Origin: Levilactobacillus parabrevis ATCC 53295
GTDB taxonomy: Bacteria > Bacillota > Bacilli > Lactobacillales > Lactobacillaceae
Reading direction: 5' to 3'
NCBI RefSeq assembly: GCF_001434055.1
Contig: NZ_AZCZ01000019.1
Span: forward strand, 1 to 45,719
Length of the DNA stretch: 45,719 nt
Shown here: in pieces, positions 1-45,719 of the stretch
Layout of the letters: every line of letters begins with the position of its first letter
Numbering within the stretch: position 1 is the first letter of the stretch
Made by a program: the position numbers and the translations under genes
The notes under the pieces: model-generated
The model's input: only the letters and a program-made list of their open reading frames with translations
What the model was told of the DNA's origin: nothing
The model's database searches: none

Positions 1-70
1 TAGAAGCATACCATATGAGTATACTTTATCCATAAAAAACGATTTATAATAATATTTATGAAGGTATCAT

Positions 71-118
71 ATGAGCAAAAACGTAAAAAGCTACATTGCC
101 AGTCAGCGAAGGGCATAG
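71..118 (+). other. 15-codon ORF in the IS-like left edge
   Basis: An ATG preceded by GAAGG opens a 15-codon frame (MSKNVKSYIASQRRA) that stops just before the 120-157 hairpin. No family can be assigned and no longer frame reaches the window edge here. It could be a leader peptide, a leftover of a mobile element or chance. It is recorded only because it abuts the structured element. Confidence 0.15.
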
Positions 119-119
119 T

Positions 120-157
120 GGCATTCATCCCTTGTTTGAAAGCAAGGGAATTCTGCC
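120..157 (+). mobile_element. Putative IS200/IS605-type right-end hairpin
   Basis: GGCA (120-123) pairs with TGCC (154-157), and inside it CCCTTG (129-134) pairs with CAAGGG (143-148) around an 8-nt loop. A GGCATTCATCCC...GGGAATTCTGCC imperfect hairpin is the form I associate with right ends of IS200/IS605 elements carrying tnpB. No transposase reading frame is visible in the 119 bases to its left, so this could be the edge of an element cut off by the window, a decayed copy or a small non-autonomous relative. A simple terminator is less likely because no T-run follows. Confidence 0.35.
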
Positions 158-161
158 TAAT

Positions 162-914
162 TTACTTTAAATGTTTTTGAACCAAAGTTTTGACCTCATG
201 GAAGCGACGAGTAGCGACATCGGTAGTATCCCCATTTGGGAAAACTAACCGCCGCGTTGCTTCATCAATGCCACTAACATTATCTAGGTTAACGAGAAAG
301 CTCTTATCCGTTCGATACAGTTCCGGATATTGATCAGCGATATCTTTCAAGAATCCGGGAAACTCAACGAGCTGACTGGCGGCGTGCACCGTCACCTTGT
401 GGGGCGTCTCCGCGGTTGCCACAAAATAAACGTCACCCATGGGCAGACTGAAGGTTCGCCCGCCGATATTATAGCTAAACAAATTTTCAGTATTGCCCAA
501 GTAATCGGTATACCGTTGATAGCCGTAGTCAACATTCTCTCGTAATTTCTGATCAATCTGCGCGCGGCCGAGGTCCTTCACCACGAAGTCCATAGGCTCC
601 ACCTTTCGTTCGAAGGTCAGTAACGCCATTTCCGAGTGGGTCGTGACGAAGACGATCTCCGCAAACCCGAGCTGCCGACGAATGGCAATGGCTGTCTCCA
701 ACCCCGTCGTGTCTTCAGCTGGAAATTCAATGTCGAGAAAGAACAGGGCATACTCCGGTGGATTGTCCACCAAATCCTTCAATAGTGCCTGTGGACTGGG
801 CGTAGCCAATCGAATTTCCATATCATAATCATTGATCATGATGTAGCGTTTCACCACGTCCGTATAGTGCGCCAATTGTTCCTGATTATCTTCACAAAGA
901 TACACGGCTAACAC
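162..914 (-). CDS. LytTR-family response regulator
   Basis: Two-domain transcription regulator of the AgrA/ComE type, about 250 residues. The N-terminal receiver has an acidic pair (CED, residues 7-9), a phospho-acceptor Asp in LFFLDIEF near residue 61, a Thr in FVTTHS and a Lys in DFVVKD. The C-terminal part is a LytTR DNA-binding domain (FSYNIGGRTFSLP through RTDKSFLVNLDNV). I chose the GTG at 912-914 because AGAGGA lies about 9 nt upstream; a TTG at 917 or an ATG at 932 are alternatives. No histidine kinase or peptide gene is adjacent, so it is an orphan within this window. Such regulators usually respond to peptide pheromones or cell-surface stress, but the signal here is unknown. A putative minus-strand RNA with its own terminator lies upstream. 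Confidence 0.85.
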   Translation of the reverse strand: MLAVYLCEDNQEQLAHYTDVVKRYIMINDYDMEIRLATPSPQALLKDLVDNPPEYALFFLDIEFPAEDTTGLETAIAIRRQLGFAEIVFVTTHSEMALLTFERKVEPMDFVVKDLGRAQIDQKLRENVDYGYQRYTDYLGNTENLFSYNIGGRTFSLPMGDVYFVATAETPHKVTVHAASQLVEFPGFLKDIADQYPELYRTDKSFLVNLDNVSGIDEATRRLVFPNGDTTDVATRRFHEVKTLVQKHLK

Positions 915-1041
915 CAAATCACGTCCTCTCATTGCTTTTCTTACAATTATAAAATTGTTACTGCCACAACTCAATTATACCGTAACCCTATCACTCATTA
1001 ATGTACCTTGATTTCCGGATGGTTGCAATCGTTTTTGCCTA

Positions 1042-1071
1042 TAAAAAAAGAACCATCCCCTCAGATGATTC
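1042..1071 (-). terminator. Rho-independent terminator of a minus-strand transcript
   Basis: On the minus strand, GAATCATC pairs with GATGGTTC (two G-U pairs) around a 6-nt loop and is followed directly by seven Ts. It lies about 125 bases upstream of the LytTR regulator and about 400 bases downstream of the small membrane-protein gene, so it ends a transcript of the intervening region. Confidence 0.75.
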
Positions 1072-1400
1072 TCCTTTAATTGGATTATTTAATTACCGGT
1101 GCTGGCTAAATTAGCACTCCCCCAAGTTCTAATTAAGTCGTGAAAGCCTTAGGTATTTCGAAATAACCCGTTTCGTGCACTTACTCTTCAGCCGATCGCT
1201 GAAATTCTTGCTACTAGTCGTCCTAAAGTTTCCGACCAATTCTATTCTGCCAAGCTGACCTCTTGATTAGATAATCTCGGGGTACGAATCCGGTTAAGGC
1301 CTCCCCCAAAGTGTGACCTTAACCACGCATACTTTAATTAGTTGATTCGCAACATCAGTCCTGTGAAAACTGACCCCTTCCAACTGTCATAACTTTAACA
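1042..1400 (-). ncRNA. Candidate structured non-coding RNA or leader
   Basis: The 500-base gap between the two flanking genes has no credible ORF but is dense in hairpins on the minus strand: GGTTAAGG/CCTTAACC (1292-1324), TTCAGC/GCTGAA (about 1187-1204), GTGCT/AGCAC (1099-1117), plus the terminator at 1042-1071. Two loops carry nearly the same motif, CTTTGGGGGAG (around 1300-1310) and CTTGGGGGAG (1117-1126). I could not match it to RNase P, tmRNA, 6S, T-box or a known riboswitch by eye. It could be an independent small RNA or the long 3' tail of the upstream gene. The 5' end is a guess based on a TATGAC-like -10 near 1386-1391. Confidence 0.35.
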
Positions 1401-1475
1401 TGATTTCGGTTTATCAGGCGTTAAGTCGCAAAAACGTCAATATTTGCACGTTAAAGCAGTAAAAATCAGCACAAT

Positions 1476-1895
1476 TTAATTGTGTCGTAGCGAATAAGTG
1501 ACGAACCCACCTAAAATCAGGGGGCCCACGAAGACCAGCACAACGTCGACCAAACCGCGCCAGTACCACTTTAGTGGCGCCTTGGGCGCGGCCTCGAGCC
1601 GCGGCTCGCGCTTCGGTTGCTGCATCTGCTCATACACGGAGGCCGTCTGATCAGCCGCCCGGCGCTTCCGTTTCCGCCGAATCGTGGGTGCCTTGACGTC
1701 ACGTTTGTCCTCCAAGGTCACCCATTTGGCGAACGGGAAACACAGCCAACTGAACAGGAAGTACCAGTCGGCTCCGGTCATCCCGGGTAGCAGGCGCCAT
1801 TGCGTGTAATTTAAGTGACCGAACGTGGCGATGATCAATGCGAAGACTAAACCAATGCCCGCCTGCCGTAACCAGTACCGTGCGGATAATTTCAT
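1476..1895 (-). CDS. Small membrane protein of unknown function
   Basis: A 139-residue protein with no family I recognise. It has hydrophobic segments at about residues 12-26 and 43-57, then a strongly basic cytoplasmic-looking stretch (IRRKRKRRAAD, about residues 72-82) and a C-terminal membrane segment (VDVVLVFVGPLILGGFVTY, about 116-134). The ATG is preceded by AAAAGGAGTTCTCCCC, a good ribosome binding site. It is divergent from greA and shares a 74-base intergenic region with it. Positive residues between the segments suggest the linker is inside the cell. Function unknown. Confidence 0.7.
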   Translation of the reverse strand: MKLSARYWLRQAGIGLVFALIIATFGHLNYTQWRLLPGMTGADWYFLFSWLCFPFAKWVTLEDKRDVKAPTIRRKRKRRAADQTASVYEQMQQPKREPRLEAAPKAPLKWYWRGLVDVVLVFVGPLILGGFVTYSLRHN

Positions 1896-1969
1896 GGGGA
1901 GAACTCCTTTTCTTTTTCACAAAAATTGGTAAAATTGGGGTAAATTCTGAGGGAACGAGGTGTTAAACC

Positions 1970-2449
1970 ATGGCAGGAGATTTCAATCCCATCACGGCGG
2001 CCGGCTATCACGATTTACAAACGAAAATTGCAGCATTAGAGGCCGACCGTCCCGAGAAAATTGCAATTCTCGCGGAGGCTCGGGCCCACGGAGATCTCTC
2101 CGAAAACGCCGAATATTCGGCGGCAAAGCGGGATCTGCGCCACCTGGAGAGTCAACTGCGCTTCTTCAACAAGCAGCTGCAGTATGCCAAGGTTGTGGAA
2201 CCCAGCAAAGACGACAAGGTCGAACTGGGGAAATGGGTCACCGTCAAATTCATGGACGATGACGACCAGGTGAACTACCAGCTGGTCGGCACTCAAGAAG
2301 CAGATCTGGATGCTGGTAAAATCACGCGAGTCTCACCCTTGGGTAAGGCGCTACTGGGACATCACCCCGGCGAAACGGTCACCATTCAGGCGCCCAACAC
2401 CAGCTACCAGGTCCAGCTCATCGCCGTTACACGTCACCAACCTGAATAA
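1970..2449 (+). CDS. greA: Transcription elongation factor GreA
   Basis: GreA rescues backtracked RNA polymerase by stimulating cleavage of the transcript 3' end in the active site. The 159-residue protein has the N-terminal coiled coil with the tip motif ARAHGDLSENAEY, whose Asp42 and Glu45 match the acidic pair that coordinates the catalytic metal. A C-terminal globular FKBP-like domain follows (LGKWVTVKF to the end, including SPLGKALLGHHPGE). GAGG sits 9 nt before the ATG. Length is the family norm. Lactobacilli often carry more than one greA-like gene, so this may be a paralogue. It is monocistronic, with a terminator just downstream. Confidence 0.93.
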   Translation: MAGDFNPITAAGYHDLQTKIAALEADRPEKIAILAEARAHGDLSENAEYSAAKRDLRHLESQLRFFNKQLQYAKVVEPSKDDKVELGKWVTVKFMDDDDQVNYQLVGTQEADLDAGKITRVSPLGKALLGHHPGETVTIQAPNTSYQVQLIAVTRHQPE

Positions 2450-2472
2450 TATTATTCACATTATACCATTTA

Positions 2473-2519
2473 AAAAATGACTGCTTGGAATCGCCCAAAA
2501 CGATTCTCAGCAGTCTTTT
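2473..2519. terminator. Bidirectional terminator between greA and tetR
   Basis: GACTGCT...AGCAGTC and the inner GAATCG...CGATTC form a long hairpin (2479-2515). TTTT follows on the plus strand and a run of six Ts on the minus strand, so it can end greA and the convergent tetR. Confidence 0.85.
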
Positions 2520-2534
2520 GGTGTGGTCAACTGA

Positions 2535-3131
2535 TCAATGGCTATTGCCCTGCTGACCGAAAACGGGCAGTAAAATATCATCCACCATCTCGTTACGGGC
2601 CGCCTGACTCAACTCCTGGCGACTCACAACTTCATTGATGAGAAGAATTCCAACCAAATTAATGACGCGATCTGGCCAATCCGTTCGGGTAATCTCACCC
2701 CGTTTAGCCGCGCGATCGAGCATCGGCTGCATGATGCCGCGGATAGCCGCGTTACCATTGGCTCGGGACATCAGCTTATCCAGCTCCAAATGCTGCAGGC
2801 GTTCCGCTAGTAGTCCGCGGAAAGTCTCACCCTTTAATTTCTCAAGAAAGGCCGCAATCTGCCCCATGAGATCTAAAAGATCGGTTCGTAGAGCGCCGGT
2901 ATCCGGCACCACGTAACCGGTAAAGTTATCGTACTTACTCAAGGCGGCCAACACTAAGTGCGCCTTGTCCGGCCAGCGGCGGTACAGAACGGTCTTAGTC
3001 GTCGCGGCCGCCCGCGCTACGCCCTCAATGGTTAGCGCCTGATAGCCCTTAACCTGTAGCTGCTCCCACGTCGCCGCAAGAATTGCATCCACCAAAGCCT
3101 GTCCCCGCCGCCGGATCTTTTTTTCTGCCAT
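2535..3131 (-). CDS. TetR-family repressor of the adjacent MFS pump
   Basis: A 198-residue regulator with an N-terminal TetR helix-turn-helix (residues about 10-56: ILAATWEQLQVKGY...LTIEGVARAA...TKTVLYRRWPDK) and a helical ligand-binding C-terminal domain. The ATG at 3129-3131 is chosen because AAGGAG lies 10 nt upstream; an in-frame TTG nine bases earlier would touch the Shine-Dalgarno site. It is divergent from a 14-TM efflux pump, and a perfect 16-bp palindrome sits between the two starts, so it most likely represses the pump and itself until a drug-like ligand binds. The ligand is unknown. Confidence 0.88.
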   Translation of the reverse strand: MAEKKIRRRGQALVDAILAATWEQLQVKGYQALTIEGVARAAATTKTVLYRRWPDKAHLVLAALSKYDNFTGYVVPDTGALRTDLLDLMGQIAAFLEKLKGETFRGLLAERLQHLELDKLMSRANGNAAIRGIMQPMLDRAAKRGEITRTDWPDRVINLVGILLINEVVSRQELSQAARNEMVDDILLPVFGQQGNSH

Positions 3132-3185
3132 TATTGTCAATCTCCTTGTTTTTCGCTGTGAGTGGGTGTAGTATTTTCGACTATA

Positions 3186-3201
3186 AGATACGGCCGTATC
3201 T
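3186..3201. promoter_or_regulatory. TetR operator palindrome
   Basis: AGATACGGCCGTATCT is a perfect 16-bp inverted repeat between tetR (start 3131) and the MFS gene (start 3225), 24 bases before the pump's start codon. Position and symmetry fit an operator of the TetR regulator. Confidence 0.75.
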
Positions 3202-3224
3202 AATTAAAGAACTCAGGTGATTCT

Positions 3225-4601
3225 ATGTCCACTCAAAAATCAACGCAAAACATTATTCAAATCGCGCTGTTCCTGGTCGTCGGAGCCATTGCGCCCCTCC
3301 TAGATACCACCATGACCAACGTTGCCTTAGATACTATTATGAAGTCCCTGGGAGTTTCCGTCAACGCCGTTCAGTGGGTCACAACAAGTTATGTCTTAGC
3401 CTTGGGAATCGCCGTACCGGTTGCTGGTTGGGCCAGCAACTGGTTCGATGGCAAGCACCTCTATCTGGGGGCACTAGTCGTCTTCCTTATCGGTTCAGTG
3501 CTGTCTGGCTGGGCATCAACACTGCCCTTGCTAGTCATCGGTCGGATCGTCCAAGGGGCCGCTGCCGGTGTGATCATCCCCTTGATCACGACCCTAGTCG
3601 TCCAAGTCGCCGGTAGCGGTGGTCTGGGAAAGTTAATGGCCGTGGTTGGTATGCCGGCCGTTCTCATCCCTGTCCTAGGACCAACCATTGGCGGCTACTT
3701 GATTCAAGCACTCGACTGGCACTGGATCTTCTTCATCAATATTCCTCTAGTTCTGATTGCCTTAGTCTTATTGACCTGGAAAATGCCCGCCTTTCCTGCA
3801 CCAAAGCGAGGAAAGCGACTCGATTTCCCCAGTCTGGCACTACTCGCCGGACTCTTCACTTTCGCCATTATCGGCATCACGCGTTTCAGTACCGGTGATG
3901 GTCTGACCTCAACCAAGGTGCTGACACCGGTGATTGTGGCGCTCACTTGCCTCGTGGTCTATGTTCTCTACGCCTACTATCGACCAACTAAGGCCCTGGT
4001 TAGCCTTCAATTATTCAAATCGCCAACGTTCGATGCCTCGGTCATTATCCTGATGCTTTCCGGAATTGCGGTTAACGGTGCCATGTTCTTGTTGCCCCTC
4101 TACTTGCAAAATAGTCGTGGGCTGAGCGCTGTTTGGTCCGGGACCTATCTCATTGCCCAAGGTGTTGGCTTGTTGGTTTCTCGAAGTCAAATTGGTAAGC
4201 TGACCGATAGCATCGGCGCCCGGTGGGTGGTCCTCGGTTCCATTGCGATTGCCGTGATCGGAACGGTGCCATTCGTCTACTTCACAGCCACGACCAACGT
4301 ATGGTGGATCTTGATTGCCCTCTTTGTACGCGGAATTGGTCAAGGGGGACTGACCATTCCGGTTATGGCTGATAGCTATACGGGCGTCCCAAAGCCGCTG
4401 ATTGCCGAAGCCACAACGGCCACCCGAATGCTTCAAAATATTGGCGGGGCCATGGGAACCGCCGTGCTCGCCACGATTATTCAACACGAGGCACCGCACG
4501 TCGGGATGAACGCCGCTTACCAAACCGCCTTTATGTGGTCGGTCGGATTCATCGTTGCTACTGCCATTCCGGCTTGGTTCCTAAGTCACAGAAAGAATTA
4601 G
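3225..4601 (+). CDS. MFS multidrug efflux transporter, DHA2 (14-TM) type
   Basis: A 458-residue integral membrane drug:proton antiporter of the EmrB/QacA/LmrB type. Residues 12-30 form TM1, followed by the motif LDTTMTNVALDTIM typical of DHA2 pumps (LDxTxVNVALP). WVTTSYVLALGIAVPVAGW covers TM2-3, GRIVQGAAAG is motif B in TM4, and GPTIGGYLI is the antiporter motif C in TM5. AACTCAGGTGATTCT precedes the ATG. It is somewhat short for 14 TM segments (usual length about 470-500). It is divergent from a TetR gene with a shared operator, the classical drug-inducible arrangement. Substrate not predictable. Confidence 0.88.
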   Translation: MSTQKSTQNIIQIALFLVVGAIAPLLDTTMTNVALDTIMKSLGVSVNAVQWVTTSYVLALGIAVPVAGWASNWFDGKHLYLGALVVFLIGSVLSGWASTLPLLVIGRIVQGAAAGVIIPLITTLVVQVAGSGGLGKLMAVVGMPAVLIPVLGPTIGGYLIQALDWHWIFFINIPLVLIALVLLTWKMPAFPAPKRGKRLDFPSLALLAGLFTFAIIGITRFSTGDGLTSTKVLTPVIVALTCLVVYVLYAYYRPTKALVSLQLFKSPTFDASVIILMLSGIAVNGAMFLLPLYLQNSRGLSAVWSGTYLIAQGVGLLVSRSQIGKLTDSIGARWVVLGSIAIAVIGTVPFVYFTATTNVWWILIALFVRGIGQGGLTIPVMADSYTGVPKPLIAEATTATRMLQNIGGAMGTAVLATIIQHEAPHVGMNAAYQTAFMWSVGFIVATAIPAWFLSHRKN

Positions 4602-4687
4602 ACATTAATCTCAAAATTTAATGCCGTGCTAATGCCTGTCGCACTGGTATTTACAGATAACAGCCAATCGTCAAATTGAAATTAGGC

Positions 4688-4716
4688 TTGACATCTCATC
4701 TAATTTTAATTATTGT
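4688..4716 (+). promoter_or_regulatory. Promoter of the liv leader and operon
   Basis: Consensus -35 TTGACA (4688-4693), a 17-base spacer and -10 TATTGT (4711-4716). Transcription would start near 4723, about 45 bases before the leader ORF and about 320 bases before livJ. Confidence 0.8.
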
Positions 4717-4766
4717 AGGACACATCAACTAAACCAAAACAAAACTTTTGAAAGCGAGGGATCTTC

Positions 4767-4865
4767 ATGATGACAATGCAAACAGAACAACCAACTAAAA
4801 TGATGACGACCCTCGCTATTCAAAACGCAGCCTTATTATTAACGAAGAAGGACCCGGTTACTTGA
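4767..4865 (+). CDS. Leader peptide with a Leu-Leu-Leu run
   Basis: A 32-codon ORF (ends AALLLTKKDPVT) preceded by GCGAGGG six nt before the ATG. Codons 23-25 are three consecutive TTA leucine codons at 4833-4841. The stop codon is itself part of a hairpin (ACTTGA 4860-4865 with TCAAGT 4887-4892, inner TTGAG/CTCAA). The ORF lies between a strong promoter and a terminator hairpin, upstream of a branched-chain amino-acid transporter, which is the layout of leader-peptide attenuators of leu/ilv genes. Starts at codon 2 or 4 are possible. The peptide itself probably has no function beyond being translated. Confidence 0.6.
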   Translation: MMTMQTEQPTKMMTTLAIQNAALLLTKKDPVT

Positions 4866-4895
4866 CCTTGAGCTAACACTCAAAATTCAAGTTCT

Positions 4896-4974
4896 GAGCC
4901 CTTCTTTCCCGTGTGGTAATGAGGGCTCGGTACACGTGTAAGACCTCATTCACCCAGTGGATGAGGTCTTTTTG
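4896..4974 (+). promoter_or_regulatory. Attenuator with competing hairpins and terminator
   Basis: Three stems compete. GAGCCC (4896-4901) pairs with GGGCTC (4923-4928). AATGAGG (4918-4924) can instead pair with CCTCATT (4944-4950), acting as antiterminator. AGACCTCAT (4941-4949) pairs with ATGAGGTCT (4961-4969), followed by TTTTT: a terminator upstream of livJ. The first and third stems are compatible with each other but not with the second. A 10-bp palindrome TACACGTGTA (4931-4940) lies between them. No T-box sequence (GGGTGGNACCGCG) is present. How ribosome position selects the fold cannot be settled by eye. Confidence 0.6.
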
Positions 4975-5000
4975 TTAGTTCGAAGGAGGATCGTTAGCAA

Positions 5001-5039
5001 GTGCGCACCATTAAAACACAATTTAGAAAGCGGGAATGA
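5001..5039 (+). other. Possible 12-codon GTG minicistron before livJ
   Basis: A strong AAGGAGGA (4983-4990) lies 11 nt before a GTG that opens a 12-codon frame ending TGA at 5037-5039, three bases before the livJ start. It could couple translation into livJ. Alternatively the Shine-Dalgarno site is a relic or serves nothing. Confidence 0.2.
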
Positions 5040-5042
5040 CAT

Positions 5043-6239
5043 ATGATCAAATGGCAGAAAAACATGGTAAAAATCGGGGCCCTCGCAACAATCGTTCTGG
5101 CACTCGCAGGTTGTAGCACGGCAAAGTCTAACGGTAGTGGTCAAGGCAACAATCCCGGCAAGACCATCAAAATTGGGGTCAACATGGAGCTCTCCGGCTC
5201 AGCCGCTGGCTATGGTCAACAGCAGAAACAAGGGATTCAATTAGCCGTTAATAAGATTAATAAGGCCGGTGGTATCAAGGTCGGTAACACCAAAAAGAAG
5301 ATTCAATTGGTAGTCCGTGACAACAAGACGTCCAACACCACTGCCGCATCAGTTGCCGCCCAATTGGTTAATAATGACAAGGTCGTCGCCGTGGTTGGCC
5401 CGGCAGCGACCAACGCCGGCACCGCATCGATTCCCAACATGACCAAGGCACAAGTGCCATCCGTCAGTCCCTCCGCAACCGATCCTGGCTATACACTGCA
5501 GAAGAATGGTGCTGTCCAGAAATACATTTTCCGCGCTTGCTTCCAAAATAACTTTCAGGGTTCATCCGCAGCAAAGTTCATGACCAGCAATTTGAAGGCT
5601 AAGAACGTCGCCATTCTGACAGACAATTCCAGTGACTACGGTACTGGGCTGACCAAGGCATTCAAGCAGACCTACACCGGCAAAGTGGCCAGCAGTCAAA
5701 CCTTCCAAGAAGGCGACAAGGACTTCAACGCTATCCTGACGTCACTGAAACATAAGAAAATCGACGCCATTTATGCTCCAGGTTACTACTCAGAATTGGG
5801 GTTGATCATCAAACAAGCGCGCCAAGCCGGAATCAATGTTCCAATCGTCGGCAGTGACGGTATGGCCGATGCCAAGCTGGCCAAAATCGCTGGGAATTCA
5901 AATACCAACAATGTTTACTACACCACCCCATTCTCAACGAAGGCGGGTGAGACCAACACCCTTGCAGCCGCCTTTCTGAAGACGTATCAAGCTAAGTACC
6001 ACACCACGGCCCCAACCTTCTCGGCGCTAGCTTACGACTCCGTCTACATGATCAAGTCCGCGATTGAAAGTGAAAAGTCCGCTAATTCTGTGAAGATTAC
6101 CGCTGGTTTGGCCAAGATCACCGACTTCAAGGGCGTTACGGGAACCATCACCATGAATAAGAACCACAATCCTGAAAAATCAATGACTATCGAAAAATTG
6201 ACTGACGGGACGGTCTCACAAGCATATACCGTTAAATAA
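5043..6239 (+). CDS. livJ: Branched-chain amino-acid ABC transporter, substrate-binding lipoprotein
   Basis: Periplasmic-binding-protein type I family receptor of the LIV (HAAT) transporter, 398 residues. The signal peptide ends in the lipobox LAGC, with Cys24 the predicted lipid anchor; a low-complexity linker (STAKSNGSGQGNNPGK) follows. The Leu/Ile/Val-binding fold starts at IKIGVNMELSGSAAGYGQQQKQG and continues through VVAVVGPAATNAG and APTFSALAYDSVYMIKSA. It binds the amino acid outside the membrane and delivers it to LivHM. It is first in livJHMGF-cbs, behind a leader/attenuator. The start has GCGGG 8 nt upstream. Exact specificity among Leu, Ile and Val is inferred from the family. Confidence 0.92.
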   Translation: MIKWQKNMVKIGALATIVLALAGCSTAKSNGSGQGNNPGKTIKIGVNMELSGSAAGYGQQQKQGIQLAVNKINKAGGIKVGNTKKKIQLVVRDNKTSNTTAASVAAQLVNNDKVVAVVGPAATNAGTASIPNMTKAQVPSVSPSATDPGYTLQKNGAVQKYIFRACFQNNFQGSSAAKFMTSNLKAKNVAILTDNSSDYGTGLTKAFKQTYTGKVASSQTFQEGDKDFNAILTSLKHKKIDAIYAPGYYSELGLIIKQARQAGINVPIVGSDGMADAKLAKIAGNSNTNNVYYTTPFSTKAGETNTLAAAFLKTYQAKYHTTAPTFSALAYDSVYMIKSAIESEKSANSVKITAGLAKITDFKGVTGTITMNKNHNPEKSMTIEKLTDGTVSQAYTVK

Positions 6240-6263
6240 ACCAAGCAGATACGGAGGGATTTC

Positions 6264-7142
6264 ATGCAGACATTTGGACAACAACTGATCAACGGTCTCT
6301 CACTCGGTAGCATTTATGCATTGCTGGCACTGGGTTACACCATGGTCTATGGCATCATTAAGCTGATTAATTTCGCTCATGGTGACATCTACATGCTGGG
6401 TGCCTTCTGGGGCTACTTCGTGATCAACCAACTACACTTTAATTTTATTTGGGCCATGCTTTCCGCCATGATTTTCTGTGCCTTACTCGGCGTCGTTATT
6501 GAGTACTTCGCCTACCGGCCACTCCGCCACTCCCCTCGAATCACCGCGCTCATTACGGCAATCGGCGTTTCCTTCCTATTGGAGAATGGCATGACCTACC
6601 TATTCACGGCCAATACCCGGAGTTTTCCGCAAGTCATCAAGACCGTGACCTATCACCTCGGCGGCCTTCGAATCTCCAATATTCAACTTTTGATTCTCGG
6701 GACCGCTTGCCTGTTAATGTTACTCCTCGAGCTAATTATCAAACGTACCAAGATGGGCCGGGCCATGCGGGCAGTCTCCGTCGACCCCGAAGCCGCTCAA
6801 TTAGTCGGGATTAACATTAACCACACGATTTCCTTCACGTTTGCCTTGGGATCCGCAATGGCGGGTGCCGCCGGCGTTCTGATCGGACTGTACTACAATT
6901 CCATTGATCCATTAATGGGGATGACTCCCGGCATCAAAGCCTTTGTCGCCGCCGTTATTGGTGGTATCGGTTCAGTCCCAGGGGCGTCTGTTGGTGGTTT
7001 CTTAATTGGTCTGCTGGAGACCGGCGTTCAAGCTATTGGCTTATCCGCCTACAAAGATGCTGTGGTCTACTTCGTCCTGATTGTTATCTTATTGGTACTT
7101 CCAGCCGGGATCTTTGGGCATAAGACGAAAGAGAAAGTGTAG
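6264..7142 (+). CDS. livH: Branched-chain amino-acid ABC transporter permease LivH
   Basis: Inner-membrane permease of 292 residues, typical for LivH, with about eight hydrophobic segments. The opening QQLINGLSLGSIYALLALGYTMVYGIIKLINFAHGD is the LivH hallmark. The cytoplasmic coupling region RAVSVDPEAAQLVGININ is present, and the C-terminus holds GAVIGG-like segments (VAAVIGGIGSVPGASVGGFLIGLLE). ACGGAGG sits 6-7 nt before the ATG. It pairs with LivM to form the channel, powered by LivG and LivF. Confidence 0.93.
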   Translation: MQTFGQQLINGLSLGSIYALLALGYTMVYGIIKLINFAHGDIYMLGAFWGYFVINQLHFNFIWAMLSAMIFCALLGVVIEYFAYRPLRHSPRITALITAIGVSFLLENGMTYLFTANTRSFPQVIKTVTYHLGGLRISNIQLLILGTACLLMLLLELIIKRTKMGRAMRAVSVDPEAAQLVGININHTISFTFALGSAMAGAAGVLIGLYYNSIDPLMGMTPGIKAFVAAVIGGIGSVPGASVGGFLIGLLETGVQAIGLSAYKDAVVYFVLIVILLVLPAGIFGHKTKEKV

Positions 7143-7152
7143 GTGATTCCTC

Positions 7153-8112
7153 ATGAGAGCAAATTTTAAATATAACTTTTCCTGGCTGGCCGTCATGGTC
7201 ATCGGCTTTGTGGCGATTGACGCCTGCGAATTTCTCGGCATCATCAACGCTTTCATCGAAAACATGCTGGTCACCATTGGCATCAACATTATTCTAGCAA
7301 CCGGCTTGAATTTAATTATTGGTTTCTCTGGACAATTCTCACTCGGCCACGCCGGTTTTATGGCGATTGGCGCATATGCGACCGGAATCATGACCCAAAC
7401 TATTGCCACACCGTTGGGCTTCTATCTTTCTATGGTCGTCGGTATCGTCATCGCTATGATTGCCGCCCTAATCGTGGGGATTCCCACGTTACGCCTTCGT
7501 GGTGATTACCTAGCGATTGCCACCATGGGCGCTGCCGAAATCATTCGCATCCTGATCAATAACTTAAAGATCACGAACGGTGCGGCAGGACTCTTCAACA
7601 TCCCCCCATTAGTCACTTGGGCAACCGTCTACGTTCTGATGTGCCTCACCACCATTGTGACGGTCAACTTTATTCACAGTCGCAACGGTCGCGCCATCAT
7701 GTCGGTCCGTGAAGACGAGATTGCCGCCGAGGCCATGGGAATCAATCCCACGCGCTGGAAGTTAGCCGCTTTCGTCTTTGGCGCCGGCACCGCCGCGATC
7801 GGTGGTTCGCTCCACGCCGCCTACATCCAAACGATTGCGCCCGGTGATTTCAATATCATGGCCTCCATCGCCATCCTGATCATCGTCGTCCTCGGTGGTG
7901 TAGGTAGTATCACGGGGACCTTCGTTGCCGCCATCGTTTTGGGTGCCCTCGATACCATTCTGCAGAACTTCGGCACCTTGCGAATGATCATCTATTCGCT
8001 GGCCCTCATTCTAATTATGATCTTCAAACCTTCTGGCCTCTTAGGCAACTGGGAGCTGTCCTTCAAACATCTCGGCACGCACCAACGAAAGGAGCAATCC
8101 ATTCATGAGTAG
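7153..8112 (+). CDS. livM: Branched-chain amino-acid ABC transporter permease LivM
   Basis: Second permease subunit, 319 residues, multiple membrane segments. The family signature LNLIIGFSGQFSLGHAGFMAIGAYATG is at about residues 53-79, LRLRGDYLAIATMGAAEIIRI at about 115-135, and the EAA-like loop SVREDEIAAEAMGINPTRWKLAAF follows. It starts 10 bases after livH and overlaps livG by eight bases, indicating translational coupling. Confidence 0.93.
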   Translation: MRANFKYNFSWLAVMVIGFVAIDACEFLGIINAFIENMLVTIGINIILATGLNLIIGFSGQFSLGHAGFMAIGAYATGIMTQTIATPLGFYLSMVVGIVIAMIAALIVGIPTLRLRGDYLAIATMGAAEIIRILINNLKITNGAAGLFNIPPLVTWATVYVLMCLTTIVTVNFIHSRNGRAIMSVREDEIAAEAMGINPTRWKLAAFVFGAGTAAIGGSLHAAYIQTIAPGDFNIMASIAILIIVVLGGVGSITGTFVAAIVLGALDTILQNFGTLRMIIYSLALILIMIFKPSGLLGNWELSFKHLGTHQRKEQSIHE

Positions 8113-8887
8113 TCCCTTACTAACCGCACAACAAATCGTGAAGAACTTCGGTGGCCTGACCGCCGTTGCCAATGTCTCAGTCCACTTCGACCAGAACGAA
8201 CTTATCGGCCTGATTGGACCCAATGGCGCGGGTAAAACGACCCTGTTCAATTTACTCACCGGCGTCACCCCCGTAACCTCCGGTGCCATCAGCCTCTACA
8301 CCGATCAGGGCGTTCAATCCTTAAATGGCAAGCGCCCCGCTGAAATTGCGCAAGCCGGTCTCTCACGAACATTTCAAAACATTCGTTTATTCAAAGAACT
8401 CAGTGTCCTCGACAACGTACGCATTGCCATGACCAACCATTACCACGAAGGATTTCTCGCCAGTATCTTTCGCATCCCCAAGTTCTATCGCACTGAAGCC
8501 GACATGACGCTGGCTGCTCAGAAGTTACTCGCTATTTTTGACCTAACCAGCGTTGCCGACCAGCCGGCCAAAAACCTACCTTATGGCATTCAGCGGCGGC
8601 TAGAAATCGTCCGTGCCCTGGCAACCAAGCCCAAACTACTTTTCCTGGATGAACCGGCCGCCGGCATGAATCCGGAAGAAACTGCTGACTTAACCCGCTT
8701 GATTCGCCAGGTTCAGCGTGACTTTCACATCACGATTGTCCTGATCGAGCACGACATGTCCCTGGTCATGAACGTCGTCGAACGCCTCTACGTCTTGGAA
8801 CACGGCGCACTGTTGGCCGAGGGGACCCCCAACGAAATCCAACACAATCCCGCCGTTATTAAGGCCTACTTAGGAGGTGAAGCTTAA
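8105..8887 (+). CDS. livG: Branched-chain amino-acid ABC transporter ATPase LivG
   Basis: ATP-binding subunit, 260 residues. Walker A GPNGAGKT is at 38-45, the Q-loop/LivG insertion includes LSRTFQNIRLFKELSVLDNV, the signature is LPYGIQRRLEIVRAL (the LivG variant of LSGGQ), Walker B is LLFLDEPAAGMNPEE and the switch His is in LIEHDMSLVM. AAAGGAG precedes the start inside the end of livM. The stop overlaps the start of livF in TAATG. Confidence 0.95.
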   Translation: MSSPLLTAQQIVKNFGGLTAVANVSVHFDQNELIGLIGPNGAGKTTLFNLLTGVTPVTSGAISLYTDQGVQSLNGKRPAEIAQAGLSRTFQNIRLFKELSVLDNVRIAMTNHYHEGFLASIFRIPKFYRTEADMTLAAQKLLAIFDLTSVADQPAKNLPYGIQRRLEIVRALATKPKLLFLDEPAAGMNPEETADLTRLIRQVQRDFHITIVLIEHDMSLVMNVVERLYVLEHGALLAEGTPNEIQHNPAVIKAYLGGEA

Positions 8888-9591
8888 TGCTGTCAGTCAA
8901 AGATCTCGTCGTTAACTACGGTGCCATTCAGGCCATCAAGAAGGTGAGCTTTGAGATTCACACCGGTGAAATCGTAACCCTGATCGGAGCGAACGGTGCT
9001 GGCAAATCCACGATTCTTCATACAATTTCCGGTATCATGCGCCCCGTCAGTGGTCAGGTCACCTACTTAGATCGTCAGATTCAAAAGGTTGCAGCACCCA
9101 GGATCGTTCAAGCTGGCATCTCCCAGGTTCCCGAGGGCCGCCACATCTTCCCTGGACTTTCCGTACAGGAAAACCTACAGATGGGGGCTTTTCTCCGTAA
9201 AGATCGGCGCAGCATTGCGCAGGCCTACGAAGACGTCTACAACTACTTCCCGGTTCTCAAACAGCGGCGCCATCAGGATGCCGCCACGCTCTCCGGTGGG
9301 GAACAACAGATGTTAGCCATGGGCCGCGCCTTAATGGCCGCACCGAAACTGATGTTACTCGATGAACCCTCAATGGGATTGGCTCCCATCTTCATTAACG
9401 AAATCTTCGACATCATCCGGGCCATCAACGCCGCTGGCACTACAGTTCTATTGATCGAACAAAATGCTAACAAAGCCCTTTCCATCGCCGACCGTGGTTA
9501 CGTCCTCGCGTCCGGTGAAATTAAACTTAGTGGTACTGGCCAGGAATTGTTGGCCAATACGGCCGTACAACAGGCCTACTTAGGAGGTTAA
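8887..9591 (+). CDS. livF: Branched-chain amino-acid ABC transporter ATPase LivF
   Basis: Second ATP-binding subunit, 234 residues. Walker A is GANGAGKST, the LivF-specific SQVPEGRHIFPGLSVQENL follows, the signature is LSGGEQQMLAMGRAL, Walker B is LMLLDEPSMGL and the switch region is LLIEQNANKAL. The start overlaps the stop of livG by one base. Ends two bases before the CBS-ACT gene, whose AGGAGG is within the last livF codons. Confidence 0.95.
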   Translation: MLSVKDLVVNYGAIQAIKKVSFEIHTGEIVTLIGANGAGKSTILHTISGIMRPVSGQVTYLDRQIQKVAAPRIVQAGISQVPEGRHIFPGLSVQENLQMGAFLRKDRRSIAQAYEDVYNYFPVLKQRRHQDAATLSGGEQQMLAMGRALMAAPKLMLLDEPSMGLAPIFINEIFDIIRAINAAGTTVLLIEQNANKALSIADRGYVLASGEIKLSGTGQELLANTAVQQAYLGG

Positions 9592-9593
9592 CT

Positions 9594-10217
9594 ATGAGTG
9601 TAGCAGATTACATGAGTACTAAATTAGTCGTCATTACCCCGCAAACCACGGTTAGTGTCGCGGTTGAACTGATGAAAACCAACGAAATTCACCGACTCCC
9701 CGTTCTCGACGGCAACGCCTTAGTCGGTATCGTGACCCAAGGCATCATTGCCCGAGCCTTACCTTCACAAGCCACCAGCTTATCCGTGTATGAGACCAAC
9801 TACTTATTGACTAAGACGACCGTTGCCGACATCATGGAACGCCACGTTCAGACCATCCACGCTTCCGCCCAGTTAGAGGATGCCATTTATCAAATGCGCC
9901 AACACAAAATTGGTGTACTCCCCGTAATCCAAGCCGAACAGGTGGTAGGCATCATCACCAACAACGACATTCTCGATGCCTTTCTCAACATTTCGGGTTA
10001 CGGGGAACCTGGCATCGTCAGTCGTATTAAGGTCAACCACGACCACACGGGTGTCATCTTCCGTATCGGCCAGGTCTTAGCCGAACACGAGCTCAGTATT
10101 CAAACGTTAATGGTCGTTCGCGAGCAGCAGGAGCGGGTCATTGAGCTCCACATTGACAGTGACCAAGCAACGACTGTGAATCAGGTATTAGCAACTGCTG
10201 GCTTCGACGTTATTTAG
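9594..10217 (+). CDS. CBS-pair and ACT domain protein of the liv operon
   Basis: A 207-residue soluble protein: two CBS motifs (about residues 1-60, VADYMSTKLVVITPQTTVSVAVELM...LVGIVTQ, and 75-130, VADIMERHVQTIHASAQLEDAIYQM...VVGIITNNDIL) and then an ACT-like domain (about 140-207, GIVSRIKVNHDHTGVIFRIGQVLAEHELSIQTLMV). CBS pairs bind adenine nucleotides and ACT domains bind amino acids, so it is a plausible sensor that tunes LIV uptake to energy or amino-acid status. Its position as last gene of livJHMGF, two bases after livF, supports this. It resembles AcuB in layout, but acetoin metabolism is not suggested by context. Confidence 0.85.
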   Translation: MSVADYMSTKLVVITPQTTVSVAVELMKTNEIHRLPVLDGNALVGIVTQGIIARALPSQATSLSVYETNYLLTKTTVADIMERHVQTIHASAQLEDAIYQMRQHKIGVLPVIQAEQVVGIITNNDILDAFLNISGYGEPGIVSRIKVNHDHTGVIFRIGQVLAEHELSIQTLMVVREQQERVIELHIDSDQATTVNQVLATAGFDVI

Positions 10218-10365
10218 CAGCTCCACGCTTCGCTTTCTTTTGACCCATACTACAGGAAACGACTACCGATTACCTTAGTTTTCGAAAAATCGGCAGAAGT
10301 ATCGTATCTACCCGGTAAGTAGTCACTGGCCGCAACAAGTATTTTAATAACCACGCACCACTCAT

Positions 10366-10401
10366 AAAAGAGGCCGTCTCCCATCAGAGACGACCCCTTT
10401 T
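10366..10401 (+). terminator. Terminator of the liv operon
   Basis: CGTCTC (10375-10380) pairs with GAGACG (10387-10392), extended by AAAAGAGG against CCCCTTTT with a one-base mismatch. It lies 150 bases after the last liv gene. The bases between 10218 and 10365 show no ORF or other structure. Confidence 0.65.
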
Positions 10402-10404
10402 ACA

Positions 10405-10451
10405 TCACAAAAAGAGCGCCAATCCAACTCTAATGAGTCAGATTGGCGCTC
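10405..10451 (-). terminator. Terminator of xpkA
   Basis: A perfect 11-bp stem, GAGCGCCAATC (10414-10424) with GATTGGCGCTC (10441-10451), followed by TTTTTGTG on the minus strand. It lies 41 bases after the xpkA stop. Confidence 0.9.
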
Positions 10452-10492
10452 CAGTTTAATTCGGATTAATCACCGATTAAAGTAATCTAGGA

Positions 10493-12877
10493 CTACTTCA
10501 ATGGCTTCCATTGCCAAGCGTTAACTTCTGGCAAGTCAGTCCCAACTTCACGGATGTAAGCATTGTGCTTAGCAACCATGTCGTCCATCCGTTGTGCGAA
10601 GTATGCGCCCTTAACAGCGTATGCATCGATGTCATCAACGGCTTCCTTAGCCAAGTGGTAACGGTCCAAGTGGTTCAGGACACGCATGTCAAATGGCGTG
10701 GTGATATCACCGTTTTCACGGTAACCATGAACGTGTAAGTTGTGATTGTGACGGTCGAAGAATAAGTCCTTAACTAAGCCTTCAAAACCATGGAAGGCAA
10801 AGATAACTGGCTTGTCCGTCGTGAAGAGACGGTCAAACTCGTCATCGGAGATACCACGAGGGTCCAACTTAGGAGAACGCAATTTCAACAGGTCAACCAC
10901 GTTGATGAAGCGAATCTTCATTTCTGGGAATTCGTCATGCAATAATGAAATTGCGGCTAATGATTCCCAAGTTGGTTCAGTACCAGCGGCAGCGAAGACA
11001 ACGTCAGGTTCTTGACCTTGATCAGTAGATGCCCAGTCGATGTAGCCCAAACCATTGTGAACCAGGTTAGTGGCTTCATCAATGGAGAACCATTGTGGAC
11101 GTGGGTGCTTAGACGTAACGATCAAGTTGATCTTTTCGCGACTCCGGAATGCAACGTCACCAACGGCTAACAAGGTGTTAGCATCGGCTGGCAAGTATTC
11201 ACGGATGAATGCTGGCTTCTTTTCAGCCAAGTGGGTCAACATCCCAGGATCTTGGTGGGTGTAACCGTTATGGTCTTGCTGGAAGACAGTTGACGTGTCA
11301 ACGAAGTTCAAGGATGGGTAGTCATGACGCCATTCTTGTTCAGCGGCCTTACGCAACCACTTGAAGTGTTGCGTCAACATGGAATCCACGACCCGACCAA
11401 ATGATTCGTAAGTTGCGAAGTAACCATGACGACCAGTCAGAACGTAACCTTCCAACCAACCTTCAGCTTGGTGTTCTGAAAGTTGAGAATCGATGATCCG
11501 GCCTTCGTGAGCCATGTTTTCATCGTTAGGTTCCTTGATACCTTCCATCCATTGACGCTTACCATAATCCAAGGCAGCGTACAGACGGTTAGACTTCGTT
11601 TCGTCAGGACCAAAGCCACGGAACGTTTCTGGGTTCAACTTCATAACATCAGCCAGGTAGTCGGACCATACCAACATATCTTGAGCAATCGTCTTGCCGT
11701 GTTCAGTCGTGTCAACGGCGTACTTCTTGTAGTCAGGCAACTTCAATGGTTGTGGCTTGATCCCACCATTAGTGATAGGGTTCATCGCCATCCGTTGTTC
11801 ACCCTTAGGTGCCATGTCACGGACTTCTTGCTTAACAGAGCCATCTTCGTTAAATAATTCTTCTGGCTTGTAAGACTTCAACCAGTTGACCAACATGTCA
11901 GCGTGTTCCATGTCGCCAGCGGCAACAGGAATTGGCACTTGGTGAGCACGGAATGAGCCTTCAATAGGGTTACCATCTAAGTCAGCCTTTGGACCAGTCC
12001 AGCCCTTAGGTGAACGGAAGATGATCATTGGCCACTTAGGCAACGTTTCATCATTGTTTTCGCGGGCATTCTTTTGAATAGCCTTGATCTTACCAATGAC
12101 TTCGTCCATCGTCTTAGCCATGTCTTCGTGAACACGCATGAAGTCAGTGTCGCCGGCTTCAATTTCAACGAAGTGAGGATCCCAGCCCATACCTTCGAAG
12201 TACTTCGTTAAGTCTTCGTCGGACATCCGTGACAGGATAGTTGGGTTAGAAATCTTGAACCCATTCATGTTGATGATTGGTAAAACAGCACCATCTTTGA
12301 TTGGGTTAATAAACTTGTCAGAGAACCATGAAGCAGCCAGTGGGCCAGTTTCAGATTCCCCATCACCAATTTCAACAGCGGCAATAACGTCTGGGTTATC
12401 TAAGATCGCACCAGTACCGTGTGAAAGGCTGTAACCAAGTTCCCCACCTTCGTGGATGGAACCTGGTGTTTCAGGTGCGGCATGGGATGCAACACCACCT
12501 GGGAAGGAGAACTGCTTGAATAAACGCTTCAAGCCTTCTTCGTCTTGGGAGATGTTAGGATAAATTTCACTATAGCTACCATCAAGATATGAGTTAGAAA
12601 CCATAACTTGGCCACCGTGACCTGAACCTTCAATATAGAACATGTTCAAGTCATACTTCAAGATAGCCCGGTTTAAGTGGGCATAAATGAAGTTTTGAGA
12701 AACAATAGTTCCCCAGTGACCAATAGGCTTAATCTTAACATCGTCAGAGGTTAAGTCACGCTTCAATAATGGGTTGTCACGCAAGAATAACTGACCAACT
12801 GACAGGTAATTTGCTGCACGCCAGTACTTGTCAACGCCTTCCAAGTATGCCTTGGAGTCGAAGTCTGCATTTGCCAT
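10493..12877 (-). CDS. xpkA: Xylulose-5-phosphate/fructose-6-phosphate phosphoketolase
   Basis: Thiamine-diphosphate enzyme that splits xylulose-5-phosphate with phosphate into acetyl phosphate and glyceraldehyde-3-phosphate, the key step of heterolactic fermentation. The 794-residue length is the family norm. Visible landmarks are the conserved IGHWG (about 51-55), EGSGHGGQ (about 83-90), [27 protein letters not shown] (about 131-157) and the cofactor-binding GDGESETGP (171-179). The ATG at 12875-12877 follows AGAAGGAGTG; an in-frame GTG 12 codons upstream has no ribosome site. It is single-gene, with its own promoter and terminator. It would consume pentose phosphate produced by the gntK/gnd route encoded further right. 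Confidence 0.96.
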
Positions 12878-12981
12878 GTAATTAACACTCCTTCTTTGAA
12901 TTCGTAACTGCACAATCTAGTTGATAGAAAATGTTGTAAAATTTACCTCGTAATGAATACCGGGATGATTTTTACAGTTCT

Positions 12982-13009
12982 ATCATAACGTTTTTTATAA
13001 AAAAGTCAA
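12982..13009 (-). promoter_or_regulatory. Promoter of xpkA
   Basis: Minus-strand TTGACT (13004-13009), a 16-base A/T-rich spacer and TATGAT (12982-12987). It is about 105 bases upstream of the start codon. The AATTGGACCG motif lies 11 bases upstream of the -35. Confidence 0.75.
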
Positions 13010-13019
13010 CCTTTTTATA

Positions 13020-13036
13020 AATTGGACCGTATCAAT
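13020..13036. promoter_or_regulatory. Candidate GntR (HutC) site upstream of xpkA
   Basis: AATTGGACCG (13020-13029) belongs to a partial inverted repeat with arms ATTG...CAAT (13021-13036). The same 10-mer occurs in opposite orientation at 14080-14089 between the HutC-type gntR and ybaK. Shared sites around one regulator suggest it binds here, upstream of the xpkA -35. Confidence 0.45.
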
Positions 13037-13195
13037 TATTTAAAAAGCAGAACCTCATCAACAATCCTTGCTATCAAGCGAATTCCATAGTTTCTAAACC
13101 CCGAAAGTCATCCCAATTTTCGCGGCTTTTAGTGATATAAATTATAGCAATATAAGCAAGCGCAATGGTATTGTTCGTGTTTTCAGATTTCTGCA

Positions 13196-13232
13196 TAAAA
13201 AAAGATGACCCTCCTTACAACAGGCGTCATCT
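13196..13232 (-). terminator. Terminator of the HutC-type gntR
   Basis: AGATGAC (13203-13209) pairs with GTCATCT (13226-13232), followed on the minus strand by a run of seven Ts. It lies eight bases after the gntR stop. The bases between it and the xpkA promoter (13037-13195) show no gene. Confidence 0.85.
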
Positions 13233-13240
13233 AAAGTTCT

Positions 13241-13966
13241 TTATTCTTCATCTAGGGAAACAAAGGTGTTATAGTTCAAATACTGATAGTGTAAGCGCAT
13301 GTTCGAGACTTCAAATGGCGTCCCATCATCTAGGAAGAAGACCCCTTCCATGATGCCGACCGGCTCCACAGGTTTCAGATGCAAAAGCTTCTGATCATCC
13401 GCCGTTGAGGGCTGGGTCCGAATGGACATGAAAGATTTAGTGACAACCTTACCCTGTGATTCCAAATAATTAAAGATGGAGTCAGCAACGGTCTTCTGTG
13501 ATAAGTTTGGTGCAATTTTGATGGGGATATAACCCGTTTCGATCATAAAGGGTTTATCCTCAAACAATCTTAGCCGCTTAATCTCATAAACGAAGTCGCC
13601 TTCAGCTAAGAAAAGATCCTGCTGGATTTCCTTGCTAGCCGGAATAACATCGAATTTGAGCAAACGAATGCCCGGCGTCGTCCCGGCTGACTTCATACTG
13701 TCAGTAATTCCTAAATTTGAGCCCTCATATTGAAAAATTGATTGGTTTTTCATATATAATGGATTAATAAAGGTTCCTGAACCACGCTTTTTAAAAATAA
13801 TCCCCTGGTTGGCGAGCACACTGAGGGCCCGCTTAACTGAGCTGCGACTAACCCCATACGCTTCGCTCAAGCTCCGTTCATCTGGCAGCCGCTTATTGGG
13901 AAATTCATTTTGATGGATGCGTTGTTTTAGATCCCGCATTACCTGTCGATAAACTAAATCTGCCAT
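13241..13966 (-). CDS. GntR-family regulator, HutC subfamily (UTRA domain)
   Basis: A 241-residue regulator. The N-terminal winged helix (about residues 3-68) contains RLPDERSLSEAYGVSRSSVKRALSVLANQGIIFKKRGSGTFI, the GntR signature. The C-terminal half is a UTRA effector domain (about 85-235: VIPASKEIQQDLFLAEGDFVYEIKRLRLF...PFMIETGYIP). UTRA domains bind sugar phosphates, amino sugars or related small molecules. GGAGATATC precedes the ATG. The gene is upstream of xpkA on the same strand, and the motif AATTGGACCG occurs at both promoters, so it is a reasonable candidate for xpkA control. The effector is unknown. Confidence 0.85.
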   Translation of the reverse strand: MADLVYRQVMRDLKQRIHQNEFPNKRLPDERSLSEAYGVSRSSVKRALSVLANQGIIFKKRGSGTFINPLYMKNQSIFQYEGSNLGITDSMKSAGTTPGIRLLKFDVIPASKEIQQDLFLAEGDFVYEIKRLRLFEDKPFMIETGYIPIKIAPNLSQKTVADSIFNYLESQGKVVTKSFMSIRTQPSTADDQKLLHLKPVEPVGIMEGVFFLDDGTPFEVSNMRLHYQYLNYNTFVSLDEE

Positions 13967-14079
13967 GATATCTCCTCATAACTCTTCAACTTGACTTCTA
14001 CTGTGATAGAGTATAACAGGTTTTGGCGGCGGTGTCTGCTTTTTATCAGGAAACAACCGTTCCATTTATTTTTAAAGTG

Positions 14080-14089
14080 CGGTCCAATT
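14080..14089. promoter_or_regulatory. Second copy of the AATTGGACCG motif
   Basis: CGGTCCAATT on the plus strand equals AATTGGACCG on the minus strand. It lies about 30 bases before ybaK and about 115 before the HutC-type gntR, in the divergent intergenic region, consistent with autoregulation. Confidence 0.4.
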
Positions 14090-14118
14090 ATTAATTTTGA
14101 TGTTGAAAGGTGAGTTAA

Positions 14119-14622
14119 ATGGCTAAGAAAAAGAAAGACAAACGGCTTCACAAAACCCTGGTCGAACAAATTTTAGATAAGAACAAGGTTGCTTATAAAC
14201 AGTTTGAATTTGCAACTCACGTTAAAGGTGATGTCGCCCAAATGGACGTTGACCATGCGGATGTTGATGAACATCACATCTACAAAACATTGGTGTTGAG
14301 CGGTCCGACGACTGGTCCCGTTGTTGGGGTTCTGCCTATCGATGAACATCTGAACGAGAAAAAATTGGCGAAAGCTTCCGGTAATAAGAAAGTGGACATG
14401 GTTCCTCTCAAAGACTTGGTGAAAACCACAGGTTACGAGCATGGGGCCAACACCCCCGTCGGTATTTGGGAAAAGAACCATTTTCCAATTTATTTTGACA
14501 ATACCGCCAAAGAACAAGGGACAATTCTCGTTTCATCCGGGCAAATCGGCCGTTCAGTTGAATTAGATGCTACGGACCTGGCTAATTTGGTCCACGGTAC
14601 CTTTACCGACCTACTGGAGTAG
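14119..14622 (+). CDS. ybaK: YbaK/EbsC-family Cys-tRNA(Pro) deacylase
   Basis: A 167-residue trans-editing enzyme of the YbaK/EbsC family, which hydrolyses cysteine mischarged on tRNA(Pro). After a lysine-rich start (MAKKKKDKR) the fold contains HIYKTLVLSG, VGVLPIDEHLNEKKLAKASGNKKVDMV and the GYEHGANTPVG loop, matching the family pattern KTLV...P...L..K..A......M......TGY..G..sP.G. GAAAGGTGAG precedes the ATG. The last codons carry the GGAG for the next gene, so the two are translationally linked. Assignment is by family; activity on Cys-tRNA(Pro) is inferred. Confidence 0.9.
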   Translation: MAKKKKDKRLHKTLVEQILDKNKVAYKQFEFATHVKGDVAQMDVDHADVDEHHIYKTLVLSGPTTGPVVGVLPIDEHLNEKKLAKASGNKKVDMVPLKDLVKTTGYEHGANTPVGIWEKNHFPIYFDNTAKEQGTILVSSGQIGRSVELDATDLANLVHGTFTDLLE

Positions 14623-14625
14623 GTG

Positions 14626-15429
14626 ATGAATACTAACCTCACCCTGATTTTTAAGAATCTTGGGATCGTGGGCTTAGACCTCTTGGTGATTCCCTTTATC
14701 TTTGTGACCCTGCTGACTTACCTGAATCGCGATACTAAAAAGTATTTGGCAAATGGCCTTGGCCTAAACAGTGAGCTCTATTTAGGTTTTATCGGTATTT
14801 TTCTCCACGAGCTCAGTCACTTACTGACGGCGATTCTCTTTGGCCACCGCATCTCGCAGGTTCGTTTACTTAAACGGCCCCATCCCGATCGGCTAGGCGC
14901 AGATGGGAAGCCAGATCTGACTTTAGGTTACGTCAATCACACTTGGAATCAACGTAATTGGTACCAGACGACTGGAAACTTATTTATTGGTGTCGCCCCG
15001 ATCTTTGGCTGCGCTTTGGTTTTGCTGGCGCTGACTGCCCTCTTGGTACCCAGTCTCTTCGACGGCATGTTAGCCTTGGTTGCAGACCCGTTCAATCTCG
15101 ACTGGAATGGCTTCGTTGCAGCCTTGGGTGGTGACAACTATCCGTGGATTCGTTGGCTCATTATGATTTTACTATCCCTCAATATCAGTATTGGTGGCTT
15201 TGATCTCAGTTCCGCCGACTTTGCCAATTCACGAATTGGCCTGATTGGCTTTGTTATCGTCGTCGTTGCCTTAACCGTACTCTTAACTATGGGTAACATC
15301 GCCGCTGGCTATTTGCGCGTAATTACCGCGGCCGTAATTCTATTGGCCCTGATTTTAGGATATGCACTCTTGATTTCTCTATTAACCAACCTAGTCGTCC
15401 GGCTAGCCTTCCAAATCAAGGAGCACTAG
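14626..15429 (+). CDS. Membrane protein with HEXXH zinc-protease-like motif
   Basis: A 267-residue polytopic protein with about six hydrophobic segments. HELSH (His61, Glu62, His65) lies at the end of a membrane segment (LYLGFIGIFLHELSHLLTAILFG), as in site-2-protease-like intramembrane metallopeptidases. A possible third ligand is not obvious. The loop at about 81-115 is polar (RPHPDRLGADGKPDLTLGYVNHTWNQRNWYQTTGN). The ATG at 14626 has GGAG 6 nt upstream; a GTG three bases earlier is less well spaced. It is coupled to ybaK and ends at a strong terminator. The motif is seen; protease activity and substrate are not established. Confidence 0.7.
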   Translation: MNTNLTLIFKNLGIVGLDLLVIPFIFVTLLTYLNRDTKKYLANGLGLNSELYLGFIGIFLHELSHLLTAILFGHRISQVRLLKRPHPDRLGADGKPDLTLGYVNHTWNQRNWYQTTGNLFIGVAPIFGCALVLLALTALLVPSLFDGMLALVADPFNLDWNGFVAALGGDNYPWIRWLIMILLSLNISIGGFDLSSADFANSRIGLIGFVIVVVALTVLLTMGNIAAGYLRVITAAVILLALILGYALLISLLTNLVVRLAFQIKEH

Positions 15430-15441
15430 CCGATTACGCTT

Positions 15442-15479
15442 GTCAGCACCTAACTTTCCGTTGGGTGCTGGCTTTTTTA
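15442..15479 (+). terminator. Terminator of the ybaK operon
   Basis: GTCAGCACC (15442-15450) pairs with GGTGCTGGC with one G-U pair and is followed by TTTTTT. Twelve bases after the stop codon of the HELSH gene. Confidence 0.9.
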
Positions 15480-15549
15480 TTGAAATATTTATTTAAATTA
15501 CGCTTCCGCTAGTGAACATCCGGGACGGAACACCATCAAAATCTTAATA

Positions 15550-15591
15550 CGAACATTTGTTCTTTTTATTTTTCAACAAACCTGCTATACT
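15550..15591 (+). promoter_or_regulatory. SOS-box-like palindrome and extended -10 promoter
   Basis: CGAACATTTGTTC (15550-15562) matches the Gram-positive LexA/DinR box CGAACNNNNGTTC. TGC-TATACT (15583-15591) is an extended -10 element 20 bases further on, with no good -35 in between, so the box overlaps the -35 region. This fits LexA repression of the small gene starting at 15637. Confidence 0.55.
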
Positions 15592-15636
15592 ACGATTACT
15601 GCTTAAGTCATGCCACTTTCAGCCTGGAGGAACTCA

Positions 15637-15852
15637 ATGAAAACTCGCCCATTTACGCAACTCCACACCGACCCTAAACGCCTTTTCACTCAGGTCATTC
15701 AAACCAATCACACCTTGGAAGTTACCATCCGCCCCCATCAAAGCGTTATCATCCTCAGCAAACAACGTTACGAGCAATTGCTAGAACTTAACTATCTCTG
15801 GTCTGCTGGAACACTCGCCCCAACTCTATCGCAGCTAAATCACCCCAAATAA
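15637..15852 (+). CDS. YefM/Phd-like antitoxin without a partner toxin
   Basis: A 71-residue protein. The arrangement of an N-terminal strand-helix, a short strand (LEVTIRP), then SVIILSKQRYEQLLELNYLWS matches the YefM/Phd antitoxin pattern VVILSxxxYxxLxExxYL. These antitoxins dimerise on DNA and neutralise a RelE/YoeB-type ribonuclease. No toxin gene follows: the next gene is convergent and encodes a transporter. The ATG has GGAGG 6 nt upstream; an earlier in-frame ATG at 15610 has none. A LexA-box-like palindrome precedes it. It may be an orphan antitoxin, a remnant of a TA pair or an unrelated small regulator. Confidence 0.5.
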   Translation: MKTRPFTQLHTDPKRLFTQVIQTNHTLEVTIRPHQSVIILSKQRYEQLLELNYLWSAGTLAPTLSQLNHPK

Positions 15853-15880
15853 AAAGGGTCCGCCGACATCGACGAAACCC
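15851..15880 (-). terminator. Terminator of the second MFS gene
   Basis: On the minus strand GGGT...ACCC encloses CGTCG/CGGCG (one G-U pair) and is followed by TTTTT. It ends two bases after the MFS stop codon and runs into the end of the small convergent gene. Confidence 0.75.
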
Positions 15881-15881
15881 G

Positions 15882-17288
15882 CTACTTATCAGTCTTTTGG
15901 TAATGGAACACAATAAAGTAAAGGCCGAAATTGATGACACTTAATGCTAGAATCAGCCCAAACGCTAACCGACTCCCAATCGCGGTCTCCTGAGCATAGG
16001 ACATGCCGTGAACCTTAACTGAAGACATCAGTGCTGCCAAAATCGTCGTCCCAACTGACCCCGCAAACTGTTGCCCCGTATTATAGATGGCATTGGCATC
16101 AGCCCGTTGACTAAAATCAACTTCTTTCAGCCCATTAGTCATGGTGTTTCCAAACGCCATCGAACGACCGATACTGAAGACCACGTACAGTGCAGCAATA
16201 ATAATGACCGTTAGTCGTTGTCCAATCACGGTAAAGCACAGCGCCGCAATAAAGAACAAACTACTCCCTAACAGGATTGGCAAGCGCGCACCATGTTCGT
16301 CCAGTAGATGACCGAACCAAGGCTGTAAGAGCGCCGTGACCAAGCTCCCCGGGAACAACATCAATCCACCAAACAAGGAACTCGCACCGACAACGATTTG
16401 CGCATAATTTGGCAAAGCAAAGTTGATCCCAATATTACAAAACTGCAAAATCACGTACGCCATAAAGCTAAATGTAAAGACTGGATTCCGAAAAATCTCG
16501 AGTTTTAATAACTGATTTTTACTACGCTTTGACACTAGAATATAGCCGGTCAACGTGAGTGCTGCCAGAATCAGGCCACCCAAGAACTGCCAGCTCAGCC
16601 ACCCCGCTGTCGTCAGACTGTTTAGCCCCATCGTAAAGCTCACAAAAGATACCGCCAGAAGGGCAAATTGCCCCCAGACAAACGAAACTTTTCTGACTGG
16701 TGAAAACTGCTTCATCACACCAAAGCCCAAAAGTAAAATAATCGCTTCTACTGGTAAGGTGGACCAGAAAATCAACCGCCAGTTACCTAGCGATGCCATA
16801 ATTCCCCCAAAGGTTGGCCCACTAGCTGGGGCAATCATCAGAATCAGACCAGCCATCCCCATGTAAAAACCAAGGCGAGAACGTGGCACACTTTCCAAAA
16901 CAACGTTAAACATCAATGGAATAGCAATACCAGCACAACCGGCCTGAACCAGTCGCCCAAACAGTAACACGGGAAAAACTGGTGCTAGCGCACAGATCAA
17001 GTCTCCGAGGATAAACAGCGACGCTCCGGCTACAAAGAGTTGCCGATTCGTAAATCGCTGCTTCAGGAAGGCCGATGTAATCATCAGTAATGCCACCGTC
17101 AGTAAGTATCCCGTCGTAATCCACTGAACCGTACTCAACGAAACATGCATCGTTGCCATCAGTGTCGGAAAAGTAACATTCATAGAAGTCTCCACTAGGA
17201 TTCCTAGAAAGGCCATCAAGGCGACCGCGAAAATGGCAATTAGGTTCTGCCGTGAAATTTTATCCGGGTCATTTTGTACCTGCGTCAT
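15882..17288 (-). CDS. MFS multidrug efflux transporter, DHA2 type
   Basis: A 468-residue membrane transporter, paralogous in type to the pump at 3225-4601. TM1 is followed by ETSMNVTFPTLM (the LDxTxVNVALP motif of DHA2 pumps), STVQWITTGYLLTVA covers TM2, GRLVQAGCAGIAIPLM is motif B, and APASGPTFGG is the antiporter motif C. GAAAGTGAGA precedes the ATG. It has no dedicated regulator gene next to it. The divergent intergenic region to the secreted peptide contains two palindromes. Substrate unknown. Confidence 0.87.
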   Translation of the reverse strand: MTQVQNDPDKISRQNLIAIFAVALMAFLGILVETSMNVTFPTLMATMHVSLSTVQWITTGYLLTVALLMITSAFLKQRFTNRQLFVAGASLFILGDLICALAPVFPVLLFGRLVQAGCAGIAIPLMFNVVLESVPRSRLGFYMGMAGLILMIAPASGPTFGGIMASLGNWRLIFWSTLPVEAIILLLGFGVMKQFSPVRKVSFVWGQFALLAVSFVSFTMGLNSLTTAGWLSWQFLGGLILAALTLTGYILVSKRSKNQLLKLEIFRNPVFTFSFMAYVILQFCNIGINFALPNYAQIVVGASSLFGGLMLFPGSLVTALLQPWFGHLLDEHGARLPILLGSSLFFIAALCFTVIGQRLTVIIIAALYVVFSIGRSMAFGNTMTNGLKEVDFSQRADANAIYNTGQQFAGSVGTTILAALMSSVKVHGMSYAQETAIGSRLAFGLILALSVINFGLYFIVFHYQKTDK

Positions 17289-17419
17289 TTGAACATCTCA
17301 CTTTCATTGAACTTCTATGTTCTATCATACTCACTTTCAAAAGTACTTTCATGGGTAAAATGCCATTAAATCGGTTACAGAACCCTTTAATTCTCGCTCT
17401 TTGACAAAAAAATAAAAAA

Positions 17420-17434
17420 GTTTTCAATGAAAAC
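17420..17434. promoter_or_regulatory. 15-bp inverted repeat between MFS and secreted peptide
   Basis: GTTTTCAATGAAAAC has perfect 7-bp arms around a single A. It lies about 130 bases upstream of the MFS start and 22 bases upstream of the -35 of the peptide promoter. It may be an operator; no regulator can be named. Confidence 0.35.
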
Positions 17435-17455
17435 CATTACATTGAGTTTCAGCCC

Positions 17456-17484
17456 TTGACTCAGCTTTCAGAAAATTATACTAT
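17456..17484 (+). promoter_or_regulatory. Promoter of the secreted peptide gene
   Basis: TTGACT (17456-17461), 17-base spacer and TACTAT (17479-17484); TATACT at 17477-17482 is an alternative -10. The next bases are a perfect palindrome. Confidence 0.7.
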
Positions 17485-17497
17485 GTTCACGTGAACA
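17484..17497. promoter_or_regulatory. LacI-type operator, perfect 14-bp palindrome
   Basis: TGTTCACGTGAACA is a perfect inverted repeat with central CG, located over the expected transcription start of the secreted-peptide gene. It fits the TGTTNACGTNAACA pattern seen at four uronate-locus promoters and is the most symmetrical of the set. Confidence 0.55.
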
Positions 17498-17531
17498 AAA
17501 GAGAAGAGAAAAAGAAAGAGGTACTTATATA

Positions 17532-17711
17532 ATGCATGTATTCAATCGAGTTTTAGCTGTTGTCGCTGCTGTTGCCGTATTCGGTTCAGGCGTCTTCGCT
17601 ACCCAAGCCATTGCTTCTACCACGTCAAACCCTGACGGTGTTGCAACGCACCAAACCTTAACGAGTGCTTACCAACAATTAATCCAAAAGCAAACTGAAC
17701 CCCTCAAGTAG
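17532..17711 (+). CDS. Short secreted peptide of unknown function
   Basis: A 59-codon ORF. Residues 1-28 form a signal peptide: NR near the start, a hydrophobic core VLAVVAAVAVFGSGVFA, and a likely signal peptidase I site after ATQAIA or nearby. The mature part of about 31 residues (STTSNPDGVATHQTLTSAYQQLIQKQTEPLK) is polar, without cysteines or a double-glycine leader. It has a promoter with a palindromic operator, a ribosome site (AAAGAGG) and a strong terminator, all in line, which supports a real gene. I do not recognise the family. It could be a signalling peptide, a cell-envelope factor or a stress peptide. Confidence 0.6.
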   Translation: MHVFNRVLAVVAAVAVFGSGVFATQAIASTTSNPDGVATHQTLTSAYQQLIQKQTEPLK

Positions 17712-17723
17712 TTCGGTTTTATG

Positions 17724-17762
17724 AAAAAGCTCCCCCGAAGTCTTCGGGAGAGCTTTTCTTTT
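17724..17762. terminator. Bidirectional terminator
   Basis: AAAAGCTC...GAGCTTTT with inner CCCGAAG/TTCGGG (17725-17757) and T-rich flanks on both sides. It can end the secreted-peptide transcript and the convergent acyltransferase gene. Confidence 0.9.
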
Positions 17763-17779
17763 ACAATCCACTTTATAAA

Positions 17780-19030
17780 TTATCTAATAACCGTGGCCCC
17801 AATCGCCGCTTCAGCAATGAAGTCCTTGATGCGTGAAATCATGTCATGAATGACGACACGACCAACCTGAACCTCATCAGTTGTCCCAATCATGTTAAAC
17901 CCAAGGTTCAGTTGCCCTTTGAACGTGCTGCAAGCCACCTGGAACATTGGCGCATAACGGAAAGAACCCGTCAGTAAGCAGTCCGTTAACGGTGTCCCTT
18001 CAAAGACCAACCGTGAATCATCAATGATGCCAAAGTTCGTGAAGGCAATGGCCCGAACGTGGTAATTGTCCTCCACAATCTGTTGCAACTTCTCAATCGG
18101 CTCTGACTTGTACTGTGCCATCAGTGACCGTACTGAGTCTAGGAATTGGTCTTGATCCTTCAGTCGCTGCATCTCAACATGCATCTTGGCCACGGCTGTG
18201 GCAATTGGCTCGTCCTGTGGGGAGTGAATGGCCGGATTAAACCGTGCCGTGTGATTAGCGATTCGTAACGCTGCATGTGCCTTGCTAATCTTCTGCCGCA
18301 TGTCAGTTGGACACGGAATAGCCAGTTCATCCCCACCGCGATCATAGGCCTGGACGGCTTTCCCAAAGGTCGTCAGGCAAACATCGTTGACCGTGACGCC
18401 CTGGCTATGCGTTGCCTGAATCAACGCTGCTGTCAGCTCCGGCGTTAAGCGCCACCCGCTAACATTATGCCGCGGTTGTTCATCGGTCTCATTCGTTAAT
18501 TGTGGTAAAGCTAATGGTTTAGCTGGATGATCCACGTCACCATGTTTGGCTGCGGCCGGATGGGACTTTAACAGGTCCTCCAACCAGTCCAGATTAACCA
18601 CGTTTTCAACGCCTGTAATGGCCGCTGCGCCACGGTTATAGCAATCACTGAGTAAGTAGAGGTACTGCTTAAACCCGCTGCCATCAGTTAAAATATGGCT
18701 CATGGTGATGGTCATCCTGTTCCCCCGACCATCGGCCTGAATATCAAACCGGATCTGTGCATTTTTCTCCCAATCCGGCGTGGTATCAACATCCGCATCA
18801 GCATCAACTGTTTCAATCACCTCGCTGGCGTCCTTAACTGCTGGTTGCCAGCTATTGTCACGCATTTCATAGCGACAGAATAGTTCTGGTACAACCTGTG
18901 CTGTCAAGTTTACGGCCTTGATGAGCCGGTCACTATCGATTGGCGTTGCAAACTTTAACTGGCAACGAATCATCGGATAGAGTTGATCAAAGCCAATCGT
19001 GTGTAGAATATTTAACGGATTTTTATTCAT
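17780..19030 (-). CDS. Condensation-type acyltransferase (HxxxDG family)
   Basis: A 416-residue protein of the CoA-dependent acyltransferase/NRPS-condensation superfamily. The active-site motif SHILTDGSG gives His112 and Asp116-Gly117 (HxxxDG). A second landmark is IPCPTDMRQ in the middle, similar to the DFGWG/PVDLR region of condensation and alcohol acetyltransferase enzymes. It has no carrier or adenylation domain and no NRPS neighbour, so a stand-alone O- or N-acyltransferase is more likely. The ATG at 19028-19030 has AGAGGA 10 nt upstream; the frame stays open 19 codons further but without a ribosome site. Substrate unknown. Monocistronic, following the uxaC1 terminator. Confidence 0.7.
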   Translation of the reverse strand: MNKNPLNILHTIGFDQLYPMIRCQLKFATPIDSDRLIKAVNLTAQVVPELFCRYEMRDNSWQPAVKDASEVIETVDADADVDTTPDWEKNAQIRFDIQADGRGNRMTITMSHILTDGSGFKQYLYLLSDCYNRGAAAITGVENVVNLDWLEDLLKSHPAAAKHGDVDHPAKPLALPQLTNETDEQPRHNVSGWRLTPELTAALIQATHSQGVTVNDVCLTTFGKAVQAYDRGGDELAIPCPTDMRQKISKAHAALRIANHTARFNPAIHSPQDEPIATAVAKMHVEMQRLKDQDQFLDSVRSLMAQYKSEPIEKLQQIVEDNYHVRAIAFTNFGIIDDSRLVFEGTPLTDCLLTGSFRYAPMFQVACSTFKGQLNLGFNMIGTTDEVQVGRVVIHDMISRIKDFIAEAAIGATVIR

Positions 19031-19111
19031 ACTCTCAGGATCCTCTCGTAAAATCAAACACTTATTTTTATCATAGATGGTCATCATGACTTAAACAAGG
19101 AATTTTAGAAA

Positions 19112-19155
19112 CAAAAAGTCCCGCAGGACTCCCATACGGAAGTTCATGCGAGACT
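19112..19155 (-). terminator. Terminator of gph1-uxaE-uxaC1
   Basis: AGTCCCGCA (19117-19125) pairs with TGCGAGACT (19147-19155) over nine positions including one G-U pair; TTTTTG follows on the minus strand. It lies 12 bases after the uxaC1 stop. Confidence 0.8.
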
Positions 19156-19166
19156 CTTTCATTCAC

Positions 19167-20630
19167 CTAGTTATTAACGGTTAGCTTACCGAAAATCTCA
19201 TCTGGTGTCTTGTCTGGGAAGAATTTGAAGAAATTGTAAGCATTGTTGTAGCAAATATTTTGTACAACCTTACCCAACATTTCTTCGTCATCCGGTACCC
19301 GACCTTGTTCTACCAAGTTCCCGTAGAAGTTGCAGAGAACCCGACGGAAGTATTCGTGACGTGGGTATGACAGGAAGCTCCGTGAGTCAGTCAGCATCCC
19401 AACAAAGTTAGGCAACAGACTTTCTTCGGCGAAGACCCGCAATTGTTCGTTCATACCTTCGGCAGTATCGTTGAACCACCAGCCGGCACCAAGTTGTAAG
19501 CGTTGTTTGCCACCCTCTTGGAAGGCACCCATCATCGTAGCCAATTGCATCCAGTCATTGTCATTCAAAGAGTAGAAGATCGTCTTTGGAATGTCATGAG
19601 TAATCTGCATCTTAGTGTAGAGTTTAGCAATTTGATCAGCGATATCAGGTTGTGTCCCAACGGCATCATAACCGGTATCAGGACCTAATTTGTCGAACAT
19701 TGGCCGATTAAGGTCACGGATTGAGTTGATATGGAACTGCATCGTCCAATCAAATTCCTTGTTCAACTTCATTAAGTTTTCCAATAAGGCGGTCAAGTAT
19801 TGGTCGACTTCCTTAGGTGATAATTCTTCGTTGTTAACACCTTTATCAAAGATAGCATTCAGCTCGCTGTCTGAAGCTTCGATGAAGTGGTAAGTCAACA
19901 GAGAATGGTCAGATAAACGGCCACCCATTTCATTAAAGAATTCAAACCGTTGCTTAACAGCATCGATCATCGTCTTAAATGAAGTGATCTTAACACCAGA
20001 GATGTCACCCAATTCCTTCAGGTAGTCGGCGAAACCATCACGATCGACTTGGATCAACTTGTCAGGCCGCATAGCTGGTAAGGTCCGGAAGCCGTTTTCA
20101 GCTTCTGTTTCCTTCAACAGTTTGTGGTAGTGCAAGTCAGAGGCAGGGTCATCGGTGGTGCAGACAGCCTTAACGTTGGAGTTCTTGATTAAATTCCGTG
20201 GCTTGAAGGCATCAGTTTGGAGTTCAGCATTAGCTTTCTTCCAAATGTCTGGTGCGGTCTTCCGACTCAATACTTCATCGATGTGGAAGAAACGCTTGAG
20301 TTCCAGGTGAGTCCATTCGTAGAGTGGGTTCCCCAAAGCACTTTCAATTGTTTCAGCCCAGGCCAAGAATTTCTGATATTCATCGCCGTCACCAGTGATC
20401 AATTCTTCAGGAACCCCGTTGGTCCGTTCTTGACGCCACTTGTAGTGGTCGCCGTAAACGCCTTCGTTTAACCAAATTCGCGTAATGTTAGGGTAGTTCT
20501 TGTTTTCATAGATTTCCTTTGGATTCAAGTGACAATGGAAGTCGATGATTGGCATACCCTTGGCATAGTCATTGAAAAGCTTCTTGGCCATGTCGTTGCC
20601 GAGTAAGAAATTGTCGTCCAATAAAGCCAT
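19167..20630 (-). CDS. uxaC: Glucuronate (uronate) isomerase, copy 1
   Basis: UxaC interconverts D-glucuronate with D-fructuronate and D-galacturonate with D-tagaturonate. The 487-residue protein has the amidohydrolase-like metal motif [27 protein letters not shown] near the N-terminus (His-x-His at about 32-34), the [13 protein letters not shown] segment and the C-terminal [19 protein letters not shown] motif. AAGGAGG precedes the ATG. It is last in gph1-uxaE-uxaC1. Pairing with UxaE suggests galacturonate as a main substrate. A second copy lies at 30668-32098; the two are clearly paralogous but not recent duplicates. Confidence 0.95.
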
Positions 20631-20682
20631 CAGGATATTCCTCCTTATGAGAGTTAGTGCTAATTAAGCAGTTTCGCTTAGA

Positions 20683-22266
20683 TTAGTCTTCGTTGATCTT
20701 TGGTTCGTACTTAGCTTGAACTTCTGCCTTGGACTTAGCCAAACCTTGAAGTAAGTCGAGGTGTTCTGCAATGTGAATGTTCAAGTACTTGTCATAAAGG
20801 TCTTGGTTTTCCTTCAAGATCTTGAAGAACTTGTCACGGTATACGTACTTGTAGCTCTTTTGAGCGTTCAAGAGTGAACCATACATCGTGTGAAGAACTT
20901 GCCGTGAGTCATCACCATCAAGCAAACTCATAACGTTGGATTCGTTGATCGTTTCTGGCTTTGGAGCAGTCCCATCGGTTTGGGCGTTGAATACGTAGAA
21001 TGATGCAACATCATCCAAGTTTTCGTAAGCAAACTTGTAAAGTTGAACCATAAACTTAGGATCGACATGGGCAATAACACGGAGAGCTTCCAACCAGTTA
21101 GTCCCAGCGGTCTTAACGTGCCAGCCATGTTGCTTGGAGATCCGGCCAATGATTTCGTATACAGAAAGCTTGTCGGAACCAGAGTGAATACTCAACTTGT
21201 AACCGAACTTTTCAGCAATAGCTTCATGTACAACGTATTCACGTTCGAAGCGCTTTACATCACCGATGTAGTCAATAGCCTTCTGGAATTCACCATAGAA
21301 CTTAGGTGCAATGGTTTCAGGAGTGATACCTTCGCGATGTAATTCGTTAGCAAAGAAGTAGTGGTTTGCAGGCGTCGTAGGAACAATCGTTTCATCCATA
21401 GAAATTTCGAAGTCCAAGTTGTAAGGTACGATGAACTTGTGGTAGATGAAGATAGCGTACTTAACAGCTCCATAGAAGATCAGAACTGATTCTTCAACGT
21501 CACGCTTGGAGAAGTGAACGGAAGCATCGTCGCTGATTTGGAACGTCTTGTCCAAGTAAGTCTTGTTGAAGCGTTCTACTAAATCGTCATCCAAAGCGTT
21601 GAACTTAGTGTCCAATTCTTCATCAGAGAACTTAGCAACTTCGTTATGAATCTTTTCAGTAGCATCCAAAGTAATCATGGTGCAACCGGCCTTAACGGCG
21701 TAGTCAACTTCATGAGGATTCTTAACGTGGTCACCATCGTCAACCCAGCCATCAGTGTAACCTTCTTCAAAGACAGCCCAGCCGGCATCCAATAAGACAT
21801 CGGTTTCGGTACGGTTCATCAATAGTAATTCACGAATTGATTGTTGTGCTAAGACTGGGACAATGCCACGGCCTTTGAACAAACGTAAGTGAGCGTTAGA
21901 AGCATTCCCTAAACGGTCACCTAAACCAAAGGTGTACTTGTAACCATGACGTGACGTAGGTTTGATCCAAGCAAAGCGCTTAGCAAGTGCACGCCAGTTG
22001 GTTTCGTTTAAATCACCAGTAATTAAAGTCTTGTTGTGGTCAACAATGCTTTCCTTGGCGTCAAAGTCTTTGACGTCGTCGCGATCTTCGTAAACAACCA
22101 AAGTCTTGGCAGTTTGCTTGTTAACGGTTTCGTGCAAGATGAAGTAGACGTTGCGGCGATCCACTTGAATTGAAGGTGCATAAACTTCTTTATCTGATAA
22201 GCTGTCGTAGTTGCCTTGGGCAGCAATAATCTCATAGACATCTGAAACTAACTTTTGTAAGTCCAT
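20683..22266 (-). CDS. uxaE: Tagaturonate epimerase (UxaE family)
   Basis: Member of the UxaE/tagaturonate epimerase family, which converts D-tagaturonate to D-fructuronate and so feeds galacturonate carbon into the glucuronate branch. The 527-residue protein shows family landmarks KYTFGLGDRLGNASNAHLRLFKG, VPVLAQQSIREL, DDGDHVKNPHEVDYAVKAGCTMITLDATEKI and SIHSGSDKLSVYEIIGRIS...HVKTAGTNWLEALR, rich in His/Asp/Glu for metal binding. GGAGG precedes the ATG. It lies between the gph1 transporter and uxaC1. The family is named with good confidence from memory of these motifs; no close enzyme was compared. Confidence 0.85.
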   Translation of the reverse strand: MDLQKLVSDVYEIIAAQGNYDSLSDKEVYAPSIQVDRRNVYFILHETVNKQTAKTLVVYEDRDDVKDFDAKESIVDHNKTLITGDLNETNWRALAKRFAWIKPTSRHGYKYTFGLGDRLGNASNAHLRLFKGRGIVPVLAQQSIRELLLMNRTETDVLLDAGWAVFEEGYTDGWVDDGDHVKNPHEVDYAVKAGCTMITLDATEKIHNEVAKFSDEELDTKFNALDDDLVERFNKTYLDKTFQISDDASVHFSKRDVEESVLIFYGAVKYAIFIYHKFIVPYNLDFEISMDETIVPTTPANHYFFANELHREGITPETIAPKFYGEFQKAIDYIGDVKRFEREYVVHEAIAEKFGYKLSIHSGSDKLSVYEIIGRISKQHGWHVKTAGTNWLEALRVIAHVDPKFMVQLYKFAYENLDDVASFYVFNAQTDGTAPKPETINESNVMSLLDGDDSRQVLHTMYGSLLNAQKSYKYVYRDKFFKILKENQDLYDKYLNIHIAEHLDLLQGLAKSKAEVQAKYEPKINED

Positions 22267-22339
22267 TGATATAACCCTCCATAATGTAAGTTTGATAAAG
22301 TTTTTAAAAACCGTGATCCCAAATTATTTAGTATGACGA

Positions 22340-23824
22340 TTAGTTCTTATCCTTGTCGGTAGCTTTGCTTTCACCGATCTTGCCGCCTTCCCAACGACCA
22401 TGGTCAAGGTCATCGGCAATTTCACCAAAGCGCTTGTCATCCAGTTTGTATAAGAAACCGATTACAACTGCGGCAATGATTAAGCAAAGGCCAGGATACA
22501 ACGTCATAGCGGCCTTGATACCATTTAAGGCACGAGGAGTTTGCGTTGCGTTGGCAACGTAACCCGTTAAGGCCAAGACACCGGCACTAACTAAAGCAGC
22601 CAGTGATTGTGCGATCTTCCGTGAGAAGTTAAATGCAGCGTATGTAATAGCTTCCTTACGGACACCTGAACGCCATTCACCGAAGTCGATAGCGTTGGAA
22701 ACCATGGCCCAAGTAATCCCGTTAGGAATAGCTAAAGCCGTGTAACCAATCGTAACTAAGACAACGAATGTAATCACGTTTGAAGGCAAGAAGTAGTTCA
22801 ACAGGTTAGCCACGGCACCAACAACGAAACTCCACATTGCGGTACGCTTTTGGCCAAAGTGCTTAGTTAACGTAGGAATCATGAAGACCCCGACGATTGA
22901 GCAACCCATCATAACGGCGTTGATGATTGGCTGAAGACCAATGTTACCTAAGTTGTATTGTGCGTAGAACACCATCATTTGGTTGTTCGTGTTCATGGCA
23001 GAGATAGTAAACAAGGTCATCAGAATCAAGGCACCTAAAGGACCGTTCTTGAAGATAACTTTGATGTAATCTTTGAAACCTTCCTTTTTGGCTGCCTCAC
23101 CAGTAGCACGGTGGACCTTAACGTTTTCCTTAGTACCTAAGTAACATACGGCAAACATTGCGATCCCAATGACAGCGAAGACTGCGGCTGCCCAGAAGTA
23201 ACCGTGTTCTTCTTTGACACCAGTGTTCCCGTTAGCAATCAAACCCATCAAAGGAATAAATGCAACCCCGGCGATGAATTGTGCACCGACAGAACCAACT
23301 TGACGAGAAGTTGCCATGAAGCTCCGGTCTTGCGAATTCCGGGACATAACGGAAGCTAAAGAACCGTACGGGTCATTGGTAAATGAATAAACCAGGCCCC
23401 AGATCATGTATGCAGCATATGCGTAGATAATCTTTTGAACCCCAGTAAGACCAGATGGCATCGTAAACGTTACGACGGTCATAATCCCTAAAATGATGGC
23501 TGAAATCATCATGACCGGACGGAACTTACCACGTTTACCGATATTCTTCCGGTTATCAATTACTGAACCGGCGATAGGATCCATAAACGCATCGAAAATC
23601 TTGGTGAAGGCGAAAATACCAGCGACAGCTCCGGCACCGATACCACAAGCATCGATCCAGAACTTAGTCAGGTACGCCTGCCCAAGGTCAAACATGAAGC
23701 CGTTACCAAAGTCCCCAAACCCATAAGCAATTTTTTCATGGGTAGGAATCCGCTTAGATGAGTCATTCATCATTTCCCCATCTTTTACAGCGGGTTTTGG
23801 ACTTGTTGCTGCCTCTTCACTCAT
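22340..23824 (-). CDS. GPH-family hexuronide/hexuronate:cation symporter, copy 1
   Basis: Glycoside-pentoside-hexuronide transporter, 494 residues, about 12 membrane segments. The opening IAYGFGDFGNGFMFDLGQAYLTKFWIDACGI and the following KIFDAFMDPIAGSVIDN...GKRGKFRPVMM form the family's cation- and sugar-binding region. A GPH-typical WGLVYSFTNDPYGSLASVMS segment comes next. First gene of gph1-uxaE-uxaC1, so it likely imports galacturonate, glucuronate or a glucuronide. AAGGAGG precedes the ATG. A cre-like site and LacI-type operators lie upstream. GusB/UidB is a related but not proven equivalent. Confidence 0.87.
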   Translation of the reverse strand: MSEEAATSPKPAVKDGEMMNDSSKRIPTHEKIAYGFGDFGNGFMFDLGQAYLTKFWIDACGIGAGAVAGIFAFTKIFDAFMDPIAGSVIDNRKNIGKRGKFRPVMMISAIILGIMTVVTFTMPSGLTGVQKIIYAYAAYMIWGLVYSFTNDPYGSLASVMSRNSQDRSFMATSRQVGSVGAQFIAGVAFIPLMGLIANGNTGVKEEHGYFWAAAVFAVIGIAMFAVCYLGTKENVKVHRATGEAAKKEGFKDYIKVIFKNGPLGALILMTLFTISAMNTNNQMMVFYAQYNLGNIGLQPIINAVMMGCSIVGVFMIPTLTKHFGQKRTAMWSFVVGAVANLLNYFLPSNVITFVVLVTIGYTALAIPNGITWAMVSNAIDFGEWRSGVRKEAITYAAFNFSRKIAQSLAALVSAGVLALTGYVANATQTPRALNGIKAAMTLYPGLCLIIAAVVIGFLYKLDDKRFGEIADDLDHGRWEGGKIGESKATDKDKN

Positions 23825-23860
23825 TCGAGCACCTCCTTGAATCTGCTACGAACCATTAAG

Positions 23861-23874
23861 AGAAATCGCTTACA
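23861..23874. promoter_or_regulatory. cre-like site upstream of gph1
   Basis: TGTAAGCGATTTCT on the minus strand resembles the CcpA-binding cre consensus. It lies about 40 bases upstream of the gph1 start codon and downstream of the likely promoter, a position for roadblock-type repression. Confidence 0.45.
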
Positions 23875-23881
23875 ATTTTGA

Positions 23882-23895
23882 TACACACGTTAACA
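23882..23895. promoter_or_regulatory. LacI-type operator of gph1 (proximal)
   Basis: TACACACGTTAACA; minus-strand reading TGTTAACGTGTGTA. It directly follows a GATAAT -10-like sequence on the minus strand. Contains the conserved TGTTAACGT half of the motif. Confidence 0.6.
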
Positions 23896-23972
23896 CAATT
23901 ATCAGTGTGCCTTCGCTACTGCTCGCTGACTTCTGGATTATTTGTTAAACGTCAGGGCTTAAGCTATGTACT

Positions 23973-23986
23973 AGTAAGCGCTTTCC
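23973..23986. promoter_or_regulatory. cre-like site between lacI and gph1
   Basis: AGTAAGCGCTTTCC is a near-palindromic match to the cre core WGWAARCGYTWWCN. About 150 bases upstream of gph1. Confidence 0.55.
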
Positions 23987-24016
23987 TTTAACAATGTCTA
24001 TACTATCACAAACTCA

Positions 24017-24030
24017 TGCACACGTTAACA
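24017..24030. promoter_or_regulatory. LacI-type operator of gph1 (distal)
   Basis: TGCACACGTTAACA shares ACACGTTAACA exactly with the site at 23882-23895. The two lie 135 bases apart centre to centre, a spacing that could allow looping. It is just after the lacI stop codon. Confidence 0.6.
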
Positions 24031-24050
24031 ATTTTTTAATAAAAAAAGGA

Positions 24051-25058
24051 TTATTTTCTCAAATCCTTCACGGAATCCCGTACTATCAACGTTGGGACAA
24101 TCACTTTTTTTATTGGATCTGTCATCGATCCATCCAATAATTTCGTCAAAGCATCGATACCTTCTTGGACAATATCATCAGTTGGTTTACGTACCGTCGT
24201 CAACCGCGGCACTAAATATTTTGCGTAACTCATGTCATCGTAGCCAATAATCGAGATATCATCGGGCACAGAATATCCGAGATCTTGGCAGGCCCGGACA
24301 GCGCCCGCTGCCATATCGTCATTCGAGGCAAAGACGCAGGTTGGTGTCTCAATTGCCCCAAGAATGTTTCGCATACCCTCGTAGCCGCTATCTGGCAAGT
24401 AGGTCCCTTGCTGAACCCACTCCGGCTTAACAGTGGCGTCACTAGCTGCTGTGACATCCACAAAGGCCTGTTGCCGGTCCTGCGTCGATACAAAGTCAGT
24501 GGCCCCTTTAATCAGGCCAAACTTCTTGTGGCCCATCCGGACGGCATATTCCATTAACTTTCGGGCACCCAAGTAATCATCCGTCGTAAAGTTCGACACA
24601 TCTTCCCGGGCAATCTTTCGGTTCAGAATAACCACGGGCAGGCCCCGTTCAATCATCATATTGATAAACGCATCATCGTTAACACTTTGACTGACCACAA
24701 TAGCCCCATCGTATTGGTGGCGGCTCACTGCGGTAGTTCCATCGAGGGCTTCGATACTGTCAATAGAAATCGAATACCCCTCCGGCAAGGCTTCCTTTGA
24801 CCGATTGATAACATCTACCAAGAAACTAGGTGAAGTCCCAGTATCTAGCTCAGAAAAGAAGATGCCGATAATGAAGGAGCGCTTCTCAACCAGCCCCTTG
24901 GCATTAATATTTGGCACGTAGCCCAAGTCGTCCGCAATCTTGCGAATCTTCCGTTTCGTTTCCTCTTTAACTAAGGGACTATCGTTCAACGCACGAGAAA
25001 CCGTGGTGTGTGAGACGTTAGCACGCTTAGCAATCGTCAAAATCGTTACTTCTTCCAA
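24051..25058 (-). CDS. LacI-family regulator, probable uronate repressor
   Basis: A 335-residue LacI/GalR regulator. The HTH is at residues 5-25 (ILTIAKRANVSHTTVSRALND), followed by the hinge region LGYVPNINAKGLVEKRS and a periplasmic-binding-protein-like effector domain (SFIIGIFFSELDTGTSP... to FASNDDMAAGAVRACQDLGYSVPDDISIIGYDD). The start is a TTG with GGAGG 8 nt upstream. It lies directly upstream of gph1-uxaE-uxaC1 on the same strand. TGTTNACGTNAACA-like sites with the central CG typical of LacI operators occur at its own promoter and at gph1, kduI and uxuB. The effector is probably a uronate intermediate (inference). Confidence 0.85.
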   Translation of the reverse strand: MEEVTILTIAKRANVSHTTVSRALNDSPLVKEETKRKIRKIADDLGYVPNINAKGLVEKRSFIIGIFFSELDTGTSPSFLVDVINRSKEALPEGYSISIDSIEALDGTTAVSRHQYDGAIVVSQSVNDDAFINMMIERGLPVVILNRKIAREDVSNFTTDDYLGARKLMEYAVRMGHKKFGLIKGATDFVSTQDRQQAFVDVTAASDATVKPEWVQQGTYLPDSGYEGMRNILGAIETPTCVFASNDDMAAGAVRACQDLGYSVPDDISIIGYDDMSYAKYLVPRLTTVRKPTDDIVQEGIDALTKLLDGSMTDPIKKVIVPTLIVRDSVKDLRK

Positions 25059-25151
25059 TGTAGTTGCCTCCTGTTACGATCATCAATTGCTCGACTCTCT
25101 ATTTTTGCAGTTAAACGGGCTAACTTAAGTACGCCTTGCGACTTTCTAAGG

Positions 25152-25165
25152 TGTTAACGTTATCT
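25152..25165. promoter_or_regulatory. LacI-type operator upstream of lacI
   Basis: TGTTAACGTTATCT carries the full conserved half TGTTAACGT. It lies about 95 bases upstream of the lacI start, consistent with autoregulation. Confidence 0.5.
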
Positions 25166-25192
25166 ATCTAGACTGCTCGCTAAATCTACTAT

Positions 25193-25238
25193 AACAAAAT
25201 CGCCAACCAAATACAGTGTTTTGGCCGACGATTTTGTT
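25193..25238 (-). terminator. Terminator of kduI-uxuA-kdgK
   Basis: A 10-bp perfect outer stem AACAAAATCG (25193-25202) with CGATTTTGTT (25229-25238) and an inner GCCAA...TTGGC extension. The minus-strand 3' arm is T-rich. Four bases after the kdgK stop. Confidence 0.7.
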
Positions 25239-25242
25239 TAAT

Positions 25243-26202
25243 TTATGCAAGAGCATGATCCTTATAAAATTGGTCTAGTTGTGGTCTGGTTGGGTAACCA
25301 TCGTTATCACCTGGACTCTGAACCGCCAAGGCGCCGATCACGTTAGCGCGTTGCAACGCGTCTGGAAGCGGTTGTCCTTCCAGCAAGCTAGAGATCAAGC
25401 CAACCGCAAATCCATCCCCCGCTCCCACAGTATCGATCACCCGTGGTACGGTGAATCCAGGAACCGAAAATTTTCGGCCATCCGCCAGTTTGGCAAATGC
25501 GCCCACCGCTCCCAGCTTGACGACCACCACCTTCGTCGTGACGCCGCGTTGCAAGTAAAAGTCCGCGATCTCCTCGGGAGACTGCTTGCCGGTCAACGTG
25601 CGGCCCTCACTAAGCCCAGGCATGACAATCGTCCCGTAGCGCGCCAAGTCGTTGGTCACCCGTACCATCTCAGCTTGGGAATCCCATAGCGTTGGCCGTA
25701 GATTAGGATCAAACGTTACCGGAATCCGGTTGTACACCAAATCGGCGTTCAACTGGCGGTAAGCCGCCAAACAGTTTGGTGAAAGCGCCGCAAAGATCCC
25801 CGAGAGATGGGCAAAACGAACCCCCGTCAGGCTCACCGTCTGGAGGTCTTCTGGCTGGTAATTAGCCGCTGCCGACCCCTGGCGGAAGTACGCCACGGCT
25901 GGATCGCCATGACTGACTCGTTGCTTCAAGTAAAAGCCCGTGGGTAGTCCTGGCTTCGTTAGCAGCGCCGCATCCGCTACGCCATCCGTTCGCAAAACGT
26001 GCCGTAAATACACGCCAAACGGGTCATCGCCGACCGCTGAAACATAGTCAACTGGGTGCCCGAGACGGGCCATGCCAATGGCAACGTTAAGTTCAGCACC
26101 GGCAGAAAACTTTTGAAACTTCTGTGCCTTAGCCAGATCAACATCGCTCTCTTGCGCTTCGAAAACCACCATTGGTTCTCCAATCGTTAGGACCTCTCCC
26201 AT
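25243..26202 (-). CDS. kdgK: 2-dehydro-3-deoxygluconokinase
   Basis: PfkB-family kinase that phosphorylates 2-keto-3-deoxygluconate to KDPG. The 319-residue protein has the N-terminal GEPMVVFE, the substrate-binding GAELNVAIGMARLG (about 34-47) and the PfkB signature DTVGAGDGFAVGLI with catalytic Asp near residue 260. It is third in kduI-uxuA-kdgK, 15 bases after uxuA, which supports the KDG specificity. The partner aldolase (KDPG aldolase) is not present in the window. Confidence 0.9.
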   Translation of the reverse strand: MGEVLTIGEPMVVFEAQESDVDLAKAQKFQKFSAGAELNVAIGMARLGHPVDYVSAVGDDPFGVYLRHVLRTDGVADAALLTKPGLPTGFYLKQRVSHGDPAVAYFRQGSAAANYQPEDLQTVSLTGVRFAHLSGIFAALSPNCLAAYRQLNADLVYNRIPVTFDPNLRPTLWDSQAEMVRVTNDLARYGTIVMPGLSEGRTLTGKQSPEEIADFYLQRGVTTKVVVVKLGAVGAFAKLADGRKFSVPGFTVPRVIDTVGAGDGFAVGLISSLLEGQPLPDALQRANVIGALAVQSPGDNDGYPTRPQLDQFYKDHALA

Positions 26203-26217
26203 CTCGTCACCTTCCCT

Positions 26218-27285
26218 CTAGGACTTGCTAATTGCTTCCCATAGCCCATTCAGATACGTCAGCCCCAGTGCACGGTCGTATAGTCCGTACCCTGGACGAC
26301 CAGCCTCACCCCAGATGTCTCGACCATGGTCGGGACGGATGACACCATCAAAACCGGTATCATGAAGAGCTTTCATAATTTCATACATATCTAGTGATCC
26401 CTCGCTGGAGAGATGAGCTGCCTCACGGAAGTCGTGACCATGCCCAGCATACTTGATGTTTCGAGCGTGGACAAACGGCACACGTCCCTGCGCTACGAAT
26501 TCACGAATAATTGCGGGAATATCGTTATCCGGATTTTCACCCAGACTACCCGTACAGATCGTAAAACCGTTAGCCAACGATGGATTCATTGCGACAATCG
26601 CCCGCATATCGGCCGCATTCTTGAAGATCCGTGGCAGACCAAACAATGGCATTGGCGGATCATCGGGATGGATGGCCATCTGAATGTGGCATTCCTCGCA
26701 AACCGGAAGAATTGCATCCAAAAAGTATTTGAGATTAGCCGCCAGCCGGGGCGCATCAACGTCGGCGTAAGCCTTGAAGAGCTGTTGAACCTTAGCCAAC
26801 CGTTCGGGTTCCCACCCGGGCAAGCTAAAGCCATTGTCACCCTGCTGAATCTGCTGGATCAAAACTTGTGGATCTTCCGCCGTGTAACGTTCCTGGAACG
26901 CCAACGCCTTAGAACCATCATCCAGCTTGAAATGCAGGTCGGTCCGAATCCAATCAAAGATTGGCATGAAATTGTAGCAAATCGTTTTGACCCCAACTTG
27001 TGCGAGGTTCCGAATGGTCTGTTGGTAATTTTCAATGTACCGATCACGCGTTGGCAATCCAATTTTAATGTCATCGTGAATGTTGACGGATTCGACAATC
27101 GTAAATTTCAACCCAGCAGCTTCTATCTGGGCCTTCAGAGCCTTGATCTTAGCCAGTGGCCATACTTCACCGACCGGCACATCAAAGAGCGCCCCGACGA
27201 CCTGCTTAGCCCCCGGAATCTGCCGAATATCTTGGAGTTTAACGGCATCCTCATCAGGCCCATACCAGCGAAATCCCATTTCCAT
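26218..27285 (-). CDS. uxuA: D-mannonate dehydratase
   Basis: UxuA dehydrates D-mannonate to 2-keto-3-deoxygluconate. The 355-residue length is typical. The N-terminus [24 protein letters not shown] is the family's start, and further landmarks are [30 protein letters not shown] with the metal-binding His, and the C-terminal [14 protein letters not shown], where the DHG is characteristic. GGAGAG precedes the ATG. Sits between kduI and kdgK. It receives mannonate from UxuB. Confidence 0.95.
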
Positions 27286-27313
27286 CTCTTAGTCTCTCCT
27301 TTAATTGCGGTAA

Positions 27314-28159
27314 TTAACGCAGATCACCCATGGCAACTTGATCCATGTCATCGTAAGTCTGGTTTTCACCACACATTGCCCAGATGAAAGCGTAGTTCGT
27401 TGTCCCTACCCCACAGTGAATGGAGTAACTTGGGTTTACAACGGCTTGATCCTGCTTCATCCAGATATGCTTCGTATTTTCTGGGGTCCCCATAAAGTGC
27501 GAAACTCGCGTATCAGCAGCGCCAAATTCACAATACAGGTACGTTTCCATCCGCCGTGCATGGGTATGTGCTGGCATGGTGTTCCAGGAGTTGCCTGGTT
27601 CCAAAACCGTGTAGCCCATCTGTAACTGACACGTCTGCATGGTCGAAGCATCAATATACTTGTGAATGACACGCTTGTTCATGTGTTCTTGATCGCCCTT
27701 AGGCATGGCAATGGCGTCCTTGTAGACCAGCTTCTTATTCGGATAGGTCTTATGTGCTGGCGTTGAAACGACGTAGAACTTAGCCGGATTATCTGGGTCG
27801 ATGGAGTTGAAGACCACATGCTGTGTCCCCATACCGATGTAGAACCCATCGTGAGGTGCAATCGCACTCTCTTCACCATCAATCGTGACTGTCCCAGCAC
27901 CACCAATGTTGATGAAGCCTAATTCGCGGCGTTCCAGGAAGAACTTCACGCCAAGTTCCTTATCAAGCTTAATTTCCAACGGTGCGTGCACGGGCGTGAC
28001 CCCACCAAAGATCATCCGGTCATTGTAGGTGTAAGTCAATAAAATATCATCCGGACTGAAAATCTTTTCCATTAAGAACTGTTCGCGCATCTGATCCGTG
28101 TTGTAATGGTCAATATCCTCAGGACTGTGTGCGTACTGCGTAGTCATATTGAATGCCAT
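27314..28159 (-). CDS. kduI: 5-keto-4-deoxyuronate isomerase
   Basis: KduI converts 5-keto-4-deoxyuronate, a product of unsaturated uronides from pectin or other polyuronide cleavage, to 2,5-diketo-3-deoxygluconate. The 281-residue cupin has the metal ligands in PAHTHARRMETYLY: His198, His200, Glu205, plus His248, matching the pattern of the Escherichia coli enzyme. GGAGG precedes the ATG. First gene of kduI-uxuA-kdgK. The usual next enzyme, KduD, is not visible in the window. KduI has also been reported to isomerise hexuronates in E. coli, which could explain its place here. Confidence 0.92.
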   Translation of the reverse strand: MAFNMTTQYAHSPEDIDHYNTDQMREQFLMEKIFSPDDILLTYTYNDRMIFGGVTPVHAPLEIKLDKELGVKFFLERRELGFINIGGAGTVTIDGEESAIAPHDGFYIGMGTQHVVFNSIDPDNPAKFYVVSTPAHKTYPNKKLVYKDAIAMPKGDQEHMNKRVIHKYIDASTMQTCQLQMGYTVLEPGNSWNTMPAHTHARRMETYLYCEFGAADTRVSHFMGTPENTKHIWMKQDQAVVNPSYSIHCGVGTTNYAFIWAMCGENQTYDDMDQVAMGDLR

Positions 28160-28438
28160 GATATTACCTCCATATGTAATTTATTAACCTACTAATGAAT
28201 CCGTTTCTCTCAATCTGTATGTCTTGCGTTCCCAGCTACCAGTTTAGCACATGCTGAGGGAAATTCCCCTTCATATATCACTGGTTTAGGCAGCCGCCAA
28301 GCCTAATTCTAACTGGCTTGTAATAACTTTCACGTTCAAAGTAAAAAATGAAGGTCATTGAAAGTCCAACAAACCCTTAACCCATCACGTTTACGGGATA
28401 CGTGTGCCTACTGGGTTGGAACCGCATTCATTAATAAA

Positions 28439-28452
28439 TGTTAACGTGTTCA
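28439..28452. promoter_or_regulatory. LacI-type operator upstream of kduI
   Basis: TGTTAACGTGTTCA; the plus-strand left arm is the conserved TGTTAACGT. It overlaps the downstream edge of the -10 at 28452-28457 on the minus strand, a typical repressor position. It implies a 5' UTR of about 280 bases before kduI. That UTR (28160-28438) has several hairpins, for example CAAGCC/GGCTTG, but no convincing ORF. Confidence 0.6.
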
Positions 28453-28457
28453 TTATA
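28452..28457 (-). promoter_or_regulatory. -10 element of the kduI operon
   Basis: TATAAT on the minus strand within a palindromic ATTCATTATAATGAA. A -35 at 17 bases is poor (TGGCAA), so activation or an unusual promoter is possible. Confidence 0.45.
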
Positions 28458-28503
28458 ATGAATTTCGGCTCCTTTTGCCAGTCACGCCTTATCCCCCTGC
28501 ACT

Positions 28504-28547
28504 AAAAAACGCCGGCACCACTGATGAGTCTCTCACCAACACCGACG
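28504..28547 (-). terminator. Terminator of the FCD-type gntR
   Basis: CGTCGG...CCGGCG outer stem with an inner TGAG/CTCA hairpin, followed on the minus strand by TTTTTT. Twelve bases after the gntR stop. Confidence 0.75.
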
Positions 28548-28558
28548 ATTCTATCCTG

Positions 28559-29263
28559 TTAGATATCCAGATCTGTTTTATCACTTGGGCTAACGTTCAT
28601 GAAGTAGCCTGGGAACTTATCTAGCAAGTACTTGCGCTCCTGCAGCATCAGCCTTAAATGGGCTGTCGTTTGGAAGCGCACATCTTCCAGATCACGCCGA
28701 TACACGACATCCAGCAAGCTTTCGTGTTGCTGCAAAATCGTTTGCCAATTCAACCCATTGACTTTCAGGCGAATCCACCGGAACCGGTTCAGTTGCATGT
28801 TGACCGTCTGTAACCAATCCCAAATATTATCGCGATCGGCAATCGTATAAAAGCGATGGTGGAAGGCCTCATCGAGATCAAAGAAGGTATCTGGATCCTC
28901 CTTTTGAATCGCAACCGCCTGTTCACGCAAGTTTACCTTCTGTTCCCGATACGCCGCCTCCGTCATCTTTGCTGTAGCTTCCAGCATGATTTCAACTTCG
29001 ACATTCTGTCGTACAAACCGCGCATCCTTGGCCTTTTCCATGTCAATTTGGGAAATATAAGTCCCACTTTGCGGAATCACGTCAATCAGGCCATCCCGCT
29101 CGATTCGGATAATAGCTTCCCGAACCGGTGTCCGACCAATCCCCAACTCTTCAGAAATGGTCTTCTCGGAAATTTTCTGACCGGGAATAAACTTATTATG
29201 CATAATCCGATAGCGAAGCTCAGAGTACGCCTCATTCCGCATATTCTTCGTCATTTGTTGCAT
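28559..29263 (-). CDS. GntR-family regulator, FadR/FCD subfamily
   Basis: A 234-residue regulator. The winged-helix domain (about residues 6-72) contains ISEKTISEELGIGRTPVREAIIRIERDGLIDVIPQSGTYIS. The C-terminal FCD domain (about 85-225) has ARFVRQNVEVEIML, DEAFHHRFYTIA (with His ligands) and EHxxLLD-like QHESLLDVVYRRDLE. Members UxuR and ExuR control hexuronate genes in enterobacteria. The ATG at 29261-29263 has GGAGG 10 nt upstream. Four copies of a 14-bp motif near its own start, GH31, gnd and uxuB point to it as a second regulator of the island. Confidence 0.85.
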   Translation of the reverse strand: MQQMTKNMRNEAYSELRYRIMHNKFIPGQKISEKTISEELGIGRTPVREAIIRIERDGLIDVIPQSGTYISQIDMEKAKDARFVRQNVEVEIMLEATAKMTEAAYREQKVNLREQAVAIQKEDPDTFFDLDEAFHHRFYTIADRDNIWDWLQTVNMQLNRFRWIRLKVNGLNWQTILQQHESLLDVVYRRDLEDVRFQTTAHLRLMLQERKYLLDKFPGYFMNVSPSDKTDLDI

Positions 29264-29295
29264 CTCAACTACACCTCCTTGTTTGCCTCTCATTT

Positions 29296-29309
29296 ACTTG
29301 TATATTAGT
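29296..29309. promoter_or_regulatory. Candidate operator of the FCD-type GntR (own gene)
   Basis: ACTTGTATATTAGT, an imperfect palindrome with ACT...AGT ends and a TATA centre, 33 bases upstream of the gntR start. The minus-strand form ACTAATATACAAGT differs in only two positions from the uxuB site ACTAATATACTAGT. Confidence 0.5.
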
Positions 29310-29546
29310 TTAACACAGGTTCACCCGCATTTCTCTTGATTTTTAAGCGACTATTTTGCCGAAATTATTAGGTAAAACGATTAACTTGTCTAGATAATGC
29401 GCTTTCATTTTGCTATCCATTTAGTAAAAAATATTTAATTCGGGTGATTTCACTAACATATTAATGTTTCAGTTCACCTTTCTAAATTAGTTAAGACCTA
29501 CTAAACAATTTGCCTGTTTTTGCGCAATACTTCTCAAATCCGACGC

Positions 29547-29580
29547 AAAAGGTGCCCTCACATTCTGCATGAAGGCACCC
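29547..29580 (-). terminator. Terminator of the GlpF-like gene
   Basis: GGTGCC (29551-29556) pairs with GGCACC (29574-29579) with a partly paired interior; TTTT follows on the minus strand. About 20 bases after the stop codon. Confidence 0.7.
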
Positions 29581-29600
29581 ATTTTTAAGTATTTATGCAA

Positions 29601-30320
29601 TTAAAAGACTTGTTTATACAATACGGCAGCCGCAATCGCACCGGCAGTGGGGGCAACGATTGGCACCCAACTGTAATTAAATTGCGAACTTCCCTTATGT
29701 GGAAATGGCCAAACAGCATGGAGCAACCGTGGCCCAATATCTCTGGCAGGATTCAGCGCCGGACCCGTTGGCCCCCCGAAAGAAATCACCAAACACATGA
29801 CCAGGAATCCTAGTCCAATGAAGTCAGCACGGGGATCGATCTTATCCGCCGTCATACTAACAGCTCCCAGCACCAACAGGAATGTCCCTACAAATTCGTT
29901 AATAAACCCGTTCAATTGGCTATTCGCAGCATCAATGGTGGAGAACGTCCCCAGGATGGCCTCCGTGTCCGTTGTCCGGTCATAATACGGCTTGTAAGCC
30001 AGAACGATGACTAACTGACCAATGATAGCCCCCACCGTTTGAGCCAGAAGATACGGCCCAACCTCCTGCCAAGGAAAGCTCCCAGTCACCGCCATGGCAA
30101 CTGTCATGGCAGGGTTGATCTGTGCCCCTGAAATAGTGGCAAACATCAGTGCTGGGATCATCACCCCAATACCATACCCAAAACCAATTAGGATCCAGCC
30201 ACCGTGATACCCCTTGGTGCCCTTCAATTCAACGTTGGCAACCGAACCGTTACCCAGGGCCACCATGACGGCTGTCCCAATCAATTCGGCCATACACCGA
30301 ACGAATAAAGAATAATGCAT
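29601..30320 (-). CDS. glpF: Aquaglyceroporin (GlpF/MIP family)
   Basis: A 239-residue MIP-family channel. Both pore half-helices are visible: SGAQINPAMTVAM (Asn-Pro-Ala at about 69-71) and GPALNPARDIGPRL (about 196-209); the Asp after the second NPAR (NPARD) is the glycerol-facilitator type. About six membrane segments. The ATG at 30318-30320 has GAGG 9 nt upstream; the frame is open 25 codons further but has no ribosome site. It may pass glycerol, or D/L-lactic acid as reported for lactobacillus homologues; the choice cannot be made here. Monocistronic in the uronate island. Confidence 0.88.
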   Translation of the reverse strand: MHYSLFVRCMAELIGTAVMVALGNGSVANVELKGTKGYHGGWILIGFGYGIGVMIPALMFATISGAQINPAMTVAMAVTGSFPWQEVGPYLLAQTVGAIIGQLVIVLAYKPYYDRTTDTEAILGTFSTIDAANSQLNGFINEFVGTFLLVLGAVSMTADKIDPRADFIGLGFLVMCLVISFGGPTGPALNPARDIGPRLLHAVWPFPHKGSSQFNYSWVPIVAPTAGAIAAAVLYKQVF

Positions 30321-30596
30321 GAATTCATACCTCACTAATAATATTTTCTTTTTTATCCTGCCGAAAATGTTCGCGCTCTTCCTCAATGCAATCAACGCTC
30401 AGAAAACAGCAGCATTAATATCATACCCCTATTGCGACCCGCTTTCAGTAGTATTTTCATGATTTGGGGCTATGATTTGAAAATTATCTTAAAATTAGTC
30501 TTCAATTAAGTTACTTTCCCGCCTTGAAACTGCAAATTCCGAACTATTTTTTCATTGTTCGACATTTGCTTTCATTATGCCAACCCTTTCTGAAAA

Positions 30597-30638
30597 CAAA
30601 AAACGTGGTGCCCTTTCCCAAAGGAAAGGACACCACGT
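30597..30638 (-). terminator. Terminator of GH31-gph2-uxaC2
   Basis: ACGTGGTG (30603-30610) pairs with CACCACGT (30631-30638), with an inner CCTTTCC/GGAAAGG stem: an almost perfect 16-bp hairpin. TTTTTTG follows on the minus strand. The bases from 30321 to 30596 upstream of glpF show no gene. Confidence 0.93.
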
Positions 30639-30667
30639 CCAAACAATCTTATTTATTTACTTTAGCC

Positions 30668-32098
30668 CTAGTCCTTCTTGTCGAAAAAACCAAAGTAATC
30701 GTGAGCGTTGTTGTAAGAAATATCCTCAACAATCTTGCCCAGGTAATCGTAGTCTTCTGGCACTTGACCAGTCGTGACCCATTCACCGATCAAGTTGCAA
30801 AGAACCCGCCGGAAGTACTCGTGCCGCGTGTAGGAAAGGAAGCTCCGAGAATCGGTCAGCATCCCCACGAAGTTTGGTAACAGGCTTTGTTGGGCCAGAA
30901 TGTTCAGTTGATCATGCATCCCGTCACGGGTGTCGTTGAACCACCATGCACAGCCCAATTGCAGCTTTTGCACGCCGTCGCCTTGGAAGCTTTGCATCCC
31001 AGTAGCCAATTCCATCCAGTCGTTAGGGTTCGTGGAGTAGAAGATTGTCTTAGGAATCCCGTCTTCTTCAGACATGGCACTCATCAACTTCATCATTTCG
31101 CCAGCAATACCTGGTTGTGAACCCATGGAGTCCCAGCCAGTGTCAGCACCTAACTTACGGAACATTGGGCCGTTAGCGTTACGCAGGACGTTCATGTGGT
31201 ACTGCATCGTCCAGCCAAACTTTTGGTTCAAGCGCATTAAGACCTTCAGCAACTTCGTTTGGTACTTGTTAATTTCGTCATCAGTCAGTTGTGAGTTATC
31301 CTGACGTGCCTTGGCCATGATGGCATTGAATTCGTCATCGGTCGCATCGGCATAGTGATACGTGTTCAGGCCATGGTCAGACAGGCTCCCACCCATTGAG
31401 GCGAAGAAGGTAAAGCGTTGCTCGAGGGCCTTGGTCAAGGAAGACAAGTCACTGATTTGAACGCCAGAAACATCGCTCAGCTTGTCCATGTATTCACCGT
31501 AATTACCTTGGTTGATCCGTACCAGGTTATCTGGCCGCATCGCTGGTAAGACCTTGAACCCATTTTCCTTTTCTTCGGCCTTTAACAACTTGTGGTAGTG
31601 CAGGTCAGAAGCGGGGTCATCCGTCGTGCAAACAACCTTAACATTGGCGTTTCTGATCAAGCTCCGTGGCTTGAAGTCGTCGGTTTGCAGTAAGGCGTTG
31701 GCCTTCTTCCAGATGGCTGGTGCGCTCTTTTCATTGAAGACTTCGTCGATACCGAAGAAGCGCTTCAGTTCCAGGTGGGTCCATTCGTAGAGTGGGTTCC
31801 CAATGGCCCGGTCGATTGTCTTAGCCCAAGCCAAGAACTTCTGGTATTCGTCACCGTCACCAGTAATCAATTCTTCGGGAACACCGTTAGCCCGTTCCAG
31901 ACGCCACTTGTAGTGGTCACCGGCGTTACCATCGTTCAACCAGATCCGAGTGATGTTAGGATAGTTCTTGTTTTCATAGATATCCTTTGGGTCTAGATGA
32001 CAGTGATAGTCAATAATTGGCATCTTTTCTGCGTGTTCGTGGAATAATTTCTTAGCTGGTTCGTTCGTGAGTAAAAAGTCTTCGTTCAATAAAGCCAT
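30668..32098 (-). CDS. uxaC: Glucuronate (uronate) isomerase, copy 2
   Basis: A 476-residue UxaC paralogue with the same motifs as copy 1 ([62 protein letters not shown]). Most residues of the first 200 agree between copies, but substitutions are scattered through the whole length, so they are old paralogues rather than an assembly duplication. AAAGGAG precedes the ATG. It is last in the GH31-gph2-uxaC2 operon and would isomerise the uronate released or imported by this module. Confidence 0.95.
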
Positions 32099-32180
32099 TT
32101 CAAAAGTCTCCTTTAATTTTTTTAAAATTATTGGTAATTACTTCTGATTACAATTGTTCTCTTGTAGTCATTGAGAAACA

Positions 32181-33578
32181 TTAGTTCTTAGAATTCTTTT
32201 CCCGTAAAATTGCCGCGTTACTTTCAACCCGCTTCTTGTTCAGTGGGTAGAAGAACAGCATCACTAGGGCGGCCAATCCACAGCAGACAGCCGGAATGCC
32301 GGAAGCCAAGTAGTAGATTCGGTCAATCACTTGTTGGGATTGTTCGGCCCCACCGGAAGTGGAAGAAACGTAACCGATCATGGTCAACATGAAGGCCCCA
32401 AAACTGCCACCTAAGGCTTGAGCGACTTTCCGGGCGAAGGAATTCACCCCATAGATCGTCCCGTCTTCACGAATCCCGGTCGTTACCTGTTGGTTATCGA
32501 TAACGTCGGTGATGAAGGCCCAGACCATCAGGTTAAACATCGCTGCCCCTAAGCTTCCGAAGAACAGGAAGACCAGGTAAACCATGGCGCTACTGGTGTG
32601 GATAAAGACCAAGGCCCCGTACACGATGCTGGCAAAGAACAGGGAAACCACCGTCACTTCCTTACGACCAAACTTCTTCGTAAAGTATTGGGCGAATGGC
32701 GCGAGCAACAGCACCGTCGCAAAGTTGAAAATCAACGCGATCGACATGGCACTACTGTTCTTAAAGTAGTCGTTAAACAGGTAAGAGATATTAGTCCCAG
32801 ACAAGTTCTGGTTGATTACCAGGATGATATCCAAGACGACCAGGATAACCAGTGCCCGGTCCGTAAACATATCCTTCATGACCGTTCCCAGAGGAACCGA
32901 TTCGCTCCGTTGGGTTCGTACCCGTTCCGTTGGTAGCTTACTGGTCAAGATGTAGCAACCAAACCCTAAGATTGCCATGACGGAGGCCACTAACCAGAAA
33001 CGCACGCCGTCAATTCTCTGCGTAGCGCCGACATACATGAAGATTGGCACCACAAAACTAACGATGGCACTCCCCGTTGCGGACCCTAAACTCCGCCAGG
33101 TAGACAGTGAAGTCTTGTCGTTAGGCGAGTCGCTTAACGCGGACGCCATGGAGCCGTAAGGAATGTTAACAGTGGAGTAGAAAATCCCCCAGAGTAAGTA
33201 AGTGATAAAGACATAAGTTATCTTGATTGGAAACGCCAAATCTTTAACGAATGGCACAAAAACCAAGATGGTCGCGATGAGTAGTGGGTACTTGAAGCGG
33301 GCAATCCACGGAATGAATCGACCACTCTTGTGGAGCTTACTACTATCGACCAACCGACCAACAGTGATATCAGCAATGGCATCAATAAACCGGGCAATCA
33401 GGAACAGGAGTCCCACGGTCACCCCTGACAATCCCAACACGTTGGTGTAGAAGATCATCAAGAAGGTATTCACAACAGCGAATGAGAAGTTGTTCCCAAC
33501 ATCTCCGAGGGCGTAACCAAAACGGTCAGCCCAACCAAACGGCTTTGAACGATCAATACTTGTTTTTTGTGTATCCAT
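32181..33578 (-). CDS. GPH-family symporter, copy 2
   Basis: A 465-residue glycoside-pentoside-hexuronide:cation symporter. Landmarks are FGWADRFGYALGDVGNNFSFAVVNTFLMIFYTNVLGL at the start, RFIDAIADITVGRLVDSS...KSGRFIPWI, WGIFYSTVNIPYGSMASALS and the later VWAFITDVIDNQQVTTGIREDGTIYGVNSFARK. Gene order GH31-gph2-uxaC2 suggests import of a uronate-containing oligosaccharide or glycoside that the GH31 enzyme then cleaves inside the cell. CCGGAGG precedes the ATG. Sequence similarity to copy 1 is limited to family motifs. Confidence 0.87.
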   Translation of the reverse strand: MDTQKTSIDRSKPFGWADRFGYALGDVGNNFSFAVVNTFLMIFYTNVLGLSGVTVGLLFLIARFIDAIADITVGRLVDSSKLHKSGRFIPWIARFKYPLLIATILVFVPFVKDLAFPIKITYVFITYLLWGIFYSTVNIPYGSMASALSDSPNDKTSLSTWRSLGSATGSAIVSFVVPIFMYVGATQRIDGVRFWLVASVMAILGFGCYILTSKLPTERVRTQRSESVPLGTVMKDMFTDRALVILVVLDIILVINQNLSGTNISYLFNDYFKNSSAMSIALIFNFATVLLLAPFAQYFTKKFGRKEVTVVSLFFASIVYGALVFIHTSSAMVYLVFLFFGSLGAAMFNLMVWAFITDVIDNQQVTTGIREDGTIYGVNSFARKVAQALGGSFGAFMLTMIGYVSSTSGGAEQSQQVIDRIYYLASGIPAVCCGLAALVMLFFYPLNKKRVESNAAILREKNSKN

Positions 33579-33644
33579 TTTTCCAACCTCCGGCGAGTCG
33601 CCTAGATAATTTTTAAAGTGAGATTCCGCAAATTTAGCAAATGA

Positions 33645-36140
33645 TTAGATTGAGATTAAGTCCTTAACACTAGACTCAACGCTCAGCTCAATGTCTGAAT
33701 CGCTTACATTATTAAATTTAATGATAACTTGACGCTTTTCGCCATCGAAGAACCAGCCTTCAGTGGCGGCATTGAACTTGTCAAACTTAAGGAATTGCGC
33801 CAACGGTTTGCCTTGAAGTTCAATCGTTAATGGAGCGATGTCTGGGCAACAAACACGGAACGTGTAACTCTTCAGCTTGGAATCGTAAGTTCCTTGCTTA
33901 TGCAAGTTAATTAACGTTTGGTGCTTGCTTGGCTTGACCGCAATATCAGTAGTCAAGAAGTCCCCTTGCTTGTAGCTCATCGTCTTCCCATCATCTTCAT
34001 ACAACTGGAAGTCGCTCGCCGTTGTCGGCTCAACTAAGACATCCAAGTTCTCAACCATATCATTGTGAATATTCATGAGACCCTTGCTTTCAGGAATAAT
34101 ACTCCCGGTCCGCAAGAACATTGGAATACTCCCAAGGTCGACGGGAACTTCGATGGTTTGACCCCCATTGTAGTAGTGATACGTCGTTAAATCATACCAA
34201 TCGGCACCCTTTGGTAGGTAAACTTCCTTGGTCGTTTGTCCCTTATCCACCACGTTTGCAACCAGTAATGATGACCCCAACATGAACTCAAAGCTCTCTT
34301 CGAAAGTCTTCGGGTCATTTTGAAATTCATAAACTAACGGCCGCATGATCGGTGCTCCGGTCACTGAAGCTTCGTGCAACAGTGAGTAGAAGTAAGGAAT
34401 CAGTTGGTAACGCAACTGAATGGCATCGCGAATGTACTTCGTGTAGCTTGGATACATCCACGGTTCCGTGACCGTGTTGTCGTCATTCGATGAGTGAATC
34501 GAGAACCGTGGCTGGAAGATCCCGTTTTGGACCCACCGGACGAACAGTTCTGGTTCTGGCGCTGGGCCATCGAATCCGCCAATATCACAACCTTGGTTGG
34601 CGACCCCGGAGAGTCCCATTCCCAGAATCGTTGGGATATTGTATTTCACATTGGTCCAACTCGTCCGGTTATCACCGGCCCAGGTCTGTGCATACCGTTG
34701 GATCCCGGCAAAACCAGCCCGGTTGATCAGGTATGGCCGGACGTTAGGATCGTAATCGGCAATCGCCTTTTGGGCCGTCTTGGCCATCATCGTTGGCATG
34801 ATTGGTTTTACTTCACCGATAGTTGCGTGAACGCCATCCGCATCAACTTTGGCGGCGGTTTCATTAATTTCATATTCGTTGTTATCGTTCCAGATACTGG
34901 TGATCCCTAACGATAACAGTTGTTTCGTCATAAATTTCGACCACGTTGCCCGACCGCTCTCACTGGTGAAGTCAACGAAGTGCGCTGCGCCACCCCAGTA
35001 TTGGTCTTCTTGGTCGGCCTTACCATCCGGCGTCTTGATGTAAGCGTCAGCATCGGCAAAGTCTTGAGCAAGCGGGTGCGTCACCAGCATACCTGGCTTA
35101 ACGTTTGGTGCTAACAGAACACCCTTCTCCTTCAACTTATTGACAAAGTCTTGGGGATCAGGGAACCGATCCTTATTCCAGTTAAAGACGTACCGTTTGC
35201 CATCATCACCCGTTGTGTAGCCAGACGACATGAAGAAGCCATCACAAGGAATATCATTCTTCTTGCAGGTATCGACGAAGTCCAAAATAGCTTGGTCAGC
35301 GTCCTTATCCAGTTCCGTGTAGTACATGGTCGAGCCCATGTAACCCAGCGAAGCCTTAGGCATCATCGCCGTTTTCCCAGTTAAGTCCGTGTAGTGTTTA
35401 ACCACGTCCTTAATGGTTGGTCCAGCGATGAAGAAGACATCCAGGTCGCCACCGTCACATTCAAAGTAACTATAACGGTGCCAGTAGTTACTGTGCTCAC
35501 TGTCCATATCGAACGTGGAGTCATTAGAATTGTTGTAATAGAGCCCCGAAGCAATGTCCATTTCGCTATCAAAATTGATATAGAACGGAATCATCTTGTA
35601 GAGGGGATCAGATTTAGCGGCATTCCAACCTAAGGAATCCGTGTTGTGCATCCGCATCCGACGCTTAAACTTGTTGAGTTCCCCGGACTTTTCACCAAAT
35701 CCGTAGAAGAAGTTGTGGTCACCCATCGTACTGTAATGGTACGACCGGCCCAAGTCATCTTGAAGGAAGGAACGCTTTGGCAAATCTTTATGTAAAACAT
35801 TGCCCGCCTTATCGATGACTTCAAATCCAAACGGATCCCGGTTGATCTTTAAGGTTAAGTTCGCCGTCGAGACTGAATAGCTGTCCGCGTCTTCCTTAAG
35901 ATCAAGTGGTAACGGCTTAACGCGCTGCCGCTCACCCGCCATTAATCCATCCGTCTTATCTGCCCACGCAGTCTTGACTAGAGCATATGACGCTTCTGGA
36001 GCAAATTCATCCTTGAAAGTCCCCCGCATCCGGATAATATCGTTATCCAGCAGGTAGACCTGGAACTGGGCGCCATTGGTCTTGATAGCCAAATAGTCGC
36101 CGCAGTTTTCCACGGATTGAATCTTGCTGCTTAACTTCAT
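33645..36140 (-). CDS. Glycoside hydrolase family 31 (alpha-glycosidase)
   Basis: An 831-residue retaining alpha-glycosidase of family GH31, without a signal peptide, so cytoplasmic. The N-terminal beta-sandwich runs to about residue 250, the TIM barrel follows (PKASLGYMGSTMYY...), and C-terminal beta domains follow from about 630. The nucleophile Asp419 is in TSIWNDNNEYE (alpha-glucosidases usually have WNDMNEP, so the residues after the Asp differ). The acid/base candidate is Asp490 in TWAGDNRTSW. The ATG has AAGGAG 8 nt upstream; a GTG nine bases earlier overlaps that site. First gene of GH31-gph2-uxaC2. The co-operonic uronate isomerase raises the possibility that it acts on a uronic-acid-containing alpha-glycoside, but alpha-glucosidase or isomaltosidase activity is equally possible. 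Confidence 0.88.
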   Translation of the reverse strand: MKLSSKIQSVENCGDYLAIKTNGAQFQVYLLDNDIIRMRGTFKDEFAPEASYALVKTAWADKTDGLMAGERQRVKPLPLDLKEDADSYSVSTANLTLKINRDPFGFEVIDKAGNVLHKDLPKRSFLQDDLGRSYHYSTMGDHNFFYGFGEKSGELNKFKRRMRMHNTDSLGWNAAKSDPLYKMIPFYINFDSEMDIASGLYYNNSNDSTFDMDSEHSNYWHRYSYFECDGGDLDVFFIAGPTIKDVVKHYTDLTGKTAMMPKASLGYMGSTMYYTELDKDADQAILDFVDTCKKNDIPCDGFFMSSGYTTGDDGKRYVFNWNKDRFPDPQDFVNKLKEKGVLLAPNVKPGMLVTHPLAQDFADADAYIKTPDGKADQEDQYWGGAAHFVDFTSESGRATWSKFMTKQLLSLGITSIWNDNNEYEINETAAKVDADGVHATIGEVKPIMPTMMAKTAQKAIADYDPNVRPYLINRAGFAGIQRYAQTWAGDNRTSWTNVKYNIPTILGMGLSGVANQGCDIGGFDGPAPEPELFVRWVQNGIFQPRFSIHSSNDDNTVTEPWMYPSYTKYIRDAIQLRYQLIPYFYSLLHEASVTGAPIMRPLVYEFQNDPKTFEESFEFMLGSSLLVANVVDKGQTTKEVYLPKGADWYDLTTYHYYNGGQTIEVPVDLGSIPMFLRTGSIIPESKGLMNIHNDMVENLDVLVEPTTASDFQLYEDDGKTMSYKQGDFLTTDIAVKPSKHQTLINLHKQGTYDSKLKSYTFRVCCPDIAPLTIELQGKPLAQFLKFDKFNAATEGWFFDGEKRQVIIKFNNVSDSDIELSVESSVKDLISI

Positions 36141-36223
36141 TAATCTCACTCCTTGTCTAAAAAAGCTGTCTTGTGCCCGATATATCCCGCCAATTCTCAG
36201 TAATGGGACCTAACAATTGAAAT

Positions 36224-36237
36224 AGTAATATATCAGT
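36224..36237. promoter_or_regulatory. Candidate GntR (FCD) operator upstream of GH31
   Basis: AGTAATATATCAGT (minus strand ACTGATATATTACT), about 85 bases before the GH31 start codon. Exactly the same 14 bases occur upstream of gnd at 37605-37618. Confidence 0.6.
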
Positions 36238-36266
36238 TCCGCCAACACCCATATCTTACTAGTTAG

Positions 36267-36280
36267 TGAAAGCGCTGTCA
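36267..36280. promoter_or_regulatory. cre site upstream of the GH31 operon
   Basis: TGAAAGCGCTGTCA fits the CcpA consensus (TGNNANCGNTNNCA). It is 30 bases upstream of the GntR-type motif. The rest of the gap to 36613 shows no gene. Confidence 0.65.
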
Positions 36281-36613
36281 ACGGATGTTTGTCGTTCTTT
36301 ACTGGCCATTCTGAACCATCCTTCGTGCAAAGCCCGTCACTTCAACATTTCTTTAATAATGACCATTCATTATTTTAGAAAAATAAATTAATTTAGAACC
36401 TGAAATTACGTGAAAATATGACCTGACCCCTGAACTTTTGCAACTAATATTCGTTCATTAATCTAAAAAATATGAAACTAATTGGTTCCAATTCGCTAGA
36501 CTTAAATACCAGTTTTACCGTTCCTTTACCAATTCATGTTTTCTCAGCGGACCACCTCGTTCCAAGGCGTTCCCTGGCAACCTTACGTATAATCATAATT
36601 GTCCTAGACCACT

Positions 36614-36647
36614 ATAAAAAAAGCTCAGGAATTTTCATCCTGAGCTT
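36614..36647 (-). terminator. Terminator of gnd
   Basis: AGCTCAGGA (36622-36630) pairs perfectly with TCCTGAGCT (36638-36646); TTTTTTT follows on the minus strand. Confidence 0.92.
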
Positions 36648-36674
36648 CTGGTTTTCACCATTTAAAATTTTAAG

Positions 36675-37577
36675 TTATTTGATCTTGTCGACCGCGTGGC
36701 CACCAAAACCATTCCGCAAAGCTGAAACAACTTTACCCGTAAAGGTATCGTTTTCCATCGAACGGTAACGCATCATCAACGCTAAGCTGATAACGGGAAC
36801 AGGAACTTCTTGGTTAAGGGCTTCTTGTAACGTCCACTTACCTTCACCAGAACTGTGCATCGTCCCACGAATTTCTTCAAGGTTGGCATCTTTGGAGAAG
36901 GCTTCTTGAGCCAATTCCATGAGCCATGACCGTACAACAGAACCGGAGTTCCAAAGCTGGGCAACGGCTTCGTTATCATAGTTGAAGTCACTGTGTTCCA
37001 GGACATCAAACCCTTCACCGATAGCTTCCATCATCCCATATTCAATACCATTGTGCACCATCTTCAAGTAGTGACCTGAACCAGCAGCGCCAGTGTACAG
37101 GTAACCATTCTTTTGAGCGATGCCTTCGAAGATTGGCTTCAACGTTTCAAAGGCTTCGGCGCTGGTCCCACCGATCATAAAGTTCCCATCGTGACGGGCA
37201 CCAGATTGACCACCGGACGTTCCACAATCGAAGAAGTTGATTCCCTTGGCTTCAGCCTTCTTGGCATCTTCAACGGAATTCTGCCAGAATGAGTTTCCAC
37301 CATCAACGATGTAGTCGCCAGCACTTAATACCTCAGTCAACGTTGCAACAGTTGATTCAGTTGGCTTGCCAGCTGGCAACATCAACCAAACAATCTTAGG
37401 AGAAGGCAACTTGCTAAGCAAGTCTTCCAGTGACGTAGCTGCTTCTGCGCCAAACCCAGCAACTGCTTTAACAAAATCTTTGTTCAAATCAAATCCAACA
37501 ACTTCGTGACCGTTGTCCATCATATTTTGAGCTAAGTTGCTACCCATCTTACCTAATCCAACTAATCCAATCTTCAT
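36675..37577 (-). CDS. gnd: 6-phosphogluconate dehydrogenase, decarboxylating (short form)
   Basis: Oxidises and decarboxylates 6-phosphogluconate to ribulose-5-phosphate. The 300-residue length is that of the short, mostly NAD-dependent YqeC/GndA-type enzymes rather than the 470-residue form. The Rossmann motif GLVGLGKMGSNLAQNM is at the N-terminus, followed by IVDGGNSFW and the substrate-binding FFDCGTSGGQSGARHD, then HYLKMVHNGIEYGMM with the catalytic Lys. The ATG has GAGAGG upstream. It follows gntK in transcription direction with a 116-base gap that holds a GntR-type operator, so it can be controlled separately. Feeds pentose phosphate to XpkA. Confidence 0.93.
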   Translation of the reverse strand: MKIGLVGLGKMGSNLAQNMMDNGHEVVGFDLNKDFVKAVAGFGAEAATSLEDLLSKLPSPKIVWLMLPAGKPTESTVATLTEVLSAGDYIVDGGNSFWQNSVEDAKKAEAKGINFFDCGTSGGQSGARHDGNFMIGGTSAEAFETLKPIFEGIAQKNGYLYTGAAGSGHYLKMVHNGIEYGMMEAIGEGFDVLEHSDFNYDNEAVAQLWNSGSVVRSWLMELAQEAFSKDANLEEIRGTMHSSGEGKWTLQEALNQEVPVPVISLALMMRYRSMENDTFTGKVVSALRNGFGGHAVDKIK

Positions 37578-37604
37578 GGTATAAGTTCCTCTCTGCTTGA
37601 AAAA

Positions 37605-37618
37605 AGTAATATATCAGT
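37605..37618. promoter_or_regulatory. Candidate GntR (FCD) operator upstream of gnd
   Basis: AGTAATATATCAGT, identical over 14 bases to the site before GH31. It is 28 bases upstream of the gnd start codon. Confidence 0.6.
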
Positions 37619-37693
37619 TAACGACTCCTATTATATGAAAAACTTTTACAAATTTCAAGCTGTTCTTGTAAATAAATCATCAAAACTAACAAT

Positions 37694-39232
37694 TTATTCC
37701 TTTGGTGCGCGTTTCCGTTGATATTCTGCAATACTGTTGTACTCAGTTTGTAACTTCCGACCCAGGCGAATGTAAATTGGCATGATTTCGCGGTAGTTTC
37801 CGAAAGTTTCAGGGTTTGGTTCGTAAGTGTTCATCTTCCCGATAAACTTCTTAACGACTGACAGGTCATCGGCTAAGCCTAAACTGATCTGTGCAATCAC
37901 CATGGCACCCAGGCAACCACTTTCGAAGGCTTCTGGAATCGTTACAGGTTCTTCGAAGATGTCGGCCAACATTTGGCGCCATAGTGGTGAGCGGGCAAAG
38001 CCCCCAGCAGCCAAGATAGCAGTTGGTTCCATGGCTTCCTTCAAAGCCAATTCAACCGTGTAGAGGTTGTAAACAATCCCTTCCAGTGCGGCCCGGACCA
38101 TGTGTGACCGGTTGTGTTGCCGGGTCAAACCGAAGTAAGAGGCCCGCGCGTTACCATCCCAGATTGGGGCCCGTTCACCACCTAAGAATGGGTGGAAGAT
38201 CAAGCCATCGGAACCGGCTGGCACCTTGCTAGCAATCTCAGTCAGTAAGTCGTATGGATCCTTACCTTCCTTTTTGGCCTGTTCCTTTTCAGGAGCAAAG
38301 AGGTTATCCCGAACCCAACGGAAGACGATCCCCCCGTTGTTCACTGGGCCACCAATGATCCACTTACCCTGCATAACTGGGTAGCAGTAAATCCGGCCTT
38401 TAGGGTCGATTTGAGGCTTGTCAACGAACGTCCGCACAGCACCAGAGGTACCGATCGTAACCGCCACTTCACCCTTGTTAATCGCGCCTAAACCAATTTC
38501 AGAGAGCGCACCGTCAGTTCCACCCATGATGAATGGCGTGTCAGCAGAAAAACCAATCTTCTTGGCAATTTCTGGATGCAGACCCTTCATCTGGTAAGTG
38601 GTATCAACGAGTTCTGGCAATTGATCACGAGTAATCCCCGTCAGCTTCATGGATTCTTCGTCCCAATCCATTGTATGGATGTTGAAGAGCCCCGTGGTAG
38701 AAGCCATGTTGGTTTCTTCCTTGAGTTGACCAAAGTACCGGTACAACAGGTATTCCTTCAAGCCAACCCAGTATTGGGTCTTCTTGTAGGTATCTGGGTG
38801 TTGTTCCTTGATCCAGAGTAACTTGTAAACGACACCCATTGGATGGGTTGGCAGACCAGTCCGCTTGTAAAGTTCCAGGCCACTGCCGTCTTTAGCCATC
38901 CGTGAAGCAACCTTTTCAGAACGGTTGTCGGCCCACGTAATAGCCCGCGTCGTTGGCTTGTAATCGGCATCCATCCCCACCAAACTGTGTTGTTGGGTTG
39001 ACCAGGAAACCCCTAAGATCTTACCTTCCTTAGGATCGGCCTTAGCCGTAACTTCCTTCAAAGCTTCAACGGAGGCGTCAAAGATAACGTCGGGGTCTTC
39101 TTCAGCCATGTCGGGGTTATCTTGAATCAGGGGGTAAAGCTTGTTGGCATAACCAAAGATTTCCCCATCAGTGTTGTATAGTACGGCCTTGGTACTCGTG
39201 GTACCAACGTCAATTCCGATTAAATAATCCAT
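37694..39232 (-). CDS. gntK: Gluconokinase (FGGY family)
   Basis: FGGY carbohydrate kinase that makes 6-phosphogluconate from gluconate. The 512-residue protein starts MDYLIGIDVGTTSTKAVLYN (ATP-binding phosphate-1 motif), followed by VSWSTQQHSLVGMD, the C-terminal domain with VTIGTSGAVRTFV, GGxxNNGG-like IGGPVNNGGIVFRWV and AAGGFARSPLWRQMLADI. It is the GntK form typical of Gram-positive bacteria. The ATG at 39230-39232 has AAGGAAG 9 nt upstream; the open frame extends 14 codons further without a ribosome site. Next to gnd and a hydroxyacid dehydrogenase, supporting gluconate use. No gluconate permease is in the window. Confidence 0.9.
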   Translation of the reverse strand: MDYLIGIDVGTTSTKAVLYNTDGEIFGYANKLYPLIQDNPDMAEEDPDVIFDASVEALKEVTAKADPKEGKILGVSWSTQQHSLVGMDADYKPTTRAITWADNRSEKVASRMAKDGSGLELYKRTGLPTHPMGVVYKLLWIKEQHPDTYKKTQYWVGLKEYLLYRYFGQLKEETNMASTTGLFNIHTMDWDEESMKLTGITRDQLPELVDTTYQMKGLHPEIAKKIGFSADTPFIMGGTDGALSEIGLGAINKGEVAVTIGTSGAVRTFVDKPQIDPKGRIYCYPVMQGKWIIGGPVNNGGIVFRWVRDNLFAPEKEQAKKEGKDPYDLLTEIASKVPAGSDGLIFHPFLGGERAPIWDGNARASYFGLTRQHNRSHMVRAALEGIVYNLYTVELALKEAMEPTAILAAGGFARSPLWRQMLADIFEEPVTIPEAFESGCLGAMVIAQISLGLADDLSVVKKFIGKMNTYEPNPETFGNYREIMPIYIRLGRKLQTEYNSIAEYQRKRAPKE

Positions 39233-39357
39233 AATTTTCAACTTCCTTTTATTTTGGCGATTTTTGGATTTCACAATATTTTCGGTTGCCTGGTCGTCTC
39301 AACCGTTTGGGAACGGCCGATAACCAGCACACAGTGTATAACTTCAGGATATAAACA

Positions 39358-39393
39358 GGGCCACGTGCCCTCTGATTAGCAGCACATGGTCCC
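39358..39393 (-). terminator. Possible terminator after the hydroxyacid dehydrogenase
   Basis: GGGCCACGTGC (39358-39368) pairs with GCACATGGTCCC (39382-39393) over 11 positions with one bulged base. The minus-strand tail TGTTTATA is a weak T-run, so read-through into gntK is possible. Confidence 0.45.
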
Positions 39394-39407
39394 GTTCCGC
39401 CCGTTTA

Positions 39408-40400
39408 CTAGGCTAAAGTACTCGTTAATTCACGAACCAACGGCTTGTTGGCAACAATATTCTTCACATCGCTAACACACTTTTCACCCATTCCATGAAG
39501 GCATTCGTAGGTGTAAGCGGAGGTATGTGGCGTCAATAAGACACGGTCGTTTTGCAGTAATGGTGAGGTTGCCCGAACAGGTTCAACTTCAACAGCATCA
39601 GCAGCGTAACCAGCAACTTTACCAGACTTGATTCCGTCTAAGAGGGCCGTTTCGTCGATGAGGGCACCACGCGCGTTGTTGCACAGGTAAACACCCTTCT
39701 TCATCTTGGCGATCTTCTTAGCATCGATCAAATGGTAGTTACCATCGTTCAGAGAAGCATTCAAAGAAATGTAGTCAGCCTTTTCCAACAGCGTATCTAA
39801 GTCAACACGTTCTACGTTGTGGCTCTTCAACCAGCCAGCTGGGGCCTTAGGATCTGGGTCGTTAACCAGAATAGGACCACCAAAGACACTGAATAATTCA
39901 GCAACCCGGCTACCAATGTTCCCACAACCGATAACCCCGAAGGTCTTGCCAGATAATTCATTACCCATGAATTCAGCACGGTCTTCGTAACGGTCATCAC
40001 GTTCGCGTTCTGCGGATTGTACCGTCCGACGAACTAAAGTCATCAAGTTAGCCAATTCGTTTTCGGCAACGGAGTCACGTTCAACCAATTGTGGCACGAT
40101 AGCAACCTTAGTCCCATGTTCCTTAGCAGCCTTGATATCAACGTTGTTGAAACCAATACCGTGACGGGAAATCAATAAGGTTTCGTCCTTGTTGTCGAAG
40201 AATTCCTTGTTAAACATTGGCGTAACGGAAGCGATGATAATGTTGTAGCCGTTGAGTTCCTTAGCTAATGACTTACCATCGATATCGGTTGGGAGCATGA
40301 AACGCTTAACTTCACCGATTTCTTCGATTTGTTGCCAGTGTTCCTTGAAGACTTGTCCAAAACTACTTGAGTTAACCACCGCAATTTTATATTGTGCCAT
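39408..40400 (-). CDS. D-2-hydroxyacid dehydrogenase
   Basis: A 330-residue NAD(P)-dependent D-isomer-specific 2-hydroxyacid dehydrogenase. Landmarks: SRHGIGFNNVDI in the catalytic domain, the Rossmann motif GVIGCGNIGSRVAE (about 155-168), catalytic Arg244 in NNARGALID, Glu273 in AVEVEPV and His292 in TPHTSAY. The ATG has GGAGG 10 nt upstream; the frame is open 28 codons further. Because it lies upstream of gntK and gnd, 2-ketogluconate or a related keto acid is a plausible substrate, but lactate, glyoxylate or phosphoglycerate-like acids cannot be excluded. Confidence 0.8.
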   Translation of the reverse strand: MAQYKIAVVNSSSFGQVFKEHWQQIEEIGEVKRFMLPTDIDGKSLAKELNGYNIIIASVTPMFNKEFFDNKDETLLISRHGIGFNNVDIKAAKEHGTKVAIVPQLVERDSVAENELANLMTLVRRTVQSAERERDDRYEDRAEFMGNELSGKTFGVIGCGNIGSRVAELFSVFGGPILVNDPDPKAPAGWLKSHNVERVDLDTLLEKADYISLNASLNDGNYHLIDAKKIAKMKKGVYLCNNARGALIDETALLDGIKSGKVAGYAADAVEVEPVRATSPLLQNDRVLLTPHTSAYTYECLHGMGEKCVSDVKNIVANKPLVRELTSTLA

Positions 40401-40501
40401 TTTCCAAAAACCTCCAAAATAATTAAATTCAAATTCAATCTTACACCTGTAGCTTCCAAAGATGCGTATAATGTTGATAGACATCTGCTAGGAGGCTAAT
40501 T

Positions 40502-41173
40502 ATGAAAACCATCACCATCGACTTCGTTCGCCACGGTCAAACCATCTTCAACACCATGGATAAACTCCAAGGCTGGGCTGATTCACCGCTTACGGCGGAC
40601 GGTATCGCAACTGCCGATCAAGTCGGTCAATTATTGCAAGACACCAAGTATCAAAGCTACCATTCGTCCGACCTCAAACGCGCCATTGATACGGCTAAAC
40701 ATATTATTCAGCCCAATCATTTTCTTCAGGCAGAACCCGAACAACACGAAGATTTCCGCGAAGTGTTCTTTGGTTCTTACGAAGGCTTGGATTATCACCA
40801 AGCCTGGATTGCGGTCGGCAAAGACCAGCAGTTAGGCTGCAAGACCCAAGCCGAAATCATCCAGAAATACTCGTTTGACGTTGCCCGGGATGCCATGCAT
40901 GCCGCGGACCCCCGTCATCTTTCAGAAGACGGCACCACGTTCAGTAGTCGTGTCGACCGTGGGATTCAGGAGTTACTCACTGAAGCTCACGACGGCGACC
41001 GCCTCCTCGTAGTGACCCATGGCACCTTGATTCGCTCGCTGGTGCTACGGTACGGTCCGGACTTTGACGCTCTGGGAAACTATCCAGCCAATGGTGGGAT
41101 TACCACCTTAGTGGCGCAGGGAACGGATGCCGGCTTTACCGGCAAGGTCACTGCCTACAACCGCGTCAACTAA
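40502..41173 (+). CDS. Histidine phosphatase family protein (phosphoglycerate mutase-like)
   Basis: A 223-residue histidine-phosphatase-fold enzyme. The phospho-acceptor His11 is in VRHGQTIFN, the second His in LLVVTHGTLIRSL, and the acid in DFREVFFGSYEG. It is divergent from the hydroxyacid dehydrogenase. TAGGAGG precedes the ATG and a TATAAT lies 30 bases before it. Its stop overlaps the stop of the convergent aldose epimerase by four bases. GpmB/CobC-like phosphatases act on many small phosphate esters; the substrate is unknown. Confidence 0.85.
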   Translation: MKTITIDFVRHGQTIFNTMDKLQGWADSPLTADGIATADQVGQLLQDTKYQSYHSSDLKRAIDTAKHIIQPNHFLQAEPEQHEDFREVFFGSYEGLDYHQAWIAVGKDQQLGCKTQAEIIQKYSFDVARDAMHAADPRHLSEDGTTFSSRVDRGIQELLTEAHDGDRLLVVTHGTLIRSLVLRYGPDFDALGNYPANGGITTLVAQGTDAGFTGKVTAYNRVN

Positions 41174-42051
41174 GCCTTGATATGCATGGTGTACGCCATG
41201 GTTGCCGTTTCACCAGCAGCCACATGATGGTTGCCTTCCTTACTCTTCAGCTCACGTAAGTCCCCTGAGACATCTGGTAAACCATTGAATGGTTCAACAC
41301 AGAGGAATGGTGCGTTGGCACCTTCCTTGGTCCAGAGCGTCACGTAGTCAAAGTCTTGGACATCCAAGGTAATGGATTGGCCGCTGACCTTAGACCGCAA
41401 CGTCACATGTTCCAGGCCTGGTGCGTTCAGGATAATCAAGCCGGCATCAAACATCGGATAGGTCAAATCAATCACGCCATCTTCATTCTTGAACGGTAAA
41501 CTCTTGCCGCTCCGGAATGGATTTGGCGTTTTTACGATCTCGAAGTTGGTTAAGTCTTTAGGTGCTGGCGTTAACGCAACTTGGTAGTCCGTAAACTTCT
41601 CGCCATCTGCGAATGGAACGTTGAATGCTGGGTGAGAACCGAGTGAGAAGGACAGGTCCTTCGAATCATGGTTCTTGACGTCGAACTTCAAGTGCAAGCC
41701 ATCGGCCGTTAAGCTAAAGGTCACTTGTAGTTCAAAATCAAAGGGATACATTTTTTTCGTTTCGTCGGTTGCCCGGGCTGACAAGGTCACAGCCGAGTCA
41801 GTTTGGTTCAGAACGGCGAAAGTCAAGCCACTAACGAACCCATGCTGAGGCATTTCGAACTTCTTGCCATCAATCAAGTAGCTATCTTCGTTTGAACGAC
41901 CAATTGCCGGGAATAGTACCGGCGCATGTTTTGGCCAGAGATCGTTGTTCCACATTAAATCACGACCTGTAGTCTGATCTACAAAATGGGTTAACTCGGC
42001 TCCAACTTCATTAATCGCAACCCGAAAGCGACTGTTTTGAATGGTGATCAT
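41170..42051 (-). CDS. Aldose 1-epimerase family protein (LacX-like)
   Basis: A 293-residue protein of the aldose epimerase/galactose mutarotase superfamily, in the LacX/YeaD-like branch. Seen are FPAIGRSNEDSYLIDGKKFEMPQHGFVSGLTF (with the catalytic His of the PxHGF motif), SFSLGSHPAFNVP (second His) and LCVEPFNGLPD (catalytic Glu). It follows uxuB with a 50-base gap and probably belongs to that operon, where it could interconvert anomers of a uronate or a sugar released by the GH31 enzyme. Confidence 0.85.
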   Translation of the reverse strand: MITIQNSRFRVAINEVGAELTHFVDQTTGRDLMWNNDLWPKHAPVLFPAIGRSNEDSYLIDGKKFEMPQHGFVSGLTFAVLNQTDSAVTLSARATDETKKMYPFDFELQVTFSLTADGLHLKFDVKNHDSKDLSFSLGSHPAFNVPFADGEKFTDYQVALTPAPKDLTNFEIVKTPNPFRSGKSLPFKNEDGVIDLTYPMFDAGLIILNAPGLEHVTLRSKVSGQSITLDVQDFDYVTLWTKEGANAPFLCVEPFNGLPDVSGDLRELKSKEGNHHVAAGETATMAYTMHIKA

Positions 42052-42100
42052 AAAAATTCACTCCTCATGTGTTCTATGTGTGGCGATCATTAATTAACTA

Positions 42101-43729
42101 TTATTTAGCGTGCTTTGCTAAGGCATCTTCGATGGTCTTAACGATAGCACCCTTACCAGCGATCATTTGGCTGAAGTAGTTTTCAACCTTTTCACCCAAA
42201 CCAACGGCGTAAAGATCTTGACCGAAGATGGAAGTGTTGGTCAGAACATCCTTCAAGTGGGCGTGAACATCAGTAGGTTCGCCTAACTTGATGTCACCAA
42301 CGTACTTCTTCAAGTCATCCATCATAGGATCTGGACTTGGTTCGAAGGCTTCACCTTCATCGTTGACAGCCATCAGGTAACGGAACCAGCCGGCAATCGT
42401 CAATGGAATGAATTCCAAGGTCGAAGGATCAAAGCCGTCGCGGTCAACGTATTGCTTGATAGTTACCCCGTAACGAACTGGGATCTTCTGCGACGTATCG
42501 GTAGCAATCCGTTGTGGCGTATCAGGAATGTAAGGGTTAGGCAAACGCTTCGTAACCAATTGGTCGATGAACTCCTTAGGATTGATAACCTTAGGATCCG
42601 TAACAACTGGCAAGCCTTCAACGTAACCGATTTGCTTGATAACACCGACCAGGTCCTTGTTTTGTAATTCGTCAGAGATTGACTTGAATTGCAGAACACT
42701 ACCAAAGATAGCTAAGGACGTGTGCAGTGGGTTCAGGCAGGTCGTAACTTTCATTTCGTCAGCTTCGCCAACCGTCTTACGATCAGTTAAGATCACACCG
42801 GCGTCTTCAAACTTTGGCCGACCATTAGGGAAGTTGTCTTCAACAACTAAATAGTGAACTTCTTCAGTGTTGGTGAATGGTGCAATGTTGGTGTGCTTTG
42901 GCGTGTGGATGATCTTGTAGTCATCGAAGCCAGATTCCTTCAACTTAGCACTAACTGTTTCAGATGGGTTTGGCGTGATCCGGTCGATCATGGAAAGTGG
43001 GAAGCTAATCTTCTTGCTGTCTTGTAAGTAGTCTAAGAAGTCTTGGCCCACGAAGCCATTTTCTTTCCAGCCCTTGGCAATCGTCAAGACACTGTCCTTT
43101 AACTTGTCCCCGTTGTTGGAGAAGTTATCGGTACTCATCAGAGTTAATGGCGTTGCGCCGTTTTGGAAACGACCTAACAGTAAGGCAACTAAGCCAGCCA
43201 TGTTCCCCTTAGGTGCTGCTGGACCAGCGGCTAAGTCAGCCTTGGTGATGTCGTTCAAGTCACCAGCAACCGTCTTTAAGTTGTAACCCTTTTCAGTAAT
43301 AGAGAAGGAAACCACTTGCAGTGAAGGTGCCTTGAAGATTTCTTGCATCCGTTTCCAGTCAGATTCACGTGCTGGCGTAGCGAACAGTGATTCAGTAACT
43401 GAAGCAAACAATTCCTTGTCAAAGTTACCATCAGCCTTGGTAACGACCCGTAAGATCCGATCGTTAAATGGCTTGTAAACATTATCGACAACTGAGTTAT
43501 CGTAGGTATCGGCTACAATAACACCAGAATCCAATTCGCCTTTTTCAATTAAAGTGTTGGCAATGGATGCGTGGAATGCCCGGAACAAGTTACCCCCACC
43601 AAAGTGAACCCAACGTGGGTGTTCGTTTGTTGCCGTCCGTAATTTGTCTTGATCATAAGTAGGAACCGTAATCCCGGCTGCCGTAAAAGCCGCCTTGTTG
43701 TTTAAGTAATCATCCGTTAATTTAACCAT
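42101..43729 (-). CDS. uxuB: D-fructuronate reductase (mannitol dehydrogenase family)
   Basis: A 542-residue polyol dehydrogenase of the mannitol dehydrogenase/UxuB family. It has PRWVHFGGGNLFRAFHASIANTLIE as the nucleotide-binding start, a central FPLSMIDRITPNPS segment, and TTCLNPLHTSLAIFGSVL with the catalytic region (the family pattern has KxxxxNxxH). UxuB reduces D-fructuronate to D-mannonate with NADH, the link between UxaC/UxaE and UxuA. Start at 43729 because AAGGGCGG lies 6 nt upstream; the ATG six codons earlier has no ribosome site. Mannitol or another polyuronate substrate is an alternative; context favours UxuB. Confidence 0.88.
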   Translation of the reverse strand: MVKLTDDYLNNKAAFTAAGITVPTYDQDKLRTATNEHPRWVHFGGGNLFRAFHASIANTLIEKGELDSGVIVADTYDNSVVDNVYKPFNDRILRVVTKADGNFDKELFASVTESLFATPARESDWKRMQEIFKAPSLQVVSFSITEKGYNLKTVAGDLNDITKADLAAGPAAPKGNMAGLVALLLGRFQNGATPLTLMSTDNFSNNGDKLKDSVLTIAKGWKENGFVGQDFLDYLQDSKKISFPLSMIDRITPNPSETVSAKLKESGFDDYKIIHTPKHTNIAPFTNTEEVHYLVVEDNFPNGRPKFEDAGVILTDRKTVGEADEMKVTTCLNPLHTSLAIFGSVLQFKSISDELQNKDLVGVIKQIGYVEGLPVVTDPKVINPKEFIDQLVTKRLPNPYIPDTPQRIATDTSQKIPVRYGVTIKQYVDRDGFDPSTLEFIPLTIAGWFRYLMAVNDEGEAFEPSPDPMMDDLKKYVGDIKLGEPTDVHAHLKDVLTNTSIFGQDLYAVGLGEKVENYFSQMIAGKGAIVKTIEDALAKHAK

Positions 43730-43805
43730 CTGAAACCGCCCTTTCATTTGTCAAAGTCTCGAACTGTCAAATTCAACTAATGGTCGAACCCATCAGCGCT
43801 GTCCA

Positions 43806-43819
43806 ACTAATATACTAGT
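43806..43819. promoter_or_regulatory. Candidate GntR (FCD) operator upstream of uxuB
   Basis: ACTAATATACTAGT, an almost perfect 14-bp palindrome (one mismatched pair), 76 bases upstream of the uxuB start. It overlaps a perfect ATACTAGTAT palindrome (43812-43821). Confidence 0.6.
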
Positions 43820-43997
43820 ATGACAGTGTAACCGATTTCATAATACAATATTCTCAGGAATTGTCAACTATTTCAATTTAACTAAACCGGGGTTAACCTT
43901 GTTGCACCGCGTCTTTAGGAAAAATTGTAAAGTTTACGTCTTGAAAATATTTCTTTGGCACGAAAATATCTAGTACATTAGTTATGTACGACGTTTA

Positions 43998-44011
43998 AGT
44001 TAGCGCTACCA
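43998..44011. promoter_or_regulatory. cre-like site upstream of uxuB
   Basis: AGTTAGCGCTACCA, minus-strand TGGTAGCGCTAACT, with the central AGCGCT of cre sites. It lies just downstream, in transcription sense, of the LacI-type operator at 44030-44043. Confidence 0.45.
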
Positions 44012-44029
44012 ATTCAATAACCATCGAAA

Positions 44030-44043
44030 TGTTAACGTGAACA
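44030..44043. promoter_or_regulatory. LacI-type operator upstream of uxuB
   Basis: TGTTAACGTGAACA, symmetrical except for one pair, about 300 bases upstream of uxuB. With the GntR-type motif at 43806-43819 this makes uxuB a point where both regulators may act. The gap 43820-44111 contains no ORF. Confidence 0.6.
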
Positions 44044-44111
44044 TTACGTACAGTCATAGTATATCACTTGATATAGAATCTTTAAATCCCTAACTTTGAC
44101 TTCCCGGCAAA

Positions 44112-44141
44112 TAAAAACGCGAAAGCCTATGCCTCCGCGTT
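44112..44141 (-). terminator. Terminator overlapping the end of the HD gene
   Basis: AACGCG (44116-44121) pairs with CGCGTT (44136-44141) with an inner GCC/GGC stem, followed by TTTTTAT on the minus strand. The 5' arm lies within the last codons of the HD gene. Confidence 0.7.
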
Positions 44142-44786
44142 CCATTCCGCTTTATACTCTGCCAAAAAGTCTAACATCACCTGCTGACGGTGTTCAGCGA
44201 CATCTTTAGCAGCTGACGTGTTCATCAGGTCCTTTAGCGTAAGTAGCTTTTCGTAAAAATGATTAATAATTGTCTCGTTATTTAGATTACGATATTCGGC
44301 GTGCGTCATCTCAGTCCGTGGCTTAACGGCTGGGTCATAAATCTTTTCGCCAAAATGGCCACCAAAGTAGATAGCACGGGAAATTCCGATTGCCCCGATG
44401 GCATCTAATCGGTCGGCGTCCTGCACGATTTGGCCTTCGATTGGCAGCGGCTTGGCTGTACCATCTAATGTTTTGTGGTAGGACATGTTATCCATAATCA
44501 AGAAAATCATATCGCTTTGAGCAGCCGTAAATCCCTGTTGAGCCAAGAAATACCGCACTTCTTGACTGGCTTGAGCCGTATCGGCCACCAGCTTTTCATC
44601 GATAACATCGTGAAGATAAGCCGCTGTCACTGTTACCACCCGATTGGCTTCGGGGTAATGTTTTACCAGTCGATCTGCTAGTCCCACAACGCGTTGGATA
44701 TGATCGAAACCGTGGCCGGTCTCATCGTCCCCCATTTTGGCTTGCGAAAACTTCTTTACTTCGTTTAAAATTTTTTCTTCTGTCAT
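44127..44786 (-). CDS. HD-domain phosphohydrolase
   Basis: A 219-residue protein of the HD superfamily (YedJ-like). Metal ligands are visible in ETGHGFDHIQRV (His25, His29), AAYLHDVIDEK (His59-Asp60) and IVQDADRLDAIGAIG (Asp near 128). These enzymes hydrolyse phosphate esters of small molecules or nucleotides; the substrate is unknown. The ATG at 44784-44786 begins one base after the TGA of the upstream tetR gene, so translation is probably coupled. A longer frame is open upstream but lies inside tetR. Confidence 0.85.
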   Translation of the reverse strand: MTEEKILNEVKKFSQAKMGDDETGHGFDHIQRVVGLADRLVKHYPEANRVVTVTAAYLHDVIDEKLVADTAQASQEVRYFLAQQGFTAAQSDMIFLIMDNMSYHKTLDGTAKPLPIEGQIVQDADRLDAIGAIGISRAIYFGGHFGEKIYDPAVKPRTEMTHAEYRNLNNETIINHFYEKLLTLKDLMNTSAAKDVAEHRQQVMLDFLAEYKAEWNAEA

Positions 44787-44787
44787 A

Positions 44788-45435
44788 TCAGTTTGTCTGC
44801 TCCTTTGTAGGTTCATCGTCATTGGCAGGTGGATCGCCAATAAAGCCATAGAAGAACAAGTGCATGAGTTGATCCGCATATTTCTTGTATTCCGTGGCAC
44901 TACCGACCAGTGGATGGCTGGCTGGAGAACTAAAGTATTGCACGTACATATCCAAATACATAATCAGAGCCTTATCGGTAAGTGACGGCGCAATCATCCC
45001 CGCCGCACGACCACGGGCAATGACGCTGTCCCAAAACCGCTCTTTACCATCTTGATAGGCCTGATAGGCTTCATCGTTACCTAACCGACCACCCATGTCG
45101 TCTGCGACAAATTGATAAAAGTCATCGCTCATCTCACCAGCGTAGGTGGTCTTCGTGGTAATCATGAGCTGAATCAATTCCCGAAAAGATCGTGAATGAT
45201 CATCAACCATCCGTTGATAATCGGCATACCCCGTCTCAATAAGTGCCAAGACGACCTGATGACCCAAAGTCAATTTACTGTCAAAATACTTATACAACGT
45301 TACCTGAGAAACCTGCGCCTCGGTCGCCACATCTTTAATGTGGGTCACTTTAAAGCCGTCCCGCATAAATAACTTTTCAGCCGCCCTCAAAATATTCTGC
45401 CGCTGCTGTTCTCGTCGTTGTTGATTCGTCGCCAC
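44788..45435 (-). CDS. TetR-family regulator of the adjacent ABC transporter
   Basis: A 215-residue regulator. HTH at about residues 12-55 (NILRAAEKLFMRDGFKVTHIKDVATEAQVSQVTLYKYFDSK). The GTG at 45433-45435 has AAGGGTGG 8 nt upstream; the frame stays open 16 codons further to an ATG with no ribosome site. It is divergent from the ABC transporter gene at 45610, and a 29-base inverted repeat lies between them. It is co-transcribed with the HD hydrolase. Most likely it represses an efflux or export ABC system, now interrupted at the window edge. Confidence 0.85.
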   Translation of the reverse strand: MATNQQRREQQRQNILRAAEKLFMRDGFKVTHIKDVATEAQVSQVTLYKYFDSKLTLGHQVVLALIETGYADYQRMVDDHSRSFRELIQLMITTKTTYAGEMSDDFYQFVADDMGGRLGNDEAYQAYQDGKERFWDSVIARGRAAGMIAPSLTDKALIMYLDMYVQYFSSPASHPLVGSATEYKKYADQLMHLFFYGFIGDPPANDDEPTKEQTN

Positions 45436-45511
45436 ATTCTTCACCACCCTTTTAAAAACATTTACCGCTGTTAATTTTAGCATACCTCATTTCGGAAGAG
45501 TTTTTAATTTT

Positions 45512-45540
45512 AGTGAACTATTTTGGAAAAATAGTTCACT
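45512..45540. promoter_or_regulatory. TetR operator: 13-bp perfect inverted repeat
   Basis: AGTGAACTATTTT (45512-45524) and AAAATAGTTCACT (45528-45540) are perfect complements around GGA. It ends six bases before the -35 of the ABC transporter promoter and about 77 bases upstream of tetR. Confidence 0.75.
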
Positions 45541-45546
45541 TTTCTA

Positions 45547-45575
45547 TTGACTTCCAGGGGGTGGGGGCTTACGAT
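45547..45575 (+). promoter_or_regulatory. Promoter of the ABC transporter gene
   Basis: TTGACT (45547-45552), a 17-base G-rich spacer and TACGAT (45570-45575), 35 bases upstream of the start codon. Confidence 0.6.
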
Positions 45576-45609
45576 GATAGCGATTTAGAAACCGTGAGGA
45601 GGGATCTAT

Positions 45610-45693
45610 ATGACGAACGAACCAGTCTTACAAATTAATCATCTTCAAAAAAAGTTTGGCCACTTTGAGGCCTTGAAAAATATTACCTTCAAC
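45610..45693 (+). pseudogene. ABC transporter ATP-binding protein, 5' fragment interrupted by an IS end
   Basis: The ATG has AGGAGG 7 nt upstream and encodes MTNEPVLQINHLQKKFGHFE followed by ALKNITF, the usual opening of an ABC ATPase before Walker A. Where a sequence such as (x)xPGEIxGxxGPNGAG should follow, the frame reads into GECQIFCV, which is not ABC-like. The change coincides with GGGGAGTGTCAA, an IS256-type terminal repeat, so the gene is probably split by an insertion. It is divergent from and likely controlled by the TetR gene. The rest of the gene is outside the window. Confidence 0.6.
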
Positions 45694-45719
45694 GGGGAGT
45701 GTCAAATTTTTTGTGTAAA
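45694..45719. mobile_element. Putative IS256-family terminal inverted repeat
   Basis: The last 26 bases begin GGGGAGTGTCAAA and end TTTTTTGTGTAAA. The ending TTGTGTAAA after a T-run resembles terminal repeats of IS256-family elements. The orientation, the exact first base and the transposase cannot be seen because the window ends here. Confidence 0.5.

Follow-up and report, generated by a model that had tools for sequence, protein, structure and literature searches.

In the leu attenuator of Escherichia coli and Salmonella, control codons lie within a leader open reading frame (ORF) and a stalled ribosome favours the antiterminator. Leader-peptide attenuators for the synthesis of branched-chain amino acids have been described in Staphylococcus aureus (PMC5794164) and Listeria (PMC5864092), others have been predicted for Lactococcus lactis, streptococci and corynebacteria (work cited in PMC6123439), and bacilli have His leaders (PMC2965389). 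Within the accessible portions of the open-access literature, for example PMC4833913 and PMC6123439, no description was found of a leader in front of the liv, leuA or leuB genes of Lactobacillaceae, and neither Rfam nor that literature yielded a catalogued RNA element that would place liv, leuA, leuB or bcat of lactobacilli under leucine control.

The DNA analysed here, referred to as the window, is a stretch of 45,719 nucleotides from Levilactobacillus parabrevis ATCC 53295 and makes up an entire contig. Comparison and folding make it probable that the region in front of its livKHMGF genes is a leucine-responsive, ribosome-mediated transcription attenuator with a wiring of six strands.

The leader region and the operon behind it

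The region contains a leader ORF with the codons TTA-TTA-TTA, a terminator and a competing antiterminator, followed by livKHMGF with a CBS-ACT gene; all features given below are on the plus strand. The upstream MFS gene ends at 4601. The consensus promoter proposed in a sequence-only reading of this DNA was found as the sigma-70-type site TTGACA-17-TATTGT (4688-4716), which has 10 of 12 matches. Promoter-grade sites are also seen by chance, the stretch having two against a mean of 1.5 in shuffles, and a similar site is kept, with small changes, in 10 of 10 aligned genus relatives. Conservation within the genus over 4688-4730, from the -35 box past the start, exceeds the promoter hexamers, and an operator may lie within this interval.

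The leader ORF (4767-4865) has 32 codons, encoding MMTMQTEQPTKMMTTLAIQNAALLLTKKDPVT, and a GAGG about 8 nt upstream. It contains the three TTA control codons at 4833-4841 and its TGA stop (4863-4865) is within an ACTTGA/TCAAGT hairpin; the 32 codons, the TTA run and a stop inside a hairpin are as the sequence-only reading had them. At the leader Shine-Dalgarno site GCGAGGG (4754-4760) is complementary to CCCTCGC inside the leader ORF (4811-4817), the latter being kept in relative L002 and altered in the other genus relatives; such pairing could throttle leader translation.

Six strands, numbered 0 to 5, were distinguished. Strand 0 (4829-4841), A-GCC-TTA-TTA-TTA, comprises the last base of one codon, then the Ala codon and the Leu control triplet, and pairs with strand 3. 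Strand 1 (4846-4857), AGAAGGACCCGG, covers the last leader codons and pairs with strand 2. Strand 2 (4891-4905), GTTCTGAGCCCTTCT, pairs with 1 or 3, and strand 3 (4914-4934), the TGGTAATGAGGGCTCGGTAC region, with 0, 2 or 4. Strand 4 (4941-4954) is the 5′ arm of the terminator and pairs either with 3, giving the antiterminator, or with strand 5 (4957-4970), the 3′ arm, giving the terminator. The terminator at 4940-4970 has 14 pairs with a T-run behind and is the only one found by a scan of 4400-5300. AATGAGG (4918-4924) in strand 3 is complementary to CCTCATT in the 5′ arm of the terminator, and the mutually exclusive folds claimed earlier are borne out; helices 0:3, 1:2 and 2:3, which are central to the six-strand switch, were missing from that description. 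The predicted fold of 4715-4985 has an energy of -87.2 kcal/mol against -56.1 (sd 4.4) for 200 dinucleotide shuffles, z = -7.1.

No Rfam 15 family, the T-box included, matched the window at gathering scores, in keeping with the earlier remark that the T-box core is absent, and none matched the 10 related loci. Relaxing the threshold to E 10 over 4600-5060 gave three weak matches to snoRNA and CRISPR families, which were dismissed as chance (best E 0.095). A plasmid search gave no match.

The first gene of the operon (5043-6239) encodes a branched-chain amino acid binding lipoprotein of LivK/LivJ type (PF13458, E 1.4e-55; best solved relative 4gnr), whose closest named relative, from L. fuyuanensis, is 98% identical. 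It is followed by LivH-type (6264-7142; PF02653, E 2e-51) and LivM-type (7153-8112; PF02653, E 4e-42) permeases and by ATPases of LivG type (8105-8887; PF00005, PF12399) and LivF type (8887-9591; PF00005), for which LivG and LivF respectively are the best NCBIfam models, each below its cut-off. Directly 3′ of livF is a gene for a CBS domain protein (9594-10217; PF00571, E 1.3e-28) with a weak ACT match below cut-off; the protein may be a ligand-binding regulator. The short ORF has a run of codons for an amino acid handled by the operon behind it, as judged from a predicted leader and a downstream LIV transporter, and mutually exclusive terminator and antiterminator helices, both kept in relatives, stand before the first gene.

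The leader in Levilactobacillus and other Lactobacillaceae

Used as a DNA query, the window's leader region turned up in 10 of 35 genus genomes, and these are also the 10 in which a protein search detected this LivK; among the sequence comparisons this genus search is the least biased evidence of conservation. In the oriented genus alignment TTATTATTA is present in 10 of 10. Two relatives, L009 and L010, have an in-frame deletion of 3 nt, exactly one codon, after the run, and the leader frame therefore holds.

LivK relatives were found in 111 of 397 family genomes, and upstream DNA was inspected at 121 liv loci, 10 from the genus and 111 others, with five tandem downstream copies left out. A leader with a branched-chain run is present at 91 of the 121. 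Seventy-seven of these fit a pattern of at least three Leu codons, then a GGA strand, then an AGCCC-like strand, and 14, which are less certain, were recognised by eye among the 44 loci not fitting the pattern; of these 14, L132 has Ile codons in its run, and the runs of L124 and L148 are mixed. By pattern and reading no such leader was seen at 30 of the 121 loci. At two of these, L039 and L129, the contig breaks off; the remaining 28 belong to LivK copies with 44-57% identity, though some copies in that range do carry a leader (five g16 loci and L148). Of the 17 genera examined, 14 have leaders. For a further, separate collection of named genomes a looser pattern fits 38 of 39 loci, with the caveat that at L064 the site fitted is not the leader, which is seen elsewhere in the locus; the contig of the 39th ends too soon. 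The liv loci L161-L164 and L167 of genus g16 have a different leader, MQNMNQKQNSSQALLLLLML-like, outside the alignment.

The control triplet of the 79 annotated loci is Leu in 78 and Ile in one, a count biased by the patterns, which require Leu runs. TTA is used three times in 49 loci, TTG three times in 19, CTA three times in four and other Leu mixtures in six. From the first Leu codon (Leu1) to the GGA of strand 1 the distance is 16-17 nt in 69 of the 79, approximately that to the front of a ribosome. Dereplication left 57 sequences of the 75 annotated ones used for folding, from 13 genera, as alignment A1; 56 of them use synonymous Leu codons for control and one uses Ile codons. At the second positions of these codons T faces G in 110 of 171 cells, where C would pair better, and C faces G in one; the retention of T opposite G fits a coding constraint. 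After the run the commonest residues use a single codon (AAG 43/43, GAC 44/44, CCG 31/32 in the 57 sequences) and in 10 of the 79 loci the leader reads through the strand 1 GGA in a different frame, so this part of the leader looks to be held as RNA. Conservation of AGGACC for the sake of the peptide was rejected on the same frame shifts, and because the stop overlaps GGA in L115 and L123. In Lacticaseibacillus the leader of L070 stops early (...LALLLNT) and that of L076 is apparently frameshifted before the run, with AGGACCC kept in both.

The residues before the run, Q-[N/D]-L-A at codons -4 to -1 (window 4821-4832), are also conserved across the 57 loci. Q occurs at -4 in 44 (CAA 34, CAG 10), L at -2 in 50 with six codons used, and Ala directly before the run in 44, always as GCC; the window's own residues are Q-N-A-A. 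The Q before the run is unexplained by simple codon starvation.

Pairing was assessed in A1 with strand regions that had been drawn with the model already in mind. Cells are paired in 91.1% for 0:3, 96.9% for 1:2, 80.7% for 2:3, 88.7% for 3:4 and 95.3% for 4:5. Cells changed on both sides number, against the shuffled mean, 35 against 14.1 (0:3), 20 against 3.5 (1:2), 12 against 4.0 (2:3), 26 against 12.5 (3:4) and 51 against 13.1 (4:5). When a partner was slid by 1-3 columns the paired percentage, the changed-cell count and the covariation score all fell for every helix. Counts of double-change pairs and of further pair types are less inflated by relatedness. By these stricter measures 0:3, 1:2, 2:3 and 3:4 are not above shuffles, while 4:5 exceeds them for double-change pairs, 9 of 500 shuffles reaching the observed value. 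The covarying stems sought by the sequence-only reading are therefore seen as an excess of compensated cells in all five helices, but only 4:5 rises above shuffles under the stricter counts.

In a swap test native partners paired better than those from other genera in 10 of 13 genera for 0:3, 12 for 1:2, 10 for 2:3, 11 for 3:4 and 13 for 4:5. The control pairings 0:2, 0:4, 1:3, 1:4 and 2:4 favoured the native partner in 4, 4, 8, 5 and 5 of the 13. Native 0:3 was no better than foreign in g1, the genus of the window, or in g20 and g37, nor was native 2:3 in g22, g3 and g33. Control of branched-chain amino acid uptake by translation of the leader, as the sequence-only reading had suggested, is well supported by the conserved frame, the control codons that are Leu synonyms and once Ile, and the excess of compensated stem pairs.

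Predicted folding as a function of ribosome position

The effect of a ribosome was modelled by masking the leader up to the ribosome front and folding the remainder, the first free base being 16 nt after the start of the P site, with 14 and 18 also tried. For the window's leader with the transcript ending at 4957, helix 3:4 has 8.4 pairs when the A site is at Leu1 and 0.3 or fewer in the 11 other states. When the transcript ends at 4962 the second Leu codon also yields 7.0 pairs of 3:4. The 0:3 helix with 1:2 nested inside wins if there is no ribosome, and 2:3 wins with a ribosome near the stop. If the transcript ends at 4944 or 4952, 2:3 prevails in the Leu1 state as well, and once strand 5 is complete the 4:5 terminator prevails wherever the ribosome stands. 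For the model to hold, the order of folding must therefore govern the choice, within a short decisive stretch. A stall at the third Leu codon would cover strand 1 as well, which makes the first one or two Leu codons the likely sensors.

The same procedure was applied to 75 of the 79 annotated liv leaders, three having no terminator according to the finder and one having been mis-picked. The switch was measured at a single transcript length just before strand 5; an earlier measure, the maximum over transcript lengths, was too lenient and was dropped as many leaders were high in every ribosome state. The mean number of 3:4 pairs is 4.75 with the ribosome ten codons upstream, 10.9 at two codons before Leu1, 10.6 at Leu1, 7.1 two codons after it, 5.6 five codons after it, 6.25 at the stop and 4.95 without a ribosome. 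The Leu1 state exceeds the ribosome-free state by over 2 pairs in 44 of the 75 and the stop state in 39, the reverse being seen in 2 and 4. Strict switching, with Leu1 above both states, is found in 32 of the 75, from 9 of 13 genera; setting the front at 14 gives 36, and at 18 it gives 28. Among the failures, 21 leaders are not off when untranslated (at least 10 pairs), 19 are not off at the stop and 12 have fewer than 4 pairs at Leu1. In the window's genus five leaders (L001-L005) switch and three (L006-L008) fail to; in L009 and L010, which are not off when untranslated, 3:4 decreases only at the stop. The six-strand wiring suits the window's leader well and, on average, many of its relatives, but some relatives do not conform to it. 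Its least general part is the untranslated-off arm, which many relatives do not have.

Shuffling strands 0 and 1 or the middle of the leader flattened the mean profile over ribosome positions. The switch-like fraction, defined as Leu1 above no ribosome and above five codons later, a test similar to the strict one and not identical with it, fell from 46.7% in the 75 native leaders to 9.2% with strands 0 and 1 shuffled and 4.2% with the middle shuffled (600 per control). In the window's leader, and by the strict test in 32 of the 75, the position of the ribosome at the control codons decides the computed fold: the six strands are present and conserved, and predicted 3:4 pairing depends on where the ribosome stands.

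A covariance model built from A1 with helices 0:3, 1:2 and 4:5, and with the sequence of 3:4 included and its helix left out, matched 128 of 397 family genomes at E 1e-3 (102 also reach 1e-5 by our own count) and 42 of 395 order genomes, of which 11 lie in one other family (f5) at 1e-5. Weak matches are not trusted, the terminator palindrome alone scoring E 0.002 on the minus strand of the window. Fifty-three matches, nearly all of them not before liv, were read individually and the next gene was assigned by reading, with one or two per target type verified with Pfam or NCBIfam. The next gene is leuA in 36, leuB in 7, bcat in 2, an iron-alcohol-dehydrogenase-like gene in 3, a family-3 solute-binding protein in 2, OppA-like in 1 and an f5 LivK in 1; one match, L258, was spurious on reading. 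Most leuA and leuB leaders end in LLL followed directly by the stop, and five Ile codons are found in both bcat leaders and in that of the f5 LivK. In L227, L231 and L235 a leader with QALLMLSIKDPIII precedes the iron-containing alcohol dehydrogenase-like gene, an unexpected target (verified for L227). The Lactobacillaceae LeuA at L228:881-2050 has 390 residues, as does that of L245, and has no allosteric LeuA_dimer domain, which is present in L217 of another family; given the missing domain in L228, the attenuator may be a main leucine control.

Folding was carried out for 44 of the 53; seven identical leaders were dropped, L226 and L258 were unannotated, and L225, with a mis-picked frame, was kept in. 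Without a ribosome the mean number of 3:4 pairs is 6.6; with one at the first, second and third control codon it is 12.2, 11.8 and 7.6, and with one at the stop 5.4. On average, then, these leaders, most of them before leuA or leuB, do switch. Sixteen of the 44 are not off when untranslated, 4 stay on at the stop, and in L221 no 3:4 helix forms in any state. As helix 3:4 was absent from the model that found these leaders, the test is partly independent.

Proposed mechanism, rival explanations and known systems

Transcription would start near 4723 and the leader would be translated while it emerges. When leucine is plentiful the ribosome would reach the stop and mask strand 1, the freed strand 2 would take strand 3 and the 4:5 helix would terminate transcription before liv. 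If the leader is untranslated, 0:3 would form with 1:2 nested inside, and 4:5 would again terminate. When charged tRNA-Leu is scarce the ribosome would stall with the first, perhaps the second, Leu codon in the A site, masking strand 0 and leaving 1 free. Helix 1:2 would then hold strand 2, strand 3 would take strand 4 and RNA polymerase would read into livKHMGF. We infer that such a switch operates in cells, that the choice is kinetic and that leucine is the signal.

The simplest alternative is a plain two-state attenuator in which only 3:4 and 4:5 are functional and sequence conservation yields 0:3, 1:2 and 2:3 as mere by-products. Classical leaders have four strands (trp scheme, PMC1183508), many relatives have no untranslated-off state and the three extra helices do not exceed shuffles by the stricter counts; set against this are their excess of compensated cells, their better native pairing and the flattening of the ribosome-position profile when strands 0 and 1 or the middle are shuffled, which leave the two-state reading unlikely. 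The preservation of Q at -4 (44/57; CAA 34, CAG 10) and L at -2 (50/57; six codons) as amino acids, together with QN before the Ile runs of another family (L214-L216), could instead point to nascent-peptide arrest, with Q-[N/D]-L-A-L-L-L stalling the ribosome beyond the slowing at Leu codons and perhaps sensing free leucine or another small molecule. Such arrest is quite improbable, as the leuA and leuB leaders that were read have no QN before the run, the run may be Ile (L132; L214-L216) and the residues after it are variable or cut short.

An ordinary terminator of the MFS gene with constant, unregulated read-through would account for a sole terminator in 4400-5300 behind a gene ending at 4601, but a conserved promoter-like site lies between that gene and the terminator and similar leaders stand before branched-chain amino acid genes behind other upstream genes (L214, L216, L217), making this explanation very hard to sustain. 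A T-box or metabolite riboswitch controlling the operon, with the ORF accidental, might be expected from the frequency of T-boxes at amino-acid genes of Firmicutes (PMC2494555). The lack of any Rfam match in the window or the 10 related loci, the frame-preserving deletion and the synonymous Leu changes make the chance of this close to negligible.

It is somewhat more probable than otherwise that the leader belongs to an uncatalogued Lactobacillales family, a double-protector switch that reads Leu and sometimes Ile codons. In such a switch the antiterminator strand could be held either by the control codons or by a second strand, so that the operon is on only with a ribosome at the first control codons and off with an untranslated or a fully translated leader; the family would serve uptake (liv, perhaps peptide transport) as well as synthesis (leuA, leuB, bcat). 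If so, liv, leuA, leuB and bcat would share a testable common rule in food and gut bacteria, classical attenuation could be wired such that untranslated and fully translated leaders both stop transcription, and the leader family would supply natural swaps of specificity from Leu to Ile. Such a leader could then also be a compact leucine sensor in lactobacilli.

Two catalogued RNAs come near by name or host. The Rfam leu-phe leader RF01743 of Lactococcus lactis is likewise an amino-acid leader RNA and comes from another lactic acid bacterium, but identity with it was rejected: none of 295 order genomes is over its cut-off (3 weak matches lie below it) and the window's genome has none, while one of 14 control genomes, L. 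lactis, is over it. The livK motif RF01744 is linked to livK by its name; it comes from Pseudomonadales, another phylum (PMC2864571), and no Rfam match was found at the liv leader.

The described attenuators are closer in principle. The S. aureus ilvD attenuator (PMC5794164), also from a Firmicute, likewise has a Leu-rich leader peptide, a terminator and Leu-dependent attenuation; compared by description, it differs in serving a biosynthetic operon and in an antiterminator model that keeps the terminator stem and pairs the U-tail. Rli60 of Listeria monocytogenes ilvD (PMC5864092) is likewise ribosome-mediated with branched-chain amino acid codons, and its start-codon and ribosome-binding-site mutants lower ilvD transcription, as is predicted for an untranslated liv leader; by its description it differs in a 13-residue peptide, segments numbered to 4 and a biosynthetic operon. 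The trp attenuator of E. coli and Salmonella likewise has control codons in a leader ORF and a stalled ribosome that favours the antiterminator. The sequence-only reading held that the mechanism might be new. This is likely to apply to the wiring, with its two ways of holding the antiterminator strand, which differs from the trp scheme, and not to the principle, which is likely that of classical ribosome-mediated attenuation. In trp the moving ribosome blocks the antiterminator II:III (PMC1183508), whereas in the liv leader a ribosome that has reached the stop would cover strand 1, releasing strand 2 onto strand 3.
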